From Actinomycetota bacterium (GTDB lineage Bacteria; Actinomycetota; Coriobacteriia; Anaerosomatales; Anaerosomataceae), in NCBI GenBank assembly GCA_004348925.1, contig RCMX01000007.1, forward strand, positions 144,126 to 208,125: a stretch of 64,000 nucleotides of DNA. The letters run 5' to 3'. Below the pieces are notes generated by a model. It was not told where the DNA came from. It did not search any database and worked only from the letters and a program-made list of their open reading frames with translations. This document shows positions 1 to 64,000 of this stretch, piece after piece. The position numbers and the translations under genes are program-made. How positions within the stretch are numbered: position 1 is the stretch's first letter; each line of letters starts with the position of its first letter.

Positions 1-53
1 GCGGTAAGCGAAGCGATGGCGGGGCCTCCGGAGGAATCCGGGGCCCCGCTGGT
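1..53 (+). repeat. Hairpin repeat copy A (tail of M6-peptidase 3' repeat)
   Basis: The window opens inside a repeated GC hairpin. These 53 bases match 1960-2013 with one G missing, and the core matches 4266-4306. The stem arms are a GC-rich 7-8 bp inverted repeat around a TCCGGAGGAATCCG-type loop. At the other two copies the hairpin directly follows the stop of a peptidase gene fragment. It is probably the original transcription terminator of an M6-peptidase gene lying just upstream of this window (inference). Confidence 0.75.
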
Positions 54-87
54 TTGCGCCGTGAGACGTCTCTCGTACGGGAAAAGC

Positions 88-1164
88 CTAGCCCGCCCAA
101 TCCAGATGAACCTTGAGGTCGTTCATCTGGTTGTGAGGCACGACACCGTCCTTCTGCAGCCTGCCAACCACGATGCCGGGTGCCACGCCGAGCGACGCCG
201 CGAGAGCGGTCACCGTTGCCTTCGTGGGCCGCCCGCTCGTCCGGAAGTTGGCGTACGCGTCGGGTGGAATGAGCGTATCCGCCGCGAATGTGTCCGCACG
301 TTCCTCTGACGCGGGGTCCCGATCGAGGTCGCATGGTGTCGCCTGGCGTCGGTCGTCGAGCAGCAGATGGCCTACCTCATGGAAGAAGCTGAACCAAATC
401 TGGTCGTCGGTCTTGTACCGCAGACCGAGCACCACAACGGCCCTGCTGCGCGATACCCACCAGCTGGCAGCGTGACAGCGGGTCTTGGGTAGGTCTCGAA
501 TGAACACAACGGCGACACCGGCGGTCGCGCAACGCTCGCGCAGAAGCGACTGCCACGTACCCACTGGCTCTCTGCTGGCCGAGCGGAGATCGGCGACCAC
601 GCGTCGGAAGGCTGCTTCGCTGTATGGCTCGGTCTGCACGCGCTCGGCGGCGATCTCGCCTGCCCGCAGCCATGCGGTGATGGCTGGCGTGCTCGCGCTG
701 TACGCTGTGCTCATGCGCGCGGCCAGGCGCCGCGGTGCGCTCCAGTACTGCGTGTATGCGTCCACCGACGACACGCCGAAGAATCCAAGCAGATCGCCAG
801 GCCCAGCTTCACGTGCGATCCAGCCGTTCGCGGCCATCTCCTTGCGCGGGAACGATCCAGCCCACTCCGTCTGCGCCCCAAGTTCCAGTGACTGCGCCCT
901 TCTGGCGAGTGCGTCGCGATACTGAGATTCCGCACCGTTCCAGAAGGAGGATGGCACGCCGAGTACGCGCTCAAGCTCGATGGCCGTTTCGTGTGTGAGC
1001 GATGCCTTTCCGTTGATGAGTTGGCTCACAAACTTCTCGCTCTTGTCGAGCCGGGCGGCGAAGTCTGCTTGTGTAATGCTGCGCTCATCCAGGATTTCGC
1101 GGATGGTGTCACCCGGCGCTACCGGAGTATCCAGTTCCGGGATGTATCTGATGTCAGCTGCCAT
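88..1164 (-). CDS. higA: HigA-like antitoxin: XRE HTH fused to ImmA/IrrE (M78) metallopeptidase domain
   Basis: This 358-residue protein has an N-terminal XRE/HigA helix-turn-helix (about residues 17-75, with ITQADFAARL and KFVSQLINGKASL) and a C-terminal ImmA/IrrE-type domain with the zinc motif HEVGH near residue 260. Long HigA proteins with this fusion are known as antitoxins and autorepressors. It overlaps the upstream higB by 11 bases, the toxin-first order typical of higBA. It probably neutralises HigB and binds the paired palindromes before higB. A stand-alone regulator-protease role cannot be excluded, but the higB partner makes a TA pair likely. Confidence 0.85.
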   Translation of the reverse strand: MAADIRYIPELDTPVAPGDTIREILDERSITQADFAARLDKSEKFVSQLINGKASLTHETAIELERVLGVPSSFWNGAESQYRDALARRAQSLELGAQTEWAGSFPRKEMAANGWIAREAGPGDLLGFFGVSSVDAYTQYWSAPRRLAARMSTAYSASTPAITAWLRAGEIAAERVQTEPYSEAAFRRVVADLRSASREPVGTWQSLLRERCATAGVAVVFIRDLPKTRCHAASWWVSRSRAVVVLGLRYKTDDQIWFSFFHEVGHLLLDDRRQATPCDLDRDPASEERADTFAADTLIPPDAYANFRTSGRPTKATVTALAASLGVAPGIVVGRLQKDGVVPHNQMNDLKVHLDWAG

Positions 1165-1492
1165 GGTAGTCCGTCACCTCCAGAATCCGCACCGCCGTGA
1201 CCATCGCCCAATCGAGTCCGCCGTCTGGCTTGGCTGGTGGGGGATCGTGTGCGGGTTCAAACACGAGTCTCAGCCCCTTGGTCACATCCACCGCCAGTTG
1301 CCCGACGCGGTCGCCCTTCAGCTCATGGCAGTGGCCGGGGAGGGTCCGCATCGTTTCAAGATCTGCCGCTGCGCTTAGCTGCTGCAGACGTAAGGCCAGT
1401 GCCCGTGCGGCGTCCGGACCGAATGCGCGGACTCGCGCCTTCTCTGTTCCACAGGCGCCGCCGAGCTTCTTGGTTGCGAAGTAGACCTCCAC
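1154..1492 (-). CDS. higB: HigB-like RelE-superfamily toxin
   Basis: This 112-residue protein matches HigB-type killer proteins: an ELKGDRVGQLAVDV segment, then LRLVFEP, and a C-terminal VRILEVTDYH typical of HigB/RelE ribosome-dependent mRNA interferases. It is the first gene of a two-gene operon and overlaps higA. Its start lies about 20 bases downstream of two perfect palindromes, which fits autoregulation. The exact catalytic residues were not aligned. Confidence 0.82.
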   Translation of the reverse strand: MEVYFATKKLGGACGTEKARVRAFGPDAARALALRLQQLSAAADLETMRTLPGHCHELKGDRVGQLAVDVTKGLRLVFEPAHDPPPAKPDGGLDWAMVTAVRILEVTDYHGS

Positions 1493-1512
1493 ACGAGCCT
1501 CGTGTCATGAGT

Positions 1513-1557
1513 ATTTACCGTAGGGGTAATGCTACACCGATTTACCGATAAGGTAAA
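1513..1557. promoter_or_regulatory. Twin palindromic operator of higBA
   Basis: Two inverted repeats of the form TTACC-N5-GGTAA occur at 1515-1529 and 1541-1557; the second extends to TTTACC-GATAA-GGTAAA. Their centres are 27 bp apart, and they sit immediately upstream of higB. The pattern fits cooperative binding by the HigA HTH (inference). Confidence 0.75.
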
Positions 1558-1691
1558 GTAACGACCCGAGGCCGAGTATGCGGCAGCGGTCTGACATGAA
1601 CCAAGGGACAGAGCAGAACGGCGAAGCAGACACCCGGCATGCGCTCGACTCTCCCGGGAGGCGAGCCGGGAGGGGGGTGCATGGACCGCCG

Positions 1692-1949
1692 AGGCCGATA
1701 ACAACGCGAGCGTGCACCCCGGGCACGGATGCGCTGCCGCTCCACTACAACGGCAAGCTCTACCCGATCCCGAGCCTCTCGGCGGTGTCGGTCTTCGACA
1801 GCATGCTGTCGTACTACGACGCAAAGAACCCGACCGGCAGCGTGAAGACGCCGGTGACCGGCGCGAAGATCGAAGTGCTGGGGACGGGGACGGCGAGTGA
1901 CGGGGGAGTGTACATGGGCGTGCGGGTGATGGCGCCAAGCCTCGAGTAG
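1692..1949 (+). pseudogene. M6-type peptidase C-terminal fragment, copy B
   Basis: This is a remnant of the 3' end of an immune-inhibitor-A-like (M6) peptidase gene. From 1728 to the TAG at 1947-1949 it is about 97% identical to 4016-4243 by eye. An internal stretch of roughly 110 bp present in copy C (after the shared GTGCACCCCGGG) is deleted here. The reading frame is intact at the end (…GVRVMAPSLE then stop), unlike copy C. There is no catalytic domain and no plausible start, so it should not encode a working enzyme. It lies between the higBA operator and hairpin copy B. Confidence 0.8.
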
Positions 1950-1959
1950 CACGAGCGGG

Positions 1960-2013
1960 GCGGTAAGCGAAGCGATGGCGGGGCCTCCGGAGGAATCCGG
2001 GGGCCCCGCTGGT
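1960..2013 (+). repeat. Hairpin repeat copy B, terminator-like
   Basis: This nearly identical copy of bases 1-53 starts 11 bases after the stop of peptidase fragment B. Its stem arms GCGGGGCC (1978-1985) and GGCCCCGC (2002-2009) flank a loop rich in CCGG. No T-run follows. Together with fragment B it forms a direct repeat delimiting the nucleotidyltransferase cassette. Confidence 0.8.
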
Positions 2014-2021
2014 AGCACGCG

Positions 2022-3053
2022 CTAGCGTGGTTGAGCGAGCTGCGTCAGCAGGTGCGCGGTTGAGGTGACGATCTCCTCCGCGTGTCCAAGTACCGACTCT
2101 CCAGGGAACGCCTCTGGCTTGGGCAGCGGCAGCGCCAAGCCTTCGATCGGCAGCGCTGCGCGCAGCGTGGTGAGCGAGGAGCGGACGATCACGGATGCCT
2201 CGTACCGACTGTCCGCGGCGGCTGCCTCCGCGAGACTCCTCTGAATCGCGCCGAGTGCCGAGAACGCACGAGCCCAGTCTACATAGCGCGACGCCGAAGC
2301 AGGCTGCCAGCGCAGTGACTCGACCAGCCGATACTGGACGCTCTTGCCGTCCTCGAAGCGTTCGGCGAACCCGGCCACTGCGAGACCTGCAAGGTACTCC
2401 GACACCTGTCGCTGCGAGTAGTCAGTCCGAGTCGAAATGAGGCGTCCGTGCGCGTTGTCGTGCGTCCAGAGGTAGGCGAGAACCTCGGCCCTGACGCCGA
2501 TACCCACGAGTGCGCGGGCAGCGAGCCTAGCAAGGCAGGGACGCTCAAGGTGCGGCTTGTCTGACATCTGGCGCAGCCCAAGCGTCGGTCGCGTGAAGCC
2601 GTAAGACGCGAAGAAGGGATCGTGCTCACCGAACACGGGCAAGTCGTCGCCGCTTGCGCTCCAGAACAGGGATTGTGCCGAGTAGACCGCGCTTGACTCG
2701 CCAGCCTGCCACTCGTTCGAAAGGGGGGCCCACTTTGACCCGGTGCCGCGCTTGCGCATGAAATCGATGACGACGCGAGCGAGGCGCTGCTGGCCGGGCG
2801 CGCCGGTCCTCATAAGGCGTCGCAGTCGGGTGACGTCAAGAACGTCGCCGTTGAGAGCGAGCCAATCGAGGACCTCATCGAACAGCCGTGGGTCGAAGCG
2901 ACCCACGTCGAGAGTGGCCATGACGAGAGCCTCCGGGTCGATGATCGATGCGCCGCTACCACGCGTCCCAGACACTCCCAGGTCGGTCCATTGCGCCCAC
3001 AGGAGATCGAGCACGGACCTGCGCAGAGCGCTGCTAGTTGTCTCGAGTGACAT
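2022..3053 (-). CDS. Winged-helix partner protein of nucleotidyltransferase (putative TA component)
   Basis: I do not recognise a named family for this 343-residue protein. The central part (about residues 190-245, with YSQRQVSEYLAGLAVAGF and a following VQYRL strand) looks like an ArsR/MarR-style winged helix. Flanking regions are helical, with no membrane segment or enzyme motif. It overlaps the upstream nucleotidyltransferase gene by 20 bases, so the two are almost certainly co-transcribed. By analogy with AbiE/MNT systems it could be the antitoxin and repressor. The cassette is bounded on both sides by peptidase-end repeats, which suggests acquisition as a unit. Confidence 0.6.
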   Translation of the reverse strand: MSLETTSSALRRSVLDLLWAQWTDLGVSGTRGSGASIIDPEALVMATLDVGRFDPRLFDEVLDWLALNGDVLDVTRLRRLMRTGAPGQQRLARVVIDFMRKRGTGSKWAPLSNEWQAGESSAVYSAQSLFWSASGDDLPVFGEHDPFFASYGFTRPTLGLRQMSDKPHLERPCLARLAARALVGIGVRAEVLAYLWTHDNAHGRLISTRTDYSQRQVSEYLAGLAVAGFAERFEDGKSVQYRLVESLRWQPASASRYVDWARAFSALGAIQRSLAEAAAADSRYEASVIVRSSLTTLRAALPIEGLALPLPKPEAFPGESVLGHAEEIVTSTAHLLTQLAQPR

Positions 3054-3630
3054 ATGCCATCCCTAGATGCTCAAGCAGCTCGACGAGCTGCACCCGGAAA
3101 CCGTCGGAGTTGTCCTGCTCTTCAATCCACTTGAGCGCGAAGCGGACCTCATCAGCCGTGGGCTGAAGTGCCTCAAGATCCGTCAGATGCCGTCCCGAGA
3201 CGTCGGCCGCGGCATAGGTCTTGAAGCATATCTGGTCCAGGCGACCGGCGTAGTGCACGGTAAGCGCAGAACCGTAGCTGCGTGGCACGAGTCGGGTCGC
3301 GAAACCTTCAGGCAAGCCGTGATCGATGAGATCGGCCGGACCGGCGTTGATCCAACCTGGTTCGATCTGGAACTCGACAGCAACTGCAGCAGCGGCTTGA
3401 GCAAGAACCTGCGGGAGTGGCCGAGACTTTGATAGCGTCAGCGCCTGCGCTGACGTCTCCCCAACGGCAACGACGTCAACATCCTTCGTTGGGCGCGTGA
3501 TGAGACCGACGGCGTTAAGCGCGGCTCCACCGATAACGCATATCTCGATGTGTCCCGCGTTGCGCCGCCGGAGCTCGGCGTCAAGCGCGGTGAACAGTAT
3601 GTCCAGGTCTCTACCGGCTACAGTGATCAT
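3034..3630 (-). CDS. DUF6036/AbiEii-like nucleotidyltransferase (putative toxin)
   Basis: This protein of about 198 residues has the nucleotidyltransferase signature VIGGAALNAVGL, then TKDVDVV, corresponding to the GG and DxD metal-binding strands of minimal or AbiEii-like NTases. I prefer the ATG at 3630 because GGAG lies six bases ahead of it; an ATG at 3642 is also in frame. It is first in a two-gene operon with the winged-helix protein. Toxic NTases of this class modify tRNA in the characterised MenA/AbiEii systems; that role is inferred here, not seen. Confidence 0.68.
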   Translation of the reverse strand: MITVAGRDLDILFTALDAELRRRNAGHIEICVIGGAALNAVGLITRPTKDVDVVAVGETSAQALTLSKSRPLPQVLAQAAAAVAVEFQIEPGWINAGPADLIDHGLPEGFATRLVPRSYGSALTVHYAGRLDQICFKTYAAADVSGRHLTDLEALQPTADEVRFALKWIEEQDNSDGFRVQLVELLEHLGMAYVTRDN

Positions 3631-3656
3631 GCAGAACTCCATACGATAACGTGTAT

Positions 3657-3687
3657 GTAGTCAGTATGACTACACTAGAGTAGTTGT
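3657..3687. promoter_or_regulatory. Palindromic operator upstream of NTase cassette
   Basis: A perfect inverted repeat GTAGTC-AGTAT-GACTAC (3657-3673) is followed by an imperfect second half-site pair (GACTAC…GTAGTTGTC). The array lies about 30-60 bases before the NTase start and probably overlaps the promoter, consistent with autorepression by the winged-helix partner. Confidence 0.6.
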
Positions 3688-3800
3688 CAATGGGAGCGCT
3701 GCTCTGACTAGCGGAGCAGGCATCTCCCGGGCGACGAGCTAGTCTATCGTGCTGGTGGCGTGGCGTGGCTGGTGAGGTGAGGGAGACCCCTCCCCGGGGC

Positions 3801-4243
3801 AAGAACGCGATGCCGAACTGGGCCGAGCGCTTCCCGTATCAGGACGGCCTGCTCGTGTGGTACTGCGACACCTCGCAGGCCGACAACAACGCGAGCGTGC
3901 ACCCCGGGAGCGGCTTTGCGTTGCCGGTGGACGCGCACCCCAAGGCGCTTACGCGCAACGGGAAGAACCTGTGGCGCAACCGGATTCAGACGTACGACTC
4001 GACCTTCGGGCTTCAGGCGACCGATGCGCTGCCGCTCCACTACAACGGCAAGCTCTATCCGATCCCAAGCCTGTCGGCGGTGTCGGTCTTCGACAGCATG
4101 CTGTCGTACTACGACGCAAAGAACCCGACCGGCAGCGTGATAACGCCGGTGACCGGCGCGAAGATCGAAGTGCTGGGGACGGGGACGGCGAGTGACGGGG
4201 CGTGTACATGGGCGTGCGGGTGATGGCGCCAAGCCTCGAGTAG
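3801..4243 (+). pseudogene. M6-type peptidase C-terminal fragment, copy C
   Basis: This fragment encodes the last 140 or so residues of an immune-inhibitor-A-like M6 peptidase, including FPYQDGLLVWY, DTSQADNN and the VHPGSGF…LPVDAHP motif of that family's C-terminal region. Relative to copy B, one base is missing near 4198-4201, so the frame shifts and stops at 4223 rather than at the original TAG (4241-4243). It has no catalytic zinc motif. It is longer but more mutated than copy B, and so may be the older displaced gene end. Confidence 0.8.
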
Positions 4244-4265
4244 CGAGTATCGAGCGGCTAGGGAT

Positions 4266-4306
4266 GTGATGGCGGGGCCTCCGGAGGAATTCGGGGGCCC
4301 CGCTTG
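4266..4306 (+). repeat. Hairpin repeat copy C
   Basis: This is a third copy of the GC hairpin, with stem arms GCGGGGCC (4272-4279) and GGCCCCGC (4296-4303). The sequence between the peptidase stop and the hairpin differs from copies A and B, while the hairpin itself is conserved. It marks the left border of the NERD-HNH-DUF3883 operon. Confidence 0.75.
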
Positions 4307-4368
4307 GGTGTGGGTGCCAGATACTGGATTGCGCTACACTCTCCAGGGGCGTTCAGTGAGGGGGCGGT

Positions 4369-5382
4369 GTGGCGCGGATCATTGGGACTCCAGGAGAGAG
4401 TGCGGGCGTGCGTGGCGCGCTCTTCGTGATCGTGCCAATCTCCCTGACCATCCTCCTTGTCTTCTTGCCAGCGCTGTATGCATTGTCGATCGCCGCCCGA
4501 CGACAGGGTCTTGTTGGTCTTGCAATCACCGGGGTGGTTGTAGTTGTCGTATGGGGCTTCAACCGGAAGACCTTCGCGGAGCTCTGGGAGGGTGTGCGTG
4601 AGGGTCGCAACTTCCTGAAGGGTGCTCAGGGCGAAATCCTAGTCCACCAGGCACTTCGAGAGCTTTCCGAGGAGTACATCGTCTTCCACGACTTCCACCC
4701 GGTCGACGCCTCCGGCAAGCCAGCGCGGTGGAATGTCGACCACATCGTCATCGGACCGACGGGTATCTTCGTGCTCGACGCGAAGTACTACAGTAAGCCG
4801 CGCGTGTTCGCAGCCGAGAAGAACTCATTCAATCGGAAGAACGTGGCGCAGGTTCAGCGCAATGCGATGGAGCTCAAAGAGCGTTTAGTGAAGTGGTCTG
4901 GCGGCGAACTTACGAAGCTGTTCGTGGTGCCGGTGGTCGTCTATGCGCAGCCGGATGCCAGTCTGGAGAAGCTGAACGAGGGTGCGGTGCGAACGATTCC
5001 CCTCAGGCTGCTCCCGAAGGAAATCACATCACATACGGAGGGAGAGATCGACCGCGAGCGCGCGGGTCGTGTGGCGCGAGTGCTCTATTCGCAAATCGGT
5101 CGAGACCTGCAGTACGCGTTCAAGACGGAGTTCGACGCGTACGGGGAGCTCTCGCGGGCTGCTCGGTATGCGGCCAGGGATGCGAGACTGGTGGCGCAGG
5201 CGGCAGTGACGGCCGAGCAGGCAGTGACCGTGGTCGAAGAGCCACCAACGTCGTGCCCGAGGTGTGGCGGCGCGCTTGTGCGCAGGACCGCGCGGTTCGG
5301 CGAGCGGGCCGGGAAGCCGTTCTTGGGTTGCGAGAACTACAGCAAGACGGGGTGCCGGTTCGGGTGGAACCTGGAGGAGTAG
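4369..5382 (+). CDS. Membrane-anchored NERD nuclease-domain protein with topoisomerase-type zinc finger
   Basis: This 337-residue protein has two N-terminal hydrophobic helices (about residues 15-65), then a NERD (nuclease-related) domain at about 85-210 with WNVDHIVIGPTGIFVLDAK, the usual D…E/DxK core strand. It ends in a topoisomerase C4 zinc finger (CPRCGG…C…C, about 293-330). The start is GTG, preceded by GAGGGGG. It is first of three same-strand genes with gaps of 3 and 10 bases. NERD proteins occur in DNA processing and defence islands. A membrane-tethered DNA-sensing or cleaving role is inference. Confidence 0.8.
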   Translation: MARIIGTPGESAGVRGALFVIVPISLTILLVFLPALYALSIAARRQGLVGLAITGVVVVVVWGFNRKTFAELWEGVREGRNFLKGAQGEILVHQALRELSEEYIVFHDFHPVDASGKPARWNVDHIVIGPTGIFVLDAKYYSKPRVFAAEKNSFNRKNVAQVQRNAMELKERLVKWSGGELTKLFVVPVVVYAQPDASLEKLNEGAVRTIPLRLLPKEITSHTEGEIDRERAGRVARVLYSQIGRDLQYAFKTEFDAYGELSRAARYAARDARLVAQAAVTAEQAVTVVEEPPTSCPRCGGALVRRTARFGERAGKPFLGCENYSKTGCRFGWNLEE

Positions 5383-5385
5383 CCC

Positions 5386-6321
5386 ATGCGCGGGTTCATC
5401 GGCAATACCGATTATGACTGGTACCGGTTCCTGGCTTCACAGCCGAGCATCGATGAGGTTGACTTCTGGCAACCGTCGGCCAACTCGCACTTCCGTGCGC
5501 TCAAGCCTGGTGAGCCGTTCTTCTTCCGTCTCAAGGCGCCACACAATGCAATTGCGGGCTTTGGGTACTTCGCAAGTTTCAGCGTGCTGCCATCTTGGCT
5601 CGCGTGGGAGAGCTTCGGCGTCAAGAACGGCGCTCGTGACTTCGAGGAGATGCGGGCACGCATCGAGAAGTACCGCCGACGGAATGGCGCACCGGTCGCC
5701 GAGCGCCCGGGCGATTACCAAATCGGCTGCATCATGGTGGCGAGTCCAGTGTTCTTCCCTGAAGAGATGTGGGTGCGTGAGCCGCAGGGGTGGCAACCCA
5801 ACATCGTGCGCGGCCGCGGTCAGGATGTCACCACCGGTGAGGGTCTGCGTATCTTCACCGAGTGTCTCGATCGCGCGCAGTATCTTGGTGCTTCGCTGAT
5901 TGGCGCGGAGGATCGAGCTCAACGCTACGGAGGGCCGGTGTTCGTGGCACCACGGCTCGGGCAAGGCATCTTCCGCGTGTCGGTGCTCGACGCGTACGAG
6001 CGAGCGTGCGCAGTCACGGGTGAGCACTCGCTGCCGGTGCTTGAGGCGGCGCACATCATGCCGTATGCGTCCGGTGGCATGCACGAGGTCACCAATGGGC
6101 TGCTGCTCAGGAGTGACATTCACCGTCTGTTCGACCTGGGCTACGTGACGGTCACCCCCGAGTACAGCTTCCAGATCTCCGATGCCCTTGCAGAGGACTT
6201 CCACAACGGCAAGACATACTACGCCGAACGAGGGAAGCAGCTGCTTCTGCCAAAGGCAGAGGCGATGCGGCCGAGTCGAGAACTGCTAGCGTGGCACGGG
6301 GAAAGCGTGTGGAGAGGATGA
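5386..6321 (+). CDS. HNH endonuclease with N-terminal PUA/EVE-like domain
   Basis: This 311-residue protein has a C-terminal HNH_2-type nuclease at about 205-275: CAVTGEH, LEAAHIMPYASGG, then TNGLLLRSDIHRLFD, giving the His-Asn-His triad. The N-terminal 130 residues (HFRALKPGEPFFFRLK, IAGFGYF, F…SWLAWESFG) resemble PUA/EVE/ASCH-like modified-base readers placed before nucleases in modification-dependent restriction enzymes. It starts three bases after the NERD gene, so they are co-transcribed. Recognition of modified phage DNA is an inference from this architecture. Confidence 0.82.
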   Translation: MRGFIGNTDYDWYRFLASQPSIDEVDFWQPSANSHFRALKPGEPFFFRLKAPHNAIAGFGYFASFSVLPSWLAWESFGVKNGARDFEEMRARIEKYRRRNGAPVAERPGDYQIGCIMVASPVFFPEEMWVREPQGWQPNIVRGRGQDVTTGEGLRIFTECLDRAQYLGASLIGAEDRAQRYGGPVFVAPRLGQGIFRVSVLDAYERACAVTGEHSLPVLEAAHIMPYASGGMHEVTNGLLLRSDIHRLFDLGYVTVTPEYSFQISDALAEDFHNGKTYYAERGKQLLLPKAEAMRPSRELLAWHGESVWRG

Positions 6322-6331
6322 GTGAGTCCTG

Positions 6332-7180
6332 ATGCGGAGAGACTGGTCACAGACTGAGGTTGATGCGGTGGTCCAAGACTACTTCGCGATGCTGGACAAG
6401 CAGCTTAGGGGACTACCGTACGTCAAAGCGGAGCATCGACACGCGCTGATGAGCATGGTTGACGGACGAACCGAGAAGTCGATCGAGCGCAAGCACTCAA
6501 ACATCAGTGCTGTCCTAGTCGAGCTTGGCTATCCGTATCTCTCTGGCTACAAGCCGCTTCACAACTACCAAAGGATGCTTGTGGACGTAGTTGCCGCGAG
6601 ACTGTCAGACGATGCGGTCCTTGAGCAGTCGGTTGTGCATTCTGCGGATGCGCCGGCTGCTGTCCCCTCAGTGGAGGACTTGGTCTCGCGGCTCGTTGAC
6701 GCCCCGGCGCCATTCGTAGCTGCTGCTCCAGCTGTGCGGGAGGCCGCTGCACAGTGGAGAGTCAGACGGGGAGTAGACTACCTTCAACGTGAGGCAAGGA
6801 ATGCATCGCTGGGTCTCGCCGGCGAGCAGTTTGTCGTCAACTTTGAGAAGGCTCGACTGTTGGTGGCAGGCGCAGACCGCCTGGTCGACAAGGTGGAGCA
6901 CGTTGCCGCGACGCAGGGTGATGGGCTTGGCTATGACGTGCGTTCATACACTGTTGAGGGCGCGGATCTTCTGATTGAGGTAAAGACAACGGGTTACGGG
7001 ATGCTTACGCCGTTCTTCGTTTCCGTCAATGAGCTGAACGTCTCTCGCGCACGATTCACTGACTATGCGCTCTACCGACTGTTTGACTTCAGGAGTAATC
7101 CGCGACTCTTCGCAATCCGTGGGGCGATTGATGCGACCTGCTCACTTGAGCCCTCCCAATACGTCGCAAGAGTGGGCTGA
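6332..7180 (+). CDS. DUF3883 (NO VEIN C-terminal-like) protein, probable PD-(D/E)xK fold
   Basis: The C-terminal half of this 282-residue protein is a DUF3883 domain: LGLAGEQFVV, then GLGYDVRSY, LLIEVKTT and a final FFVSVNEL region. The spaced D…ExK pattern (YDV, IEVK) is that of restriction-like nucleases. The N-terminal 130 residues are helical and not recognised. It is the third gene of the NERD-HNH operon, ten bases after the HNH stop. DUF3883 recurs in defence islands, often next to helicases or nucleases, so it is probably an effector or DNA-recognition subunit of the same system. Confidence 0.75.
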   Translation: MRRDWSQTEVDAVVQDYFAMLDKQLRGLPYVKAEHRHALMSMVDGRTEKSIERKHSNISAVLVELGYPYLSGYKPLHNYQRMLVDVVAARLSDDAVLEQSVVHSADAPAAVPSVEDLVSRLVDAPAPFVAAAPAVREAAAQWRVRRGVDYLQREARNASLGLAGEQFVVNFEKARLLVAGADRLVDKVEHVAATQGDGLGYDVRSYTVEGADLLIEVKTTGYGMLTPFFVSVNELNVSRARFTDYALYRLFDFRSNPRLFAIRGAIDATCSLEPSQYVARVG

Positions 7181-7208
7181 CGCCCACTAAACCGGAGCAG
7201 TGATGGAC

Positions 7209-7556
7209 TCACAGCTCCGTGTACTTCCTTCTGCTGCCCTTCGCCTTCTCCGCGGGGTACTTCGCATCGTTCGCTGCGAGCTTTCTCTCGATAGCCGCTA
7301 TCGGATCGATTCCTGTGTCGTGCGCCAGCAGCAGCGTGTAAATCAGCACGTCGGCGATCTCCTCCTCGATCTCGCCGCGCCGTTTCTCCACGTCTTCAGC
7401 GATTGTCTCGTCGCTGCTCCACTGGAAGCACTCCAGTAGCTCGGCGGCCTCGATACTGATGCTCGCAGCTAGGTTCCTCGGCGAATGGAATTGCTTCCAG
7501 TCGCGCTCATCTCGGAATGCGACAATCTGGCGGGTAAGCTCTCCCAGCGTGTCCAT
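7209..7556 (-). CDS. MazG-like nucleotide pyrophosphohydrolase
   Basis: This 115-residue single-domain MazG/RS21-C6-type protein shows the helical metal-binding motif EAAELLE…W followed by EEIADVLIY, the ExxE…ExxD pattern of dNTP pyrophosphohydrolases. It is co-transcribed with, and translationally coupled to, the DUF2075 gene: the stop TGA and this ATG share one base. MazG next to DUF2075 proteins recurs in mobile and defence loci. It may deplete or clean nucleotides during phage attack, which is inference. Confidence 0.82.
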   Translation of the reverse strand: MDTLGELTRQIVAFRDERDWKQFHSPRNLAASISIEAAELLECFQWSSDETIAEDVEKRRGEIEEEIADVLIYTLLLAHDTGIDPIAAIERKLAANDAKYPAEKAKGSRRKYTEL

Positions 7557-9487
7557 CAGCTCTCCAGGGTGTGTTCGGCGGCGACGGGGATAGCGGCCGC
7601 TGCTGGCGTGTAGTGCGCTTGTGGGACCTGGCTTCGCAGGAACTCGGCGAGTGAAGAATCCGTGCAGAACACGTAGCAGCCCTTCATCCCGCGGGTCATG
7701 AGTACACGGTAGGTGTTGCGGATGACTTCGTCCGCGATACGAGCGGCTCGCTCTGGGTCTTCCTTGGCCATCTTCTTGATGCCCTTGAGCGAGGCGTCGC
7801 TTTGGGCGCGACCGGTGTAGTCAGTGATGATCTTTGCGTCCTCGACACGCATGTCGTCGCCGACAATCACGCCCACATAGTCGAACTCAAGGCCCTGGCA
7901 CGTGTGGATACACCCGACCTGCTCGACGGACCCCTCATCGATGGCCCAGGTGTCTGAACTCTTGAGATTCCACGACCGACTGTAGTCGTGGGCGGGGAGA
8001 TTGACTTCTCGGTGGCTGGGATTGCTCTGGCCGCTCGTCGGCCATTCCCAACAGTACCCGGCGACCACGCGTGCCTTGTTCGTTTCGACGTTCTTCTCGG
8101 CAATGGCCGCGTGCATCTCGTTGGGGTCGTCAAACACACGGAAGTCGTAGTCCAGCGCAGCGATGTCTTCCTCGGCAGCGCGAATGCCAAGCACGTCATC
8201 GAGCCAGGCGAGGTACCCGTCGGAGCCGTTGCAGCGGAACTGCGAGAAGAGCTCGGCTTCGTGTATCTGTGCACCCGCGGCCAGGGCGTGGGTCTTGATA
8301 TCGGAGACGGTGCCGATGTCTTTGATTGTCACGCGCTGGCTCTCGTCTATGAAGAACACCGAGAACTGCGAAGCCGCGATGATCTCCTTGATCTGGTTCT
8401 CGCCCTCGTTGCCGTACATGCCGGACTTCTCGTTGAGCCGATGCGCCTCATCCACGATTACTGCATCGAGCGGCGCGCCGGTGTGCTCGTGGAACTTGCC
8501 GGGCCCCCGGAAGAGGGACTTGATGTACGCGGTCCGGTGTTTGCCTCGTAGGAGCTTGGAGTAGACGTTGCGGGGTGCGCTGTTCTTCGAGACGTACTGG
8601 CAGACCATCTCTTCGTTGGTCATGCGAACAAGGAGATTGATCGCAACTACCGACTTGCCAGTGCCCGGTCCGCCTCTGACGATGAGGACTTGTTTGGTTC
8701 CTGTGCGGCGTGCCTCCCTGGCGAGATGCGCGGCCTGTTCAAAGACGACCTTCTGATCGTCGATCATGATGAACTCGTCGTTGCCATGAAGCATGCTGGC
8801 CAGCGCGTCCTGTAGCGACTTCGACGGACGCAGCTTGCCAGACTCGATGCTGTAGAGCACCTGGCCGTCGTCCGAGTGTGTGATGTGGCGACAGATGAAG
8901 TCGCGCAGCTTCAGCGCGTCGCCGCTGCAGAACACCGGTGCCTGCTCGAGGTATTCGAGGTATGCGGGGTCGAGAAGCGGGTCGTAGCCCTCGGAGACTT
9001 TGTAGTTGTGGAGGTAGGCGCAGGGCAAGAGCTCGATCTGTGCGTCTCGGACCGCCTCGTTGTAGTTCTCAATCATGTGCGAGTACGACCACGCCTGGTA
9101 GGAGGGATGCGAGACCTCTCGGTGCGCGCCGCCCACGAACGTGCGGACTATGCCGTCCTTGGTGGGAATCGCCTCAAGTGCCTGCCACTGTTTGAGCTCG
9201 ATGATTACCGCGGAGTCGTGGTCGCCGTCACGTCTGCCCGTGAGCAGGAAGTCGATGCGGCTTGCGGTATACGGCACCCCGAACTCGATTGCCACGCCGC
9301 AGCCGCCGGGGATCGCGTCGCTGTTGAGTACCTTGTACATGTACTCCATGGAGTTCTTCCAGGAGTTCACTTCGCGCGGGTTGGCGCGATGCAGTTTGCG
9401 CTCGAACGCGGTTGTGATGTGATCGGCAATGACGTCATGATCAACGTCGTCCATGAACTCGGCCTTAGTAGCCTGGTAGACCAGCAT
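7556..9487 (-). CDS. DUF2075 (COG3410) P-loop NTPase/helicase with N-terminal nuclease-like domain
   Basis: Read from the ATG at 9487 (GGAG upstream; the product begins MLVYQATKAEF as family members do), this is about 643 residues. The N-terminal 250 residues carry a restriction-like strand (IDFLLTGRR, then AVIIELKQW). The C-terminal part is a superfamily-1-like ATPase with Walker A GGPGTGKS, Walker B VDEAHRL, FIDESQRV and late helicase motifs ending in VLMTRGMKGCYVF. It is coupled to the MazG gene downstream. DUF2075 proteins are common in defence islands, but the function of this one is unproven. Confidence 0.82.
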   Translation of the reverse strand: MLVYQATKAEFMDDVDHDVIADHITTAFERKLHRANPREVNSWKNSMEYMYKVLNSDAIPGGCGVAIEFGVPYTASRIDFLLTGRRDGDHDSAVIIELKQWQALEAIPTKDGIVRTFVGGAHREVSHPSYQAWSYSHMIENYNEAVRDAQIELLPCAYLHNYKVSEGYDPLLDPAYLEYLEQAPVFCSGDALKLRDFICRHITHSDDGQVLYSIESGKLRPSKSLQDALASMLHGNDEFIMIDDQKVVFEQAAHLAREARRTGTKQVLIVRGGPGTGKSVVAINLLVRMTNEEMVCQYVSKNSAPRNVYSKLLRGKHRTAYIKSLFRGPGKFHEHTGAPLDAVIVDEAHRLNEKSGMYGNEGENQIKEIIAASQFSVFFIDESQRVTIKDIGTVSDIKTHALAAGAQIHEAELFSQFRCNGSDGYLAWLDDVLGIRAAEEDIAALDYDFRVFDDPNEMHAAIAEKNVETNKARVVAGYCWEWPTSGQSNPSHREVNLPAHDYSRSWNLKSSDTWAIDEGSVEQVGCIHTCQGLEFDYVGVIVGDDMRVEDAKIITDYTGRAQSDASLKGIKKMAKEDPERAARIADEVIRNTYRVLMTRGMKGCYVFCTDSSLAEFLRSQVPQAHYTPAAAAIPVAAEHTLES

Positions 9488-9566
9488 CGGCAGCTCCGGG
9501 AGAGGGACGAGGGTGTCACAGGTCGAGTGTATCATCGGGTGACGACATCAATTCAAGGAGTCCGGC

Positions 9567-10082
9567 ATGACCCCACCCCTCATCCCCACATCCTGGTTCG
9601 TTCGCCTCGACGGTATCGAGCACTCGGGCGGCATTCACGGGCGCGGGCACACCCTGCGCGTGTGGGCGCACGCGACCGAGCTCGCGCGTGAGCTCGAGCT
9701 GCCGCAGTGGCAGCTCGAGGCGATCCACCACGCGGCGCTCTGGCACGACATCGGCCGCATCGACGACGGCGCCGACTACTACCACGGTGCGCGGAGCGGT
9801 GGTCGCGTTCTCGGCCTGGGGCTGCACGAGGGGCTCGACCCGGTCATCGCTGAGGCCGCCATCTTCGCGGTCACGCACCACTGCGGTTCGGAGCAGCACG
9901 CGGAGCTCGCGTTGCCCTACCAGCTCGACCCGGAGGGCTTCGGCAACGTGTTCCGCGTGCTCAAAGATGCCGACGGGCTCGACCGGGTTCGCCTCGGCGA
10001 TCTGAAGGCGAGCTACCTCAGGTTCCCGCAGTCGCACGGACGCATCGAGCGCGCGTGGGAGCTGCTGGAGGAGATCCGGTAG
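9567..10082 (+). CDS. HD-domain phosphohydrolase
   Basis: This 171-residue protein carries HGRGHTLRVW, ALWHDIGR, THHC and KDADGLDRVRL, the ordered H…HD…H…D metal ligands of HD-superfamily phosphohydrolases. AAGGAG precedes the ATG. It is transcribed divergently from the DUF2075 gene across a gap of about 80 bases. The substrate is unknown; small HD proteins of this kind often hydrolyse nucleotides. Confidence 0.8.
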   Translation: MTPPLIPTSWFVRLDGIEHSGGIHGRGHTLRVWAHATELARELELPQWQLEAIHHAALWHDIGRIDDGADYYHGARSGGRVLGLGLHEGLDPVIAEAAIFAVTHHCGSEQHAELALPYQLDPEGFGNVFRVLKDADGLDRVRLGDLKASYLRFPQSHGRIERAWELLEEIR

Positions 10083-10148
10083 GGGGACGGCTTCTGTTCG
10101 GAATCTGGTAAGTCTCGCGCCCTACAGTGAGGGTTCGTCAACACATTG

Positions 10149-10176
10149 CAGGTGGTTGTCAGTTGACAACCACCTG
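10149..10176. promoter_or_regulatory. 12-bp perfect palindrome overlapping a predicted -35 box
   Basis: Arms CAGGTGGTTGTC (10149-10160) and GACAACCACCTG (10165-10176) are separated by four bases. A consensus TTGACA (10163-10168) lies inside, with a weak -10 (TACCTT) 17 bases later and a GTG start at 10208. This fits an operator that occludes RNA polymerase. Confidence 0.6.
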
Positions 10177-10207
10177 TGATCGGACTACCTTCACGGAAGG
10201 ACGCTTA

Positions 10208-10465
10208 GTGTCTCGTCGGCGGCACTCGGACCAGGACATCGAGAACGCACTTCGGTACTGTGAGCGCCACGGCTGGCGTGTAGAGCTCTCGGCCGGACGT
10301 GCACACTCCTGGGGCAGGATGTATTGCCGGTTGTGGACGGGTGTGTATGGCACAGAATGGAGGCCGGGGAGTGATTGCGTACGATTTCACGCTGCGCTTT
10401 CGCCTCACCGACGCCACCATCAGCAGCAGCGACAGGGTCGAGCGGTTGTTCGAGGCCGGTTGTGA
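10208..10465 (+). CDS. Truncated small protein of a two-gene accessory module
   Basis: Read from the GTG at 10208 (GGAAGG ahead), the first 40 residues (DIENALRYCERHGWRVE, then HSWGRMYC) match a small protein family usually found next to the gene that follows. After WGRMYC the expected Cys-rich and IWSTPR/NHAR-type C-terminus is absent and the sequence runs in an arginine-rich out-of-family frame that overlaps the next gene by 95 bases. It looks truncated by a deletion. It may be a broken TA-like component; function unknown. Confidence 0.5.
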   Translation: MSRRRHSDQDIENALRYCERHGWRVELSAGRAHSWGRMYCRLWTGVYGTEWRPGSDCVRFHAALSPHRRHHQQQRQGRAVVRGRL

Positions 10466-10895
10466 CGATGCGCTGGTCGGTGCCGGCCAGGCCGGGAAGA
10501 TGGCTCTGGCGTTCACTCGCAGCGCCGCCTCGGCCAGGGAGGCGGTTCTGAGCGCGATATCAGACGCACGTGGCGCCATGCCCGACGCGCAGTTGATCGG
10601 GGCCTCGCCGGACCTTGTCGGCCTCACCGAGGTGGCCGGAATCATGGGCTTCTCAAGGCAGAACATGCGGAAGCTCATCGTCGGCAGCGGTGAACACGCG
10701 CCGGCCTCCGTGCACGAAAGCACGCCATCGCTATGGCATCTCTCGGACATGCTGGCCTGGCTGTCTGACCGGGGATACGCGGTCGACCCCGCCATTGCGG
10801 AGGTCGCAGGGATGACGAAGCAGGTGAACATCGCGATGCAGTGCGCGGCTGCGGATCCAGGTGCGCAGCGGGAGATCGCCGAGGCGCTCGCGTAG
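10371..10895 (+). CDS. Helix-turn-helix partner protein of small accessory module
   Basis: I read this from the GTG at 10371, which has GGAGG just upstream (174 residues). It starts IAYDFTLRFRL and carries AGCDDALVG, VLSAISDAR and a MerR/excisionase-like helix-turn-helix, DLVGLTEVAGIMGFSRQNM followed by SLWHLSDML. In other genomes I recall such proteins paired with the small gene upstream. It is possibly an antitoxin or regulator; the partner is truncated, so the module may be inactive. Confidence 0.6.
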   Translation: MIAYDFTLRFRLTDATISSSDRVERLFEAGCDDALVGAGQAGKMALAFTRSAASAREAVLSAISDARGAMPDAQLIGASPDLVGLTEVAGIMGFSRQNMRKLIVGSGEHAPASVHESTPSLWHLSDMLAWLSDRGYAVDPAIAEVAGMTKQVNIAMQCAAADPGAQREIAEALA

Positions 10896-11064
10896 GGTCG
10901 TGCGATGCCGGCATGCGCGAGGACTAACCTTCACCGCACTTCTCCCATGTTGAACTTCGCGGGCTAAGGTACAACAAGGACAACTTCGAGCGTACAAAAG
11001 ACATAATCGTGAAAAACGTGCTATTCTCATCAGGAGAGACGGTCTTCGGATGAGGTGACCAAAC

Positions 11065-11427
11065 ATGGCTCGGGTGACGGCTGCGCAGGCGCGGCGCGAC
11101 TTCTCGGACGTGATGAACCGCGCTGCCTACGGCAAGGAGCGTGTTATCATCACGCGCCACGAAGCAGATCTGGTGGCCGTCGTGCCAATCGAGGAGCTGC
11201 GCATGATGGACGCCGCTCTCGAGGTTCTCAGGACGAGCCCACAGTTCGCGCAAGACATCTCCACGATCGAGATTGCGCGCGAGGCGCAGGCAGCGTGGGG
11301 TCGGGTCGACGCAGAAGTAGACACCCTCGTGCTGTCGCCGGAGTCCTTCGACAAGGTCTCCGACCTGATCGAGCAGCCAAGGCCCGCGACCGCCGCGCTC
11401 CGCGAGCTGATGCGCGACAGCGAGTAG
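11065..11427 (+). CDS. Antitoxin with Phd/YefM N-terminus and TacA-like C-terminus
   Basis: The first 55 residues are a clear Phd/YefM DNA-binding domain (VTAAQARRDFSDVMNRA, then VIITRHEADLVAVVPIEEL). The last 35 residues (LVLSPESFDKVSDLIEQP, then ALRELM) resemble the toxin-neutralising tail of DUF1778/TacA antitoxins, which partner GNAT toxins. The gene that follows by 12 bases is exactly such a GNAT toxin. So this looks like a DNA-binding swap between TA families. Total length is 120 residues. The Phd call is firm; the TacA-tail call rests on pattern only. Confidence 0.75.
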   Translation: MARVTAAQARRDFSDVMNRAAYGKERVIITRHEADLVAVVPIEELRMMDAALEVLRTSPQFAQDISTIEIAREAQAAWGRVDAEVDTLVLSPESFDKVSDLIEQPRPATAALRELMRDSE

Positions 11428-11439
11428 GCGGGACGGTCC

Positions 11440-11976
11440 GTGGACGGGCTCAGCATCCAGCGATTGAGTCGCGAAGCCGATCTCACAACGTTTGATTGCG
11501 GCGAAACGGCGCTCAACGAGTATGTGACCCGCTACGCACTCAAGAACCAGTTCTCCCACTTTGCAGTCACGTACATTGCATCCATCGAAGACGACACTGC
11601 TGGCTTCGTGACGCTCGCGGCTTCGCAGATAACACGCGCCGAGGTTGACCCGGCGGTGAAACGAGTGCCGCGCTATCCGCTCCCCACGCTCACGCTGGCA
11701 CGTCTCGGAGTGGATGTGCGCTGGCGTGGCCGCGGAATAGGCACTGCAATGCTCCGGTTCGGGCTAACAGAAGCCGTTCGCATGGCAGATGAGTTCGGTT
11801 GTGTTGGTGTGCGCCTCGCGGCCAAGTCCGATGCCGTTGGATTCTACGAACGGTTCGGATTCGTACTCATCGAGCCGTTGGGTACCTCTGCGGCATCGAC
11901 CGTGCCGATGTTCCTGCCACTCAACCAGATTGAGGACGCACTCGGCGTCACGCGGTCGTCCGGTGGTGAAGGCTAG
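11440..11976 (+). CDS. TacT-like GNAT acetyltransferase toxin
   Basis: This 178-residue GNAT protein begins with a TacT-type segment (LTTFDCGETALNEYV, a D-C-G…LN/YV motif) and has the acetyl-CoA loop VDVRWRGRGIGTAML (R/Q-x-x-G-x-G/A) and a C-terminal AVGFYERFGF. TacT-family toxins acetylate aminoacyl-tRNA and block translation. It starts at GTG 12 bases after the antitoxin, the normal antitoxin-first order for tacAT. The tRNA target is inferred from the family. Confidence 0.8.
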   Translation: MDGLSIQRLSREADLTTFDCGETALNEYVTRYALKNQFSHFAVTYIASIEDDTAGFVTLAASQITRAEVDPAVKRVPRYPLPTLTLARLGVDVRWRGRGIGTAMLRFGLTEAVRMADEFGCVGVRLAAKSDAVGFYERFGFVLIEPLGTSAASTVPMFLPLNQIEDALGVTRSSGGEG

Positions 11977-12002
11977 TCGGGCACCAACGTGCGTGCCGCG
12001 CC

Positions 12003-12581
12003 CTACTCCTCGGGCAGCCGCACGTCGAGCTCGCGCAGGAGCCGGCGCGCCTCGCGGGCGACCGTGGGGTCGTCGTCGTCGAGCAGGCCGCGCAGGGTGC
12101 GGATCGCGTCGGCGGCGCCGCCGGCCATGCGGTCGAGCGCGGCGAGGCGCTCGGTGGTGTCCTCGGACCAGCGCGCACTCTGACGCAGCGACGGCGCGGG
12201 TGCGGCCGAAGGCGCGAAGTCATGCGACGCCGACATCGATGCCAGGCTCGCCTCGGCCCGATCCGGGCGGCCGAAGAGCTCGGTGATCGGTCGCGCGCGG
12301 AACCCGCGCGGTGCGCTCGCGCTTGCGGGCGGCGGCGCGTCGTACGCTGCCGAGCGGCGACGGTCGGAGTGCGCCTCGTCGAGTGCGGCGAGGATCTCCT
12401 CGGCGGGAAGGTTGAGGACCTCGGCGATGCGCGCGGCGTTCTGAGGGTAGGGGAGGCGGCGGCCGCTTTCGATGTGCGAGAGCGCGCCGGGTGTCACGCC
12501 CACCTGGCTCGCGACGTCCTCGAGCGTGAACCCTGCCTGGAGCCGTGCCTGGCGGATCATGTCGCCAACCGGTGTGCCCAC
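12003..12581 (-). CDS. XRE-family transcriptional regulator
   Basis: The start is GTG at 12581, chosen because AAAGGGGG lies just ahead. The product of about 192 residues has an XRE helix-turn-helix at residues 6-60 (MIRQARLQAGFTLEDVASQV, GALSHIESGRRLP), then a low-complexity Ala/Arg/Ser linker and a C-terminal helical region (IRTLRGLLDDDD, LRELDVRLPEE). It is divergent from the VWA gene, with palindromes in between, so it probably controls itself and that gene. Confidence 0.75.
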   Translation of the reverse strand: MGTPVGDMIRQARLQAGFTLEDVASQVGVTPGALSHIESGRRLPYPQNAARIAEVLNLPAEEILAALDEAHSDRRRSAAYDAPPPASASAPRGFRARPITELFGRPDRAEASLASMSASHDFAPSAAPAPSLRQSARWSEDTTERLAALDRMAGGAADAIRTLRGLLDDDDPTVAREARRLLRELDVRLPEE

Positions 12582-12618
12582 TTCGCGCCCCCTTTCGACG
12601 CCCCGACTATACCAGATT

Positions 12619-12646
12619 GTCACTGTGACTTGACAGTATAGTATAC
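12619..12646. promoter_or_regulatory. Palindromes in divergent XRE/VWA promoter region
   Basis: GTCAC-T-GTGAC (12619-12629) and GTATA-G-TATAC (12636-12646) are two perfect odd-length inverted repeats next to TTGACA (12630-12635). They lie about 40 bases upstream of the XRE start and are likely operators for that regulator (inference). Confidence 0.5.
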
Positions 12647-12743
12647 CCGAGAGTATAAGTGAGCGACGCAGGAAGAGCGGCCCACGGATTCATGTCAGAC
12701 CCGGCAGCTAACCTAGAACTACCAACCGTGAGGGGGAGCAGCG

Positions 12744-13475
12744 ATGGCTCAGAACAAGTACCACGGCAGCAAGGACGAGGCGGGGAGCATCCTCATCAAC
12801 TTCGTGCTCGACAAATCGGGCTCGATGCATTCGATCCGCGACGCCACCATCTCGGGCTTCAACGAGTTCAAGAATGATCAGGCGCGCGAGGACGGCGAGG
12901 CGTTCTTTACGCTCACGCTCTTCGACACCGGCTTCCAGACGGTCGTCGAGGCGGTCCCGCTCTCCGACGTGTACGACCTCACACGTGAGCGCTACGTGCC
13001 GGGCGGCATGACCGCTCTCTACGACGCGGTCGCGCACACGATGCGCATCACCGACGAGTTCGTGGCGAAGAACCACCCCAGGCAGGTGCTGTTCGTCATC
13101 ATGACCGACGGCCAGGAGAACGCGAGCAGGGAAGTCCGCCGGGACGACCTCTTCGCAATGATCAAGGACCGCCAGGACAACGCACACTACGAGTTCATCT
13201 ACCTGGGAGCGAACCAGGACAGCTACGCGGTCGGCGACTCGATCGGGCTGCGTCCCGGACGCACCATCGACTACGCGGCATCGCCCGCGGCCACCCGCAA
13301 CACGATGCGCTACGTGTCACACAACGTCCGCGCGCACCGGCGCATGGCCGAGGAGCAGTCGGCGGCGTTCTTCTCGCCTGACATGGATGCTCTCGGCGCG
13401 CTTGATGCGAACGCATGGGCCGCGATGAGCGAGTCGGAGCGCGAAGCGATGCGTACCAAGGTCGACAACCGGTAG
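12744..13475 (+). CDS. VWA (von Willebrand factor A) domain protein
   Basis: This 243-residue soluble protein is almost entirely a VWA domain. The MIDAS motif DKSGSM is at about residue 29, followed by the conserved Thr (GGMTALYDA, about 90) and Asp (MTDGQEN, about 118). There is no signal peptide or membrane helix. AGGGGGAGCAG precedes the ATG. VWA proteins usually act as metal-dependent adaptors with AAA ATPases or in stress and tellurite loci; no ATPase partner is adjacent here. Confidence 0.85.
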   Translation: MAQNKYHGSKDEAGSILINFVLDKSGSMHSIRDATISGFNEFKNDQAREDGEAFFTLTLFDTGFQTVVEAVPLSDVYDLTRERYVPGGMTALYDAVAHTMRITDEFVAKNHPRQVLFVIMTDGQENASREVRRDDLFAMIKDRQDNAHYEFIYLGANQDSYAVGDSIGLRPGRTIDYAASPAATRNTMRYVSHNVRAHRRMAEEQSAAFFSPDMDALGALDANAWAAMSESEREAMRTKVDNR

Positions 13476-13510
13476 GCAAACGGGGGAGGAGCGCCTGCCG
13501 TGCGTCGCGT

Positions 13511-13538
13511 ATGCCCCGGGGCACGTTGCCCGGGGCAT
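13511..13538. terminator. Hairpin terminator after VWA gene
   Basis: A perfect 10-bp inverted repeat (ATGCCCCGGG / CCCGGGGCAT) with an 8-base loop lies 36 bases after the VWA stop. It has no T-run, so it could be a processing or Rho-assisted terminator. Confidence 0.6.
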
Positions 13539-13575
13539 GTCGCGTGAAGGTGTGGCGCGCCCACAGCACGGGTAG

Positions 13576-13613
13576 AAGTTATACGCTGAGTGAGTGTATA
13601 CTGCGTATAACTT
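13576..13613. promoter_or_regulatory. 11-bp inverted-repeat operator before nucleotidyltransferase gene
   Basis: Perfect arms AAGTTATACGC (13576-13586) and GCGTATAACTT (13603-13613) are separated by 16 bases that contain GTATAC. The site ends 15 bases before the ATG at 13629 and overlaps the region where the promoter must be. Confidence 0.6.
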
Positions 13614-13628
13614 GTTGGAGGGATCGTC

Positions 13629-14684
13629 ATGCAGCGACAGCCACTCGAGGTGCAGACACTCTATGCGGAGCTGCTCGAACAGCTCGTCGCACTGGAAGCG
13701 AACCGAGCAATCGGGCGCGTGCCTGGCGGTTTCGTCACAAAGAACATCAAGGGCAACCCCTACTACTACTTCCAGCACCTGGAGCCGGGGGGCGCGAAGC
13801 GCCAGACGTACGTCGGGCGCAAGGATGCCATCCTCGACGCCGTGGTTGCACGCTTCGAGCGTGAGCGCGACGCGTTCAGCCTCGATACCGAGTCAATCCA
13901 GCGGCTGGCTTCGTTGCTCCGCGTGGGCGGTGCGATACCCACGGATGCGCCGTCCGCCCGCGTGCTCTCAGCGCTCGCTGACGCCGGGGTGTTTCGACTT
14001 GGCGGTGTGCTTGTCGGCACGCATGCGTTCTCGGTGATCGGCAACCTTCTGGGCGTGCGGTGGACGGGTACCGCCATGCGCACGCAAGACCTCGACGTCG
14101 CGGCTGCGGCTTCCATGAGCGTTGCCGTGCCCGACCTGACAGCCGACGTTCCCGGCGTTCTCGAGAGTCTCGACATGGGATTCCTTCCAGTGCCAGCATT
14201 TGACCGCGCCAGCCCGTCAACATCATTCAAGGTTCGCGGGAAGGGACTCCGAGTCGACCTGATCACGCCGATGCGTGACTCAGCGACGGTCCCGGTTCCG
14301 ATACCTCGGCTCAGGGCCACCGCGCAGCCGTTGGAGTACCTCGATTTTGCGCTTGAGGATTCGGTGCGAGGCGCGGTCATCGATGGCGGCGGTGTGCTTG
14401 TGAATGTGCCGGACCCTGCGCGATTTGCGTTGCACAAGCTCATCGTCACCGGCAAGCGACCGGTGACTGCGCAGGTGAAGAGCGAGAAGGACCTTCGACA
14501 GGCCGTAGCGGTGCTCGGCGTCTTGCTTGAAGACCGACCGGGCGACATCGCCGTTGTCTGTGATGACATCCGGCGACGCGGTAAGACGTGGACGACCAGA
14601 CTCAGAGCGGGGTTGGAGTCTATGGCGCGATTCGAGCCAGACACGGCCAAGCGCGTCTCCGGCATCCTGAAGCGCACTCGGTAG
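13629..14684 (+). CDS. GSU2403-family nucleotidyltransferase-fold protein
   Basis: This 351-residue protein has an N-terminal segment NPYYYFQHLEPGG…RQTYVGRKD and a nucleotidyltransferase-fold core (GVLVGTHAFSVIGNLLG, then TQDLDVA; GLRVDLITP), matching the GSU2403/NTP_transf_8 family. The second strand RVDLI supplies the third carboxylate. It is a monocistronic accessory gene with its own palindromic operator. These proteins are AbiEii-like NTases of unknown target; a TA or defence role is inference. Confidence 0.75.
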   Translation: MQRQPLEVQTLYAELLEQLVALEANRAIGRVPGGFVTKNIKGNPYYYFQHLEPGGAKRQTYVGRKDAILDAVVARFERERDAFSLDTESIQRLASLLRVGGAIPTDAPSARVLSALADAGVFRLGGVLVGTHAFSVIGNLLGVRWTGTAMRTQDLDVAAAASMSVAVPDLTADVPGVLESLDMGFLPVPAFDRASPSTSFKVRGKGLRVDLITPMRDSATVPVPIPRLRATAQPLEYLDFALEDSVRGAVIDGGGVLVNVPDPARFALHKLIVTGKRPVTAQVKSEKDLRQAVAVLGVLLEDRPGDIAVVCDDIRRRGKTWTTRLRAGLESMARFEPDTAKRVSGILKRTR

Positions 14685-14831
14685 CTGCCACCGCAGGCGA
14701 GGCTCATGACGGCACTGTCGCCGATTCTGCCGCACGAAATGAGATGTTAACCAATCCAAACAAAGAGTTTCCCGCCGAAGCGTTTAGGTCTGCGTCAGTC
14801 GTGGGTACACCGGAGTATCAGCCCCGAACGG

Positions 14832-15347
14832 ATGGGTCGCTCAGTGCACCTGGCTCTCAAGAACATGACCGGCGCTTCGGCGCACCGAGTGGCCGCAACA
14901 GTTGCGGTCACCCTTGTCGTCCTGGTCATCGCGAGCCTCCTGGGTGCCACTCCCGCGTTTCACCAGGCACTCGGCATCGGCTCCACTGACGCACTCGACG
15001 AGGGCGTGCTTATGCCGAAGATGTCGAAGGCCAGCACGAACCTCGCGCCCGTCTTCGGCCTGTTCGCGCTCGCATTTCTGGTAGCGGCATCAACGGTGCG
15101 CGTGAAGTACGGTGCGCCGGCTGTCGCGGCAGTCTCCGCCGGGTTCGCCCACAGGCAGGCGATCGCCACCCCTCGTCGGCGGGCCTATCACACAGCGCAT
15201 CCCGACGATGACGCCGACCACCGCCACACTCCCATCGCCATCACCTCGGCCCTTCGGAGCGCGCCGTACTCGGCGCAACCGGAGGGCCTTTTCGTGTCCG
15301 TGCTCTGTTCGGCTCTACATCACGAGGAGGGATCGTCGGCCCGCTGA
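14832..15347 (+). CDS. Possible small two-TM membrane protein (doubtful)
   Basis: The 707 bases between 14685 and 15391 hold no recognisable gene. The best reading frame has two hydrophobic segments (TLVVLVIASLL and FGLFALAFLVAAS) in its first 95 residues, then a low-complexity tail rich in His/Arg/Pro that runs across a strong terminator hairpin. No clear ribosome site precedes 14832; an ATG at 14865 is an alternative. It may be a short membrane protein whose real end lies earlier, or a decayed gene. An AT-rich patch at about 14738-14772 could carry a promoter. Confidence 0.3.
   Translation: MGRSVHLALKNMTGASAHRVAATVAVTLVVLVIASLLGATPAFHQALGIGSTDALDEGVLMPKMSKASTNLAPVFGLFALAFLVAASTVRVKYGAPAVAAVSAGFAHRQAIATPRRRAYHTAHPDDDADHRHTPIAITSALRSAPYSAQPEGLFVSVLCSALHHEEGSSAR
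15248..15292 (+). terminator. Intrinsic terminator upstream of multicopper oxidase gene
   Basis: The stem GGCCCTTCGG (15248-15257) pairs with CCGGAGGGCC (15279-15288), with one wobble and an inner GCGCCG/CGGCGC stem, and is followed by TTTT. It would end transcription before the multicopper oxidase gene, insulating it, or could act as an attenuator in its leader. Confidence 0.65.
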
Positions 15348-15391
15348 CCAGCGGGCAAGCACCGCAACCAGGATGTCCGGAGAGAGGGAGT

Positions 15392-18300
15392 GTGAGGTTC
15401 GTGAAACGAAGAGGGAGAACGGTTCGGCGATTGCTCGCCCTGCTAACGACGAGCGCACTGGTCCTGGGACCGCTCCAGCCAGCCTTCGGCGCTGCTGCTC
15501 TGCAGACGCCGGAGGAGCTCCTGGCGGCCAAGGCCGCCGCCGTGCACGAGCGGATGGACAGGCGCATCACGCAGGAGGAGCGTGACGCCGCGGCAGCCGC
15601 GCGCGCGAAGCTCATGGCGTCGGTGGCCGGCACCATCAAGACCACGGCGGTGCCGGGTCCGGGTGGAACGCCCGACTACTTCGGCACCACGCCCAACTGG
15701 GCGTATTCGCCGGAGCTTCGCAAGTTCGTCGACGGCCTGCCCGGTGTTGGTCCGGAGAACGCGAACAACCTCGGCCAGTACCTGTCGATCGGCCACCCCG
15801 ATACGATCACGTATCCGGGCTCCGACTACTACGAGATCGAGCTGCGCCAGTACTCCGAGCAGCTCCACTCGGATATGCCGCCGACGCTCCTGCGCGGCTA
15901 CGTGCAGGTGAACAAGGGAACCGACGCGAACGGGAAGAACACCGTCATCCCGGATCCGATCCACTACCTTGGGCCCACCATCATGGCCACCAAGGATCGG
16001 CCGGTCCGCGTGAAGTTCACCAACAAGCTCCCCACCGGTGAGGGCGGCGACCTGTTCCTGCCGGTCGACACCACGTACATGGGCGCCGGCTACGGTCCCG
16101 AAGGCATGATGCCGGGCGACCCGATGTACACGCAGAACCGTGCCTCGGTGCACCTGCATGGCGGCAAGACCGTCTGGATCTCGGACGGCACGCCGCACCA
16201 GTGGATCACGCCAGCCGGTGAGAACACGCCGTATCCCAAGGGTGTCAGCGTGCAGAACGTGCCGGACATGCCCGATCCCGGCGACGGCTCGATGACCTTC
16301 TTCTACAGCAACCAGCAGAGCGCGCGTATGCTCTGGTACCACGACCACGCATACGGCATCACCCGCCTCAACGTCCTGGCGGGCATGGCGGCCGGCTACT
16401 TCATCACCGATGACGCCGAGAAGCAGCTCATCGCTGATGGCACCGTCCCGAGCGACCAGATCCCGCTCATCATCCAGGACAAGACGTTCGTGGACGCGAG
16501 CACCATCACGACCACCGACCCCACCTGGAACTGGGGCTCCACCCCCGGTACGCCGAACACCGGCGACCTGTGGTTCCCGCACGTGTACATGCCGGCTCAG
16601 AACCCGGCGATGATCGACGGCGTCAACCCGAACGGTCGTTGGCACTACGGCCCGTGGTTCTGGCCGCCGACACCGGTCCCGAACGGGCCGATCCCGAACC
16701 CCTATTTCATCTCGGCTGAAGAGACGCCGTGGGAGAACCCCACGATGCCCGCCACGCCTGACAACTCAAGCGGCATGGAGGCGTTCCAGGACACAGCGCT
16801 CGTGAACGGCACGGCATACCCGACGATGAACGTCGACCCGAAATCGTACCGGCTGCGCATCCTGAACGCGTCGAGCGACCGTTTCTGGAACCTGCAGCTC
16901 TACGTTGCCGATCCCAACACCGTCGCCTGTGACGGACGTCGCAATACCGAAGTGAAGATGGTCCCCGCCGCACCCACGGCCGGATTCCCGGCAGACTGGC
17001 CGACCGATGGCCGGGAGGGCGGCGTTCCCGACCCCAAGATGATGGGTCCTGACTGGATCCAGATTGGCACCGAGGGCGGCTTCCTGCCCAAGGTCGTGAC
17101 CATCAAGCAACAGCCGATCACCTGGGTCACCGACGTGACGCTCTTCAACGCCGGCAACGTCGACAAGCACTCCCTCCTTGTCGCTCCTGCCGAGCGTGCC
17201 GACGTCATCGTCGACTTCTCCAAGTACGCGGGCAAGACGCTCATCGTCTACAACGACGCGCCTGCGGCGTTCCCGGCCGGCGACCCGCGGTACGACTACT
17301 ACACGAACAACCCCGATTTCACCGATACCGGCGGTCACGCTCCGACCCGTGTCGGCTATGGTCCGAACACCCGCACGATCATGCAGATCAAGGTCGCCGC
17401 GAAGACCGCGTCACCGGCCTTCGACATCGCTCCGCTTGAGGCAGCGTTCACGTCGAGCGCATCGAACACCAGCGTGTTCGAAGAGTCGCAGAACAAGATC
17501 ATCGTCCCGAACGCTCGCTACAACGGCACGTACAACAAGACGTTCCCCTCGGATGCCTACGTGCGCATCTTCGACACCACCTTCAAGTTCAAGAACCTTG
17601 ACGGCGTCGAGACGACGTTCTCGCTTGAGCCGAAGGCGATCCAGGACGAACAGGGTGAGACGTTCGACGAGTACGGCCGCATGAGCGGCAAGCTGGGACT
17701 GGAACGCCCGACCGGTGTTCCCGGTGCGCCCAACTTCAACCTGTACGGATACTTCGATCCGCCCACCGAGATCGAGACGGCCGTCGATCCGACGATGGTC
17801 GCGCTCACGCCGATTCTGGGTGACGGCACGCAGATCTGGAAGATCACACACAACGGCGTGGACACACACCCGATGCACTTCCACCTCTACGACGTGCAGC
17901 TCATCAACCGCGTCGGTTGGGACGGCTTCTTGCGGTACCCCGATGACAACGAGCTCGGCTGGAAAGACACCGTGCGCGTGAGCCCGCTTGAGGACACGAT
18001 CGTGGCGCTGCGCCCGGTCGCGCCGACGGCGCCGTTCAACGTGCCCGACAGCTGGCGCCCGCTCGATCCCACGCAGCCGATCGGCGGCATGATGGGCTTC
18101 TCGAGGGTCGACCCCGTCACGGGACAGCCGTACGCCGTGCCGATCATGAACGAGGTCCGGAACTTCGGCTGGGAGTACGTGTGGCACTGCCACATCCTCA
18201 GCCACGAAGAGATGGACATGATGCGTCCGGTCACCGTGGAGGTGGCGAGCTCGCTGCCGGCCACGCCGGTGCTCGACCCCGCCACGCTTGTGGCGCCGGG

Positions 18301-20020
18301 TGCGACGCGCCTGACGTGGGCGGACGGAACGCCGATGGGCGCCATCGACACGTGGGGAAACCCGGCCAGTGAGATTGGCTTCAAGATCGAGCGCGCACCG
18401 ATCGTCGCAAGTGTCGTGGGCGAGTACTCGCAGATCGGCACCGCGCTGGCCAACCAGATCTCCTTCGATGACCCGACGATCACGCTTGGCAGCGAGTACA
18501 GCTACCGCGTGATCGCATGGAACGAGGAAGGCACGACGACCTCCACGCCGGTCGCGATCGGACCGATCACGGACACTACCGCGCCCGTCACCACCTCGAA
18601 CGTGGATGGCGCGTGGCACAAGGGTCCGTTCTCGGTATCGCTTGACGCGACCGACACGCTCTCCGGCGTTGCGGTCACGAGCTACACCCTCAACGGTGGC
18701 ACCGCGCAGACCTACTCCGGAGCCTTCGATGTGAGTGCCGAGGGAACCACCACGCTCGAGTTCTGGTCCGAGGACAACCTGGGCGCCGTCGAGCCGGCCA
18801 ACACGGCATTCGTGAAAGTCGACAACACGGCACCGGTCACCAGCGACGACCACCTCGGTTCCTACACCGGCAGCGCGACGATCCACCTCTCGGCGAGCGA
18901 TGCGCTCTCGGGTGTCGCGCTCACGCAGTACCGTATCGACGGCGGTGCGGCTGTTGACGGCACGCTCGTGAAGAGCACCGTCCAGGGTGCGCACACGCTC
19001 GAGTACTGGTCGACGGACGCTGCGGGCAACAGTGAGGCTACCAAGACGGTCGGCTTCGCGGTCCTGCCGCCGAACGCGACGTTCGAGTCGCTCGAAGGAT
19101 CCAACCGCGTCCAGACGGCGCTGCAGATCTCGCTCAAGACGTTCCCGCTCAACTCGGTCGACACCGTCGTGATCGCGAGCAGTGCGGGTTGGCCCGACGC
19201 ACTCGTCGGCTCCTCGCTGGCCGGTGCGTACAAGTCGCCGATCCTGCTCACGAGCCCCACAGCGCTGAGCTCCGGCATTCCAACAGAGCTCACCCGCCTC
19301 GGTGCCACCAAGGTCGTCATACTCGGTAGCACTGCGGCCGTGAACACCACTGTCGAGAACTCGCTCAAGACGCTGCTTGGCGCTGGAAACGTACAGCGCA
19401 TCGGCGGTGCGAACCGCTACGAGACAGCGCGCCTGGTAGCTGCCGAGACGGTCAAGTTCCTTGGCTGCAACTACAAGGGCACCGCGTTCGTCTCCACAGG
19501 CCTGAACTTCCCCGACGCGCTTGCCGCTGGCCCGCTCGCGGCCGCCAAGGGATGGCCGATCTACCTTGTCGGACCGGCTGGGCTCGATTCGGCGACCGCC
19601 GCATCGATGACCGACATCGGCGTCACCAAGGCGCTCGTGCTTGGGAGCACGTCGGCAGTTCCGGCATCGGTGGCCACGGCGATCGGTACGTCCGTCGGCG
19701 CGACCGTCGACAGACTCTCCGGTCTCGATAGGTACTCCACAGCCGTGTCCGTCGCCCGGTACGGCGTGGCGAACGCGGGTCTGAGCTGGGACGGGGTAGC
19801 GATCGCCACGGGTGAGAACTTCCCGGACGGCCTTTCCGCTGGTGCTGCCCAGGGGCTGAACGGCTCCGTGCTGCTGCTGACGAGGACGCTTTCGCTCTCC
19901 TCGCCAACCGCGACGGCGTTGAGCACGCACAAGAACAGCATCGCGCTGCTGCGATTCATCGGCTCCGACCCGGCGATCGGCCCGGCGGTGCGCGTCTCGG
20001 TAGCGAAGCTGCTGAACTAG
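15392..20020 (+). CDS. Secreted multicopper oxidase with Ig-like domains and three CWB2 wall-anchor repeats
   Basis: This 1542-residue protein has a basic signal peptide ending near AFGAAA. Residues to about 950 form a multicopper oxidase with all four copper motifs: HLHG (about 253), WYHDH (about 315), HPMHFH (about 825) and HCHILSHEEMDMM (about 930), the last giving the type-1 site with an axial Met. Next come an FN3-like region (about 955-1060), two OmpL47/Ig-like repeats (about 1063-1226, each with LSGVA and LEFWS/LEYWS) and three cell-wall-binding repeat 2 units (about 1230-1542; NRYETA, FPDAL). It is bigger than usual CotA-like oxidases of around 500-600 residues. It should be held non-covalently on the cell surface. 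Substrate (Mn, Fe or organics) is unknown. It is monocistronic. Confidence 0.9.
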   Translation: MRFVKRRGRTVRRLLALLTTSALVLGPLQPAFGAAALQTPEELLAAKAAAVHERMDRRITQEERDAAAAARAKLMASVAGTIKTTAVPGPGGTPDYFGTTPNWAYSPELRKFVDGLPGVGPENANNLGQYLSIGHPDTITYPGSDYYEIELRQYSEQLHSDMPPTLLRGYVQVNKGTDANGKNTVIPDPIHYLGPTIMATKDRPVRVKFTNKLPTGEGGDLFLPVDTTYMGAGYGPEGMMPGDPMYTQNRASVHLHGGKTVWISDGTPHQWITPAGENTPYPKGVSVQNVPDMPDPGDGSMTFFYSNQQSARMLWYHDHAYGITRLNVLAGMAAGYFITDDAEKQLIADGTVPSDQIPLIIQDKTFVDASTITTTDPTWNWGSTPGTPNTGDLWFPHVYMPAQNPAMIDGVNPNGRWHYGPWFWPPTPVPNGPIPNPYFISAEETPWENPTMPATPDNSSGMEAFQDTALVNGTAYPTMNVDPKSYRLRILNASSDRFWNLQLYVADPNTVACDGRRNTEVKMVPAAPTAGFPADWPTDGREGGVPDPKMMGPDWIQIGTEGGFLPKVVTIKQQPITWVTDVTLFNAGNVDKHSLLVAPAERADVIVDFSKYAGKTLIVYNDAPAAFPAGDPRYDYYTNNPDFTDTGGHAPTRVGYGPNTRTIMQIKVAAKTASPAFDIAPLEAAFTSSASNTSVFEESQNKIIVPNARYNGTYNKTFPSDAYVRIFDTTFKFKNLDGVETTFSLEPKAIQDEQGETFDEYGRMSGKLGLERPTGVPGAPNFNLYGYFDPPTEIETAVDPTMVALTPILGDGTQIWKITHNGVDTHPMHFHLYDVQLINRVGWDGFLRYPDDNELGWKDTVRVSPLEDTIVALRPVAPTAPFNVPDSWRPLDPTQPIGGMMGFSRVDPVTGQPYAVPIMNEVRNFGWEYVWHCHILSHEEMDMMRPVTVEVASSLPATPVLDPATLVAPGATRLTWADGTPMGAIDTWGNPASEIGFKIERAPIVASVVGEYSQIGTALANQISFDDPTITLGSEYSYRVIAWNEEGTTTSTPVAIGPITDTTAPVTTSNVDGAWHKGPFSVSLDATDTLSGVAVTSYTLNGGTAQTYSGAFDVSAEGTTTLEFWSEDNLGAVEPANTAFVKVDNTAPVTSDDHLGSYTGSATIHLSASDALSGVALTQYRIDGGAAVDGTLVKSTVQGAHTLEYWSTDAAGNSEATKTVGFAVLPPNATFESLEGSNRVQTALQISLKTFPLNSVDTVVIASSAGWPDALVGSSLAGAYKSPILLTSPTALSSGIPTELTRLGATKVVILGSTAAVNTTVENSLKTLLGAGNVQRIGGANRYETARLVAAETVKFLGCNYKGTAFVSTGLNFPDALAAGPLAAAKGWPIYLVGPAGLDSATAASMTDIGVTKALVLGSTSAVPASVATAIGTSVGATVDRLSGLDRYSTAVSVARYGVANAGLSWDGVAIATGENFPDGLSAGAAQGLNGSVLLLTRTLSLSSPTATALSTHKNSIALLRFIGSDPAIGPAVRVSVAKLLN

Positions 20021-20038
20021 GCATCAACCGCTCGTGCA

Positions 20039-20073
20039 GGATGCCCGCGCAGGAACGATCTGCGCGGGCATCC
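20039..20073. terminator. 14-bp bidirectional terminator hairpin
   Basis: Arms GGATGCCCGCGCAG (20039-20052) and CTGCGCGGGCATCC (20060-20073) pair perfectly around a 7-base loop, between the convergent oxidase and methyltransferase genes. There is no T-run on either side. Confidence 0.75.
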
Positions 20074-20089
20074 GTGCGAGCGGAGCCGC

Positions 20090-20644
20090 TCAGGCGAGCG
20101 CCCACCGGCCACTGACGGTGTCGCCCATGAGCGGCACACGCTCGAGCTGCCGGGCGTCCACGGGCGCGAAGCCTGCGCCGCCGAGCAGCGCATCGAGCTC
20201 CGCGCCGCTCATGCCGTGACCGGTGGGTTCACGCAGCAGCAGCCGGCCCCCCGGCGCGAGCGACCGGATGATACCCTCAAGTGCGGCGCGGCGGTTCTCG
20301 GCAGGGATGTCGTGCAGCACGAAGTGGACGACCACGGCATCGAACGCCCCGGGCTGCTGCCACTGCGCGATGTCCGCGCACACGAACCCGACATTGTCGT
20401 GGCTGGCGAGCCGCCTGCGCGCGACCGCGAGCCAGCGCGCATCGACATCCAGGCAGGTGAGCGACCCACAGGGCAGCGCCTCGGCGAGATGCCGTGCGCA
20501 CGCGCCGGCGCCGCAGCCCACCTCGAGCACGCGTTCGGTGCCCGCGAGACCAAGGTCCCGCACCCAGCGCCGGTACACACCGGCGCCGAGGCGGTTGCCG
20601 AGGAGCTCCTCGGTGAGGATCTCGAGGCGGGGGAGCGGTCTCAT
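20090..20644 (-). CDS. Class I SAM-dependent methyltransferase
   Basis: This 184-residue protein has the SAM-binding motif I VLEVGCGAGA, motif II CLDVDA, motif III FVCADIA and post-motif LLLREPTG. It is cytoplasmic with no extra domains. Its start overlaps the end of the isoprenylcysteine-methyltransferase-like gene by four bases (ATGA), so the pair is one operon downstream of twin TetR-type sites. The substrate cannot be told from sequence; small-molecule methylation is likely. Confidence 0.8.
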   Translation of the reverse strand: MRPLPRLEILTEELLGNRLGAGVYRRWVRDLGLAGTERVLEVGCGAGACARHLAEALPCGSLTCLDVDARWLAVARRRLASHDNVGFVCADIAQWQQPGAFDAVVVHFVLHDIPAENRRAALEGIIRSLAPGGRLLLREPTGHGMSGAELDALLGGAGFAPVDARQLERVPLMGDTVSGRWALA

Positions 20645-21306
20645 GCCCGCGCCTCCGCGACCCGGCGCGAGGTGCGGGCCGCGCGCGAGAAGACCCTGGT
20701 CGGCAGGAACATGCCGGTACGAGCGGCGTACTCGTCGTAAGCCGCACCGAACTCGGCGCGCATGTCAGCCTCTTCCCGGCGGGCAAGGCGGAAGTACATG
20801 ACGCCCAGGATCGGGAACATCACGAGCATGGGCAGCGTCGCCCACTCGAGCAGCATGCCGATCGTGAAGCAGGCGAAGCCGGTGTACTGCGGGTGGCGGA
20901 TGAAGCGGTAGATGCCGCTCGTCACCAGGCGGCCCTCGCCGCGCTCCTTGCTCCAGTAATCGCGGTAGATCGCGCGCCATCCCGAGATGATGAGCACCGC
21001 ACCCGTGAGGTAGAGGAGCATCGCGATGTCCGTGCCGAGAAGCCCCACATAGCCGATGAGCGTGTGCCCCCACAGGACGCCGTCGGGCAGGTAGTGCCCG
21101 AGCACGCCCGAAAGCGCGTACATGGAAAGCGGGACGCCGAACATCTCGAGCGCGAGCGCCACGACGAATGCCAGGAACGCGCCTTTGGGCTTGAGACCGC
21201 TCTTCTTGTAGAACGGGGTGAACAGGAGGAACAGGGCGAAGACGGCCACGAAGATGACGGCCACCCACCAGTTCCCGAAGTGCTCCAGTACCGGGTCGAT
21301 ATTCAC
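20641..21306 (-). CDS. ICMT/NnrU-like integral membrane methyltransferase
   Basis: Read from GTG at 21306 (GAGGAGGGA seven bases ahead), this is 221 residues with five hydrophobic segments and the C-terminal motif RFIRHPQYTGF followed by RLARREEADM…FGAAYDEYAARTGMFLP, which is diagnostic of isoprenylcysteine carboxyl methyltransferase-fold enzymes. In bacteria these act on lipophilic substrates. It is co-transcribed with the soluble methyltransferase and divergent from the TetR gene, so probably induced by that regulator's ligand. Confidence 0.82.
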   Translation of the reverse strand: MNIDPVLEHFGNWWVAVIFVAVFALFLLFTPFYKKSGLKPKGAFLAFVVALALEMFGVPLSMYALSGVLGHYLPDGVLWGHTLIGYVGLLGTDIAMLLYLTGAVLIISGWRAIYRDYWSKERGEGRLVTSGIYRFIRHPQYTGFACFTIGMLLEWATLPMLVMFPILGVMYFRLARREEADMRAEFGAAYDEYAARTGMFLPTRVFSRAARTSRRVAEARA

Positions 21307-21366
21307 TGCAAACTCCCTCCTCGGCGGGGCGTCGCCCCGCGGCCGGCCTGCATACCGGCACTTGAT

Positions 21367-21403
21367 GTCTACGCTGTAGACCACTATAGTCTACGGTGTA
21401 GAC
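21367..21403. promoter_or_regulatory. Twin TetR-type operators
   Basis: Two copies of GTCTAC-N3-GTAGAC lie at 21367-21381 and 21389-21403, centres 22 bp (two helical turns) apart, in the divergent region between the methyltransferase operon and the TetR gene. Placement and symmetry fit paired TetR dimers controlling both directions. Confidence 0.8.
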
Positions 21404-21437
21404 AAGTCAACACCCGATTTTGGCTGGAGTCCGAACG

Positions 21438-22070
21438 ATGGCTGAGAAACTCACACGCAAGCGGCTTATCCAGGCCGCGCTCACGATCGTCGACCGGGAC
21501 GGACTCGACGCGCTCTCGATGCGAAAGCTCGGCGCCGAGCTTGGCGTCGATCCGATGGCCGCGTATCGCCATCTGCCGAACAAAGACGCGCTGCTCGACG
21601 GTGTGATCGAGGCGGTCGTTGCAAGCGCGGACCTCTCGGTGGACGAGACCGCCCCATGGCAAGCCCAGCTGCGACAGCTCATCCGCGCGAATCTCGACGC
21701 GACGCTTGCGCACCCGAACGTGCTGCCGCTCGTGGCGCAGCGCCCCCTGACGACGCCGGGTTCGCTCGGCCTGGTGGAGCGTGCTTTCGCGATCATGTCC
21801 GGCGCCGGGGTGCCGCTCAAAGATGCGGCGCTCGCGATCAACGTGATGGGGCTCGTCTCGGCATCGCTTGCGGTGGCGATGTCGGCGTCCGCCGCGGATC
21901 CGCGCGGGTCCGAGGAGCTGCAGGCGCTCTTCGCGGGGCTTCCCCGGGAGTCGTTCCCGCACATCGTGCGCGCCATCGAGACCGGCCAGTTCATCGAGGG
22001 CTACGACGAGATCCTCGAGTTCTGGACGGGCGCGCTCATCGACCGCCTCGAAGAGTCGATCCCGCGGTGA
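21438..22070 (+). CDS. TetR-family transcriptional regulator
   Basis: This 210-residue TetR protein has an N-terminal helix-turn-helix (KRLIQAALTIVDRDGLDALS, LGVDPMAAYRHLPNKDALL) and a helical TetR_C-type ligand domain. I use the ATG at 21438 with the HTH at its start; an ATG six codons earlier is possible. It is divergent from the methyltransferase pair across twin palindromes, and its stop overlaps the dus start by four bases, so dus may be co-regulated. The ligand is unknown. Confidence 0.85.
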   Translation: MAEKLTRKRLIQAALTIVDRDGLDALSMRKLGAELGVDPMAAYRHLPNKDALLDGVIEAVVASADLSVDETAPWQAQLRQLIRANLDATLAHPNVLPLVAQRPLTTPGSLGLVERAFAIMSGAGVPLKDAALAINVMGLVSASLAVAMSASAADPRGSEELQALFAGLPRESFPHIVRAIETGQFIEGYDEILEFWTGALIDRLEESIPR

Positions 22071-23071
22071 GTACCGTCACCGACATCCGCGCGCTGCTCG
22101 GTGCCGGCAACGTGGTGCTCGGCCCGATGGCCGGCATTACCGAGGCGCCGTTCCGCGCGATCTGCAAGCGCATGGGCGCCGGTCTCACGTTCACCGAGAT
22201 GGTGAGCGCCACCGGCTTGCACTACAATCCCGACTCGCGTGTCTCCCGCTCGCTCCTTACCTTCGCCGCCGAGGAAGTCCCGTGCGCCGTGCAGCTCTTC
22301 GGTGCGAACCCCGCCGTGATGGCCGAGCAGGCCGCGCGCATCGTGGCCGAGTACGGCGCCGACGTCGCAGCGATCGACATCAACATGGGCTGCCCGGTGA
22401 CGAAGGTCGTCGCGAAGGGCGAGGGGAGCGCGCTCATGCGCGAGCCCGCGCTCGCGGCCGACGTCGTCTCGGCGGTCGTCTCGGCGGTGAGCGTGCCGGT
22501 CACGGTGAAGTTTCGCAGCGGGTGGGACGCGGAGAGCGTGAACGCGGTCGAGTTCGCACGCATGATGGAGGCGGCCGGCGCGTCGGCGGTGACCGTTCAC
22601 GGTCGCACGCGCGACCAGTTCTACCACGGCAAGGCCGACTGGGATGTGATCGCGGCCGTGAAGGCAGCGGTCGCGGTGCCGGTCATCGGCAGCGGCGATG
22701 TCTTCTCGGCGGATGACGCGCGCTCGATGCTCACGCGCACCGGCGTCGATGCGGTGATGGTCGCGCGCGGTGCGCAGGGCAACCCGTGGATCTTCGCGGC
22801 TGCCCGCGCGCTCATCGATCGCGGCGAGCGCCTCGAGCCACCCTCGGCGTTCGAGCGCATCGATGTCGCACTCGAACATGCCGCCGCGCTCGTCGCGTTC
22901 GCGGGGGAGGAGCGTTTCGCGCGCATGCGCAAGCATGTGGGCTGGTACATCTCCGGCGTTCCCGGCGCCACCTACGTGCGCGCTCGCGTGAACGAGGCTC
23001 CCACCTACACCGACCTGGTAGCGCTCCTCGAGGAGTACCGCGCGTGGCTGGGTTCCCGGAGGGTCGGGTAG
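22067..23071 (+). CDS. dus: tRNA-dihydrouridine synthase
   Basis: This 334-residue FMN enzyme of the DusB group reduces uridine to dihydrouridine in the tRNA D-loop. Signatures: LGPMAGITEAPFR near the start, INMGCPVTKV with the catalytic Cys at about residue 106, KFRSGWD, TVHGRTRDQFYHGKADW, IGSGDVF and ARGAQGNPWIF. GTG at 22067 overlaps the tetR stop (GTGA), which fixes the start; a longer upstream frame lies inside tetR. Length is normal for the family. Confidence 0.92.
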   Translation: MSTVTDIRALLGAGNVVLGPMAGITEAPFRAICKRMGAGLTFTEMVSATGLHYNPDSRVSRSLLTFAAEEVPCAVQLFGANPAVMAEQAARIVAEYGADVAAIDINMGCPVTKVVAKGEGSALMREPALAADVVSAVVSAVSVPVTVKFRSGWDAESVNAVEFARMMEAAGASAVTVHGRTRDQFYHGKADWDVIAAVKAAVAVPVIGSGDVFSADDARSMLTRTGVDAVMVARGAQGNPWIFAAARALIDRGERLEPPSAFERIDVALEHAAALVAFAGEERFARMRKHVGWYISGVPGATYVRARVNEAPTYTDLVALLEEYRAWLGSRRVG

Positions 23072-23125
23072 GGATACGTTGCGTCCGTTCGGGTAGCATC
23101 ACAAAAGACCCCCGAAGGAGGCGCT

Positions 23126-24526
23126 ATGCCGCGTACCAAGATCGTCGCAACCATCGGCCCTGCCTGCGATTCGCCCGAGCTACTGCGCGCCCTCATCGAC
23201 GCGGGCGTTTCCGTCGCGCGTCTGAATGCATCGCATACATCACGTGACGACCTCGCCCGGCGGCTGAGCGCAGTGCGTGCGGCGGCCGAGCGTGCGGGCC
23301 GACACGTCGCGGTCATGCTCGACCTCGGCGGCCCGAAGCTGCGCCTCGGTGAGGTCCGGGACGGCACGGTGCTCGTCCCGGGCGAGCGGTTCTCGCTGCT
23401 CACCGGCGCATGCCTTGGCGACAGCCGCCACGCCTGCGTCACCTACGCCAATCTGCCGATGGATGTGCCCGACGGCGCGCGCCTGCTCATCGACGACGGG
23501 CGCATCGAACTGCGCGTGACCGAGCGGCACGACGACGCGCTCATCACCGAGATCGTCACCGGTGGGCCGCTCGGCAGTCACAAGGGCGTGAACGTTCCGA
23601 GCGTTCGCCTCGGCGTGGATGCCATTACCGAGAAGGATCGCGAGGACCTGGCGTGGGGACTCGACGCCGGCGTTGATCTCGTTGCGCAGTCGTTCGTGCG
23701 CTCGGCTGACGATGTCCAGCGGCTCCGCGCGCTCATGGGCGACCGACCGGTTCCCATCGTGGCGAAGATCGAGAAGCACGAGGCCGTCTCGGCGATCGAC
23801 GAGATCATAGCCGCTGCCGACGCGGTGATGGTCGCGCGCGGCGACCTTGGCGTGGAGACCGCTACCGAGCAGGTTCCGGTGGTGCAGCGGCGCATCGTCG
23901 CTGCCTGCCGCGCGGCCGGCCGCCCGGTCATCATCGCAACGCAGATGCTCGAGTCGATGACGGTATCGAAGCGACCAACCCGCGCCGAGGCTTCGGACGT
24001 CGCGAATGCCATCTTCGACGAAGTCGACGCCGTGATGCTCTCCGGCGAGACGGCGGTGGGTGCGTATCCCGCTGAAGCCGTGGCGATGATGGCGCGCATC
24101 GCTACCGTCGCCGAGGAGTCGCTCTCGGGGCGCGCCACGGTGGCGCCGGTGCACGGCGGGCGGGATGACGTGACGCTTGCTGTGAGCAGTGCCGTGAGCG
24201 AGCTGGCCTGCGACCTCTCGCTTGCCGCGATCGTGACCGCCACGCAGTCGGGAGCGACAGCGCTCGCCGTCGCGGCGCACCGTCCGAGGACCCCGATCGT
24301 TGCCGTCACGCCGCTTGTCGCGGTTGCGCGCCGACTTGCGGTGGTCTGGGGTGTGACACCGCTTGTCGTGGCGCAGCATGGCACCATCGATGAGATGCTG
24401 GTGCACGCCATCGCCGCCGTGAAGGATGCGGGTCACGCGAGCGCCGGGGAGATGGTGGCGCTCACAGGTGGTGTCTCGGTGGGCGTTCCCGGTACGACGA
24501 ACCTCCTTCAGGTCACGCGCGTCTAG
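23126..24526 (+). CDS. pyk: Pyruvate kinase
   Basis: This 466-residue protein starts RTKIVATIGPACDS and contains the active-site LDLGGPKLR, VAKIEKHEAV (catalytic Lys), MVARGDLGVE, IATQMLESM and MLSGETAVG. It converts phosphoenolpyruvate plus ADP to pyruvate plus ATP. GAAGGAGG precedes the ATG. The C-terminal domain is complete, with no extra PEP-utiliser domain. It stands alone between dus and the ftsB cluster. Confidence 0.95.
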   Translation: MPRTKIVATIGPACDSPELLRALIDAGVSVARLNASHTSRDDLARRLSAVRAAAERAGRHVAVMLDLGGPKLRLGEVRDGTVLVPGERFSLLTGACLGDSRHACVTYANLPMDVPDGARLLIDDGRIELRVTERHDDALITEIVTGGPLGSHKGVNVPSVRLGVDAITEKDREDLAWGLDAGVDLVAQSFVRSADDVQRLRALMGDRPVPIVAKIEKHEAVSAIDEIIAAADAVMVARGDLGVETATEQVPVVQRRIVAACRAAGRPVIIATQMLESMTVSKRPTRAEASDVANAIFDEVDAVMLSGETAVGAYPAEAVAMMARIATVAEESLSGRATVAPVHGGRDDVTLAVSSAVSELACDLSLAAIVTATQSGATALAVAAHRPRTPIVAVTPLVAVARRLAVVWGVTPLVVAQHGTIDEMLVHAIAAVKDAGHASAGEMVALTGGVSVGVPGTTNLLQVTRV

Positions 24527-24574
24527 GCGAGCGGCAGCTGGGTGATCTTGCCTCTACCTCGACTTGACCCTTAA

Positions 24575-24603
24575 TCTACACACCGTTGAAATCGTGCTAT
24601 GAT
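24575..24603 (+). promoter_or_regulatory. Predicted promoter of ftsB-DUF501-ppx cluster
   Basis: TCTACA (24575-24580) and TATGAT (24598-24603) are spaced by 17 bases, 70 bases ahead of the ftsB-like ATG. It matches the housekeeping promoter at 4/6 and 5/6 positions. Confidence 0.5.
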
Positions 24604-24673
24604 GCCTCCTGGGCGTGCGTGAGCACGTTCCGGTACGGCCGCTTGTGCCTTCACGCAGCACGAAGTTGGAACA

Positions 24674-25219
24674 ATGACAGCAGCGCGAAAGACGCAGAAC
24701 GGGGCTAAAGCGGGCGCTCGTCGAGCCTCCTCGACCACGAGGAAGGCTCCGGCACGGGCGTCCCGACGCGCGCCCGTCGCCAAACGCACCGCCTCCCCGG
24801 CGAAGCGCAAGCCCTCGACGCGCACCCCGGCTCGGCGAACGCGCACCGATCACCGCATGCTCACCGTCATCTTGCTCGGCACGCTCGTGCTTGCGGCGTG
24901 GACGCTCTATCCCGTGCTCCGGCTGCAGTACCAGCAGCAGCGCGAGAAGGCCACGCTCGAACAGGAACTCGCCGGGCTCAAGGATCGCAACGAGAACCTT
25001 CGCGCGCAGGTCGACCGCCTCAAGACGCCCGAGGGTGTCGAGGAGGCCGCGCGCTCCACGCTTGGCCTGGTGCGGCAGGGCGAGGAGGTGTACGTCGTGA
25101 GCGACGGCGAGAGCACCCGCGCGCCTGCGCCCGAGGTCGGCGCGCAGACCCGCAGTATCACGGCTTCCGAGACGTCCGTCTGGACGAAGGTGCTCGACGC
25201 CGTCTTCGGCTTCCGGTGA
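24674..25219 (+). CDS. ftsB: FtsB/DivIC-type septum formation initiator
   Basis: This 181-residue protein has a 60-residue very basic N-terminus (Lys/Arg/Ala/Pro), one membrane helix (about 62-80, MLTVILLGTLVLAAWTL), then a coiled coil (QQQREKATLEQELAGLKDR…LRAQVDRL) and TPEGVEEAARSTLGLVR, the conserved end of the DivIC fold. It forms the FtsQLB divisome complex at the septum. It overlaps DUF501 by one base (TGATG). The ftsB-DUF501-ppx order is typical of Actinomycetota. Confidence 0.85.
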   Translation: MTAARKTQNGAKAGARRASSTTRKAPARASRRAPVAKRTASPAKRKPSTRTPARRTRTDHRMLTVILLGTLVLAAWTLYPVLRLQYQQQREKATLEQELAGLKDRNENLRAQVDRLKTPEGVEEAARSTLGLVRQGEEVYVVSDGESTRAPAPEVGAQTRSITASETSVWTKVLDAVFGFR

Positions 25220-25716
25220 TGTCGCGCGACGCTGACACCGTCGGCCGGCAGCTTGGCCGCCAGCCGAGAGGCACCTGGCGTGTGGCCGTCCGCTGCACCT
25301 TCGGGTATCCCGTCGTGATCGCCACGCCGTCGCGCCTGCCGGATGGCGAGCCGTTCCCCACGCTTTACTGGCTCACGTGCCCGCACCTGCTCGACGCGGT
25401 CGCGCGGCTTGAGTCGGCCGGTGAGGTAGACGCATGGGCTGCGCTGCTTGCGAGCGACGTGGCGCTCGCGAATCGCATGCGCGTAGCGGACGCGGCGTAC
25501 CGCTCGGCGAGAGCCGCCGAGAGCGGCGGGGACGATGCGTGCGCCACGGTGGGAATCGCCGGGCAGCGCGATCCGCTCGGCACGAAATGCTTGCATGCGC
25601 ACGTTGCGGCGGCGCTTGCGGGTATCAACGACCCGATCGGCGAGTCGATCCTCGGCTCGCTCGCGCACGAATGCGAGGACAAGCGGTGCTCGGAAGGAGC
25701 GACTGACAGTGAGTGA
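25219..25716 (+). CDS. DUF501 family protein
   Basis: This 165-residue actinobacterial DUF501 protein has FGYPVVIATPSRLPDGEPFPT, LYWLTCPHL, GIAGQRDPLGTKCLHAHVA and CEDKRC. Conserved Cys and His residues (TCPHL, KCLHAH, HECEDKRC) suggest metal binding, but no function is established. The ATG shares a base with the ftsB stop, and its own end overlaps ppx by eight bases, so the three genes are translationally coupled. Confidence 0.88.
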   Translation: MSRDADTVGRQLGRQPRGTWRVAVRCTFGYPVVIATPSRLPDGEPFPTLYWLTCPHLLDAVARLESAGEVDAWAALLASDVALANRMRVADAAYRSARAAESGGDDACATVGIAGQRDPLGTKCLHAHVAAALAGINDPIGESILGSLAHECEDKRCSEGATDSE

Positions 25717-26668
25717 CACCACCCGCTACGCCGCCATCGATATCGGCACGGTGACGTGCCGGCTGCTTGTGGCCGACGTCGGACCCGACGGCGTCCGCGA
25801 ACTGTCGCGCCGCTCGGTGATCTCGCACCTGGGCGACGGCTGGACCGAGACCGGGCTGCTCTCGGCCGAGGCGATCACGCGCGTGAGTACTGCCGTTGCG
25901 GCCTTCGTCGCCGAGGCACGCGACCTTGGCGCGAGCGAGGTCTTCGGTGTGGCCACGAGCGCGTCACGCGATGCGGGCAATGCCGGCGAGTTCCTGGCCG
26001 CGCTCGAGCGTGCAGGCATGCAGCCCGAGATCATCCCCGGCGCGACCGAAGCGCAACTGTCGTTCCTCGGCGCAACGTACGGCCGGTCCGGCGAAGACAT
26101 CATGGTTGTGGATATCGGCGGCGGCTCGACCGAGCTGGTGCTGGGCAGCATCGATGAGGAGGGTGTGATTGACACCGAGTCGGCGCGCTCCATCGACATC
26201 GGCTCCAAGCGCGTGACCGAGCTGTACTTGCACGGCGATCCGCCGGCGCGTCACGAGCTCGACGCGGCCACCGCGTACATCACCGACGAGCTTCGGCCGT
26301 ACTTCGATGGGCTCCGCACGCGTCCCCGCGAGATGGTCGCGGTCGCGGGCACCGCGACGAGCCTCGCGGCGATCGACCTGGCGCTCGACCCGTACGACCC
26401 CGACCGCGTGCACGGCTACCGCCTCGGCGCGCACGCGCTTGCCGACATGCGCGAGATGCTCGCTGCGATGCCGCTCGAACGGCGCCGCGGTGTCATCGGT
26501 CTCGAGCCAGCGCGCGCCGGCGTGATCGTGGCGGGTGCGCTCATCCTCGAGACGGTGCTCGCGCTCGCGGGCCTCGATTCGACGCTCGTGAGCGAGCAGG
26601 ATATCCTCTACGGGATGGTGCTCGAGCGTGCCGGCATCGCGGGTGGGGCGCCGGCCGGGGACCGATAG
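25709..26668 (+). CDS. ppx: Ppx/GppA exopolyphosphatase-guanosine pentaphosphatase family protein
   Basis: Read from GTG at 25709 with GGAAGGAG upstream, 319 residues. It shows the ASKHA phosphate loops AAIDIGTVTCRLLV and MVVDIGGGSTELVLG, plus VAVAGTATSLAAI. It is the short form without a C-terminal HD domain. It hydrolyses polyphosphate or pppGpp terminal phosphates. The final TAG abuts the first base of tRNA-Leu. Confidence 0.88.
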   Translation: MSDTTRYAAIDIGTVTCRLLVADVGPDGVRELSRRSVISHLGDGWTETGLLSAEAITRVSTAVAAFVAEARDLGASEVFGVATSASRDAGNAGEFLAALERAGMQPEIIPGATEAQLSFLGATYGRSGEDIMVVDIGGGSTELVLGSIDEEGVIDTESARSIDIGSKRVTELYLHGDPPARHELDAATAYITDELRPYFDGLRTRPREMVAVAGTATSLAAIDLALDPYDPDRVHGYRLGAHALADMREMLAAMPLERRRGVIGLEPARAGVIVAGALILETVLALAGLDSTLVSEQDILYGMVLERAGIAGGAPAGDR

Positions 26669-26755
26669 GGCGGCGTATCCGAATTGGCACAGGAGGGGGC
26701 CTTAAAAGCCTCTAGCCGAAAGGCTATGTGGGTTCGACTCCCACCGCCGCTACCA
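26669..26755 (+). tRNA. tRNA-Leu (anticodon TAA)
   Basis: This 87-base tRNA has acceptor stem GGCGGCG pairing with CGCCGCT, a long class II variable arm (TAGCC…GGCTA), anticodon loop CTTAAAA (anticodon TAA), T-arm GTGGGTTCGACTCCCAC and encoded ACCA end. It begins directly after the ppx stop codon. Confidence 0.93.
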
Positions 26756-26765
26756 GATGATGCAT

Positions 26766-26801
26766 CGCGATTCCGACGGGCCGCCGCTCGTCGGCATCGC
26801 G
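26766..26801 (+). terminator. Hairpin terminator after tRNA-Leu
   Basis: Arms CGCGATTCCGAC and GTCGGCATCGCG pair at 11 of 12 positions around a 12-base loop, ten bases after the tRNA. No T-run follows. Confidence 0.55.
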
Positions 26802-26875
26802 TGGGTACGCAGCAGGCAGGTCTGCGATACTTGCAGTGATCGGCCGACGGGTCGCGGGAGGAGGGCGCAACGCGC

Positions 26876-27535
26876 GTGACAAGCGAAGAAGCATCGCATC
26901 TCTACGAGGCGTTCGTCGCCCAGGATCCCGCGAAGGCCATCCAGGTGGTCGAGCGCGTGCGCTCCTCGGGAGTCCCGCAATCGCAGCTCTTCGACACGCT
27001 GTACGTCCCCGCGATGTCGCTTCTCGGCGGCGCGTGGGCCGAGGGTCTCATCGACGAGATCGTCTTCACGCAGGCATCCGTGGTTGCCGAGCAGATCGGG
27101 AGCTTCGTCATGCCGCCGGTAGCGCGGCCCGACACGGGTGTGACGGTCGTCATCGGCACCATCCATCGCGACCGCCACAGCGTGATGAAAGACGTGGTCG
27201 CCTCGGCGCTCAAAGAGGCGGGCTTCCGCGTGAACGACCTCGGCGTGGACGTGCGCGCCGCGGACTTCCTCGAGCGGCTTGAAGAGACCGGCTCGCGCAT
27301 CGTGATCGTCTTCGCCGAGATCCTCGCGACAGCCCGCGCCGTCTCCGGCGTCAGGGACCTGCTGACCGCCGAGAACCGCGAGGACGTCGTGCTGCTCGTG
27401 GCGGGCGGTCCGTTCGCAGCAGACCCGGGCCTCGCGCGCGCTGTCGGCGCGAACGGCGTCATCGCGAGCGCGGAGAGCGCCCTTAAGGTGCTCGGGCGCG
27501 TGCGAGACGACATCCTCGCAGGCGGCGCGTCATGA
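26876..27535 (+). CDS. Cobalamin (corrinoid)-binding domain protein
   Basis: This 219-residue protein has an N-terminal B12-binding-2-like helical cap (about 1-85, with LGGAWAEGLIDEI) and a Rossmann B12-binding domain (about 90-215). The lower-ligand motif appears as DRHSVM, keeping the DxH that coordinates cobalt but replacing the usual Gly (DxHxxG) with Met. It lacks the CarH-type W-x9-EH motif. The start is GTG after GGAGGAGGG. It overlaps the TPR gene by four bases. With no methyltransferase or HTH attached, it may be a corrinoid sensor or carrier; role unknown. Confidence 0.78.
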   Translation: MTSEEASHLYEAFVAQDPAKAIQVVERVRSSGVPQSQLFDTLYVPAMSLLGGAWAEGLIDEIVFTQASVVAEQIGSFVMPPVARPDTGVTVVIGTIHRDRHSVMKDVVASALKEAGFRVNDLGVDVRAADFLERLEETGSRIVIVFAEILATARAVSGVRDLLTAENREDVVLLVAGGPFAADPGLARAVGANGVIASAESALKVLGRVRDDILAGGAS

Positions 27536-28698
27536 CGCCGACGCGCTCATCGCAGGTCCTCGTCGCCGAGGACCTCGCGCGCAGGGGGCAATTGCCGGCG
27601 GCGGTGGCGGCGTGCTACGAGGCGCTCGCGGTGAACGATCGCGACGCGTTCGTGCATGCGCTCCTCGGCCACCTCATGCTGGAGGGCGACTTCTACGACG
27701 AGGCGATCGCCGCCTCCACGCAGGCGATCGAGCTCGATCCGGATTGCAGCCCGGCGTACCTCGCGCTCGGCCTTGCGTACGACCGCCGCGGCGGCATGTG
27801 GGACCAGTCGGTGCTGGTGTGGCACGAGCTTGCCGAGGTCGTGCCGGACCTCGTCACCGCGCACGTGCAGCTCGGCGAGGCGTTCGCCGCGGCCGCCTTC
27901 GAGGAGGAGGCCGTCGACAGCTGGAAGCGGGCGCTCGAGCTCGACCCCAAAGAGGCCCGCGCGCACTACAACCTTGCGATCGCGGCGCTCAAGCGCGAAG
28001 GCATGTCAACCGCGCTTCCCACGATCCGACGCGCGGGCGAGCTCGACCCGTCGCAAGACGAGCTCTTCTTCTCGCTGCTCGGCCTGCCTGCCGAGCGACT
28101 GGAGTTCGACGTCGCGAAGGTGAAGCCGGAGGCCGAGGCACGCCTGTTCGCCGCAGGCATGCTGCTGCGCGCCGAGGACTTCTTCGGTGCGAGCGATCTG
28201 GTGCGGCTCGTACTCGACGAAAATCCCGCCGACGCCGGGGCGCTTGCGCTTGCGGCGTACGCGTACCTCAAGCAGGAGGCTGCCAACGAGGCGATGGCGT
28301 GCGCACTTCGCGCGCTCACCTACTCGGCGGAGCTGCCGACCGCGCTCTACACGCTCGGTGTCGTCTACAGTCGCTTCCCCGGGCTCGCCAAGCACGCGGC
28401 GCGCGTCTTCATCGCGCTTGCGAAGGCCGCCCCGCAGCACTCGCTCACGCACGTGCTGCTCGCCGAGTCGCTTCTCGGTCTGCAGCGCTACGGGCAGGCG
28501 AAGCAGGCGTACCGCGCGGCCGTGCGGCTCGACCCGGCGTGCGTTCGCGCGCGCTTCGGGCTTGCGGCCGTGCGCCTCACCGAGGGCGGCTACGCCGAGG
28601 CGCAGTGGGAGATGCGGCGCGCCGCCTACTACGACACCCGACGTCAGGGCAACTTCTGGCGCCTCTACGACGCGTACGCCGAGGGGGGTGACGTCTGA
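27532..28698 (+). CDS. TPR-repeat protein
   Basis: This 388-residue soluble protein consists of tetratricopeptide repeats, clearest at 15-50, 52-85, 90-125 and 125-160 (for example AVDSWKRALELDPKEARAHY) and again at 255-360 (YGQAKQAYRAAVRLDPACVR). It has no catalytic motif, signal peptide or membrane helix. It is probably a protein-protein scaffold. It is coupled on both sides: ATGA overlap with the corrinoid gene, and its last base is the first base of the next gene. Confidence 0.85.
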   Translation: MTPTRSSQVLVAEDLARRGQLPAAVAACYEALAVNDRDAFVHALLGHLMLEGDFYDEAIAASTQAIELDPDCSPAYLALGLAYDRRGGMWDQSVLVWHELAEVVPDLVTAHVQLGEAFAAAAFEEEAVDSWKRALELDPKEARAHYNLAIAALKREGMSTALPTIRRAGELDPSQDELFFSLLGLPAERLEFDVAKVKPEAEARLFAAGMLLRAEDFFGASDLVRLVLDENPADAGALALAAYAYLKQEAANEAMACALRALTYSAELPTALYTLGVVYSRFPGLAKHAARVFIALAKAAPQHSLTHVLLAESLLGLQRYGQAKQAYRAAVRLDPACVRARFGLAAVRLTEGGYAEAQWEMRRAAYYDTRRQGNFWRLYDAYAEGGDV

Positions 28699-30668
28699 TG
28701 GCACAGAAGAAGTCCGGCGGCAAGAAGCCGACGGCGAAGAAGTCCGCTGCCAGGAAGCCGGCAGCCGTCGCGCCCGTCGAGCACGTCCCGATGCGCAATC
28801 CCGACTTCCCGGTCGGCGTGGACTACTACCCGCTCGATGAGGAGCGTCGCTCATGGAGCGACTGGTACGACCGCGACCCGGAGCCGGACTTCGCGGCGAT
28901 GGCGGCCTCGCGCGTGAGCGATGTGCGCGTCTTCGTCTCGTGGCGCTGTCTCGAGACGCAGGTCGGGCAGTACGACGAGGACGCGCTTGAGCGCCTCGAG
29001 CGCATCGTCGAAGCCGCACGCGCGCACGACCTGAAGCTCGTCGTCTGCTTCTTCGCCGACGACCGTCTCGCCGAGATGAACGAGGTGCCGTGGGGCAAGC
29101 GTCGCGACAGCCGCACCGACGACTACCTCATCCAGCGCGAGCTCTCGCTCGTGCAGAAGATCGTGAACCGCTACCGCGCCGAGCCCGTCATCAAAGCGTG
29201 GGACCTCGGCAACGAAGCGTTCTGCTCGGGATTCGAGACCGAGGCCGCGCTTGAGAAGTGGGTGACCGAGCTGCGCGAGGCCATCCGTGAGGTCGACCCG
29301 GAGCGTCCTGTGCTGCTCGGCGTCGATCCGGAGACGCTCCTGCGCGAGACCGGCGTGGACCCCCGCGGCGCCATCGACCTGTGCGAGCGTGCGTGGAGTC
29401 ACCTCACCGCGCCGTATCGCGCGTACATCGCCGAGGGACCCGTCACCTCCGGGCCTGCCACGTACACCGACTCGTTCCTCCTGCGCGCTGCGCTTCGCGA
29501 CCTGCCGGTGGTGGTCGACGGCATCGGGGTGCACGCGCTCGAATTCTCGGCCGCCGAGGAGGCCGCCTACGTTCGCACTGCGCTCTACTCGGCGCTGATG
29601 AACCGCGCGAGCGGCGCGATGCTCCGGCGCTGGCGCGATCTTGAGACCGAGAAGCGCGAGCCGTACTTCCGCGATCCGTTCGAGGTGCTGGTGGGCGTCG
29701 TCGACGTGACCGGCGCGCCCAAGCCCGTGCTCGCCGAGGTGAAGCGCTTCGCGGCAGTGGCTGCCCGACTCGACCCGCGGCGCTACGCGCTCGCCCCCGA
29801 GCGGGCGGCGGTCGTCATCCCCGCCGAGCGGTACGAGTCGCTGCCCTCGCTCGCCGGTCTGTTCGACCCGCGTGCCTGTCTGCAGGCGTACATCGCGGCC
29901 AAGGAGGCGCACGTGCCTGTCACCGTCGCCCGCGAAGGCGACGAGCTCGGCGGCTATCATGCGCTTTACCTGCCGTCACCCGGGAAGCTCACGCCCTCGA
30001 TGTGGGCGGATCTGAGCGCGTTTGTGCAGGGCGGCGGGTCGGTCGTTCTCTCGTACGGAGGCGGCGACGTGGACCCGGCGCTCCGCGAGATCTTCGGCGT
30101 GGAGTTCAACGGCGATGGCGGTCCGCGGCACACCTTCGCATGCCGCGTCGCGCAGCCGGGGGTTCTGGGCGACCTGCGCTCCTTCGACGCGCGGATGGAC
30201 CTGCCGCATTTCGGTCTCGTCACCGCGAGCGGCGCGATGGTCGTCGCCACCGATGCGACCGGAAGTCCGCTGCTCACCGTCAACCAGTACGGCCAGGGCA
30301 AGGCGGTCTTCATCGCCACGCCTGTGGAGCGTGCCATCGCGCAGAACGACCCGTGGGCGACGCCCACGCCGGTGCGGCATCTGCTGCGTACCGTGTACGG
30401 CACCGTGGCAAGCGCGGCCGGTGCCGGGGCGATGCTGGAGTGCGACATGCCCGAGGCCGAGCTGGCGCATTTCCTCGGCGAAGATGACGACATTCTGCTC
30501 ATCTTGAGTCACAATGCCGAGAAGACGACGGCCACCATAACGACGCCGCGGACGGTCGCGACCGTGCAGGATGTGCGGGGCGGCGCGCCCGCCGAGGTGG
30601 GCGGCAAGACGTTCGGTGTTCCGCTCGGCCCGAACGGGGTCGCTGCGTTGCGGGTGAAGTTCGGCTAG
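28698..30668 (+). CDS. Glycoside-hydrolase-like (GH5/GH42-type TIM barrel) protein
   Basis: This 656-residue protein has a Lys/Ala-rich N-terminal 30 residues, then a TIM-barrel starting FPVGVDYYPLDEERR, with AWDLGNEAFCSGF (NE acid/base, about residue 171) and a later IGVHALEFS. The C-terminal part has a GH42-trimerisation-like glutaminase fold (LPSPGKLT…FVQGGGSVVLSYGGGD) and a final beta domain. There is no signal peptide, so it is intracellular or exported otherwise. Finding a glycoside hydrolase with TPR, corrinoid and cyclic-di-GMP-type proteins is unusual. The substrate is unknown. Confidence 0.75.
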   Translation: MAQKKSGGKKPTAKKSAARKPAAVAPVEHVPMRNPDFPVGVDYYPLDEERRSWSDWYDRDPEPDFAAMAASRVSDVRVFVSWRCLETQVGQYDEDALERLERIVEAARAHDLKLVVCFFADDRLAEMNEVPWGKRRDSRTDDYLIQRELSLVQKIVNRYRAEPVIKAWDLGNEAFCSGFETEAALEKWVTELREAIREVDPERPVLLGVDPETLLRETGVDPRGAIDLCERAWSHLTAPYRAYIAEGPVTSGPATYTDSFLLRAALRDLPVVVDGIGVHALEFSAAEEAAYVRTALYSALMNRASGAMLRRWRDLETEKREPYFRDPFEVLVGVVDVTGAPKPVLAEVKRFAAVAARLDPRRYALAPERAAVVIPAERYESLPSLAGLFDPRACLQAYIAAKEAHVPVTVAREGDELGGYHALYLPSPGKLTPSMWADLSAFVQGGGSVVLSYGGGDVDPALREIFGVEFNGDGGPRHTFACRVAQPGVLGDLRSFDARMDLPHFGLVTASGAMVVATDATGSPLLTVNQYGQGKAVFIATPVERAIAQNDPWATPTPVRHLLRTVYGTVASAAGAGAMLECDMPEAELAHFLGEDDDILLILSHNAEKTTATITTPRTVATVQDVRGGAPAEVGGKTFGVPLGPNGVAALRVKFG

Positions 30669-30692
30669 CACACGTTGGGGGCGCAACAGCGA

Positions 30693-32048
30693 ATGCACGA
30701 AGCGCGCGAAGTACACGATTACCTGCTCGAATCATGGCTCGAGTTCCACGATGCGATCCGCGACCATCCGGAGATCAAGCGGTTGCTCTTCGACCCGGTC
30801 ACCGGTCTGCCGACGACGCCGCTGCTGTTCCCGCGTATCGAGTCCCTGCTCGAAGAGCGCGGCGAGATCTCGATCCTGTGCCTGAATGTCGTGAAGTACT
30901 CCAAGATCGAGGAGATCTACGGCTGGAAGGTCTTCGACGACGTCATGAAGCACGTCGCGAACGCGCTTGAGAACATCACCGGTGCCGAGCTTCGCGACTC
31001 GGACATGGTGGCCGAGCTCATGATCTCCGGCAACGCGTTCGTGGTGCTCCTGTCGCCGCCGCGTACGAGCGATCAGATGCTCGCCGAGAACCTCAACAAG
31101 CTTGCGAGGCGGGTCGAGGAGCGCATCCGCGCGGAGCTCAAGAGCGCGCTCGATCCCGCGCTCTTCCCCAAGTTCGGTTGCTACGTGGGTGCTGCGACGG
31201 TGCGCCACGATCCGAAGATCCGCCTCGAGCGCATCGTGCATGACGCGCTTGACCGTGCGATCCAGCAGGCCGACTCGCGCGAGGCGCAGGATGCCGGCGA
31301 GCGAAAGGCACGTCTTCAGGACATCATCGAGAACGGTTCGATCCGCACGTTCGTGCACCCGATCATGCGCCTGTCAGACTTCTCAGTCATCGGTTACGAG
31401 GCGCTCTCTCGCGGTCCCGAGAACAGCGAGTTCGAGCGGCCCGACAAGCTCTTCAAGGTCGCGTACGACGTGGATCTGGTGATGACGCTCGAGCGTCTGT
31501 GTCGCCGTCGTGCGCTTGAGACGGCGCGCACGCTGCCGGAGGGTAGGCTGCTCTTCATCAACATCGAGCCCGAGGCCGTTGCCGATCCCGAACTGCGCGA
31601 CGTGATGTTCTCGTCGCTCCTGGCGGCAAGCGAGCTGTCCCCCTCGAGCGTGGTCCTCGAGATCACCGAGCGCACCGCGATCACGGACTTCGCGGCGTTC
31701 CGCTCGACGCTCGAGTATCTTCGCACGCTCGGGTTCGCGGTGGCCGTCGACGATGCCGGTGCGGGCTACGGCTCGCTCCAGTGTCTTGCCGAGGTACGTC
31801 CCGAGTGGCTGAAGATCGATATCTCGCTCATTCGTGGCGTCGACACCGATGAGGTGCGCAGCCAGCTCGTGGAAAGCCTTGTGACGTTCGCCCGTCGGGT
31901 CGGGGTGAAGCTCATCGCCGAGGGAATCGAGACCCGCAGCGAACTCGAGAAGCTCGTCGAGATCGGCGTCGAATTCGGTCAGGGCTTCCTGTTCACCGTG
32001 CCGGTTCCGCCGTTCCCCGCCGACGCGGACGTCCAGCCGGACGCGTAG
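30693..32048 (+). CDS. GGDEF (degenerate)-EAL domain protein
   Basis: This protein of about 451 residues starts at ATG 30693 (weak GGGGG ahead; an upstream TTG is less likely). The N-terminal GGDEF-like domain (about 35-190) has SGNAF where GGDEF should be, so no cyclase activity is expected. The EAL domain (about 210-445) keeps YEALSRG, INIEPEA, EITERT, DDAGAGYGSL, LKIDISL, EGIET and QGFLF, so the metal- and substrate-binding residues of a cyclic-di-GMP phosphodiesterase appear intact. It is soluble with no membrane or PAS domain. It is last in the corrinoid-TPR-GH operon. Confidence 0.85.
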   Translation: MHEAREVHDYLLESWLEFHDAIRDHPEIKRLLFDPVTGLPTTPLLFPRIESLLEERGEISILCLNVVKYSKIEEIYGWKVFDDVMKHVANALENITGAELRDSDMVAELMISGNAFVVLLSPPRTSDQMLAENLNKLARRVEERIRAELKSALDPALFPKFGCYVGAATVRHDPKIRLERIVHDALDRAIQQADSREAQDAGERKARLQDIIENGSIRTFVHPIMRLSDFSVIGYEALSRGPENSEFERPDKLFKVAYDVDLVMTLERLCRRRALETARTLPEGRLLFINIEPEAVADPELRDVMFSSLLAASELSPSSVVLEITERTAITDFAAFRSTLEYLRTLGFAVAVDDAGAGYGSLQCLAEVRPEWLKIDISLIRGVDTDEVRSQLVESLVTFARRVGVKLIAEGIETRSELEKLVEIGVEFGQGFLFTVPVPPFPADADVQPDA

Positions 32049-32075
32049 GTGGTCGCTCCGCGCGAACGTTAGCGC

Positions 32076-32107
32076 TATAATGCTTCGCATTAGGTTCGCT
32101 TATGCGA
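32076..32107 (+). promoter_or_regulatory. selD promoter -10 and leader inverted repeat
   Basis: A perfect TATAAT (32076-32081) has no good -35. It is followed by an inverted repeat, TCGCATTAG (32085-32093) and CTTATGCGA (32099-32107), matching at 8 of 9 positions, at the probable transcript start. It could be a regulator site or an mRNA 5' hairpin. Confidence 0.5.
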
Positions 32108-32137
32108 CAATCGTCGCGCGGTATGCCGAGGAGCATC

Positions 32138-33166
32138 ATGGAGCAGGTTCGTCTCACGCAGCTCTCCACCAAGTCGGGTTGAGCCGCCAAGTGGGGTCCG
32201 GGTGACCTTGCCGCGGTGCTCGAGCAGGTGACGCCAGGGACGTCCGACGATCTCATGGTGGGCTTCGACACGTCCGATGACGCGGCCGTCTACCGTCTCG
32301 GCGATTCTGCGGTGCTGCTTACCGTCGACTTCTTCACGCCGATGGTGGATGACCCGTATGACTTCGGCCGCATCACCGCCGCGAACGCGCTCTCCGATAT
32401 CTACGCGATGGGTGGACGTCCGCTCACCGCGATGAACCTCCTCGCGATGCCGTGCTCGCTTCCCGCCGAGGTGACCGCGCGTGTGCTGCAGGGCGGTGCC
32501 GACAAGGTCCGCGAAGCGGGCGCCGTCATCGTCGGTGGCCACACGATCGACGACAGGGAGCCCAAGTACGGGCTTTCCGTGATGGGCGTGTGCGATCCCG
32601 GGAAGGTGGTGCGCAACGTGGGCGCGCGCGCGGGCGACGTGCTCGTGCTCACCAAGAAGCTCGGCGTCGGCATCCTGAACACGGCGCTCAAGAAGGGCTT
32701 AGAGACCGAACGCACGCTTTCGGCGGTCATCGAGAGCATGGCGCATCTCAATCGCGCCGCCGCCGAAGCGATGATCGAGGTCGGCGTGCATGCGTGCACC
32801 GACATAACCGGCTTCGGGATCGCCGGGCATGCCCGTGAGATGGCGGCTGGCAGCGGGGTGGCGATCGAGCTCGACCTGGCGGCGCTGCCGCTGTGGCGGG
32901 ACGTGCTGCAGTACTCGGCGGACGGCGTGAAGCCGGGCCGCACGGCCGACGTGCTCGCGTTCCTCGAAGGCTCCGTCGACTGGGGTCCCGCCGATGACGC
33001 CTGGCGCGGCGTGCTCGCCGACCCGCAGACGAGCGGCGGCCTGTTCATGGCGCTCCTCGCCGAGAAGGCGGATGCGCTTCTCTCGGCACTGGCCGAGCGG
33101 GACGAGGATGCGTGCATCGTCGGGCGGGTCGTGGCAGGCGAAGCGGGACGCATTATCGTCAGGTAG
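32138..33166 (+). CDS. selD: Selenophosphate synthase, itself a selenoprotein (in-frame TGA = Sec15)
   Basis: The enzyme makes selenophosphate from selenide and ATP. From ATG 32138 (GAGGAG upstream) the product is 342 residues if TGA at 32180-32182 is read as selenocysteine: MEQVRLTQLSTKSG-U-AAK. The family has Cys or Sec at exactly this place, followed by the catalytic Lys. Downstream are VGFDTSDDAAVYRL, TVDFFTPMVDDPYDFG, ANALSDIYAMGG, VGGHTIDD, and TDITGFGIAGHA. An annotator stopping at TGA would lose the N-terminus. First gene of selD-yedF-selA. Confidence 0.95.
32195..32207 (+). other. Possible SECIS hairpin of selD
   Basis: Starting 12 bases after the TGA, GGTC-CGGGT-GACC forms a small stem with a GG-containing loop, the place and type of element that bacterial SelB binds. 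The stem is only four base pairs plus possible flanking G-U pairs, so this is tentative. Confidence 0.4.
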
Positions 33167-33199
33167 CGTGCGGCGCGACAGGTCGCCGGAAGGGAGCGC

Positions 33200-33541
33200 G
33201 TGGTGGGCAAAGTGGTGTTTGTGAACTCGGACCGCATCGGCGACGGGGAAGCGGAGCTGGGGCTCAAACTCATGCAGTCGTTCCTGTACTCGCTTGCGCG
33301 TACCGCGGTCAAGCCCTCGGCGCTGCTGTTCATGAACTCCGGCGTGCGCCTCACGTGCGACGGATCCTCGTCGCTCGATGACATCCGGATGCTAGTGGCC
33401 GACGGCGTTGCCGTGAAAAGCTGCGGCACCTGTCTCGACTTCTACGGACTCATGGACGCGCTTGCCATCGGCGAAGTCGGCAACATGAGCGGCACTGCCG
33501 AAGCGTTCATGGCCGCCGATGATGTCGTGAGCATAGGGTAG
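33200..33541 (+). CDS. yedF: YedF-type selenium-metabolism DsrE-like protein (C-terminal domain only)
   Basis: This 113-residue DsrE/YchN-fold protein begins VVFVNSDRIGDGEAELG and has MNSGVRL, the CxxC motif SCGTCLDFYGL, and GNMSG. It matches the C-terminal domain of the sulfurtransferase-like selenium metabolism protein YedF. Classical YedF has a TusA-like N-terminal domain, absent here. It lies between selD and selA, which supports a role in delivering selenium. The start is one of two adjacent GTG codons, after GGAAGGGA. Confidence 0.8.
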   Translation: MVGKVVFVNSDRIGDGEAELGLKLMQSFLYSLARTAVKPSALLFMNSGVRLTCDGSSSLDDIRMLVADGVAVKSCGTCLDFYGLMDALAIGEVGNMSGTAEAFMAADDVVSIG

Positions 33542-33589
33542 TTCGACCGGAGCGCGACGGCGCGGGTGCGCCTCGGCTAGAATGGCGCT

Positions 33590-34984
33590 ATGGACACTCA
33601 ATCGCTTCTGCGTTCGCTTCCAAAGGTCGACAGGCTGCTTGAGCGGGCGGACATCGCCGCGCTTGCCGAGATACACCCGCGCAGCGTGGTGACCGATGCC
33701 ATCCGCGAGACGGTGGACGCGCTCCGCGCCGACATCCTCTCGGGCGTGCTCCACGAGGTTGGCGAGGACGCGGTCGCCTCGGCGGTCATCGGGCTGGTGG
33801 AGCGCAAGGGCGTTCGCTCACTGCGTCGCGTCATCAACGCGACGGGCATCGTCGTGCACACGAACCTCGGCCGCTCGCGGCTGGCGCCGTCCGCCGTCGA
33901 TGCTGTCGCCGAGGTGGCGGGCTCGTACTCGACGCTCGAGTACGACGTGGAGAGCGGCGAGCGCGGCAGCCGGCACTCGCACGTGGAGGAGCTCATCTGC
34001 AAGCTCACCGGGGCCGAGGCCGCGATGGCCGTCAACAACAACGCCGCGGCGGTGCTCATCGGCCTTGCAGGGCTTGCGCGTGGCAAGGAAGCCATCGTCA
34101 GCCGAGGCCAGCTCGTGGAGATCGGCGGCAGCTTCCGCGTGCCGGATGTGATGCGCGAAAGCGGCGCGACGATGGTGGAGGTCGGCACCACCAACAAGAC
34201 GCACCTGAGCGACTACGAGAAGGCGCTTACACCTGCCACGGGTCTGCTGCTCAAAGTCCACACCAGCAACTACCGCGTGGTCGGTTTCACCGAGGAGGTC
34301 ACCCTCGGCGACCTCGTCACCCTCGGCGGGCAGCACGGGGTCCCGGTCATGGAAGACCAGGGCTCCGGCGTGCTCGTCGACCTGCGGAAGTGGGGCCTGC
34401 CGTACGAGCCCACCGTCGGCGAGTCGATCGCAGCCGGTGTCGATGTCGTGACCTGCAGCGGCGACAAGCTTCTCGGCGGACCGCAGGCGGGCATCATCGC
34501 CGGCAAGTGGCACGTGATCGCCGCGCTCAAGAAGCACCCGCTCGCGCGCGCCATCCGACTGGACAAGATGACGCTCGCGGCGCTCGAGGCGACGCTGCGG
34601 CTCTACCTCGACGAGGAGCGCGCGAAGCGCGAAATCCCCACGCTTGCGATGCTCTCGGCAAGCAAGGAGGCGATGGCCGAGCGCGCCGTGCGCCTCGCCG
34701 ACGCGATCGCGAGGGCATGCGGCGATGCGTACCTTACGGGCACCGTCGAAGACGTCTCGCGCGCCGGCGGCGGCTCGCTGCCGATGGCCGACATCCCCAC
34801 CGTCGTGGTCGCCGTCATGCCGCAGCGCACGGGCGTGACCGAGCTCGAGGCGCGCCTTCGCGCTGCCGAGCCGCCCATCGTCGCTCGCATCAACGCCGAC
34901 CGCCTCCTGCTCGACCCGCGCACGCTTACGCTTGGCGAGGAAGCCGAGATCGTGAGCGCGCTCGCCGCGCTCACTGCGGAGTAG
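33590..34984 (+). CDS. selA: L-seryl-tRNA(Sec) selenium transferase
   Basis: This 464-residue PLP enzyme converts Ser-tRNA(Sec) to Sec-tRNA(Sec) using selenophosphate. It shows RRVINATGIVVHTNLGRS, AVNNNAAAVL, VEIGGSFRVPDVM, EDQGSGVLVDL and the PLP lysine in CSGDKLLGGPQAGI (about residue 290). Full length for the bacterial family, with the SelA N-terminal domain (LLRSLPKVDRLL). Third gene of the selenium operon. Confidence 0.96.
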   Translation: MDTQSLLRSLPKVDRLLERADIAALAEIHPRSVVTDAIRETVDALRADILSGVLHEVGEDAVASAVIGLVERKGVRSLRRVINATGIVVHTNLGRSRLAPSAVDAVAEVAGSYSTLEYDVESGERGSRHSHVEELICKLTGAEAAMAVNNNAAAVLIGLAGLARGKEAIVSRGQLVEIGGSFRVPDVMRESGATMVEVGTTNKTHLSDYEKALTPATGLLLKVHTSNYRVVGFTEEVTLGDLVTLGGQHGVPVMEDQGSGVLVDLRKWGLPYEPTVGESIAAGVDVVTCSGDKLLGGPQAGIIAGKWHVIAALKKHPLARAIRLDKMTLAALEATLRLYLDEERAKREIPTLAMLSASKEAMAERAVRLADAIARACGDAYLTGTVEDVSRAGGGSLPMADIPTVVVAVMPQRTGVTELEARLRAAEPPIVARINADRLLLDPRTLTLGEEAEIVSALAALTAE

Positions 34985-35014
34985 GGCGGCCACTTGAAGC
35001 GCGTCAGAGCCGAG

Positions 35015-35058
35015 GTGTACCATAATCAGGTACACTCTGGCGTACCGGGAGTAGGTAC
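35015..35058. promoter_or_regulatory. Twin operators overlapping the HEPN/MNT ribosome site
   Basis: GTGTACC-N7-GGTACAC (35015-35035) and GTACC-N7-GGTAC (35042-35058) have centres 25 bp apart. The second ends five bases before the ATG at 35064, so it covers the ribosome-binding region at DNA level. It probably binds the winged helix of the MNT protein (inference). Confidence 0.7.
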
Positions 35059-35063
35059 ACGCG

Positions 35064-35690
35064 ATGCTCGATGAACTCCTCGGATCCAAGACCCGTGCGC
35101 GGATGATCGCGGCGTTGCTCGTTGCGCCTGGAATGCGCATGCACCTGCGGGCCCTCGTGCGAGCAGCCGGAGGAAGCATCGCTTCGGTGCAGCGTGAGAT
35201 CGAGCGGCTGACCGATATGGGGCTCGTGACCTCTGAGCTCGACGGCACGGGAAGGCGTCAGATCTCGCTTGTGGAGGGACACCCGTTCACTCCGGGACTC
35301 TCCGGGCTGCTCGCCGCCGACCCTCGTGCGCAGTACGCAGCTCGTGTTGCTGCGGTTTCGGGCATCGACCCTGCCGTCGAGGACGTCCTGGGGGGTTGGG
35401 TCGACGCGATCGTGACCGGGTTTGACCCCATCCGGATCATCCTGTTCGGTTCGCACGCCCGGGGCGCTGCCGGACGGGACAGTGATGTCGACCTGCTCGT
35501 CGTGCTGCCCGAGGTGGAGGACGAACTGTCCACGAGCGTCGCGATCATGAGCGCGCTCGGCCCGAGGTCGATTGCGGTGGATGTCATCCCCGTAGACCCC
35601 TCCCGACTCGAGGCTTCGAAGACGCGGTCATCATCTGTCGTGCGGGATGCGCTCGAGGAGGGGGTGGTGATCTATGAGCGAGCCGGATAG
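35064..35690 (+). CDS. mntA: Winged-helix MNT nucleotidyltransferase (antitoxin of HEPN/MNT pair)
   Basis: This 208-residue protein has an N-terminal winged helix (about 1-75: SKTRARMIAALLVAPG, GSIASVQREIERLTDMGLV) and a C-terminal minimal nucleotidyltransferase with GSHARGAAGRDSDVDLLV (the GSx10DxD motif) and a third carboxylate strand (AVDVIPVD). In characterised HEPN/MNT systems the MNT protein adds AMPs to the HEPN toxin to silence it; here the extra winged helix suggests it is also the autorepressor. It overlaps the HEPN gene by 17 bases. Confidence 0.85.
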   Translation: MLDELLGSKTRARMIAALLVAPGMRMHLRALVRAAGGSIASVQREIERLTDMGLVTSELDGTGRRQISLVEGHPFTPGLSGLLAADPRAQYAARVAAVSGIDPAVEDVLGGWVDAIVTGFDPIRIILFGSHARGAAGRDSDVDLLVVLPEVEDELSTSVAIMSALGPRSIAVDVIPVDPSRLEASKTRSSSVVRDALEEGVVIYERAG

Positions 35691-36081
35691 AAGCTCCGAG
35701 GCGGCCGAGTGGCTGGCGTATTCGGAGCGGGATCTGAGGGCGATGCGCACCCTGAGCGCAGCGGCCGACGAGCACCCCGAAGCGGTCGTCTTCTGGGCGC
35801 AGCAAGTCGTCGAGAAGTCGCTTCAAGCGGTGCTTGCGCTTGAAGGCAGCCGTGCTCCTCGGACCCACGACCTCGCCGTGCTTGTCCAGATGGTCTCTGC
35901 GGAGCTGCCATTCCTGTCGCAAATGCGTTCGCTCGAGCAGCTCACGCGCATGGCGGTCGGAAGCCGCTATCCTGATACGCACATCTCGATAGATGGGCAG
36001 GGCGTTGCCCTTGCTGTGGAGACTGCGGAGTCCGCCTACGAACAGATCGCTCGCCATATCCGCGAACAGGAGTCCGAATGA
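35674..36081 (+). CDS. hepT: HEPN-domain toxin
   Basis: This 135-residue all-helical HEPN protein has YSERDLRAMRTL, FWAQQVVEKSLQAVLALEG and the Rx4-6H ribonuclease motif in RAPRTHDLAVLV (about residues 60-72). It pairs with the overlapping MNT gene as a type VII-like TA module. Its end overlaps the selB ATG by four bases, so toxin and SelB are translationally coupled, an unusual arrangement. Confidence 0.85.
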   Translation: MSEPDRSSEAAEWLAYSERDLRAMRTLSAAADEHPEAVVFWAQQVVEKSLQAVLALEGSRAPRTHDLAVLVQMVSAELPFLSQMRSLEQLTRMAVGSRYPDTHISIDGQGVALAVETAESAYEQIARHIREQESE

Positions 36082-37985
36082 CCGCACCCTCGCTCGTCCT
36101 CGGCACCGCCGGGCATATCGATCACGGCAAGTCGTCGCTTGTCCGCGCGCTGACCGGCACGGATCCCGACCGTCTTGCCGAGGAGAAAGAGCGCGGCATC
36201 ACAATCGAGCTTGGCTTCGCGCAGCTCGAGCTGCCGAGCGGTCGGACGATGGGGGTCGTCGACGTTCCGGGGCACGAGAAGTTCGTGCGTCAGATGGTGG
36301 CCGGTGCGACCGGCATCGACGTCGTGCTGCTCGTTGTCGCCGCCGACGACGGCGTCATGCCGCAAACCCGCGAACATCTCGCGATCATCGACCTTCTCGG
36401 CATCCCGAAGGGCGTCGTCGCGCTCACGAAGGCCGACCTGGCCGATCCCGACTGGATCGAGCTCGTGATCGAGGACGTGCGCACGCTTCTGCGTGACACC
36501 TCCATCGACGGCGCGCCGATCGTACCGGTCTCCTCCAAGACGGGCGCCGGGCTTCCGGAGCTGCTCGCGGCGATCGATTCGGTCGCCGATGAGGCGGTCT
36601 CGCGGCAGGCGAGCCTCACGATGCGCCTGCCGGTCGACCGCGTCTTCACCATCGCCGGTGCGGGCACCGTGGTGACCGGGACGCTCTGGAGCGGCTCGGT
36701 GGAGCGCGATGCGCAGGTGGAGATCTACCCCTCGGGCGTTCGCGGCCGGGTCCGCTCGGTGCAGATGCACGGCGCGCAGGCCGAGAAGGCCGTTGCCGGC
36801 AGCCGAGTCGCACTCAACCTGGCGGGCGTAGAGCGCGACGAGATCGACCGCGGCGACATCGTGGCCGAGCCGGGCAGCCTCACGGTCACCGACCGCTTCG
36901 ACGCGCACATCGCATACCTTGCGAGTGAGGAGAAGCCGTTCGAGAGCGGCACGCGGGTTCACGTGCATCACGGCACACGCGAGGTGCTCGGCAGGGTGCT
37001 GTTCATGGACGTGCCGGCGCTCCCGCCCGGCGGCAAAGGCGTCGCGCAGGTGCGGCTCGAGGAGCCGCTCGCGCCGCGCTACGGCGACCGCTTCATCATC
37101 CGCTCGTACTCGCCCATGTGGACGATCGGCGGCGGCGTCGTGCTCGACGCGCTCCCGCCGAGGCGGACCACGCTCAAGCCCTACGAGCGCGAACTCCTCG
37201 AAGCGCTCATCGCGCACGATCTCTCCTCGGCGGCGATCGGGCTCCTCTCCTCGCGCGCGCTGCCGATGACGTCTGCGCAGATCGCGCTCGCGCTCGGGGT
37301 GCCGCGCGCTGGCGTCGCAGACGACCTCAACAAGGCCGCGCTCGAGCGGCTCAAGGTGGGCAACGAGACCTACTTCGTCACCGAAGAGGCGCAGCAGCAC
37401 CTCCTAGGCGGCATCGAACGTGAGCTGCTGGCATTTCACGCCGCGAACCCGAACGCCACCGGCATCGCGGCGCTCGCGCTGCGCGACCGCGTGGATCGCC
37501 GCCTCGAGCCGAAGGTCTTCGACGCGCTGCTGGCGCTCGCGACGACCCGCGCGATAGCCGCGCTCGCCGAGGGCCAGGTGCGGCATCCCAGGGCGGCCAG
37601 CACCGCGCTTGCCGAGGAAGAAGCCGCACGCGTCGCACTCGTCCCGCTTCTGCGATCGCAGGGCCTGGCGCCGGGCACGGTCGCGGAGCTCGCGACAGCC
37701 GTGGGGATCGACGCGGGCGTCGTCCGCAAGGCACTCACGAAGCTCGTCGCCGAGGGCACCGTCGTCCGCATAGGCCCGGAGCTCCACTTCGACGCCGATG
37801 TCGTCTCGACGGCGCGAGACCGCATCGTCGCGTACCTCAAGGAGCATGGCGAAATCCTCGCCCGTGACGCTCGCGACATCACCGGCAGCAGCCGCAAGTA
37901 CATCGTCCCGCTGCTCGAGTACTTCGACTCGCAAGGGATCACGAAGCGTGACGGCGACTCGCGAACACTCGGTCGTCTCGGCTAG
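36078..37985 (+). CDS. selB: Selenocysteine-specific elongation factor
   Basis: This 635-residue GTPase delivers Sec-tRNA(Sec) to UGA codons. G1 [10 protein letters not shown], switch [11 protein letters not shown]3 [13 protein letters not shown] and the TKAD motif are present. EF-Tu-like domains 2 and 3 follow to about 350, then four winged helices in the C-terminal 270 residues that bind the SECIS hairpin (last one [17 protein letters not shown]). It is separated from selA only by the HEPN/MNT pair and runs tail-to-tail into the histidine kinase, overlapping by four bases. Confidence 0.95.
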
Positions 37986-39397
37986 GTCTTGTCCGGTGCG
38001 TTTCTGGATGGCAATCGGATGGTGAACACCGCGCCGCCGCCCTCGCGATTGCCGGCGTCGATCGTCCCTCCATGCAGTTCGACAAGCCGTTTGGTGATCG
38101 CCAGTCCCAGTCCGCTGCCACCGCCCTTGACGCCGCTTCGTGGGACCGGGGCGCGGTAGAACCGATCGAAGATCCTCGGCAGGTCGACCTCGCTGATGCC
38201 TGGCCCGTCATCGGCCACAGCGATGATGACCGAGCCGCCATCTTGCGTCGCCGTGATCGAGATGACACCGCCATCCCGAGCATATGCAATCGAGTTGCGC
38301 ACGAGATTCATAAGCGCCTGATCGAGCAGGTCCGGATCACCGTCGATCCAGAGGTCTGACTCAGCCGAGGCATTGATGACGGCCGCTCCGATCGACCGTC
38401 CGCGGACGGCGGCCTCCTCGATCAGCGTCGCCACGCAGAGCGCCTGGAACGGCCTTTGCGATCCCCGGTCGAGCCGCGCGAGTTCCAGCAGGTCGTCGAT
38501 GAGCCGCTCGATGCGGCTGGTCTCGTCCCTGATCGCGCGTAGAGCCGCGCTCTTCTCGTCGGCGGTCGTGTTCGCGTGTTCGATGAGATCGAGGTTGCCG
38601 TGCATCACGGCGAGCGGCGTTCGCAGCTCGTGCGATGCGTCGGCGGTGAAGCGCTTCTGCTCGGCGAATGCGACCTCGAGTCGGTCGAGCATCGCATTGA
38701 GCGACTCGACGACCGCCCCGACCTCGTCGTGCGGACCGTCGTACGGGACGCGGCCTCCGAGCGACGCCTTGGTGATGCGCCCGGCCGTCGCCGCGACCTC
38801 CCGCAACGGGCTCAGGCTCGCTCCCGCCGCCCATGCCGAGAGGGAGCCGCCGATGATGACGATGACGAGTCCCGCAAGAGCCAGCGTCCAACCGAGCTCC
38901 ACAGCCACGCTTTCGGTGTACGTGGTCGACAGCGCTGCCTGGAAGACGCCGACGATGGAGCCATCAGCGCCGAGTATCGGTGAGGTGGCAACGCGGTAGT
39001 CAACCCCGTCAAGAGCGAACGTGTCGAATCCCACGGCGGGAAGTTCGGTGTTGCCCGGCGCCTTCTCGATTGGAACGCTCGAATTCGAGATCACGCGACC
39101 GCCGGTGATGCGCACGAGCAGGATCGGGTGCGTGCCTGCTTCCACCTTCGTGCGTCCGGTGAGATATGCGCGGGATACCTCGATGAGGCCTCCGGTGCTC
39201 GGCTCGGCCTCGCTGCTCCGGATCGCGGCGGTGTACGCCTCGGTCTCACGCAGGAGCGCGCGGTCGATATCTGCCGAGAGGCTCCGCGACACGGCGACGT
39301 ACGACGCGATGGCCAGCGCCGCGACCCCGACCGCAAGAGCCAGCGACATCGCGAGCGCGACGCGGCCGGCTGCGGTCAGGCGTCTACGAGCGGACAC
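37982..39397 (-). CDS. Sensor histidine kinase
   Basis: This 471-residue protein has a membrane helix at about 12-34, an extracytoplasmic domain to about 160, a second helix at about 165-187, HAMP, HisKA with FTADASHELRTPLAVMHGNLD (phospho-His about residue 255) and HATPase_c with LVRNSI, VADDGPGI and GSGLGLAI. It overlaps the response regulator gene by 14 bases. It is last in the five-gene minus-strand operon starting with the multihaem cytochrome. It probably senses an envelope or redox cue for that operon. Confidence 0.92.
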   Translation of the reverse strand: MSARRRLTAAGRVALAMSLALAVGVAALAIASYVAVSRSLSADIDRALLRETEAYTAAIRSSEAEPSTGGLIEVSRAYLTGRTKVEAGTHPILLVRITGGRVISNSSVPIEKAPGNTELPAVGFDTFALDGVDYRVATSPILGADGSIVGVFQAALSTTYTESVAVELGWTLALAGLVIVIIGGSLSAWAAGASLSPLREVAATAGRITKASLGGRVPYDGPHDEVGAVVESLNAMLDRLEVAFAEQKRFTADASHELRTPLAVMHGNLDLIEHANTTADEKSAALRAIRDETSRIERLIDDLLELARLDRGSQRPFQALCVATLIEEAAVRGRSIGAAVINASAESDLWIDGDPDLLDQALMNLVRNSIAYARDGGVISITATQDGGSVIIAVADDGPGISEVDLPRIFDRFYRAPVPRSGVKGGGSGLGLAITKRLVELHGGTIDAGNREGGGAVFTIRLPSRNAPDKT

Positions 39398-40049
39398 GAT
39401 AGCCAGCCCCGCGCACGGTCTCTATCACCGAGGGCGCATCGCTGCCATCGAGCTTGCGGCGCAGGTAGCCCACGTAGACGTCGACGATGTTCGATGCGCT
39501 TTCGAAGCCGAAACCCCAGACTGCGTCGAGGATCTGCTGGCGGGTGAGGACCTGGCCGGCATGTCGCATGAGGTATTCGAGTAGAGCGAACTCCCGCGAA
39601 GGAAGGTCGACCGACACCTCACCTCTGGTCGCGATGCGCGTCTTGGTATCGAGCTCGATCTCACCCGAACGCAGGACGCGGGCGCTCTGCTGGCCGTGTC
39701 GCACTGCGGCGCGTACTCGGGCAGCGAGTTCCGCGAAGGCGATCGGCTTCACAAGGTAGTCGTCGGCCCCAAGATCGAGCAGTGTGACCTTGTCATCGAC
39801 TTCGCCGAGGGCGGTGATGACGATGATCGGTACGTCATTGCCGCGTGCGCGTATCGACGTGAGCACACCACGCCCGTCGCCATCCGGCAGCATCAGGTCG
39901 AGCAGAATCAGATCGTACTCGTGGGCAAAGGACATGCCGAGCGCATCCGTCGCCGTCGCAGAGCGTTCGACCACATGCCCCTCAGCCGCGAGGCCGCTCG
40001 ACATGAACGAGGCTATGCGATCATCGTCCTCGACGAGCAGGATCTTCAT
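39384..40049 (-). CDS. OmpR/PhoB-type response regulator
   Basis: About 221 residues. The receiver domain has MKILLVEDDD, the phospho-acceptor in DLILLDLMLPDGDG (Asp about 51), VITA and LVKPI (Lys). The winged-helix output domain includes VSVDLPSREFALLEYLM, VLTRQQILDAVWG and VDVYVGYLRRKLDG. I start at the ATG two codons into the longer frame. Its likely targets include the three 11-bp-spaced repeats at 42807-42832 (inference). Confidence 0.92.
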   Translation of the reverse strand: MKILLVEDDDRIASFMSSGLAAEGHVVERSATATDALGMSFAHEYDLILLDLMLPDGDGRGVLTSIRARGNDVPIIVITALGEVDDKVTLLDLGADDYLVKPIAFAELAARVRAAVRHGQQSARVLRSGEIELDTKTRIATRGEVSVDLPSREFALLEYLMRHAGQVLTRQQILDAVWGFGFESASNIVDVYVGYLRRKLDGSDAPSVIETVRGAGYRVRS

Positions 40050-40080
40050 ATGCACTCCTCGCAGGGTTAGCCGGACGCTT

Positions 40081-40515
40081 TCAGTCGGTTTCCGGCTCTT
40101 CTACATGCGAGGATGATTCCCCATTGCCCACGTCATCACTGTCGGAATCGCCATCCGGGTCATCGTCGCGTATCGGCGGCGAAACGACCTCGCGGTCATC
40201 ATCATCGTCCGTCACCGTTGCCGTCGGGTGACCGGGCTTCGGAGTGGATGGCGTCTCGGGCCGGGTCGGATTCGCCGGCAAACCGGCAGTGTCCGTGGCG
40301 TCCGGGGTGGGTGACGCATTCACATCGAGGGGGGCGGGCACCGGCGCGGCCCCGGTAGCCTCGACGTCGCGGCTGACCGAAATGACGGGCAAGTCGGAGA
40401 CTCGAGGCCTCGAACCACCCGGAGTGGTAGCGGCGAACGTCGCGCTTCCAAGAAGCAGGAGTGCGGCCGTGATCCCGAGCAGGACCCGGGTGTTGTTGCT
40501 CGAGAACACGATCAT
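40081..40515 (-). CDS. Secreted acidic Pro/Thr/Asp-rich protein, unknown
   Basis: Read from ATG 40515 (GAGAGGAG upstream), 144 residues. A signal peptide (VLLGITAALLLLGSATFAA) is followed by a low-complexity mature part rich in Pro, Thr, Asp and Ser, ending in strongly acidic runs (TDDDDDREV, RDDDPDGDSDSDD). There are no cysteines or haem motifs. It belongs to the multihaem operon. Disordered acidic exported proteins may bind Ca or metals or act as wall-spanning linkers; no function is established. Confidence 0.7.
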   Translation of the reverse strand: MIVFSSNNTRVLLGITAALLLLGSATFAATTPGGSRPRVSDLPVISVSRDVEATGAAPVPAPLDVNASPTPDATDTAGLPANPTRPETPSTPKPGHPTATVTDDDDDREVVSPPIRDDDPDGDSDSDDVGNGESSSHVEEPETD

Positions 40516-40530
40516 CTCCTCTCTGCGATG

Positions 40531-40561
40531 CAAGACCCGCACCCGGTCGGTGCGGGTCTTG
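40531..40561. terminator. Intercistronic hairpin within the cytochrome operon
   Basis: A perfect 13-bp inverted repeat (CAAGACCCGCACC / GGTGCGGGTCTTG) with a 5-base loop lies between the two acidic-protein genes. There is no T-run. It may cause partial termination or set mRNA ends, so the cytochrome and mono-haem gene could be made in excess over the regulators. Confidence 0.6.
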
Positions 40562-40584
40562 CGCACGAGTATACGCGGTCGTTC

Positions 40585-41109
40585 CTAGTCGTTGTGGTTC
40601 TCGTTTCCGATGCCGCTGATCGGCGCCGGGGCTACGTCGTCATCATCGATGTCGTCCTCGACCTCGTCTGCAGCGTCCACGTCATCGACCTGATGTGCCC
40701 CGTCCATGTCACCAACCTCGTCGGCGTCATCGTCATCGATCGCGTCGTCATAGTCGCCAGCCTCATCGACATCGTCCAGGTCATCAGCCTCGTCGACATC
40801 GTCCAGGTCATCAGCCTCGTCGACATCGATGAGGCCGGGCACGTCGTCACAATCCTCGGCGCTTGGTTCATCGCCGTCACCTGGCACCGGAACGGGGTCG
40901 GGGACCGGATCCGGCGCGGGAGCCGCAATGATCGTGTGACATCCGACGCAGTCCCCTGCGAAGTGGTTCGCGGGCGGCGCTGCACCCTCGGGGATGTCGG
41001 GCCCTGCAGCGGCGGTCGCCATGGCGGCCGCCGATAGAAGCGCGGCCACGGTCACGGCCGCCACGAGCAACGCACGATTCTTGAACCAACCCTTGACGTA
41101 CATACGCAT
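40585..41109 (-). CDS. Secreted mono-haem, highly acidic repeat protein
   Basis: This 174-residue protein has an N-terminal signal or anchor helix (LLVAAVTVAALLSAAAMATA). A single c-type haem motif CVGCH (about residue 54) is followed by a Pro/Asp linker and about 90 residues dominated by Asp, Glu, Val and Ala, including DEADDLDDV twice in tandem. It starts 10 bases after the multihaem cytochrome stop. It is probably an exported electron-transfer partner or wall-attached wire element; that role is inferred from context only. No known family is recognised. Confidence 0.75.
   Translation of the reverse strand: MRMYVKGWFKNRALLVAAVTVAALLSAAAMATAAAGPDIPEGAAPPANHFAGDCVGCHTIIAAPAPDPVPDPVPVPGDGDEPSAEDCDDVPGLIDVDEADDLDDVDEADDLDDVDEAGDYDDAIDDDDADEVGDMDGAHQVDDVDAADEVEDDIDDDDVAPAPISGIGNENHND
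40767..40820 (-). repeat. 27-bp exact tandem repeat inside the acidic protein gene
   Basis: Two identical 27-base units (40767-40793 and 40794-40820) encode DEADDLDDV each time, with diverged neighbours. This suggests recent expansion by slippage. Confidence 0.9.
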
Positions 41110-41119
41110 CTCCCCACTC

Positions 41120-42748
41120 TCAGTCGTCTATTGGCGCACCCGACCTGTGACATGCCGTACACGAAGCCGAGGAATAGCCGCTTGGGTGGCACTTGGTGCA
41201 AGCGAAACTGCGGTAGGTATGCTCGCCGCCAGGGATCGACGGGTGAGTGAACGTCGCGCTGCTCCAGGCCCTTGAGGGTGAGTGGCAGTTCGCGCAGGTC
41301 GTGCCGTAGTGGTTCGCGGGGGCCCTGTGGCATGAAGAGCACGCCGTGGACGTCGGGTGGTAGAACCTCCAGGAGCCGCCCGGCTTGTGGCACGTCACGC
41401 AGCTGAGTCCCGAGTGCCCCGATGGCCTGGAGTGGCAGTTCGTGCAGGTCGCCGTCGATCCGGGGTGCGTGAACTTGGCCGCCGAGAAGGCCGTCTTCGG
41501 GTTGTGGCAGGAACTGCATGCGCCCGAGTAGTGCTTCGCGGGGGCCTTGTGGCACGTCGCGCAGTTGGCAGCCGCACCCGGGTGCGTGAACGTGGCCTTG
41601 GAGAACGCGACTTTCGGGTTGTGACATGTCTTGCACGCCCCCGAGTAGTGCTTCGCGGGAGCCTTGTGGCACGTCGCGCAGTTGGCAGCGGCGCCGGGAT
41701 GCGAGAACTTCGTGTTCTTGAAGGCGACCTTCGTCGAATGACACGCCGAGCACGTTCCCGAGTAATGCCGGGCCGGAGCCGTGTGGCAGCTGGCACAGGA
41801 GGTGGAGGTCGGGTGCTTGAAAGTCCATGCGGCACCGGTCGTGTGGCAGGTCGTGCAGGTCTCGGTGGCATGAGCTGCCGGGCGGGTGTGACACGTCGTG
41901 CACGTTGCAGTCGAGGAGGGGTGCTCGAAGGCCCAGGATGCGCCAGGTTCGTGGCACGTCGTGCAGGCACCCGCCCGGTGCTCTGCCGGAGTGGTGTGGC
42001 AATTCACACACGTCGTCACGTCGGTGGCGTGTTCGAACGACCATGAATCGGCGGTCGTATGACACGTCGTGCAGGTGGAGGTCTCGCCCGTCGCGGTCGC
42101 GCTCACGCTCTTGAGCGCAGGATGTGATCGGGCTTCGGGCGTGTGGCACGTCACGCAACTCGTCTTCGCCAGGTCGTGGCAATTCGAGCACGTCACGGCG
42201 ATGTGCCCGGGGAGGTTCGCTGCACCGGCGCCGACCACCGCGATCGCGAGCCGGTCCTTCGCCTGGGAGTCGAGAATGCCGGCCTCGGCAAGTGCGGCCG
42301 ACGTGACGCGGTGACCCGCGCTCGCGTGGCAATCCACACATGAACGCTCGCCGCGGTGCGCCTCGTGGGTGAAGCCCGGGATCCCGGGGTCGATGGTGCC
42401 GCTGTGGCACGCCAGGCAACGGCTGTCGGGGATGTCGGTCACCGCACCGGGGAACTTGGGATCGGTGGTGAAGTGGTTGTACACCTCTTTCAGGGCGACG
42501 ACCTTATGTGCCACCTCGGACTTCAGTCCGGGCTCGACGTGGCAGGAGACGCACGAGATGCCGGCGTGAGCTCCCTCGTTCCACGCGACGTAGTACGGCT
42601 CCATCTCGTGGCACGAGGTGCAGAACCCCGGACGACTCGTGTAGTTCGTTGCCGCTACGGCGCCGCCGGTGAGAGCGCCCAGAGCAAGGACGACGATGAC
42701 CGCGGTAATCGCTGGCTTGCGTCGCAGAGCGGCGAACAGTCGTCTCAT
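41120..42748 (-). CDS. Giant multihaem c-type cytochrome (23 CxxCH)
   Basis: Start at ATG 42748, just ahead of a membrane anchor (ITAVIVVLALGALTGGAVAA); 542 residues. I count 23 CxxCH motifs. The first segment (FCTSCHEMEPYY, ISCVSCHVEPG, CLACHSG) resembles NapC/NirT-type cytochromes. The rest is a string of units of about 25-30 residues such as ANCATCHKAPAKH alternating with GACKTCHNPKVAF, with spaced His for bis-His ligation. It is extracytoplasmic and membrane-anchored. First gene of an operon with an acidic mono-haem protein, another acidic protein and a two-component system. Extracellular electron transfer is the likely role (inference). Confidence 0.93.
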   Translation of the reverse strand: MRRLFAALRRKPAITAVIVVLALGALTGGAVAATNYTSRPGFCTSCHEMEPYYVAWNEGAHAGISCVSCHVEPGLKSEVAHKVVALKEVYNHFTTDPKFPGAVTDIPDSRCLACHSGTIDPGIPGFTHEAHRGERSCVDCHASAGHRVTSAALAEAGILDSQAKDRLAIAVVGAGAANLPGHIAVTCSNCHDLAKTSCVTCHTPEARSHPALKSVSATATGETSTCTTCHTTADSWSFEHATDVTTCVNCHTTPAEHRAGACTTCHEPGASWAFEHPSSTATCTTCHTRPAAHATETCTTCHTTGAAWTFKHPTSTSCASCHTAPARHYSGTCSACHSTKVAFKNTKFSHPGAAANCATCHKAPAKHYSGACKTCHNPKVAFSKATFTHPGAAANCATCHKAPAKHYSGACSSCHNPKTAFSAAKFTHPGSTATCTNCHSRPSGHSGLSCVTCHKPGGSWRFYHPTSTACSSCHRAPANHYGTTCANCHSPSRAWSSATFTHPSIPGGEHTYRSFACTKCHPSGYSSASCTACHRSGAPIDD

Positions 42749-42790
42749 GTGCTCCGGCTCCGTCCGTACGGGTCGAGTCTTGTCTCCAGA

Positions 42791-42832
42791 AGTATCGGAG
42801 TGGAGGATGAGCGTTCGATGAACGCCGCATGA
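42791..42832 (-). promoter_or_regulatory. Predicted activated promoter of cytochrome operon with 11-bp direct repeats
   Basis: On the minus strand, TCAT cores occur at exactly 11-base spacing (plus-strand ATGA at 42807, 42818 and 42829), the pattern of OmpR/PhoB response-regulator sites. A -10-like GATACT lies at 42796-42791, which places the repeats over a poor -35 region. This suggests activation by the operon's own response regulator. Confidence 0.6.
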
Positions 42833-42865
42833 GAGTCCTCTCACGAGGAGGGTTGGCGCCGAGGT

Positions 42866-42894
42866 TTGACAGGCACCCGACGGCTCCCCACAAT
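42866..42894 (+). promoter_or_regulatory. selC promoter
   Basis: A consensus TTGACA (42866-42871) and CACAAT (42889-42894) are spaced by 17 bases. The -10 ends eight bases before the first base of tRNA-Sec. Confidence 0.65.
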
Positions 42895-42902
42895 ACCGCC
42901 CT

Positions 42903-42999
42903 GGAGGCGAATGGGTCCTGGTGGGCTCCGCGGTCTTCAAAACCGTCGTGGGGCGTGAAGAGCGTCCTGGGTGTGTTCGATTCGCACACGCCTCCGCCA
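42903..42999 (+). tRNA. selC: tRNA-Sec (anticodon TCA)
   Basis: This 97-base tRNA has an acceptor GGAGGCG pairing with CGCCTCC (an eighth pair would be A-A), anticodon loop CTTCAAA with anticodon TCA, a long variable arm (about 25 bases), T-arm GTGTGTTCGATTCGCAC and encoded GCCA end. The length and long arm are those of bacterial tRNA-Sec. It completes the selenocysteine set with selABD but is not in that operon. It is divergent from the cytochrome promoter. Confidence 0.93.
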
Positions 43000-43054
43000 T
43001 AGCGTGAAACCAGCGGGCGCCCTTCGGGGCGCTCGCTGTCGTCGGGCCCCGCGA

Positions 43055-44494
43055 CTATCGGCCTGCGTTCCGGATGCTTCCGTACACTGCAAGCGCGCGA
43101 AGTCGTGCGGCGGCATGGTCGACGATAGGGTGAGGGTACGTTCTGCCGAGCGTCACGCCGGCGGCGGCAAGCACGCTCGTGGGCGCGCTCCATGGCCGGT
43201 GCACCCATCCTGGCGGCATCCCCTCAAGTTCGGGAACCCACTGCTTCACGTACGCACCATCGGGATCGAAGCGCTCACCCTGAATGACGGGGTTGAAGAT
43301 CCTGAAGTAGGGTGCGGCGTCTGCGCCGCTTCCGGCGACCCATTGCCACCCGAAGGTGTTGTTCGCCAGGTCGGCATCGACGAGACGCTCCCAGAACCAC
43401 CGCGAACCCTCAGTCCAGGGCAGCAGCAGATCCTTGGTCAGCAGCGACGCCACGAGCATCCGCACACGGTTGTGCATCCACCCCGTGGCCAGCATCTGGC
43501 GCATGCCGGCATCCACGATCGGGAAGCCGGTCATCCCTTCACGCCACGCGTTCAGAGCGTCGGGGTCCCGACTCCACGGAAACACGTCGAAGCCCCGTCG
43601 CAGCGGGAGCTCGGGTGTATGCGGGTAGTGGTGCAGCAGGTGATACGCGAAGTCGCGCCAGAAGAGCTGGCGAGTGAACGCAGCTGCGTCTTCCGAGACA
43701 TGGCATTCGCCGTTGCACCGCACGACCTTCTCGGCGAGCGCCTTGAGCGTCCGTGGAGAGATCTCGCCGAAGGCGATGTGGGGTGACAACCGCGAGGTCC
43801 CGTCGATGTCCGGCCGCTCTCGCGTGCGCTCGTAGTCATCCACGATCTCCGAGAAGAACCGCCCGGCTGTGGTCTCGGCACCGACTTCGCCCGGAGTCCA
43901 GAGGCGGTCGATGTCGGGCACATCGCCGGATCGCGGCGGCAGCGCTGCAAGGGGCACGCCCCGGGGGAGCGTCGGGGGAGCGAGAATGCGTTCGGGGGCC
44001 GGGAGCGGGAGGCTTTCGGCTGTCCGCAGCGCAGCGTTGAAGAACGGCGTGAAGACCTTGTACGCTCCACCGCTCTGGGTGGTGAGCACGTCCGGTTCCA
44101 CCAGAAGCGAACCCGGCAGCACGTGCACCGCGATGCCGGCGGATTCGAGTCGTCGTTGCACGATCTCATCGACCGCGACATGTGAGGGCTCGTAGCGCCG
44201 GTTCCAGTAGACAGCGTCGGCACCTATCGCCTGAGCGCAGCCGACAACCGCTTCTGCAGCCGGACCCGTGAGCACCGTCAACGTGCCTCCGAGTGCCTCG
44301 ATGCGTTCGCCGAGGGCCGCGAGCGAGCGGAGTTGCCACGCACGCGATGCGCTGCCGGGCGCCCAGTCGTCGGCCCCCTCGGGCGACACGATCACCACCG
44401 GCGCGACGAACCGGTGCGACCCGGCTGCCGTGAACAGCGCAGGGTTGTCGGCGAGTCGGAGGTCGTTTCGCATCCATACGATCGCAGTGCTCAC
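43055..44494 (-). CDS. phr: Deoxyribodipyrimidine photolyase
   Basis: This 479-residue photolyase opens MSTAIVWMRNDLRLADNPAL (antenna domain) and ends with the FAD domain: ATGWMHNRVRMLVAS, FLTKDLL-like LLTKDLLLPW, NNTFGWQWVAGSGADAAPYFRIFNP and a terminal YPHPIVDHAAAR. It repairs pyrimidine dimers using light. It implies exposure to light in at least part of the life cycle. It is divergent from the DUF523/DUF1722 gene, a partnership also seen in E. coli (ybgA-phr). Confidence 0.95.
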   Translation of the reverse strand: MSTAIVWMRNDLRLADNPALFTAAGSHRFVAPVVIVSPEGADDWAPGSASRAWQLRSLAALGERIEALGGTLTVLTGPAAEAVVGCAQAIGADAVYWNRRYEPSHVAVDEIVQRRLESAGIAVHVLPGSLLVEPDVLTTQSGGAYKVFTPFFNAALRTAESLPLPAPERILAPPTLPRGVPLAALPPRSGDVPDIDRLWTPGEVGAETTAGRFFSEIVDDYERTRERPDIDGTSRLSPHIAFGEISPRTLKALAEKVVRCNGECHVSEDAAAFTRQLFWRDFAYHLLHHYPHTPELPLRRGFDVFPWSRDPDALNAWREGMTGFPIVDAGMRQMLATGWMHNRVRMLVASLLTKDLLLPWTEGSRWFWERLVDADLANNTFGWQWVAGSGADAAPYFRIFNPVIQGERFDPDGAYVKQWVPELEGMPPGWVHRPWSAPTSVLAAAGVTLGRTYPHPIVDHAAARLRALAVYGSIRNAGR

Positions 44495-44624
44495 AATCGC
44501 ACGCCTCTTCTCTTGCGCGTATCATCCAAACCCGTTCCTTCCCTCGTTCCCGACGGCCGGGGTGTTCATGCGCACAACGGGAACAAAAGTCTCGGCAGAC
44601 GGGACTGAAGGAGGAGCGAGCACG

Positions 44625-45608
44625 ATGGTGGAAGTCATGACTCAGAAGGTCCCGCTCGGCGTGAGCGCGTGTCTTGCGGATTGCCCCGTGCGCTACAACG
44701 GCAAGCGGTTCGATGCGCTCGGGAAGCTTGGGCGTGAGCGTGCCGACTTCGCGATCACGCCGGTGTGCCCCGAGTGCATGGCCGGGTTCGGCGTGCCACG
44801 GGAGCCGATCCACCTCACCGGCACCGGTCAGGAGGTGCTGGCGGGCACCGCGGCGGTCGAGAACCGGTACGGGCGCGACGTGACAGCGCAGCTGGTCTCG
44901 GGTGCGCAGGCGTGCGTGGAGGCGCTCGAACGTGCCGGTGCGCGCGTGGTGATCCTCAAGGAGGAGTCGCCAAGCTGCGGGTTGTTCCGCGCGAAGGTCG
45001 GTCGCAGCCGCCGCCGGGAGGCGCTCGGCAGCGGCGTCTTCGGTGCGATGTTGGCCGAGAAGGGCTGGTTCCTCATCCCCGACAATGCGTTCGATTCGCC
45101 GCTCACCTGGTGGGACTGGCGACGACGCATGCATGCTTGGCTCTGGCTGAGCGACCGGACGATCGCCGGCAACGGCGATCTGACGGCGGCGTGGCACGTC
45201 ATCAAGTTCGTGCTGCAAGAGACGGGTAGGAAGAGCGCCGACGAGATGGGGCGTGCGCTCGCCGCACTTCCGAAGCACGCGCCGATCGCCGAGCTTGAGG
45301 CGCTCAGGGCGCGCATGCTGGAGATGCTTCGCACGCCGACCACGCGCGAACGCGCGATGAGCGCGCTGTGGAAGACCTACTCCCACGCTCGCAAGAGCGG
45401 TACTCTCGATGGGGTCGATCTGCACGACCTCACCGTGCGCTCTCCCGAGGTCAGGCGGAACGTCACCACCATCGCCGAGGAGCTTATCGGCCTTGAGCGC
45501 ATCTCGTTCGAGAACGACCTGCTCTTCGGCACCACACCGGTCCTGTATCGCGAGCGTCGCCGTCTGAAGGCGCGCGACGAGTCGCTCGGAACGACGTCCG
45601 AACGCTGA
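44625..45608 (+). CDS. DUF523-DUF1722 fusion protein (YbgA-like)
   Basis: This 327-residue protein starts at ATG 44625 with AAGGAGGAG ahead. The N-terminal DUF523 has LGVSACLADCPVRYNG, VCPECMAGFGVPREP and KEESPSCGLF (five conserved cysteines, likely a metal or FeS site). The C-terminal DUF1722 is helical (WHVIKFVLQETGR, MSALWKTYSHARKSG). It lies beside phr; the function is not established, though a link to DNA repair is suspected from that recurrent pairing. An earlier in-frame start has no ribosome site. Confidence 0.88.
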   Translation: MVEVMTQKVPLGVSACLADCPVRYNGKRFDALGKLGRERADFAITPVCPECMAGFGVPREPIHLTGTGQEVLAGTAAVENRYGRDVTAQLVSGAQACVEALERAGARVVILKEESPSCGLFRAKVGRSRRREALGSGVFGAMLAEKGWFLIPDNAFDSPLTWWDWRRRMHAWLWLSDRTIAGNGDLTAAWHVIKFVLQETGRKSADEMGRALAALPKHAPIAELEALRARMLEMLRTPTTRERAMSALWKTYSHARKSGTLDGVDLHDLTVRSPEVRRNVTTIAEELIGLERISFENDLLFGTTPVLYRERRRLKARDESLGTTSER

Positions 45609-45622
45609 CGAAGGAGCCTGCC

Positions 45623-46135
45623 ATGGAACTGCTCGATGCGATCATGACGCGCCGGAGCATCCGCAAGTACACTGCCGAGACCGTCTCGGCGGAGATGACC
45701 GAGACGCTGCTGCGCGCGGCGATGGCGGCACCCTCGGCGGGCAACCAGCAGCCGTGGCGGTTCGTGGTGCTCACGGAGCGCGAGCGGCTCGACGCGGCCG
45801 CGACGACCACGCCGTACGGTGCGATGCTGCGCGAGGCGCCGCTCGCGATCGTGGTCTGCGCCGACCTCGCGAACCTGAAGCATGATGTGATGTGGCAACA
45901 GGACTGCGGAGCCGCCGTCGAGAACACGCTCCTCGCCGCGCACGGTCTCGGCCTTGGCGCCGTATGGCTTGGCTTCTGGCCGAAGATGGAGCGCGTGACG
46001 CCGCTCAAGGAGGTTCTCGGCATGCCGGACGGTGTGGAGCCGTTCGCGGTGCTCGCCATCGGCCATCCCGCCGAGACGAAACCGCCCGCCGACCGCTACG
46101 ACGCCGCGAAGGTGCGGTTCGAGCGGTGGTCGTAG
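45623..46135 (+). CDS. Nitroreductase-family FMN oxidoreductase
   Basis: This 170-residue nitroreductase has MTRRSIRKYT, AAMAAPSAGNQQPWRFVVL, QQDCGAAVENTLLAAHGLGLGAVWLG and IGHPAETK, the FMN-binding and dimerisation motifs. GAAGGAG precedes the ATG. It overlaps the FetA-like ATPase gene by 10 bases and is 15 bases after the DUF523 gene. The substrate is unknown; flavin-based reduction next to iron export could be an oxidative- or metal-stress link. Confidence 0.9.
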   Translation: MELLDAIMTRRSIRKYTAETVSAEMTETLLRAAMAAPSAGNQQPWRFVVLTERERLDAAATTTPYGAMLREAPLAIVVCADLANLKHDVMWQQDCGAAVENTLLAAHGLGLGAVWLGFWPKMERVTPLKEVLGMPDGVEPFAVLAIGHPAETKPPADRYDAAKVRFERWS

Positions 46136-46812
46136 CGCCGCTTCTCTGTGCTCGCGGGCTGACGGCGGTCCGGGCCGTCGATGGCCGAGACGTGCGGGTG
46201 CTCGACGGCGTCGACCTCGATCTGGCGGCCGGTGACATCGCCGAGCTGCGCGGGCCGAGCGGTGCGGGGAAGACGACGCTTTTGCTCGCCATCGCGCGTC
46301 TGCTTCCGGGCGCTGGCGGCTCGCTCACCCTGGCGGGCGAAGCCGCGGATTCGGTCGACCCCGCCGTATGGCGGACACGAGTCGCCCTGCTGCCGCAACG
46401 CACCGCCCTCTTTCCGGGCAGCGTCGAAGAGAATCTGCTCCTGCCGTTCGCGCTCAAGGCGCGTGACGGCGTACGACCGCCGTCTACCGAGACGCTCCGC
46501 ACCGCGCTCGATGATGTCGGGCTGGCCGATGTCGCGCTCGATCGCGATACGGCGCGTCTCTCGGTGGGGCAGGCCGCGCGCGTCGCGCTTCTGCGGGTGC
46601 TGCTCACGGCACCGCGCGTTCTGATGCTCGACGAGCCCGACGCGAGCCTCGATGACGCCAGCGCGGCAGCGGTGGCCGCCATGACCGCGCGCTTCGCCGA
46701 GGCGGGCGGCGCGGTGCTGAGGGTGAGCCACCTGCGCGCCGACGCGGCGGCAACCGTGCGGCTGCACCTGGAGAGCGGCGCGCTTGCGGGCGGTGATCGC
46801 GATGACGCCTGA
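46126..46812 (+). CDS. fetA: FetA-like ABC transporter ATPase
   Basis: Read from GTG 46126, 228 residues. Walker A GPSGAGKTTL, Q-loop LLPQRTALFP, signature LSVGQAA (variant of LSGGQ), Walker B VLMLDEPDASLDD and switch His in VSHLR are all present. It pairs with the UPF0014/FetB permease gene overlapping its end, so it powers that exporter. The start overlaps the nitroreductase stop region; longer frames run inside that gene and are unlikely. Confidence 0.88.
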   Translation: MVVAPLLCARGLTAVRAVDGRDVRVLDGVDLDLAAGDIAELRGPSGAGKTTLLLAIARLLPGAGGSLTLAGEAADSVDPAVWRTRVALLPQRTALFPGSVEENLLLPFALKARDGVRPPSTETLRTALDDVGLADVALDRDTARLSVGQAARVALLRVLLTAPRVLMLDEPDASLDDASAAAVAAMTARFAEAGGAVLRVSHLRADAAATVRLHLESGALAGGDRDDA

Positions 46813-47608
46813 AGGCGCGGTCGTCATCGGCTGGCCGCAGCTGCTGCTCGCTGCGAGCTTCATGCTCATCACCGGTGCGCTGTCGGTCGCGATCGGTCTC
46901 GGGCTCGTGAAGGATCTGGCGATCGCCTCGGTGCGCACGTACGTCCAGCTGCTGGCGCTCGGGCTCGTGCTGCGGTGGGTGTTCTCGGTGCGGCTGTGGT
47001 GGGTGGTGGTCGTGCTGCTTGGCGTGATGACCGTCGTCGCCACCCGCATCGTGGTGAAGCGGGCCCCGGACGCTCCGCGCGGCCTGTTCGGCTCGGCGCT
47101 CTTTTCCATGGCGATCACGGCGATCACGGTGACCTTCGCGGTGACAGCACTCATCGTTCGCGTGCCGGTCTGGTACGAGCCGCGCTACGTGATCCCGATC
47201 GCGGGCATGGTGCTCGGCAACTCCATGACCGGCATCGCGCTCGCCCTCGAGCGGCTCTTCTCGGACCTGGATGCCCGAAGCGGCGAGATCCTCGCGCTCA
47301 CGGCGCTCGGCGCTGATCGCTGGGAGGCGGCGCGCGCCTCGGTGCGCCTGGCGTTGCGCGCGGGGCTGATACCGACGATCAATTCGATGGCCGCGGCCGG
47401 CATCGTCTTCATTCCCGGCATGATGACGGGGCAGGTGCTCGCCGGCGCGGATCCGCTCGAGGCCACCAAGTACCAGATCGTCGTGATGCTCATGGTGAGC
47501 GCAGCCACCGCTATCGGGTCGATCCTTGCCGTGATGCTGTCGTACAGGCGCGCCTTCACCGCCGACGGCGTGTTCCTTGAGAAAGGGTTGCGGGGCCCGG
47601 CGTCGTAA
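46802..47608 (+). CDS. fetB: FetB-like (UPF0014) iron exporter permease
   Basis: This 268-residue integral membrane protein has about seven hydrophobic helices and UPF0014 signatures: RTYVQLLALGLVL, PIAGMVLGNSMTGIALALER, ALGADRWEAA, INSMAAAGIVFIPGMMTGQVLAGADP and a final Gly/Ala-rich helix. E. coli FetAB exports iron and protects against peroxide. It overlaps fetA by 11 bases, so the ATPase and permease are coupled. Confidence 0.9.
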   Translation: MTPEGAVVIGWPQLLLAASFMLITGALSVAIGLGLVKDLAIASVRTYVQLLALGLVLRWVFSVRLWWVVVVLLGVMTVVATRIVVKRAPDAPRGLFGSALFSMAITAITVTFAVTALIVRVPVWYEPRYVIPIAGMVLGNSMTGIALALERLFSDLDARSGEILALTALGADRWEAARASVRLALRAGLIPTINSMAAAGIVFIPGMMTGQVLAGADPLEATKYQIVVMLMVSAATAIGSILAVMLSYRRAFTADGVFLEKGLRGPAS

Positions 47609-47718
47609 TCTGCACGCAGGGGCGTCGGTTGCTCAGGTGTTACTTTCGACTACCGCGCTTGTATACTGGTGCGCACATGGCGCTGCACGGCGCTTCTGCG
47701 TGCCTTCCGAGGAGACAC

Positions 47719-48726
47719 ATGACCGGCTTCGAGCTGTACTTGAACCTCAACGCGAAGAAGTTCGACGACTACCTGCTCACGTTCTTCGCGAACGGTTCGC
47801 ACCCAGACATGGCCCGCTACCTCTATGACCCGCTGCGGACCTTCTCGGACAATGCCGGCAAGCGGCACCGCCCCCTCATCTGCCTGCTCGCCTGCGAGGC
47901 GGTGGGCGGCGATCCGAAGAAGGCGTGGCCGTCGGCTGCCGCCATCGAGCACTTCCACACCGCCGCGCTCATCCACGACGACATCGAGGACTCGTCGCTC
48001 ACACGGCGGGACCAGCCGTGCATGCACATCACCGAGGGACTCGGGCTCGCGATTAACGCGGGCGACCTTGCGCTGGCGCTCGTCTGCGGCACGGTCATCG
48101 ACGACGAAGGCCTCGAGGACACCATCAAGCTGCGCGTGCTGGCCGAGCTTGTCGCGATGACGACGCGCACGATCGAGGGTCAGGCGCTCGACATCGGCTG
48201 GGCGCGTGACGACCGCTTCGATCTTACCGTCGACGACTACCTGGTCATGGCGAACCACAAGACGGCGTTCTACTCGGGCGCTATCCCGCTTGCGGTCGGC
48301 GCGATGATCGGCGGAGGTACCGAGGAGCAGGTTGAGGTGTTGCGGGACTTCGGCATGGCGTCGGGTCTTGCCTTCCAGATCCAGGACGATGTCCTTAACC
48401 TGGTCGGCACGAAAGAGTCCACCAAGAAGGACTTCCGCAGCGACCTCACGGAGGGCAAGCGTACGCTCGTCGCGATCCATGCGCTTCAGAACTCCCCCCG
48501 TCGCGAGCGCCTGCTCGAACTGCTGTCCTCCCGGACGGTCGACCCGGTCGAGCTGCAGGAGATCGTCGACATCATGGCCGAGGCAGGCTCGCTCGACTAC
48601 GCGCGCGAGTATGCTCGAGCGCTTGTCATGGGCGCGAAGCACCGTCTCCAGGATGCCGTATCGCCGAGCAAGGCGCGCACGCTCCTGCTCTCGATGGCCG
48701 ACTTCTTCGTGAAGCGTTCCTCATAG
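47719..48726 (+). CDS. Polyprenyl (isoprenyl) diphosphate synthase
   Basis: Start at ATG 47719 (GAGGAG upstream), 335 residues. The first Asp-rich motif HDDIEDSS and basic residues GKRHRPL are standard; the second motif is IQDDVLN, with Asn in place of the last Asp of DDxxD. KTAFYSG and QALDIGW are also conserved. It condenses IPP with allylic diphosphates. A final helical region extends to MADFFVKRSS. The exact chain length cannot be predicted. It is monocistronic with a TATACT box at 47662-47667. Confidence 0.88.
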   Translation: MTGFELYLNLNAKKFDDYLLTFFANGSHPDMARYLYDPLRTFSDNAGKRHRPLICLLACEAVGGDPKKAWPSAAAIEHFHTAALIHDDIEDSSLTRRDQPCMHITEGLGLAINAGDLALALVCGTVIDDEGLEDTIKLRVLAELVAMTTRTIEGQALDIGWARDDRFDLTVDDYLVMANHKTAFYSGAIPLAVGAMIGGGTEEQVEVLRDFGMASGLAFQIQDDVLNLVGTKESTKKDFRSDLTEGKRTLVAIHALQNSPRRERLLELLSSRTVDPVELQEIVDIMAEAGSLDYAREYARALVMGAKHRLQDAVSPSKARTLLLSMADFFVKRSS

Positions 48727-48779
48727 CTTCACCTTCGGGTACAGACTCACCAGACACATGAACCGAGAAAGGAGCCGCA

Positions 48780-49973
48780 ATGCGAGCGGTACCGGTGAGT
48801 GACGGCATCTGGTGGGTCGGCGTCATCGACTGGGGGCTGCGCGACTTCCACGGCTACGAGACGCCGCGCGGCACCACGTACAACGCGTATCTCATCCGCG
48901 GTGAAGGAACATGGGCGCTCATCGACACCGTGAAGACACCCTTCGTTCCGGAGCTGCTCTCGCGCGTGGCATCGATCATCGATCCTGCCGAGGTTGGCCT
49001 CATCGTCGTCAACCACGTGGAGCCCGACCACAACAGCGGCCTTCGCGACGTCATGGCAGCGATGCCTGCCGCCCGCGTGGTCGCGTCCGGTTCGGGCGTG
49101 AAGGGCGTGGCCGAGTACCACGACGGACTCGTGGTCGAGGCGGTCAGCGCCGCGGACTCGATCGACCTTGGCGGCAAGACGTTGCAGTTCATGCCGGCGC
49201 CGATGGTGCACTGGCCGGACTCGATGTTCACGTACTGCCCGGAGGTCCGCACGCTCATGCCGAACGATGCGTTCGGGCAGCACATGGCTTCCTCGGGCAG
49301 GTTCGCCGATGAGGTCGGCGTTGACCTCGCCATCGAGGAACTCGGCATCTACTACGCCAACATCCTCATGCCGCTTGGCGCGCAGGTCGCGAAGATGGTC
49401 GGCAAGATCGGCGACGCCGGCTGGGACCCGGAAGTCATAGCGCCCTCTCACGGCGTCATCTGGCGCGGCGAAGCGCTGTCCGCGGCGTATGCGGCCTACG
49501 CGCGCTGGAACTCCGGCGTGAAGCGCGACAAGGCAGTCGTCGCATACAGCACAATGTGGGGCTCCACGAAGATGCTTGCCGAGGCGATCACCGACGGCAT
49601 CACCGCCGAAGGTGTCGAGGTCGACATGTACGACCTTGCGGTTACGTCCGGCGCGCACATCACCTACGAGCTGCTCGAAGCGAAGGCGCTGGTGCTGGGC
49701 TCGCCGACGTTGCATCACGGCATGCTCTACCGTGTCGCGGGTTTCATCCAGTACATCGAGGGGCTCAAGCCCGTCGGCAGGATGGCGGCATTCTTCGGAT
49801 CGTTCGGCTGGGGCGGCGGCGCCATCAAGCAGATGCGCGAGCGCGTGACGGCGATCGGTCTCGAAGCGCCGCTCGAGGACTTCTCGGAGAAGTTCAAGCC
49901 GACGGATGAGGACCTCTCGGCAGCGCACGGGTGGGGCCGCGAGGTCGGTGTCGCGGTGAAAGCTCGCGACTAG
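48780..49973 (+). CDS. Flavodiiron protein (O2/NO reductase)
   Basis: This 397-residue protein has an N-terminal metallo-beta-lactamase diiron domain with NHVEPDHNSG (HxExDH), a following His in APMVHWPDSMFTY, NDAFGQH (Asp) and APSHGVIWRG (His). The C-terminal flavodoxin domain begins VVAYSTMWGSTKMLAEAI with LGSPTLHHGML and FGSFGWGGGA. There is no rubredoxin extension. Such proteins reduce O2 to water or NO to N2O in the cytoplasm of anaerobes. AAAGGAG precedes the ATG. Confidence 0.95.
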   Translation: MRAVPVSDGIWWVGVIDWGLRDFHGYETPRGTTYNAYLIRGEGTWALIDTVKTPFVPELLSRVASIIDPAEVGLIVVNHVEPDHNSGLRDVMAAMPAARVVASGSGVKGVAEYHDGLVVEAVSAADSIDLGGKTLQFMPAPMVHWPDSMFTYCPEVRTLMPNDAFGQHMASSGRFADEVGVDLAIEELGIYYANILMPLGAQVAKMVGKIGDAGWDPEVIAPSHGVIWRGEALSAAYAAYARWNSGVKRDKAVVAYSTMWGSTKMLAEAITDGITAEGVEVDMYDLAVTSGAHITYELLEAKALVLGSPTLHHGMLYRVAGFIQYIEGLKPVGRMAAFFGSFGWGGGAIKQMRERVTAIGLEAPLEDFSEKFKPTDEDLSAAHGWGREVGVAVKARD

Positions 49974-50104
49974 CCGGTCGGCCCGCGATGTGACCGAACG
50001 CACACATGAGCCGCCAGAGGCTCAAGTCGGAGCGGTTAACGGCCGATGAACGGGCATCGTACGCCGATCCGGTGAGAGGCCACGTGTAGCGAGGTGCCAC
50101 GGGC

Positions 50105-50482
50105 ATGCATCGTAAACAGGACGGATTCACGCTCGTCGAGCTGATGGTGGTCATCCTCATCATCGGCATCCTCGTGGCGATCGCCATACCGCTGTTCGCC
50201 GAAACCACCGGAACCGCGCGCAGGCGCACGTGTCAGTCGAACCAGCGCAGCATCGAGGGGGCGTCCCAGACGTACCGCGCGTACACCAGCGAACTGTGGA
50301 CTCAGACCGATGTGTTCGACGGCAACAACACGGCCGACACCGCCGACCTGCTGGCGGCGAGGTACTTCCTGGATCCCCCGAAATGCCCGGCGGGCGGCAC
50401 GTACTACTGGGTCGACCACACCGGCACCGTTCTTGGATGTACCGGGAACGGCACGTGGGCCGCGGGTCATAGCCACTACTAG
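50105..50482 (+). CDS. Type IV pilin/pseudopilin-like protein (orphan)
   Basis: This 125-residue protein has a type III signal: a six-residue basic leader ending in Gly, then FTLVELMVVILIIGILVAIA with Glu at +5, the site cut and methylated by prepilin peptidase. The mature domain is about 90 residues with two Cys pairs (RTCQSNQRS, KCPAGGTYY, LGCTGNG) typical of minor pilins. No PilB, PilC or PilD gene is nearby. It could be a substrate of a pilus system encoded elsewhere. The 130 bases upstream contain a short hairpin (GAGCC/GGCTC) but no clear promoter. Confidence 0.88.
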   Translation: MHRKQDGFTLVELMVVILIIGILVAIAIPLFAETTGTARRRTCQSNQRSIEGASQTYRAYTSELWTQTDVFDGNNTADTADLLAARYFLDPPKCPAGGTYYWVDHTGTVLGCTGNGTWAAGHSHY

Positions 50483-50510
50483 CGCGGGTGTGACGTTCCG
50501 CTAACCTCTT

Positions 50511-51392
50511 CTACCCGCGTCGCCAGGCGTCGAGCGCATCGGCGGCTTCGTCGATCGTGAGGGCCGTCGCCGGGGCGCCGGAGTCTCTCTCACGCAATCG
50601 CGAGAACAACTCGGCAAGGATCGGCGGCTTGATGTTGCTCTTCGCGAGCACGTGAGCATTCGCGAAGACCTCGGCGGGCGTCCCCCGCAGTGCGATGGTC
50701 CCACCGGGCGCGAGCACGTACGCGAAGTCCGCGAACTCGGGAACCGTGTCGATGTCGTGCGTGCTCAGCACGACGGTCATGCACCGCTCCCGGGAGAGCC
50801 GCTCGAGCAGGTCGAGCAGCGACTGACGTGACTTCGGATCGAGGCCCTCGAACGGCTCGTCGAGCACGAGCAGCTCGGGATCCATCACAAGCGCGCCCGC
50901 GAGCGCCACTTTGCGCTTCTCGCCGCCCGACAGGTTGTGCGGCACACGATCCGCCAGCTCCTCGATGCCGAGGAGTGCAAGAGCGCGCGAGACGCGCTCG
51001 CGTACCTCGGCTTCGGGCAGGCCGTACTGTCTCGGCGAGAAGGCGACATCGTCGCCGACGGTGGGGGAGATGATCTGCTCGTCGACGTTCTGGAGCACGA
51101 CGCCGACCCGACGCCGGATCGACGTCCACTGCTCGGATGGCGAGACGCCGAAGACGCTCACCGCGCCCTCCTGCGGCTTCAGCAGGCCGAGGATGTGGTA
51201 GAGCATCGTCGTCTTCCCGGCGCCGTTCGGGCCGAGAACCGCCACGCGCTTCCCCCGGTGTGCGAGAAAGTCGAGGCCGCACAGGTGTACCGAGGTGCCG
51301 TCTTCGTAGGTGTGCCGCACGCAGCTGATGCGCACGACCTCCTCGGCATTCGGGTCGTCCGGGTGGATGTGATCGCAGTCATGCGTGGTCAT
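50511..51392 (-). CDS. cbiO: Cobalt/nickel ECF-type transporter ATPase (CbiO-like)
   Basis: This 293-residue ATPase starts at ATG 51392 with a His/Asp-rich N-terminus (MTTHDCDHIHPDD). It has Walker A LGPNGAGKTTM, Q-loop VVLQNVDEQII, signature LSGGEKRKVALA, Walker B LLVLDEPFEGLDP and switch STHDID. The N-terminal His cluster may touch metal. The upstream frame extending to 52208 overlaps the EcfT gene and is not used. It overlaps the cbiQ-like gene by four bases. Last gene of the fur-cbiM-cbiQ-cbiO order. Confidence 0.9.
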   Translation of the reverse strand: MTTHDCDHIHPDDPNAEEVVRISCVRHTYEDGTSVHLCGLDFLAHRGKRVAVLGPNGAGKTTMLYHILGLLKPQEGAVSVFGVSPSEQWTSIRRRVGVVLQNVDEQIISPTVGDDVAFSPRQYGLPEAEVRERVSRALALLGIEELADRVPHNLSGGEKRKVALAGALVMDPELLVLDEPFEGLDPKSRQSLLDLLERLSRERCMTVVLSTHDIDTVPEFADFAYVLAPGGTIALRGTPAEVFANAHVLAKSNIKPPILAELFSRLRERDSGAPATALTIDEAADALDAWRRG

Positions 51393-52189
51393 CGGTTCCT
51401 CCCACGGAACAGGAACGTGGCGCCAAGGCCGAGCAGCGCCAGCGCCAGCGGCATCCAGCTGTAGTCGATGAGGCTGGTCCAGCAGGTGCGCCACACGGTC
51501 GCGACGCCGAGCAGTGCGAGCGCACCTGCAACGAGGACCCGGTCGGCCGCAGGCGACCGCGAGGGATGCTCGGCGACCTTGAGGCGTCCGGAGTACCCGC
51601 GCAGCACCAGCACGTCGTACTCGCGCTGCGCGAGGTCCACCGAGTAGAGCAGCAGGCCGCCAAGCGCACGCGTGGTCGCCTTCGCCGAGCGGATCGGATG
51701 CGAGCCGGCGATTCCCGCGCGCAGCCGTATCGCTCGCGTGAGATCGGCGAGCTTGTCGGCGAGGATGAAGATCGCCCGGTATGTCATCAGCAGCGCATCG
51801 CCGACAAGCCCGGGCGTCACGCGCTGCACGGCCGCGAACACCTGCGGGTACGGCGTCGTGAACATGAGCGTGACCGCGGCGAGCGCGGCGGTGACCGCCT
51901 TGGCGACGATGAGCGCTGCGGCCAGCGCGTCGGGAGCCGAGGCGAAGGCGAACACCGCGGCGAAGACTGCGGGGTACGCGGCGAGCGGCAGCATGGATCG
52001 CGCGGGCAGCCGCTCGGCGGCGACCACGGCGAGCAGCACGAACAGGAGCGCCAGCACGACGAAGAGGTTGGTGCTCACCACGATGCTTGCGAGCACGAGC
52101 GCGAACGCGAGCAGCTTCGAGCGGGGAGCTGCCCGGTGGAGATGCGAGTTTCCGCCGACGGCGGAGCGGTCGAGGACGGCGATGTCCAC
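51389..52189 (-). CDS. cbiQ: ECF transporter T component (CbiQ-like)
   Basis: This 266-residue membrane protein has about five or six helices and the coupling-helix motifs of EcfT proteins (LTRAIRLRAG and TRALGGLLLYSVDLAQREYDVLVLRG, with Ala-Arg-Gly-like ends). It links the CbiM metal-binding component to the ATPase. It is flanked and overlapped by both partners. The specificity (Co or Ni) cannot be decided here. Confidence 0.85.
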   Translation of the reverse strand: MDIAVLDRSAVGGNSHLHRAAPRSKLLAFALVLASIVVSTNLFVVLALLFVLLAVVAAERLPARSMLPLAAYPAVFAAVFAFASAPDALAAALIVAKAVTAALAAVTLMFTTPYPQVFAAVQRVTPGLVGDALLMTYRAIFILADKLADLTRAIRLRAGIAGSHPIRSAKATTRALGGLLLYSVDLAQREYDVLVLRGYSGRLKVAEHPSRSPAADRVLVAGALALLGVATVWRTCWTSLIDYSWMPLALALLGLGATFLFRGRNR

Positions 52190-52986
52190 TAGTGCACCCC
52201 GTGTTCATCGCCGGGCAAGACGCGTTCCGTCGGAGCGAGTGGCCCCTCGAAGATGAGCGACGGTCGCACGCGTGCGACGTAGCCGAGAATCGCCGCCGTC
52301 ACGAGCGCCTCGATGAGCCAGCCGATCGGGCCGAGCGTGTACACGATGGCGGCGAAGCGTCTCAGGCCGACCGCGGGCGCCGTCGCTGGCTCGCCTCCCG
52401 AGAACAGCCCGACCCCGACGATACCGCTGCTGAACGGTGAGGCGAACGTCAGGTTCTGCGGGTCGAGCGCTCCGGTCTCGCGTGCGGTGGCGCCGGTGAC
52501 ACCGGAGACCGCGATGACTCCCACCAGCAGCGTCGTCGTGACTACCAGCGTCACCACGGTCGCGATCCCGCTTGCGGTGCGCACGCGCGTGCGCCCCAGC
52601 AACCGCACCAGCCCCCGGAAGAGCGCCCACCCCAGGAGCATCTCGGTCATGGTCATGAGCGTGTTGAGCCCGATGACGGTCACGCCGCCGTGTCCCAGGA
52701 GCGCGAGCACCACCTGCACGACGAACGCCGAGACGATCGCCAGTTGCGGCCCCAGTAGCACGCCGGCCACGACGGTGAGGTTGATGTGGTACGCGATCGG
52801 CACGATCTCGCTCGACATCGACACCAGCACCAACGCCGAGATGATGCCGACGAGCGGTACCTTGCGCCGAACGTCGGCTCCGCGGCTCCGGGAACTCGCG
52901 AACCACACGAGCCCCGCCGAGATGATCCAGCCGCCGAGCCACAGCCAGACCGGGAGCACGCCGTCGGGGATGTGGATATGCGACAT
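52189..52986 (-). CDS. cbiM: CbiM-like cobalt/nickel-binding S component
   Basis: About 265 residues, starting MSHIHIPDGVLPVWLW. The near-N-terminal His residues and MHIPDG-type motif form the Co/Ni site in CbiM/NikM. Around seven membrane helices follow (including AYHINLTVVAGVLLGPQLAI and GHGGVTVIGLNTLMTMTEM). An in-frame GTG three codons upstream (52995) is possible and would overlap the fur gene. It acts with the downstream CbiQ- and CbiO-like proteins. Confidence 0.88.
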   Translation of the reverse strand: MSHIHIPDGVLPVWLWLGGWIISAGLVWFASSRSRGADVRRKVPLVGIISALVLVSMSSEIVPIAYHINLTVVAGVLLGPQLAIVSAFVVQVVLALLGHGGVTVIGLNTLMTMTEMLLGWALFRGLVRLLGRTRVRTASGIATVVTLVVTTTLLVGVIAVSGVTGATARETGALDPQNLTFASPFSSGIVGVGLFSGGEPATAPAVGLRRFAAIVYTLGPIGWLIEALVTAAILGYVARVRPSLIFEGPLAPTERVLPGDEHGVH

Positions 52987-52987
52987 A

Positions 52988-53431
52988 TCAGTCACGCGCC
53001 CGGGTGCACGCCGCGCACAGACCGTAGAGCGTCACTTCGTGTGCGGTCACGGTGTAGCCCGCATCCTCGGCGGAGCGCATGAGCGACCCGTCCACGGGGC
53101 AGGCGATGCCCACGACCGTGCCGCAGCCTGTGCAGACGAGGTGATGGTGATGGTCGCCACCGGCGCAGAGCGCGTAGAGCGTGCTGCCCTTGCGTGAGCC
53201 CACGGGCGCGAGCGAACCGGCCGCCGTCATCGCGGCTACCGCGCGGTAGACGGTGGCAACGCCGATGCCTTCGCGCGATGACGCGACAGCCTCGTGAAGC
53301 TCCTCGGCCGTGAACGCCCCGCCGAGCGAGCGAACCGCCTCGGCGATGGCGCGCCGGGCGACGCTGAGGCGTGAGCCGCCGAAGAGCTCGTTCGCGAGTA
53401 ACGCAGCAGGGGCGTGGGTCTGCCCGGACAT
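52988..53431 (-). CDS. Fur-family metal-dependent repressor
   Basis: This 147-residue protein has a winged helix (AVASSREGIGVATVYRAVAAM), the metal-sensor HHHHLVCTGCGTV (His cluster plus CxxC) and a second CAAC near the C-terminus, so a structural zinc site is likely. It is first in the operon with cbiMQO and has a perfect Fur-type box 12 bases upstream of its start. It may sense Fe, Zn or Ni; the transporter partner makes Ni or Co plausible, the box type points to Fur or Zur. Confidence 0.9.
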   Translation of the reverse strand: MSGQTHAPAALLANELFGGSRLSVARRAIAEAVRSLGGAFTAEELHEAVASSREGIGVATVYRAVAAMTAAGSLAPVGSRKGSTLYALCAGGDHHHHLVCTGCGTVVGIACPVDGSLMRSAEDAGYTVTAHEVTLYGLCAACTRARD

Positions 53432-53443
53432 CGTGCTCCTTAG

Positions 53444-53458
53444 TGAGAATCATTCTCA
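53444..53458. promoter_or_regulatory. Fur-type box (7-1-7)
   Basis: TGAGAAT-C-ATTCTCA is a perfect 15-bp palindrome of the classic Fur/PerR/Zur class, 12 bases upstream of the fur-cbiMQO operon start. It indicates autoregulation and metal control of the transporter. Confidence 0.85.
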
Positions 53459-53567
53459 GATGAACGATATACCCTGCCGTCGAAGCGTTCAATCGTCGCT
53501 ACCGCGCGGGGTTTGGCGTAGCATAAGGAAATCCGATAGCACTCTTGAGGATGACCAGGGGGGCAGC

Positions 53568-54455
53568 GTGAACCTTTCCCAGCTTCGAACATTCGTCGCA
53601 GTCGTCGAGCACGCGTCGTTCTCGGCAGCAGCCCGCGCGCTCGGACTCTCGCAGCCCGCCGTCACGATGCAGGTGCAGGCGCTCGAGTCCGACCTCGGCG
53701 TGACGCTCCTCGATCGCCGCTATCGCAAAGTCGAAGTGACCGAGGCGGGACGCGCGCTCTTGCCGCACGCCCGCAAACTGATGCTGGGGGTGGAAGAAGC
53801 GCGGCTCGACCTCGAAAACCTCTCGGGCACCGTATCGGGGCGCCTTACGGTCGCCGCCAGCACGACGCCCGGGCAGTACGTGCTGCCGAGGCTCCTCGGC
53901 GGATTCCTCAAGCAGTATCCGGACGTCGGTGTCACGCTCCGTGTCTTCGACACCAGCGACGTCGTCGAACACGTCGAGCGCGGGGAGGCGCATCTGGGCA
54001 TGACGGGGGCCGAGATCCCCGGCGCGCGCGCGGCCTTCGAGAAGCTTGGCAGCGACGACCTTGTGCTGGTTTGTCCGCCGGGGCATGAGCTCGCGTCGCG
54101 CAAGAAGATCCTCATGCCGGAGCTGGTCGACGAACCGTTCATCGTGCGCGAAGACGGCTCGGGCACACGGATGGTGGCCGAGGATGTCATGCGCCGCGCG
54201 GGCGTCGAACCGGCAGAGTTGCGCGTCGTGATGGAGCTCGGCACCAACGAAGCGGTGCTTTCCGCCATCGAGGGCGGGATGGGTATAGGGATCGTGAGCA
54301 TGTGGGTCGCCGAGAAGGCGATCAAGCTCGGCACGGTGGCCGTTGTCCCGGTGCCCGAGTTCCCGCTCGTTCGGCCGCTCTTCCTGGTCACGCCGCGGAC
54401 CACGCCCACGCGCGCGGCGGGGGCGCTTGCGGACTACCTGCGCAGTGCGCTGTGA
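53568..54455 (+). CDS. LysR-family transcriptional regulator
   Basis: Start GTG 53568 (AGGGGGGCAG upstream), 295 residues. The N-terminal LysR helix-turn-helix (LRTFVAVVEHASFSAAARAL, LSQPAVTMQVQALE) is followed by a CysB/CbbR-type effector domain (VAASTTPGQYVLPRLLGGFL, FIVREDGSGTR, GGMGIGIVS). The TTPGQYVLP segment resembles LysR regulators annotated in selenium-metabolism contexts, but that is only a resemblance. It is divergent from the fur operon and upstream of the first CWB2 gene on the same strand (64-base gap). Confidence 0.9.
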   Translation: MNLSQLRTFVAVVEHASFSAAARALGLSQPAVTMQVQALESDLGVTLLDRRYRKVEVTEAGRALLPHARKLMLGVEEARLDLENLSGTVSGRLTVAASTTPGQYVLPRLLGGFLKQYPDVGVTLRVFDTSDVVEHVERGEAHLGMTGAEIPGARAAFEKLGSDDLVLVCPPGHELASRKKILMPELVDEPFIVREDGSGTRMVAEDVMRRAGVEPAELRVVMELGTNEAVLSAIEGGMGIGIVSMWVAEKAIKLGTVAVVPVPEFPLVRPLFLVTPRTTPTRAAGALADYLRSAL

Positions 54456-54519
54456 GGTGAAAGGCCCGGGTGCAGCACACTTCGGGATGTCGGTCTTCTC
54501 GAGACGAATGGAGCGTGGC

Positions 54520-56571
54520 ATGAGGGAGCATCGATCGACTCGCTACCTGGTCGCGGCAGTTGTGGTCGCTTTGGTGACGTCGCTGCTGGGCGTTCCGACA
54601 GCGTTCGCAAAGTCGACCTTCGCCGGTGGACCGACCGACACTGTTCTGTACGTGCCGAACGACCACACGCCGATCGGATTCCGGTTCGAGGCCACGGCGG
54701 GGCTTGCGCCGAGCACGGACTACTACGCCAAAGTCAGGTTCACGGTTGGCACCTCGCCGGACCCCACTACGAACCGCGGCCTCACCTGGAACGGTGCCTC
54801 GGGAGCCTGGGTGCCCGACCTCGGCGGTGTCAACTGGACCGACTTCCCGGTCGTCACGAGCAACCCGGACGGCACCATCACCGAGCAGTGGATCTTCGCG
54901 AAGTTCGGCGATGAGCTCTCCTCGGGCACGTATCACGTGATGATCTCGCTCTTCAGCAACGGAACCACGTACAACTCATCGAACGTCCCGGCCGTCACCG
55001 TCATGGACATGGCCACCCAGGGCGGCTGGATCCACAACGGGAGCACGCTCGCGGCAGGATCGGCAGGCAGACGCGTCGAGTGCTCCTCGGTGGCCTCGAC
55101 TGCAACCGTCTATGCGCTCGCGAAGTCCGAGGCCGACCTGGTAGACAGCGACTCGGACGGCGTGGTCGACAACGAGGACTACGGACCGGCTGGTGTCTCG
55201 GCCGCCGATTTCCGGCTTGGCGTGCCGGTGAGCCTGCCGTTCAACACGTACATCAACCGGACGTCGCAGATCACGTCGTCCTTCACGCTGGCTGTGGCGG
55301 ACACCGACATAGCGCACAGCGGTACGGATCAGGTGGCACCGAGCGCCCCGGGCTCATTCGTCGTCGATCCGGGTGTGCTGGCGAACGAACTGTCCTGGAC
55401 GGCTGCCGGCGACGCTGGCGGATCCGGGCTCACGGGCTACCGCATCTTCCGCAGGGTGGCGTCCGGCCAGGAGAAGTTCTCGAATCCGTGGAGGCTTATC
55501 GCGCAGCCGGATTCGGGCGTGACGACGTACATCGACGAAGGGCTTGAAGCGGGTGTCGAGTACTTCTACCAGATCAGGGCGGTCGACGCCGCCACGAACG
55601 TCGGCCCTCGCGCAGAAGACAGCGGGACACCTCTGCAGTTCAAAGCGGAGTTGGTGCGCACCTTCGGCGCCGACCGGTACGGCACCGCTATCGCGATCTC
55701 GCAGAGCACGTTCCCGCCAGGCTCGACCTCTACGGCCATTCTCGCGACAGGCATGAACTTCCCGGATGCGCTCGCGGCATCCGGTCTCGCCGGTGCGGTA
55801 GGCTCGCCTGTGCTGCTCGTCGGCGCGTCGGTGACCGCTTCGCTTACCGCCGAACTCGATCGGCTCGGTGTGACCGATATCGTCATCGTCGGAGGTGAGA
55901 GTGCCGTTCCGGCAAGCGTGGCGACTGCACTCGCTGCGAACTACACCGTGGACCGGATCGCCGGCGCCGATAGGTATAGCACCGCGGCGCATGCTGCATC
56001 GCGCATCAAGGAACTGACGGGTGACGCCAGCTTCGCGTTCTTCGCACGCGGCGACAGCTTCGCTGACGCGCTTGCGGTTTCGCCGATCGCCTACAGTGGA
56101 GCGATTCCGGTGCTGCTCGTCCGGCCCAGCAGCGTGCCAACGATCACAAGTGGCGCCATCGGCGTCCTCGGCGTCACGGATGGCGTCGTCGTTGGCAGCG
56201 AGGCAGCCATCTCAAGTGGCGTGTATGCCACGCTCGATACAGTGCTGTCCGGCAGCATCCCGCGCATAGGCGGAACGAATCGCTACGAGACCGCGAAGCT
56301 GATCGCGGACTATGCGGTCGACGAGGGCTGGGCGACTTACAGCTACATCGGCCTTGCGACCGGTCTCAACTACCCCGACGCGCTCGGTGGCTCTGGCGCC
56401 ACCGCATGGAGTGGTGGCGTACTGCTGCTCACCGATCCCAAGACGCTTTCGGCACCGGTCGTCTCGGCGATCACCGACAACAAGGGCGAGATCGCGACCG
56501 TTGAGATCTTCGGGAGCTCCAATGCCGTCAGCAAGCGCGTCGGCGATGCTGTGGCGGCGCTCCTGGAGTAG
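54520..56571 (+). CDS. Secreted CWB2 surface protein, paralogue 1
   Basis: Start ATG 54520, 683 residues. A signal peptide (VVVALVTSLLGVPTAFA) leads to a 250-residue N-terminal domain with VPNDHTPIGFRFEA, YYAKVRFT, W-F-AKFGDE and a Ca-site-like DSDSDGVVDNEDYGP. An FN3-like domain follows (about 280-370), ending EYFYQIRAVDAATNVGPR. Three CWB2 repeats (about 378-683; DRYGTA, FPDALAA, NRYETA, YPDALGG) attach it to wall polymers. It has the same length and order as the 57719 gene, so this is a duplicated pair. The ligand of the N-terminal domain is unknown. Confidence 0.9.
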   Translation: MREHRSTRYLVAAVVVALVTSLLGVPTAFAKSTFAGGPTDTVLYVPNDHTPIGFRFEATAGLAPSTDYYAKVRFTVGTSPDPTTNRGLTWNGASGAWVPDLGGVNWTDFPVVTSNPDGTITEQWIFAKFGDELSSGTYHVMISLFSNGTTYNSSNVPAVTVMDMATQGGWIHNGSTLAAGSAGRRVECSSVASTATVYALAKSEADLVDSDSDGVVDNEDYGPAGVSAADFRLGVPVSLPFNTYINRTSQITSSFTLAVADTDIAHSGTDQVAPSAPGSFVVDPGVLANELSWTAAGDAGGSGLTGYRIFRRVASGQEKFSNPWRLIAQPDSGVTTYIDEGLEAGVEYFYQIRAVDAATNVGPRAEDSGTPLQFKAELVRTFGADRYGTAIAISQSTFPPGSTSTAILATGMNFPDALAASGLAGAVGSPVLLVGASVTASLTAELDRLGVTDIVIVGGESAVPASVATALAANYTVDRIAGADRYSTAAHAASRIKELTGDASFAFFARGDSFADALAVSPIAYSGAIPVLLVRPSSVPTITSGAIGVLGVTDGVVVGSEAAISSGVYATLDTVLSGSIPRIGGTNRYETAKLIADYAVDEGWATYSYIGLATGLNYPDALGGSGATAWSGGVLLLTDPKTLSAPVVSAITDNKGEIATVEIFGSSNAVSKRVGDAVAALLE

Positions 56572-56597
56572 CGATCCGCACGATTCGCACGAACTGC

Positions 56598-56637
56598 CGA
56601 GCCGCCCGTGATGCTTCTTGCCATCGCGGGCGGCTCG
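56598..56637 (+). terminator. 16-bp terminator after CWB2 paralogue 1
   Basis: Arms CGAGCCGCCCGTGATG and CATCGCGGGCGGCTCG pair throughout, with one G-U pair, around an 8-base loop, and are followed closely by GCGTTTAC. It separates the first CWB2 gene from the regulator. Confidence 0.75.
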
Positions 56638-56659
56638 CGTTTACACTCAGGCTCGCACC

Positions 56660-56675
56660 CTAAGCGAAAACTTAG
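56660..56675. promoter_or_regulatory. Inverted repeat before HTH/PBP-like regulator
   Basis: CTAAG-CGAAAA-CTTAG lies immediately upstream of the regulator start. Size and place fit an autoregulatory operator. Confidence 0.4.
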
Positions 56676-56680
56676 AGTAG

Positions 56681-57679
56681 GTGAGACCTGTGGCCGGCAC
56701 CATCAGGATGAACCGCGATGACCAACTCGAAGCAGTTGGCGACGCGACGCGTCGTGCGCTCCTGTGCAGGCTCATGGCTGCGCCGGCCACCCTCTCGCAA
56801 CTGGGAACGATGTTCGGGAAGCACCCTGCGTGGATCCGGCATCATGTCATGCGCCTGGTAGAGGTCGGGCTGGTCGAACTCGGCGAGGTCCGTCAGGTGC
56901 GCAACTACACCGAGAAGTACTATCGCGCCACGGCCTCCGCGTTCGAAGTGCACCTGCTGTTGGCGCCTGACGACGGAGCAGACCGGTCGGTCACCGTCGT
57001 GGGGAGCAACGACAGTGCGCTTGAGGCCTTCGCGGGCAGCCTCTCGGGGATTACCGTCGTTCCGGTGTCGATCGGGAGCCTTGACGGGCTGATCGCGCTT
57101 CGGCAGGGGCTCGCCGACATCGCAGCGTGTCACCTCTTCGATTCGCGCGAGTCCGAGTACAACATCCCGTATGTCCGTCATCTCTTCGCTGATCGCGAGG
57201 TCGTCGTCATAACACTCGTCCATCGCGAGCAGGGTGTCATGGTTCCGTCCGGCAACCCTCTCGGCATCGCGAGAATCGCAGACATCGTTGAACGCGGAGC
57301 GCGACTCGCGAACCGGAACCCCGGCTCAGGTACCAGGGTGTGGCTTGACGGTGAGTTTCGGGCGATCGGCGCAGACCGCGAGGTGATTCCCGGCTACGAT
57401 TCCGCGTTCGCGACGCACGCGGCGGTCGCACAGGAAGTCGCCGCAGGCAGAGCGGATGTCGCGCTCGGCATCAAGACGGCCGCCGAAGCAGCGGGCCTGG
57501 AATTCGTGCCGTTGACCCGGGAGCGGTTCGACCTCGTCGTCCCCGCGGATCGGATCGCGCAGGCGAGCATCGAGGCATTCATTGATGAGCTGGAGACCAA
57601 ACGCGCCCGGCAGATGATGGGGGCTTTGAGCGGCTACGACGTGTCCCACACCGGCGATGAGGTGTCGGTAGCAGGTTAA
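56681..57679 (+). CDS. ArsR-like HTH fused to PBP-like (PF12727-type) ligand domain regulator
   Basis: This protein of up to 332 residues (internal GTG 56690 or ATG 56708 are alternative starts) has an N-terminal winged helix (VGDATRRALLCRLMAAPATL, IRHHVMRLVEVGLV). A substrate-binding-protein-like domain from about 95 (VTVVGSNDSALEAFAG, LRQGLADIAACHLFD, VMVPSGNPLGI, LANRNPGSGTRVWLD, ALGIKTAAEAAGL) resembles the domain that binds molybdate or tungstate in ModE-like and MoeA-linked regulators. It sits between two CWB2 paralogues and probably controls the second and the genes after it. Confidence 0.82.
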   Translation: MRPVAGTIRMNRDDQLEAVGDATRRALLCRLMAAPATLSQLGTMFGKHPAWIRHHVMRLVEVGLVELGEVRQVRNYTEKYYRATASAFEVHLLLAPDDGADRSVTVVGSNDSALEAFAGSLSGITVVPVSIGSLDGLIALRQGLADIAACHLFDSRESEYNIPYVRHLFADREVVVITLVHREQGVMVPSGNPLGIARIADIVERGARLANRNPGSGTRVWLDGEFRAIGADREVIPGYDSAFATHAAVAQEVAAGRADVALGIKTAAEAAGLEFVPLTRERFDLVVPADRIAQASIEAFIDELETKRARQMMGALSGYDVSHTGDEVSVAG

Positions 57680-57718
57680 GCACAGGCGTATCAGCGTGTT
57701 CGAAGTTGGGAGGCTGGA

Positions 57719-59770
57719 ATGAAGAAGGGGCATTTGAGACAGCGGGTCGCCGTACTGGTGGTGCTCGCGATGGTGGCATCGATGGGGTGGACGATCCCGT
57801 CGGCGTCCGGAGCCGCAGCCACGTTCACAGGCGGTGCGTATGACATGCCGCTCTATGTGGCCAACGACCACACGCCTGTCGCGTTGCGCTTCAACGTCAC
57901 AGGCGGGCTCGAAGCGAACACGCAGTACTACGCGAAGATCCGATTCACCGCTGACGTGACGCCGAACTCGACCACCAACCGTGGCTGGACGTACAACGCG
58001 GCCACGAACACCTGGATTCAGGAGCGTGAGGATTGGACGCTCTTCCCGGTAGTCACGACTGACGCGAGCGGGTTGCTGGACACCTGGATCTACGCGAAGT
58101 TCGGTGACGAAGATCAGTCGGGTAGCTATTACGCCATGGTCTCGCTCTCCAAGACAGGCGCGGCGTCAACGTACAACGCGTCCGTGCTACCGCTCGTGAC
58201 CGTCATGGACACGAAGACCGCAGGCGCATGGATTCACAACGGCACGGCCACGGGCGCCGCTACCGCCAAGCGGGCCGAGGTCACGTCGGTCGCGTCCACC
58301 AGCACGGTGTACGCGCTCTCGAAGACCGAAGCCGACGCGGTCGACAGCGACTCGAACGGCGTCGTCGATGACGAGGACTACGGCCCTGTCGGCAAGAACG
58401 GCGACTACAGGTTCGCCGTCCCGACCGCCACGGCGTTCAGCGTATACCTCAACCGCAACTACTCGACCAGCACGATCCTGAACAAGACCGTGGCAACCGC
58501 CGACACCGATATCGCGCTCATGGCGGCCGACACGGAGGCGCCAAGCGCCCCCTCGAACGTCACGGCGACACCGGGCTCGGACAGCGTCACCGTTGACTGG
58601 GACGCTGCGACCGACCCCGATTCCGGCGTGGCCGGCTACAGAGTCTATCGCTGGCAGGCGTCCCCCTCGGCTTCGTATACGAATCCGAAGAGTCTCGTGG
58701 CGACTACCGCCGCCGGTGTGACCCAGTACCTCGATGAGGGGCTGGTAAAGGGCGAGGAGTACCGCTACGAGGTCCGTGCGGTCGACGTTGCCACGAACGT
58801 CGGTCCGCGTTCCGCCGAGGTCACGGCAGTGCCGCTCGGCCTCATGGACACCACGCGTACCTCCGGCGCCGACCGCTACGCGACGGCGATCGCGCTGTCG
58901 TCATCGGCGTTTGCCGACAGCACGGTCACGACAGCGGTCGTGGCAACCGGCCGGGATTTCCCGGACGCGCTCTCGGCGTCGAGCCTCGCCGGTGTGTACG
59001 GAAGCCCGATTCTGCTTGTCGGCTCGTCGGTGACCGCTTCGCTCACGGCCGAACTCGATCGTCTGGGTGCCCAGCATGTCGTTCTCATCGGCGGCACCAG
59101 TGCCGTTCCGACTACCGTTGAGCTAGCGCTCTCCGCGCACTACAACGTGTCGCGAATCCAGGGTTCTGACCGCTATGCTACGTCGGTCGCGGTCGCCAGG
59201 GAGGTCGCCAGCCTGACCGGTGGCGTCACCGAGGCGTTCTTCGCCCGCGGCGACGGATTCGCCGATGCACTGGCGGTATCGCCGTTTGCGTACGGCCAGG
59301 CTATGCCGGTCCTGCTGGTGCGTCCCACGAGCATACCGACCACGGTCAGCGCCGCCGTCGGCTCGCTCGGCTTGACCGACGGCATCATCGCCGGCGGAGA
59401 GCCCGCGGTATCCGCAACCGTCAAGACCGACCTGGACGGTCTGCTCTCGGGCACGGTCACGAGAGTCTGGGGCACTGATCGGTACCTGACCGCTCGTGCC
59501 GTCGCCGACTACGGCGTCGCGCAGGGCTGGGGCGACTACAGCTACGTCGGCATCGCGACGGGACTTACGTTCCCCGACGCCCTCGGCGGGGGACCTGTCG
59601 CCGCGCAGAATCATGGCGTGTTGTTGCTGACCAACCCGCAGTCGCTCTCCGCGCCGGTGTCCTCGGCCATCACGGCGAACAAGGGCACCATCGACCTCGT
59701 CGATATCTACGGCAGCGAAAAGGCCGTAACCGCGGGGGTCCGCACCGCTGTCGAAGCTCTGCTTCAGTAG
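57719..59770 (+). CDS. Secreted CWB2 surface protein, paralogue 2
   Basis: This 683-residue protein has the same length and plan as the 54520 gene: signal peptide (VAVLVVLAMVASMGWTIPSASG), an N-terminal domain with VANDHTPVALRFNV, YYAKIRFT, YAKFGDEDQSGSYY and DSDSNGVVDDEDYGP, FN3-like (about 275-370) and three CWB2 repeats (DRYATA, FPDAL, TDRYLTA). GGGAGG precedes the ATG. It is 39 bases after the regulator and 12 bases before the next gene, so probably heads a long operon. It likely captures a substrate at the wall for the membrane proteins downstream (inference). Confidence 0.9.
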   Translation: MKKGHLRQRVAVLVVLAMVASMGWTIPSASGAAATFTGGAYDMPLYVANDHTPVALRFNVTGGLEANTQYYAKIRFTADVTPNSTTNRGWTYNAATNTWIQEREDWTLFPVVTTDASGLLDTWIYAKFGDEDQSGSYYAMVSLSKTGAASTYNASVLPLVTVMDTKTAGAWIHNGTATGAATAKRAEVTSVASTSTVYALSKTEADAVDSDSNGVVDDEDYGPVGKNGDYRFAVPTATAFSVYLNRNYSTSTILNKTVATADTDIALMAADTEAPSAPSNVTATPGSDSVTVDWDAATDPDSGVAGYRVYRWQASPSASYTNPKSLVATTAAGVTQYLDEGLVKGEEYRYEVRAVDVATNVGPRSAEVTAVPLGLMDTTRTSGADRYATAIALSSSAFADSTVTTAVVATGRDFPDALSASSLAGVYGSPILLVGSSVTASLTAELDRLGAQHVVLIGGTSAVPTTVELALSAHYNVSRIQGSDRYATSVAVAREVASLTGGVTEAFFARGDGFADALAVSPFAYGQAMPVLLVRPTSIPTTVSAAVGSLGLTDGIIAGGEPAVSATVKTDLDGLLSGTVTRVWGTDRYLTARAVADYGVAQGWGDYSYVGIATGLTFPDALGGGPVAAQNHGVLLLTNPQSLSAPVSSAITANKGTIDLVDIYGSEKAVTAGVRTAVEALLQ

Positions 59771-59782
59771 GAGATCTGAGAC

Positions 59783-60232
59783 GTGAGTGGAGGCCGCAGC
59801 CGTGCGCTGATCGTGCTGGGAGCAGTGTTGGTGCTCCTTGTCGTCGGCGCATGGGCTGCGGCCTCCCTCCTCGCTCCCAAGGATCGGTATGAGGTCCGGG
59901 TGTCCGATGGGACGCGCGTGCTGGCGTCGTACACCGTTGGAGAGCTCCAGTCGCTGGGCGCAGTGAAGATCGTCGCTCTCGGCAAGACGGAGCAGGGACC
60001 GAGCCTCATACGGGTGCTTGAGGACGCAGGCGTCAACGACTTCTCACGTGTCGTCATCCGCGGCGCCGGCGTTCGGGACGCCGGATCGATCGTGCTCACC
60101 CGCGATCAGGTGGACGGAGATGTCATCTTCGATATCGCCAATCGCGGCACGGTCAAGATCGTCAGCCCCGAGATGGCCTGGGACGAACGGGTCCGCGATG
60201 TGACCGAGATCATCGTGGAAGGGGCCGAGTGA
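59783..60232 (+). CDS. Membrane-anchored protein with molybdopterin-oxidoreductase-like domain
   Basis: This 149-residue protein has one N-terminal helix (ALIVLGAVLVLLVVGAWAAASLL), then an extracytoplasmic domain of about 115 residues. YEVRVSDGTRVLASYTVGEL, GKTEQGPSLIRVLEDAGV, VVIRGAG and DIANRGTVKIVSP resemble the small sulfite-oxidase-like (PF00174-type) fold, but no Moco-ligating Cys is present. It may bind a ligand rather than catalyse. The stop overlaps the ECF S-component ATG (TGATG). Confidence 0.6.
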   Translation: MSGGRSRALIVLGAVLVLLVVGAWAAASLLAPKDRYEVRVSDGTRVLASYTVGELQSLGAVKIVALGKTEQGPSLIRVLEDAGVNDFSRVVIRGAGVRDAGSIVLTRDQVDGDVIFDIANRGTVKIVSPEMAWDERVRDVTEIIVEGAE

Positions 60233-60816
60233 TGGTCGGCCGTCCACGCAAGCCGCACTTCACGGTCAGGGAAATCGTGCTTCTGGCACTCCTCGCGGCA
60301 CTCATCGTCGTGACCAAGATGGTGCTCAGGATGCCGATACGGGTTCCGGGGCATTCAGGCGTCCTGTGGATGGCCGCACTGGTCATCGGTCGGGGTCTTG
60401 TGAAGCGACCATGGGCCGGCACTATTCTCGGCTTCGTCTCGGGCGTGCTCGCCGTGCTCTTCGTTGGCGGCGCCGAGGGCCCGCTGTTGTGGGTGAAGTA
60501 CCTGGCCCCAGGGATGGTGCTCGACCTCATCGATGTCCTTGTGCCCATCGGGTTCGAGGATCGCTTCCTTGGAACGCTCGCCGGCGCGATCGCGAACTGC
60601 GCGAAGCTTCTGAGCGCGACCGTCATCGCGCTCTTGATGGGACTGCCCGCCGGATTCCTTGTGGTCGGCCTCGGTGCATCTGCGGTCTCGCACGCGTTCT
60701 TCGGCGGGCTCGGCGGGTGGCTCGGCTCATATCTGCTGCGGAGGTTGGGGCCGATCCTCAATGGCCCTGCCGCAGTCTCGCTATCGACCGACGCCGAGAC
60801 ACGGGTGGGTGCATGA
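60232..60816 (+). CDS. ECF transporter S component
   Basis: This 194-residue membrane protein has about five helices, starting FTVREIVLLALLAALIVVTK as many ECF S components do, with a Gly/Ala-rich core (GTILGFVSGVLAVLF, VKYLAPGMVLDLIDVL). The vitamin or metal bound cannot be read from sequence. It may use the CbiQ/CbiO pair encoded at 50.5-52.2 kb or a shared group II module. It is translationally coupled to both neighbours (TGATG and ATGA). Confidence 0.8.
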   Translation: MVGRPRKPHFTVREIVLLALLAALIVVTKMVLRMPIRVPGHSGVLWMAALVIGRGLVKRPWAGTILGFVSGVLAVLFVGGAEGPLLWVKYLAPGMVLDLIDVLVPIGFEDRFLGTLAGAIANCAKLLSATVIALLMGLPAGFLVVGLGASAVSHAFFGGLGGWLGSYLLRRLGPILNGPAAVSLSTDAETRVGA

Positions 60817-62600
60817 TGCGCGAGCACCGACATACCGTTGTCGCACTTCTTCTGGCGCTGGTGCTGGCCCAGCCATCCGTGGCGACCGCGAGGACCACGT
60901 ACCGCGAGGGGAGTGCGTCGCGCCCCTTCAGCGTTGGAGCGCTCACGGGTGGGCGTGTCGTCGAAACCGCCGGCGATCCGAGGATCGTGCCCAGGACTGC
61001 CATCCTGTGGGAGTTCAAGACCCCGAGCCTCGATCCGCGGTGCATCCAGCTCCTGACGAACGGGAACGTGCTCATCGCGAGCCGCGACGGGAACCGGGTC
61101 CTGGAGGTCGACATCTCGGGCCGCATCGTGTGGACATACACGTCGGGTGAGTACCAGGCGGCGTTCGGGCTTCCGGCGACGGAACCGTTCCTGCCGTTCG
61201 CGGTGCACCGCTTCCCGGCACCCGACGGCTCACAGCACACGCTTGTCACCCTTAGAAAGGGAGCTCCGGTATTCGAGCTCGATGAGAACAAGAACGTCGT
61301 CTGGAGCTATGGCACGGGCGTCTCGGGAACCGGTCCCGGCCAGCTCTTCGACGCATTCTCTGCAACGCGGCTCGCTGGCGGGAACACGCTCATCGCCGAC
61401 AACCAGGGATGCCGGGTCATCGAGGTCACGCCCGGCGGCGACATCGCATGGCAGTACGGCGTCGCCGGCGAACCGGCCTCGGCTCACGCCTACGCGCTCG
61501 GATACCTCGATTGGCCGAGAACCGCCCAGCGCATCGACCCGCGTCCAGGAGACGGTCTGTTCACCACGCTCATCGCCGATGAGCCCGGGCAACGCGTGAT
61601 CGAGGTGGATCAGTCGGGTGCCGTGATCTGGCAGTACGGGCAGAACGGCGTGCCGGGCACAGGTCCGGGCCAGCTCTTCGATCCTTCGCAGGCGGTCGAG
61701 CTTCCGGATGGCACGATCATGATCCTCGACAATCCCAACAAGGTCGGTCGGGTGCTTCACGTGGCGCGCGACCACAGCATCATCAGCGTGTACCCCGACC
61801 CTGCTGACACGCCCACGAACGGTGCGATGGGGGAAACCCGTTCCGTCGTCGTCTCACCCCCGGGTGCGTCGCGTTTTCCTGGCAGCGTGCTTATGGCGGA
61901 CGAGTCGAACGATCGCGTGATCCGCGTCGGCTATGAGTCATCGGTCAAGTTGACCTCGCTTGACCTCGATTGCGGGCTGCCCGGCGTACGGAAGGACTTC
62001 CTTGCGATCTCGTGGGGGGGCACGCTCCCGAAGGGCACGTCGCTCATGCTCTACTACGCTGTCGACGACGGTGCATGGCAGACCGCAGGCTCCGCGAAGA
62101 GGATCGAGTTGCCGGCGACCGCAGTCGGCAGACGCATCAAGTACCGCGCGGTCATCACGACCGTGGATAGCTCGCAGCAGGCGTCGATCGAGGCCGTGAG
62201 CATCGAGGCGGCGCCTGCCGCCGATCACGAACGTTCCTCGGCCACCACGGGCGGTACCTCGTCCACTGGCGGCACACCAACTTCTGCAGCCAACGGGAAC
62301 ACCCCGACCGCTCCGATACCCTCCGGAGCCAAAGGCAGCGCTGGCGGCGCTCTCATAAGCGACGCCGGGGTCGAAGGTGTTCTCGATGGTCCTCTCGAGA
62401 CGGCGGCGGGCCACGTGCTTGCCACAAGCGCCACGTCGATACCGGGGCTGCCGGGTCCCGGTGGGGCGCCGGGCGACCTTGGTGGACCCGCCGCCGTTCT
62501 CGGGCTGACGTATCTTGCCGGGTTCGCGTGGTATCCAGCGCGTGCCGGGCTTGCACGACTTGCGGCCGACAGGACTATGCGCTCACCAGGGAGGACGTGA
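60813..62600 (+). CDS. Secreted NHL/arylsulfotransferase-like beta-propeller with C-terminal membrane helix
   Basis: This 595-residue protein has a signal peptide (VVALLLALVLAQPSVATA). A six-bladed-type propeller spans about 40-385 with recurring NTLIADNQGCRVIEV and GQLFDPSQAVELPDGTIMIL blades, each followed by IAWQYG or IWQYG. Next come a beta domain (about 385-480), a Ser/Thr/Pro/Gly linker (about 485-545) and a terminal hydrophobic segment (AVLGLTYLAGFAWY). It therefore sits outside, anchored in the membrane. Propellers of this type bind ligands or proteins; the enzymatic residues of arylsulfotransferases were not identified. The ATG overlaps the S-component stop. Confidence 0.75.
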   Translation: MMREHRHTVVALLLALVLAQPSVATARTTYREGSASRPFSVGALTGGRVVETAGDPRIVPRTAILWEFKTPSLDPRCIQLLTNGNVLIASRDGNRVLEVDISGRIVWTYTSGEYQAAFGLPATEPFLPFAVHRFPAPDGSQHTLVTLRKGAPVFELDENKNVVWSYGTGVSGTGPGQLFDAFSATRLAGGNTLIADNQGCRVIEVTPGGDIAWQYGVAGEPASAHAYALGYLDWPRTAQRIDPRPGDGLFTTLIADEPGQRVIEVDQSGAVIWQYGQNGVPGTGPGQLFDPSQAVELPDGTIMILDNPNKVGRVLHVARDHSIISVYPDPADTPTNGAMGETRSVVVSPPGASRFPGSVLMADESNDRVIRVGYESSVKLTSLDLDCGLPGVRKDFLAISWGGTLPKGTSLMLYYAVDDGAWQTAGSAKRIELPATAVGRRIKYRAVITTVDSSQQASIEAVSIEAAPAADHERSSATTGGTSSTGGTPTSAANGNTPTAPIPSGAKGSAGGALISDAGVEGVLDGPLETAAGHVLATSATSIPGLPGPGGAPGDLGGPAAVLGLTYLAGFAWYPARAGLARLAADRTMRSPGRT

Positions 62601-62607
62601 AGCCACC

Positions 62608-63252
62608 GTGCTTGACGGGATTCGGTATCTGCTGACGACTCCGCAGGCGATCATCTATGAGATCGCCACTGCGCTACTGTATCCGGTGCTCTTCATCGAG
62701 GTGATCGCGCTTGTCTGGGCAGTCTTCGAGCTTGGGTCGTTCACCTGGGAAGCTCTGCAGCGTCGCGGGAAACGCTCGCTGCGAGCGATGGATGACGTCA
62801 CGGGTCGGGCAGCGTCGTTGCTCGCCGACGGCAAGGCGGATGACGCGCTGGCCGAGATGCGCCGGCTCCCCGGCCGCGGCTGGGTAGGCACCTTCTTCGC
62901 GGAGGCCGAGGGCGCAGACTGGTACGAGCGCACGCGACTGCTCAAGCGGCTCACAGACTTGGAATCGCGCATCAGCAAGACGCTGGAGCGAACCCGGGTC
63001 CTGGTGCGGCTCGGGCCGATGCTCGGCCTCATGGGCACGCTCATCCCGATCAGCCCCGCGCTCATCGGCCTGGCCAAAGGCGATGTCCAGACGCTCTCCG
63101 ACAACCTGGTCGTCGCGTTCTCCACGACGGTCATCGGTCTGCTTATCGGTGGGCTCGGGTATGTCGTCTCGACCGTGCGCGACCGCTGGTACGGACTGGA
63201 TGTCAGCGACATCGAGTACGCGCTCGATCGGGTCGAGGAGCATCTGCGATGA
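62608..63252 (+). CDS. MotA/TolQ/ExbB-family proton-channel protein
   Basis: Start GTG 62608, 214 residues. Three hydrophobic segments and the ExbB core (VLVRLGPMLGLMGTLIPISP, then NLVVAFSTTVIGLLIGGLGYVVS) are clear. ExbB/TolQ proteins use proton flow to drive a partner with one membrane helix. No TonB or outer membrane is expected in a Gram-positive cell, so the energy would drive something at the membrane or wall. It overlaps the DUF2149 gene by four bases (ATGA). Confidence 0.88.
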   Translation: MLDGIRYLLTTPQAIIYEIATALLYPVLFIEVIALVWAVFELGSFTWEALQRRGKRSLRAMDDVTGRAASLLADGKADDALAEMRRLPGRGWVGTFFAEAEGADWYERTRLLKRLTDLESRISKTLERTRVLVRLGPMLGLMGTLIPISPALIGLAKGDVQTLSDNLVVAFSTTVIGLLIGGLGYVVSTVRDRWYGLDVSDIEYALDRVEEHLR

Positions 63253-63611
63253 TCGGGCGGGCGAGACGGATCGGCGACGCGAATTCGTTCATGGAGCGCC
63301 ATCGAACGCGCATTCCTGATCGCAACGGCGATCCGATGGAGGCTGTCGCCAATCTGTTCGATGTGGCGATGCTGATCGGTATCGGTTTCCTGGTGGTAGC
63401 GCTGTCGTCGTTCGGACTCAAGGAACTGCTCACGAGCGAGGATCTAACGATCGTGAAGTCACCCGGAACGCCGCAGATGGAGATCATCACGCGCACGGGC
63501 GACACGGTCGAGCGCTTCACGACCACGCCCGAGGAGGCGTCGGGCCAGGGGCTGCCGATCGGTACGGTGTATCGGCTTGAGAATGGACAGATCGTGTGGG
63601 TTCCCCGATAA
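63249..63611 (+). CDS. DUF2149 protein with ExbD-like topology
   Basis: This 120-residue protein has a cytoplasmic N-terminus of about 35 residues, one membrane helix (VAMLIGIGFLVVALSSFGL) and a small outside domain (VKSPGTPQMEIITRTGDTVERF, GTVYRLENGQIVWVPR). DUF2149 genes accompany MotA/ExbB and CobN-like genes in methanogens and some bacteria, as I recall. Placement directly after an ExbB gene and its ExbD/TolR-like layout suggest it is the moving partner of the proton channel (inference). Confidence 0.8.
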   Translation: MIGRARRIGDANSFMERHRTRIPDRNGDPMEAVANLFDVAMLIGIGFLVVALSSFGLKELLTSEDLTIVKSPGTPQMEIITRTGDTVERFTTTPEEASGQGLPIGTVYRLENGQIVWVPR

Positions 63612-63621
63612 GGAGTGTTCG

Positions 63622-64000
63622 ATGACTCGCATCTACGTGACCTTCGACGACACGGACACCCTCGATTGCGGGCGCGGCACCGGCAAGCTTGCGCGATGGT
63701 TCGAGGATGAGCTGCCCGAGGGCTGTGTGTTGTGGGGCGTAGTGCGCCAGCAGCTGCTCGTCCATCCGGACGTGCCGTATACCTCGCACAACAGCTCCGC
63801 CTGTGTGGTGCTCGATGCACCGGGCGCGGACGTGGTGCCGACGATCATCGAACGGGCGATCGCTCACCTGCAGCGTCACGCGGTCGATGGTAGCGATCCC
63901 GGGCTGTGTGTCGCCACCGACGAATCCCCGCGTCTCGATGTCCTCCTGGCGTTTGCCGAGCGGGCAACGCGCGAGGTCTTGACGCAGGCAGACGCGATAG
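63622..64000 (+). CDS. FDDTD-motif (TiaS N-terminal-like) protein, truncated by window end
   Basis: The first 126 residues are visible: TRIYVTFDDTDTLDCGRGTGKLARWFEDELP, then VVRQQLLVHPDVPYTSHNSSACVVL. The FDDTD motif and following Gly/Thr resemble the start of archaeal tRNA(Ile2) agmatidine synthase (TiaS), but bacterial relatives are of unknown function and need not act on tRNA. It follows DUF2149 by 10 bases with AAGGAG ahead and continues beyond base 64000. Confidence 0.65.
   Translation, partial: MTRIYVTFDDTDTLDCGRGTGKLARWFEDELPEGCVLWGVVRQQLLVHPDVPYTSHNSSACVVLDAPGADVVPTIIERAIAHLQRHAVDGSDPGLCVATDESPRLDVLLAFAERATREVLTQADAI

Follow-up and report, generated by a model that had tools for sequence, protein, structure and literature searches.

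Displaced ends of an M6 peptidase gene around candidate toxin–antitoxin modules at the border of a chromosomal defence hotspot

A chromosomal defence hotspot in the Actinomycetota genome analysed here has the 3′ end of an M6 peptidase gene as its left border, and two displaced copies of that end lie inside it. In the window (the whole 64,000-nt stretch of DNA analysed, base 1 of which is G000:C6:144126), the order was terminator A, a HigBA-like module, end B with its terminator, a nucleotidyltransferase/winged-helix module, and end C with its terminator. We propose, with a probability of about 0.58, that this locus grew by the serial addition of donor units, each comprising a peptidase 3′ end, a terminator, a defence module and the start of the next gene, through recombination inside the peptidase end.

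The intact peptidase gene and its displaced ends

An earlier sequence-only reading of the window had predicted an intact peptidase just upstream, and extension of the sequence beyond base 1 bore this out. A secreted-protease gene of the M6 (InhA-like) peptidase family, in a single frame (L005:13753-15935, corresponding to G000:C6:141878-144060) lay directly upstream, with a Pfam Peptidase_M6 domain (2e-74) followed by InhA MAM and VEG domains, and its terminator hairpin (copy A; 1..50, + strand, assigned from the hairpin and the upstream gene, the gene body being outside the window) stood at base 1. The peptidase frame enters a 65-N assembly gap that ends at base 1 of the window. Given that the counterpart of this gap in copy B is exactly 65 bp long (1895-1959), the gap probably hides just the last codons of the gene. 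The last ~65 bp of the intact gene are unsequenced, and its linkage to module 1 rests on scaffolding. The position of the gap, exactly in copy A, is what might be expected if the repeated ends had been misjoined or misordered during assembly; such an artefact is the least credible of the explanations considered, as copies B and C are gapless, the copies differ from one another at many sites, the gap length equals that of the missing sequence, and similar scars occur independently in two related genomes, G001 and G018 (see below).

The repeat comparison recovered the three hairpin copies and the repeated peptidase ends described in the sequence-only reading. A 47-nt unit occurred at 1-47, 1960-2006 (98%) and 4254-4300 (85%), together with a pair of 181-nt blocks (97%; 1725-1905 and 4020-4200) and a pair of 108-nt blocks (87%; 1903-2010 and 4197-4304), the main/B and B/C copies being the pairs compared as target repeats. 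In a self-comparison of the surrounding 80 kb, repeat pairs of the peptidase end had E values of 4e-172 to 4e-8, and no other close repeats were found there, the remainder being two diverged pairs (65% and 76%, at 54.6-59.8 kb and 41.4-41.8 kb). Repeat alignments placed displaced copy B at 1692..1949 (+) and copy C, which is 94% identical to the intact gene, at 3797..4243 (+), and the hairpin analysis placed their terminators at 1974..2012 (+) and 4269..4305 (+). With its terminator, each end spans ~1692-2013 (B) or 3797-4305 (C), and one module stands ahead of each. The 97% block had been correctly recognised in the earlier reading, as had an internal deletion of ~110 bp in B and a 1-bp deletion in C (near 4200); its extent of 220 bases was an underestimate, since copy C starts at 3797 and the repeat reaches ~510 bp. 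The fragments begin at different positions in the gene, namely codon ~597 for C, near codon 623 for B and the MAM region for a remnant in G001, and the displaced repeats are 170-510 bp long without a shared core.

The hairpin itself had appeared to be a candidate recombination site. A strong GC hairpin lies shortly 3′ of the peptidase stop in 10/10 relatives examined, including those without an island, and its stem sequence differs among them, which led us to discard this candidate. Because the position is kept in relatives whereas the sequence is not, the hairpin is, on this comparison, an ordinary peptidase terminator rather than an att site. That it recurs at 1, 1960 and 4266 simply reflects the fact that each displaced end brought its own terminator.

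The sequence immediately left of B (1640-1694, +) was not derived from the peptidase gene. These 55 bp match the start of the gene immediately downstream of the peptidase in G002, a congeneric genome, covering its promoter, ribosome-binding site and first codons (alignment score 55; none of 1000 shuffles exceeded 31), and they switch straight into peptidase fragment B. Furthermore, a promoter at 4318..4348 (+), after terminator C and upstream of the NERD gene, resembles that after the G002 peptidase terminator (23/25 bases identical). Together, the next-gene sequence left of B and the same promoter after terminator C point to a repeating unit of peptidase end, terminator, module and next promoter. 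The left flank of C is weakly similar to the next-gene sequence (P 0.017-0.2), and the argument from these joints would therefore rest mainly on B.

Candidate toxin–antitoxin cargo and the hotspot in relatives

A comparison of three genomes, the source included, showed that the two congeners G001 and G002 have both borders as here with different cargo between them; the right border, common to both, is an HD-domain gene (9567..10082, +). The cargo comprised GmrSD and DpnII-like genes in G002, and in G001 an MTES_1575 helicase-nuclease with a restriction-type nuclease domain, a type III restriction-modification (R-M) system, GmrSD and HerA. In G002, the site consisted of peptidase, terminator and promoter without inserts 1 and 2. 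G001 additionally has, ~6 kb further on, a second, decayed copy of the peptidase end (L032 ~7264-7420), in which MAM-domain sequence is fused to the last 50 bp of the gene at a GACGGCGGCGTG repeat. The notion of accessory cassettes with varying cargo thus stood up well at the orthologous sites, with inserts 1 and 2 missing from G002, other defence genes occupying the site in both congeners and a displaced end in G001 as well. The two outcomes that would have spoken against it were not encountered, given that a peptidase does lie upstream and that cargo varies at orthologous loci.

Relative to the aligned G002 site, insert 1 extends over 60..1644 (no strand) and is present in a single copy in the source genome. 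The 5-bp sequence TGCGC occurs at both of its edges (55-59 and 1640-1644), a feature that a more specific type of insertion could also leave. Within it, a gene at 88..1164 (−) encodes a HigA-like antitoxin with HTH and M78 (ImmA/IrrE-like) domains (Pfam HTH_3 and Peptidase_M78; PADLOC PD-Lambda-2_B, 6e-30), with an NCBIfam HigA match slightly under the cut-off. Its neighbour at 1154..1492 (−) is a HigB-like toxin candidate, with a Pfam HigB-like_toxin match (0.0056) below the cut-off and weak PDB HigB matches; the homologue in G026 gave 3e-5 for the same Pfam family, also below the cut-off. Several genomes of the order retain this HigB-like/HTH antitoxin pair, the toxin match lying under the curated cut-off. 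In module 2, a winged-helix-like partner (2022..3053, −), recognised from weak HTH matches, is kept in several genomes beside a nucleotidyltransferase (3034..3642, −), which is a DUF6036/MenT/AbiEii-like toxin candidate with homologues above the Pfam DUF6036 cut-off. Its AlphaFold model was nearest to MenT1, MenT3 and AbiEi; the catalytic motif and fold agreed, at a weak best Foldseek E value of 0.016. Modules 1 and 2 are accordingly described here as candidate toxin–antitoxin pairs.

The rest of the hotspot (4369..9535, no strand) contained NERD, HNH, NO VEIN-type (PDC-S36), MazG-like and Schlafen-type helicase genes, identified with domain and defence profiles, and this set is missing from G001 and G002. 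The distribution of the module genes was patchy, with HigA genes in 11/69 and winged-helix genes in 14/69 genomes of the order, one copy each. Homologues of HigBA, HNH and the MazG-helicase genes occur together in G054, in which the peptidase was not found, so the movement of the cargo does not depend on the peptidase. Across the order, module homology ended at the genes and their promoters, without shared cassette ends, and an integron or transposon cassette was discarded on these grounds. A tRNA-type target was likewise discarded, no tRNA being located near the locus, as was a phage or plasmid origin, no match having been obtained in 50,697 phages, 72,556 plasmids or viral contigs.

Proposed route of growth and competing explanations

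In the proposed mechanism, an incoming unit would recombine within shared peptidase sequence; two or more such additions would have taken place here, and probably one in G001. The incoming peptidase end would complete the resident gene, and the old resident end would be shifted downstream behind the new module. This would most likely occur by one homologous crossover of a circularised donor, or by one-sided homology completed by an illegitimate join. Each displaced end would thus have its own starting point, adjoining whichever sequence closed the donor segment, and would decay afterwards, as in the 110-bp deletion in B and the frameshift in C. The next-gene sequence at the left edge of B is what single-crossover addition of a circular or one-sided donor predicts. 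The circular intermediate and delivery by transformation or transduction are, like the order of events, our inferences; ComEC is encoded in the source genome, which alone is no proof of natural competence. Neither a strain with just one of the two units nor a donor allele was found among the genomes compared, and for this reason the order of events is given as the most plausible sequence.

The sequence-only reading had envisaged serial insertion that keeps the peptidase whole, possibly by a new or trans-acting mechanism. The intact gene, the displaced ends and the turnover of cargo agree with the first part. A site-specific, trans-acting recombinase that delivered cassettes to the hairpin or to the gene's 3′ end would also keep the gene end whole and add serial units in the same orientation, and TGCGC does flank insert 1. 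We nevertheless regard this explanation as improbable: the hairpin is kept in position but not in sequence among relatives, fragments begin at different gene positions, repeats of 170-510 bp far exceed att cores, and module ends are not conserved between genomes. No constant short core was found at both cassette ends when the junctions and module homologues were compared. As the earlier reading had remarked, no integrase is visible; domain and defence profiles detected no transposase or integrase among the island genes, the five tyrosine recombinases of the genome are all on other contigs, and a genome search found no serine recombinase or resolvase-family gene. A new kind of integrase is unlikely to be needed, because insertion with long target duplication has already been published. 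More elaborately, protein-gene ends in this family might act as reusable homologous landing pads, with defence modules passing from species to species in blocks of gene end, terminator, module and next promoter, the stack recording their order of arrival with the help of a dedicated, unrecognised trans-acting factor; this appears very improbable.

The substitution history of the copies bears on a further explanation. The main copy and C differed at 24/393 sites, compared with 25/393 between G001 and G002 in the same region. Although few sites polarise the main, B and C copies, all seven C-specific substitutions were synonymous (7/7; P ~9e-5 if unconstrained), whereas the changes specific to the main copy included several amino-acid changes. 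Copy C thus diverged mostly while inside a working peptidase gene, in keeping with its being the former gene end of the source or a donor lineage. This history led us to reject the view of C as a within-genome copy drifting as a pseudogene from the outset. A mosaic origin of B by recombination of the main copy with C was also dropped, as changes in the main copy alone explain most sites. The final 90 bp of the intact G001 gene differed from G002 at 24% of sites, compared with 6% elsewhere (Fisher P 2e-7); the substitution rate is uneven along the peptidase gene, with another window also high, so the possible exchange of this gene end is suggestive only.

The all-synonymous history of C would also fit the main rival, in which the whole peptidase was duplicated in tandem, the copies remained functional for long, and later modules inserted between them and removed the 5′ parts of the downstream copies. 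The direct orientation, the next-gene sequence left of B and the G001 remnant with MAM-region sequence are equally compatible with such a history. It seems unlikely, however, because a tandem pair of full-length peptidases occurs in no genome of the order, each of the 11 other genomes with a peptidase giving one match; it requires a separate insertion and truncation for each unit, in two species; and it needs a parallel history for an HNH gene in G018.

This HNH gene lies in an island downstream of the peptidase in G018, a member of a sister genus. Two frameshifted HNH-gene fragments (369 and 268 bp, ~92%) occur there as direct repeats that flank a UvrD-like helicase gene, and the intact HNH gene comes after them. 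The arrangement shows the same pattern as that described above and is an independent case of such scars. No other direct duplications of ≥100 bp with ≥85% identity were found in ~340 kb of other stretches and the 64-kb window, a small sample of partly overlapping stretches biased to loci near these genes.

Relation to known systems

Integrase-free defence hotspots are usually suggested to be built by homologous recombination through their flanks, a process that should leave few scars. At this locus, scars persist as displaced flanking-gene ends around single modules, and they are divergent enough to be compared and ordered. If the proposed history is true, scans for displaced gene ends beside defence genes could measure the frequency of hotspot growth and identify its donors, and the G018 case, with another target gene, suggests that such a scan would find more.

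The best fit to our observations is serial insertion with long target duplication, probably by a single crossover in the peptidase end that integrates donor DNA. This class of insertion is said to have been originally described by Nobusato et al. in 2000. As in those cases, a self-contained defence or addiction block is accompanied by long, variable direct target repeats, with no attached transposase or integrase; the insert is absent at the G002 site, and the repeats are of the order of 100 bp or more and of varied length. Published accounts describe insertions of R-M genes accompanied by target duplications that are long and vary in length (PMC3874152, PMC1643837, PMC3031569). The original cases carried R-M cargo, whereas HigBA-like and nucleotidyltransferase modules are found here, and the R-M association is not a step of the mechanism. 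In contrast to those cases, the target here is a protein-gene 3′ end that is kept whole, with two events stacked at one site.

A possible route is illustrated by laboratory conjugation at E. coli lacZ, in which single crossovers of shortened, partly degraded circles produced gene-end duplications of 109-950 bp (PMC3240628). Partial duplication of a gene end beside added DNA is shared with our locus; that was a bench result, whereas the process here is deduced from natural sequence. Integrase-driven islands at the 3′ ends of tRNA or protein genes also restore the gene end and displace the old one, but the present locus has no integrase and no fixed short core, and its repeats are much longer with varying starts. 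The core defence hotspots cDHS1/2 of Pseudomonas aeruginosa have conserved flanks and defence cargo that varies by strain, and their spread was suggested to rely on homologous recombination between these flanks, leaving no mobile-element scars (PMC10250203). Our hotspot resembles them in having the same borders with varied defence cargo that is not clearly one mobile element; it differs in that partial copies of the flanking gene persist as scars, and it belongs to an unrelated bacterial family. What this locus adds beyond these precedents is serial stacking at one protein-gene end, together with toxin–antitoxin candidates as cargo.

Orientation of the modules and a possible upstream side of the hotspot

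All three modules located between peptidase ends, two in the window (88-1492 and 2022-3642) and one in the congener G001 (L032:1750-7212), were transcribed toward the peptidase gene and stood tail to tail with its terminator. Upstream of this gene, the interval separating it from enolase contained two more toxin-antitoxin pairs (L005:12038-13585), one of the PIN/MazE type and the other PIN/ribbon-helix-helix; the hotspot may therefore reach out from the peptidase in both directions. The contigs of the congeners G001 and G002 (L031/L172 and L032/L173) broke at an identical place in the peptidase gene, a stretch of approximately 70 bp around the zinc-binding motif, probably because both genomes were derived from similar metagenome assemblies. 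Elsewhere in the window, self-comparison revealed two adjacent diverged paralogues (54646-56571 and 57851-59770) with 65% DNA identity.

Cargo modules without adjacent peptidase ends

In G026, HigBA adjoined the nucleotidyltransferase module (L161:7011-10165); these are the same two modules as in the window, differently arranged and without a peptidase fragment. A single cluster in G054 (L164:742-7656) comprised HigBA, HNH and the MazG-Schlafen helicase pair, and a search of this genome for the peptidase found none. This cargo set seems to move as a group.

Scars of an HNH gene in a sister genus

In G018, which belongs to a sister genus, a UvrD-like helicase was flanked by two partial, frameshifted copies of an HNH gene and followed by an intact HNH gene (L033:10302-16350). 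This is the same scar pattern as that of the peptidase ends in the window, with another target gene.

Follow-up and report, generated by a model that had tools for sequence, protein, structure and literature searches.

At the downstream end of the 64,000-nucleotide stretch of DNA analysed here (the window), seven forward-strand genes lie head to tail, all in frame with start codons and spaced by 12, -4, -4, 7, -4 and 10 bases, which bears out the tight run (gaps or overlaps of no more than 12 bases; here -4 to +12) described in an earlier note made from the sequence. These genes, hereafter the cassette, encode a wall-bound CWB2 surface protein (57719..59770), a membrane-anchored domain predicted to have the PruR/sulfite-oxidase (SUOX) fold and called 'Moco-like' in that note (59783..60232), a predicted ECF transporter S component (60229..60816), an exported NHL-type beta-propeller (60813..62600), an ExbB/TolQ/MotA-type proton-channel subunit (62608..63252), DUF2149, a candidate ExbD-like partner with a single transmembrane (TM) segment (63249..63611), and the 250-residue FDDTD protein, a relative of the TiaS TCKD (kinase) domain (63622..64374), whose gene extends 374 bases past the window end at 64000 and finishes at position 13500 of locus L002. 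A regulator with an ArsR-type helix-turn-helix (HTH) and a PBP_like domain is encoded on the same strand 39 bases upstream (56690..57679); because of this proximity, and because it travels with the cassette, the operon-like run probably begins one gene earlier. Besides PF12727 (PBP_like, 6.5e-63), it matched SBP_bac_11 (ModA-type, 3e-7) and HTH_5 (3e-4) in Pfam as well as the PBP part of a molybdopterin biosynthesis protein in NCBIfam (2e-67), in keeping with its previous description as an oxyanion-type regulator.

The CWB2 protein carries a signal peptide (hydrophobic stretch 10-28), an N-terminal domain, an fn3 domain and three CW_binding_2 repeats (Pfam, 9.4e-50 and 8.4e-10). The two proteins encoded after it model well as a PruR/sulfite-oxidase-fold domain and an ECF S subunit, respectively. 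For the former, which has an N-terminal TM segment at residues 8-26, the AlphaFold model (pLDDT 89.6) gave PruR (7kom) as the top Foldseek match (8e-5), followed by sulfite oxidases, and VIA Z scores of 13.4 to 7kom (107 aa, 2.4 A) and 14.2 to SoxC (2xts). In Agrobacterium, PruR serves as a periplasmic sensor partner and is reported to bind pterin through a tryptophan (PMC13259868). The present domain differs in being membrane-anchored, and no DcpA-type partner was seen; at the level of sequence alignment, its GK.E.GP segment holds no conserved Trp or Cys, the residues expected at the ligand site of PruR and of SUOX proteins, respectively.

The S component matched ECF-ribofla_trS below the family cut-off (1.5e-4), and its predicted six-helix S-component fold is backed by an AlphaFold model (pLDDT 91.1, pTM 0.85) with VIA Z scores of 15.9 to YkoE (181 aa, rmsd 7.5), 13.6 to ThiT, 13.3 to the 4hzu S component, 13.2 to PanT and 12.7 to FolT. 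It is modelled closer to vitamin-type S subunits (Z 12-16) than to the metal-type CbiM/NikM (Z ~10). Across 20 sequences G40 and H41 are invariant and K89 and D98 nearly so. The assignment agrees with the earlier one and is supported by homologues inside EcfAA'-EcfT-EcfS operons; partners are available in the genome, which has four EcfT/CbiQ genes and a group II EcfA1A2T set beside truA. The arrangement thus resembles group II ECF transporters in fold, operon relatives and shared EcfA1A2T, whereas the present operon adds the wall-bound, SUOX-fold, propeller and ExbB/DUF2149 parts.

ExbB matched PF01618 above its cut-off (36.7 against 22.9 bits; 4.2e-9), and its pore threonines T144 and T174, which we take to be equivalent to E. 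coli T148 and T181, are invariant in 18 sequences. In DUF2149 (PF09919, 2.8e-25), D38 is invariant in 17 sequences and stands at the start of the sole TM segment (39-57). A profile search of PDB sequences with DUF2149 listed no ExbD and returned nothing useful. Judged from sequence, the pair keeps the proton-channel residues, and the invariant TM aspartate retains the ExbD signature, which upholds the earlier proposal of an ExbB motor with DUF2149 as its putative ExbD-like partner. Shared with ExbB/ExbD, TolQ/TolR and MotA/MotB channels are the PF01618 match, the conserved threonines and an aspartate in the TM segment of the partner. On the other side, DUF2149 is the shorter protein, it is not accompanied by TonB, Tol or flagellar components, and the putatively coupled gene encodes the exported propeller. 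This protein was assigned by profile matches and alignment (TRIM2 NHL profile, 9e-24; Arylsulfotran_2 at 3e-4, under cut-off) and has a Ser/Gly-rich linker and a C-terminal hydrophobic stretch. The literature on DUF2149/COG4744 links the family to Hmu and TolQ, and in the hmuYRSTUV heme system of Bacteroidota HmuU is ExbB and HmuV is DUF2149 (PMC10434189, PMC12583661). The present cassette shares this ExbB-DUF2149 pair but belongs to a monoderm, has no outer-membrane receptor and no HmuS or DUF2162, and combines an NHL propeller partner with a tungsten/molybdenum (W/Mo) context.

FDDTD matched the TiaS 3au7 profile over 167 residues (2.1e-7), and about 75 of 78 homologues retain D9, D10, T11 and D12 together with G19-T20-G21. 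T20 aligns with TiaS T18, presumably the catalytic threonine, so that FDDTD appears to combine a TCKD domain, the DDTD motif and the catalytic residue. The match ends at residue 167 of 250, short of the tRNA-binding C-terminal part of TiaS (400-440 aa). FDDTD also resembles methanogenesis marker protein 11, one of its relatives matching TIGR03280 weakly; it differs from TiaS and marker protein 11 in being a stand-alone 250-residue protein linked to W/Mo genes.

The same gene order, variants counted, was found in 14 species, mostly of one Coriobacteriia-type order, with protein identities of about 25-60% outside the genus; because the order recurs in 14 species, the cassette is beyond chance. 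The ArsR-PBP regulator lies directly upstream in 10 of the 11 species whose contig reaches that far. The earlier note had set co-occurrence of these families and further linked genes past the window as tests of its proposal, and both were found. Across the 69 genomes available for this order, the S component co-occurs with FDDTD in 13 of 13 cases (Fisher 7e-10) and with DUF2149 in 12 of 13 (Fisher 2e-8), both values being uncorrected for kinship of the genomes. ExbB/DUF2149 is missing from two cassettes (L094, L128), so not every version needs the motor, and L031 carries a second propeller-ExbB-DUF2149 set across its riboswitch-led TupABC.

Past base 64000, where the note had looked to a CobN/chelatase gene, linked genes were indeed present, but they encode a Mop protein, TupABC and molybdenum-cofactor (Moco) synthesis proteins, together with a Moco/Tuco riboswitch (RF01055, 65 bits). 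The only TupA-like gene of the genome lies about 620 bases beyond FDDTD, and genes named from sequence as MobA-FdhD, MoeA, MobB, MoaA, MoaC and MogA lie downstream. The TupA matches stay under the NCBIfam cut-off (216 against 400 bits), a point against the W/Mo reading. An Rfam scan of the window and 21 loci returned tRNAs and two Moco riboswitches only, with no cobalamin riboswitch. Tungstate/molybdate transport, storage or enzyme genes were found within about 8 kb of the cassette in 8 of the 14 species: TupABC in L002, L032, L031 and L041, TupBC in L046, ModABC in L035 (ModA above its cut-off), a molybdenum-storage homologue in L040 and an aldehyde ferredoxin oxidoreductase (AOR) in L094. 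The other six loci, several ending at contig ends, have no other W/Mo gene nearby, which counts against a W/Mo reading. Co-occurrence with AOR tungsten enzymes had no power, because 58 of the 69 genomes have AOR.

Further evidence came from FDDTD relatives in Deltaproteobacteria and Synergistota, which lie near homologues of the molybdenum storage protein (MoSto, MosAB), tungstate/molybdate ABC transporters and formate dehydrogenases. In 50 of 80 loci FDDTD has a MoSto-beta homologue (PDB match 5e-69) beside it, and at least one W/Mo gene lies within 5 kb in 60 of 80; a literature search found nothing on FDDTD or marker protein 11 together with MoSto. MoSto was rejected as an obligate partner, since the window's own genome lacks it and only 9 of 69 genomes in the order have it. 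FDDTD belongs, in seven or eight Deltaproteobacteria, to a cluster with a TonB receptor and ECF genes, the S component of which is homologous to that of the cassette: TonB receptor-EcfA(A')-EcfT-EcfS-FDDTD in L065, L072, L078, L079, L089, L091 and L116, and EcfS-FDDTD at a contig end in L076. The L078 cluster is followed by TupABC and MoSto, and that of L072 has a PBP_like regulator; six of these eight ECF-linked loci have no other W/Mo gene within 5 kb, which again counts against the W/Mo reading. A literature search found no tungsten-linked ECF transporter and nothing joining tungsten with TonB and ECF.

Taken together, these genes have the look of a cell-surface importer, hitherto undescribed, that is linked to tungsten and molybdenum supply and not to B12- or heme-type cofactors. 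The earlier note's proposal of a metal-related system for uptake and energy at the surface is supported; a CobN-like chelatase or tetrapyrrole cargo is not. In full, the cassette may well be a W/Mo-linked uptake system with an ECF S component, wall-bound capture, a pmf-driven ExbB/DUF2149/propeller unit and an FDDTD kinase, a reading we favour while holding it as tentative. In this monoderm, the capture proteins and the ExbB/DUF2149/propeller unit would take the place of an outer-membrane receptor. The PBP_like regulator, probably sensing molybdate or tungstate, would switch the cassette on; the CWB2 and anchored SUOX-fold proteins would capture a scarce W- or Mo-related compound (chelate or pterin-type) outside the membrane, and the S component would import it using the housekeeping EcfA1-A2-T encoded elsewhere in the genome. 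The putative ExbB/DUF2149 proton channel, coupled to the anchored propeller, would work the outside parts by pmf, as ExbB/ExbD works TonB, and cytosolic FDDTD could be a TCKD-type kinase that uses ATP to act either on the cargo or on the transfer of the metal to storage or cofactor synthesis.

Salvage of a finished pterin cofactor (Moco/Wco) or another pterin, bound by the PruR-like protein, imported by the S component and phosphorylated by FDDTD, would suit the SUOX fold, the vitamin-type S-component matches and the adjoining Mop protein and Moco riboswitch. We consider it unlikely: MoaA is encoded in all 13 S-component genomes, so these are not cofactor auxotrophs and Moco auxotrophy was ruled out; FDDTD occurs mostly with a metal store and not with pterin genes; and the PruR tryptophan (PMC13259868) has no conserved counterpart in the alignment. 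A vitamin importer that neighbours W/Mo genes by position only would account for the six loci lacking such genes and for L044, where an OsmF-type glycine betaine transporter comes next after the cassette, yet it seems improbable given recurrent neighbours of differing kinds (TupABC, ModABC, MoSto, AOR), a PBP_like regulator at 10 of the 11 loci and the W/Mo association of the FDDTD family in other phyla. CWB2 and NHL proteins commonly serve in adhesion. Together with the sensor role of PruR in Agrobacterium (PMC13259868) and the missing motor in L094 and L128, this would fit a surface sensor or adhesion complex in which regulator, PruR-like domain and propeller report outside conditions while the ECF-like protein serves as a scaffold in the membrane; homologous S components in complete EcfA-EcfT-EcfS operons with TonB receptors, and the shared EcfA1A2T of the genome itself, make such a complex a rather remote prospect. 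Least probable by our estimate, and very unlikely, is a system of the Hmu kind, in which heme, cobamide or F430-like compounds would be captured or stripped of their metal in a process driven by ExbB-DUF2149, on the model of the CobN-like HmuS of Bacteroidota: the HmuU/HmuV equivalence (PMC10434189, PMC12583661) and a CobN-DUF2162-ExbB-DUF2149 locus in another genome of the phylum (L049) speak for it, but the genome has no CobN (no PF02514 match anywhere), none of the 69 genomes in the order has DUF2162 (HmuT-type), the propeller stands in place of CobN/DUF2162, the neighbours are W/Mo genes, and neither the window nor the loci scanned hold a cobalamin riboswitch. The note's appeal to cbiMQO and its suggestion of an archaeal origin are not supported either: the nearby cbiMQO operon is divergent, has its own Fur-type gene and, as far as contigs reach, is not beside the cassette outside the genus, and all 80 FDDTD relatives found are bacterial by record title, mostly deltaproteobacterial, in a scan whose seeds could miss distant archaeal forms.

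A broader extension of the W/Mo-linked uptake reading, possible though doubtful, is a dedicated import of complexed W/Mo (metallophore- or pterin-bound) in two envelope versions, with a TonB receptor and ECF in diderms and wall-bound capture, ExbB/DUF2149/propeller and an ECF S component in monoderms, a TiaS-type kinase handling the cargo inside.

Tungsten and molybdenum import is thought to run by oxyanion ABC transporters (Tup, Wtp, Mod). If true, uptake through a receptor combined with ECF, and a link between a TiaS-type kinase and the molybdenum storage protein, would add new components to W/Mo metabolism in syntrophs and sulfate-reducer relatives living on W/Mo formate dehydrogenases and AORs. 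Where an outer membrane is lacking, an ExbB/ExbD-like motor for uptake would require a coupling partner of a new type, for which the propeller is a concrete candidate.

The seven genes that the earlier note had delimited were all found in frame where it placed them (from 57719; the last one, read to completion, ends at 64374), separated by gaps of −4 to 12 bases, and its family assignments for the CWB2 protein, ExbB and DUF2149 agreed with our family matches. The window end truncates the last gene, FDDTD, which starts at 63622; its stop lies 374 bases further on in the genome sequence. The unit also includes, 39 bases upstream, a regulator (56690–57679) that combines an ArsR-type HTH with a PBP_like domain. 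The S component matched weakly by sequence (PF07155, 1.5e-4, below cut-off); its AlphaFold model (pLDDT 91.1), which matches the structures of YkoE (Z 15.9, rmsd 7.5), ThiT (13.6), PanT (13.2) and FolT (12.7), identifies it as an ECF S subunit. The protein previously described as Moco-like is a membrane-anchored sulfite-oxidase-fold (SUOX-fold) domain, nearest in size to the pterin-binding PruR, and the propeller is of the NHL type. Channel threonines are kept in ExbB, as is the transmembrane aspartate in DUF2149. The stretch directly upstream of the cassette (53568–56571) encodes a LysR regulator together with another CWB2 protein, whose N-terminal domain resembles that of the cassette CWB2; both are conserved within the genus (locus L032).

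Past the window end, the genome continues with the gene for a Mop protein (TIGR00638, 4e-23), a riboswitch of the Moco/Tuco class (RF01055, 65 bits) and genes for TupB, TupC and its sole TupA-like protein (below the NCBIfam cut-off). Further genes there, of which those for Moco are named from sequence, encode a MobA-FdhD fusion, MoeA, MobB, MoaA, MoaC, MOSC and MogA. Inside the window, a selenocysteine tRNA gene at 42903–42995 (RF01852, 67.8 bits) would fit seleno-formate-dehydrogenase metabolism.

Of 69 genomes of the order, 18 encode DUF2149, 19 encode FDDTD (a further one has a weak, split match) and 13 encode the S component; all 13 S-component genomes carry FDDTD (Fisher 7e-10) and 12 carry DUF2149 (Fisher 2e-8), with relatedness ignored in both tests. 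The order regulator-CWB2-SUOX-EcfS-propeller-ExbB-DUF2149-FDDTD was seen again outside the genus at ~25–60% identity; the 14 cassette species include variants, and some contigs stop inside the block. ExbB/DUF2149 are missing from the cassettes of L094 and L128, two MAGs that bear the labels Thermoleophilia and Actinomycetes; the motor is thus an add-on to a core in which the capture proteins and the S component are joined by the propeller and FDDTD. Propeller, ExbB and DUF2149 form a sub-module, as L033 has them without other cassette genes and L031 carries a second set (6614–9421), there on the opposite side of a riboswitch-led TupABC. Within the same order, a diverged second FDDTD subfamily ("IDDTD"; L151:1489–2241, L153:1004–1744, L154:1501–2241) matches TiaS (2e-9) and marker 11 (5e-8), and seems to substitute for the first in genomes G322, G338 and G341, all with the S component.

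By profile comparison, FDDTD resembles the TCKD kinase domain of TiaS (2.1e-7); it keeps both the DDTD motif and the threonine aligned to TiaS T18. We found 80 relatives in GTDB genomes, mostly from Deltaproteobacteria, plus Synergistota and Actinomycetota. Within 5 kb of FDDTD were a homologue of the beta subunit of the molybdenum storage protein (MoSto) (50/80 loci; 5e-69), a small conserved 70-residue protein (49/80), a Tup/Mod-type permease (26/80), a PBP_like regulator (12/80) and a molybdopterin oxidoreductase (10/80). At least one Mo/W gene was present at 60 of the 80. These frequencies far exceed expectation from scattered single-copy genes, although some of the genomes counted are close relatives. 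FDDTD, the 70-residue protein and the MoSto-beta homologue recur as a trio in Deltaproteobacteria and Synergistota (L078:9998–16201 and ~50 other loci), often adjoining formate dehydrogenase; the 70-residue protein, which has no match in Pfam or NCBIfam, may be an undescribed molybdenum-storage partner.

At seven loci (L065, L072, L078, L079, L089, L091 and L116), FDDTD occurs together with a TonB-dependent receptor and an ECF transporter. The S component of this transporter is a homologue of the one in the cassette (26–30% identity), with an invariant GH motif and almost invariant K and D. L078 holds receptor, ECF, FDDTD, TupABC and MoSto in a single run, and L076 has EcfS-FDDTD at a contig end. 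The FDDTD tree places the cassette proteins in one clade, sister to ECF-linked L076 and its neighbour L075 (support 0.95), and ECF-linked members appear in several branches amid MoSto-linked ones. Seen against this diderm arrangement, the TonB receptor seems to be replaced in the cassette by the wall-bound and motor parts.

In the mechanism we propose, the regulator would sense W/Mo status, as its PBP_like domain and context indicate. Cargo would be captured outside the cell by CWB2 and the anchored SUOX-fold protein and imported through the S component with a shared EcfA1-A2-T module, which is located next to truA in the same genome. Judging from their sequences, ExbB and DUF2149 should conduct protons, probably coupled to the propeller because the genes are constantly adjacent, and FDDTD should spend ATP on the cargo or on transfer of metal.

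Our first choice of cargo, held with modest confidence, is a complexed W/Mo species. Finished Moco is possible: the anchored domain has the PruR fold and the S subunit is of vitamin type; however, every S-component genome has MoaA, making its own pterin synthesis possible, and the tryptophan of the pterin-binding protein PruR (PMC13259868) has no conserved counterpart in the sequence alignment of the anchored domain. The earlier proposal of a tetrapyrrole cargo with a CobN partner is disfavoured, as there is no CobN in the whole genome and no DUF2162 in the 69 genomes of the order, and the neighbours are W/Mo genes.

The motor pair is already known, as ExbB-DUF2149 corresponds to HmuU-HmuV of Bacteroidota (PMC10434189, PMC12583661); the cassette shares it but is not an Hmu system, because CobN and DUF2162, two defining Hmu parts, are missing. 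A different ExbB-DUF2149 type lies next to FmdE-domain genes (L047:4000–19500, L054:9560–13609), and in L047 large cell-surface proteins and an ABC transporter of siderophore/cobalamin type are also close by. Among the papers that our search covered, none described an ECF transporter linked to W or assigned a function to the FDDTD family. The cassette is real, conserved and linked to W/Mo, a novel assembly from known kinds of parts.
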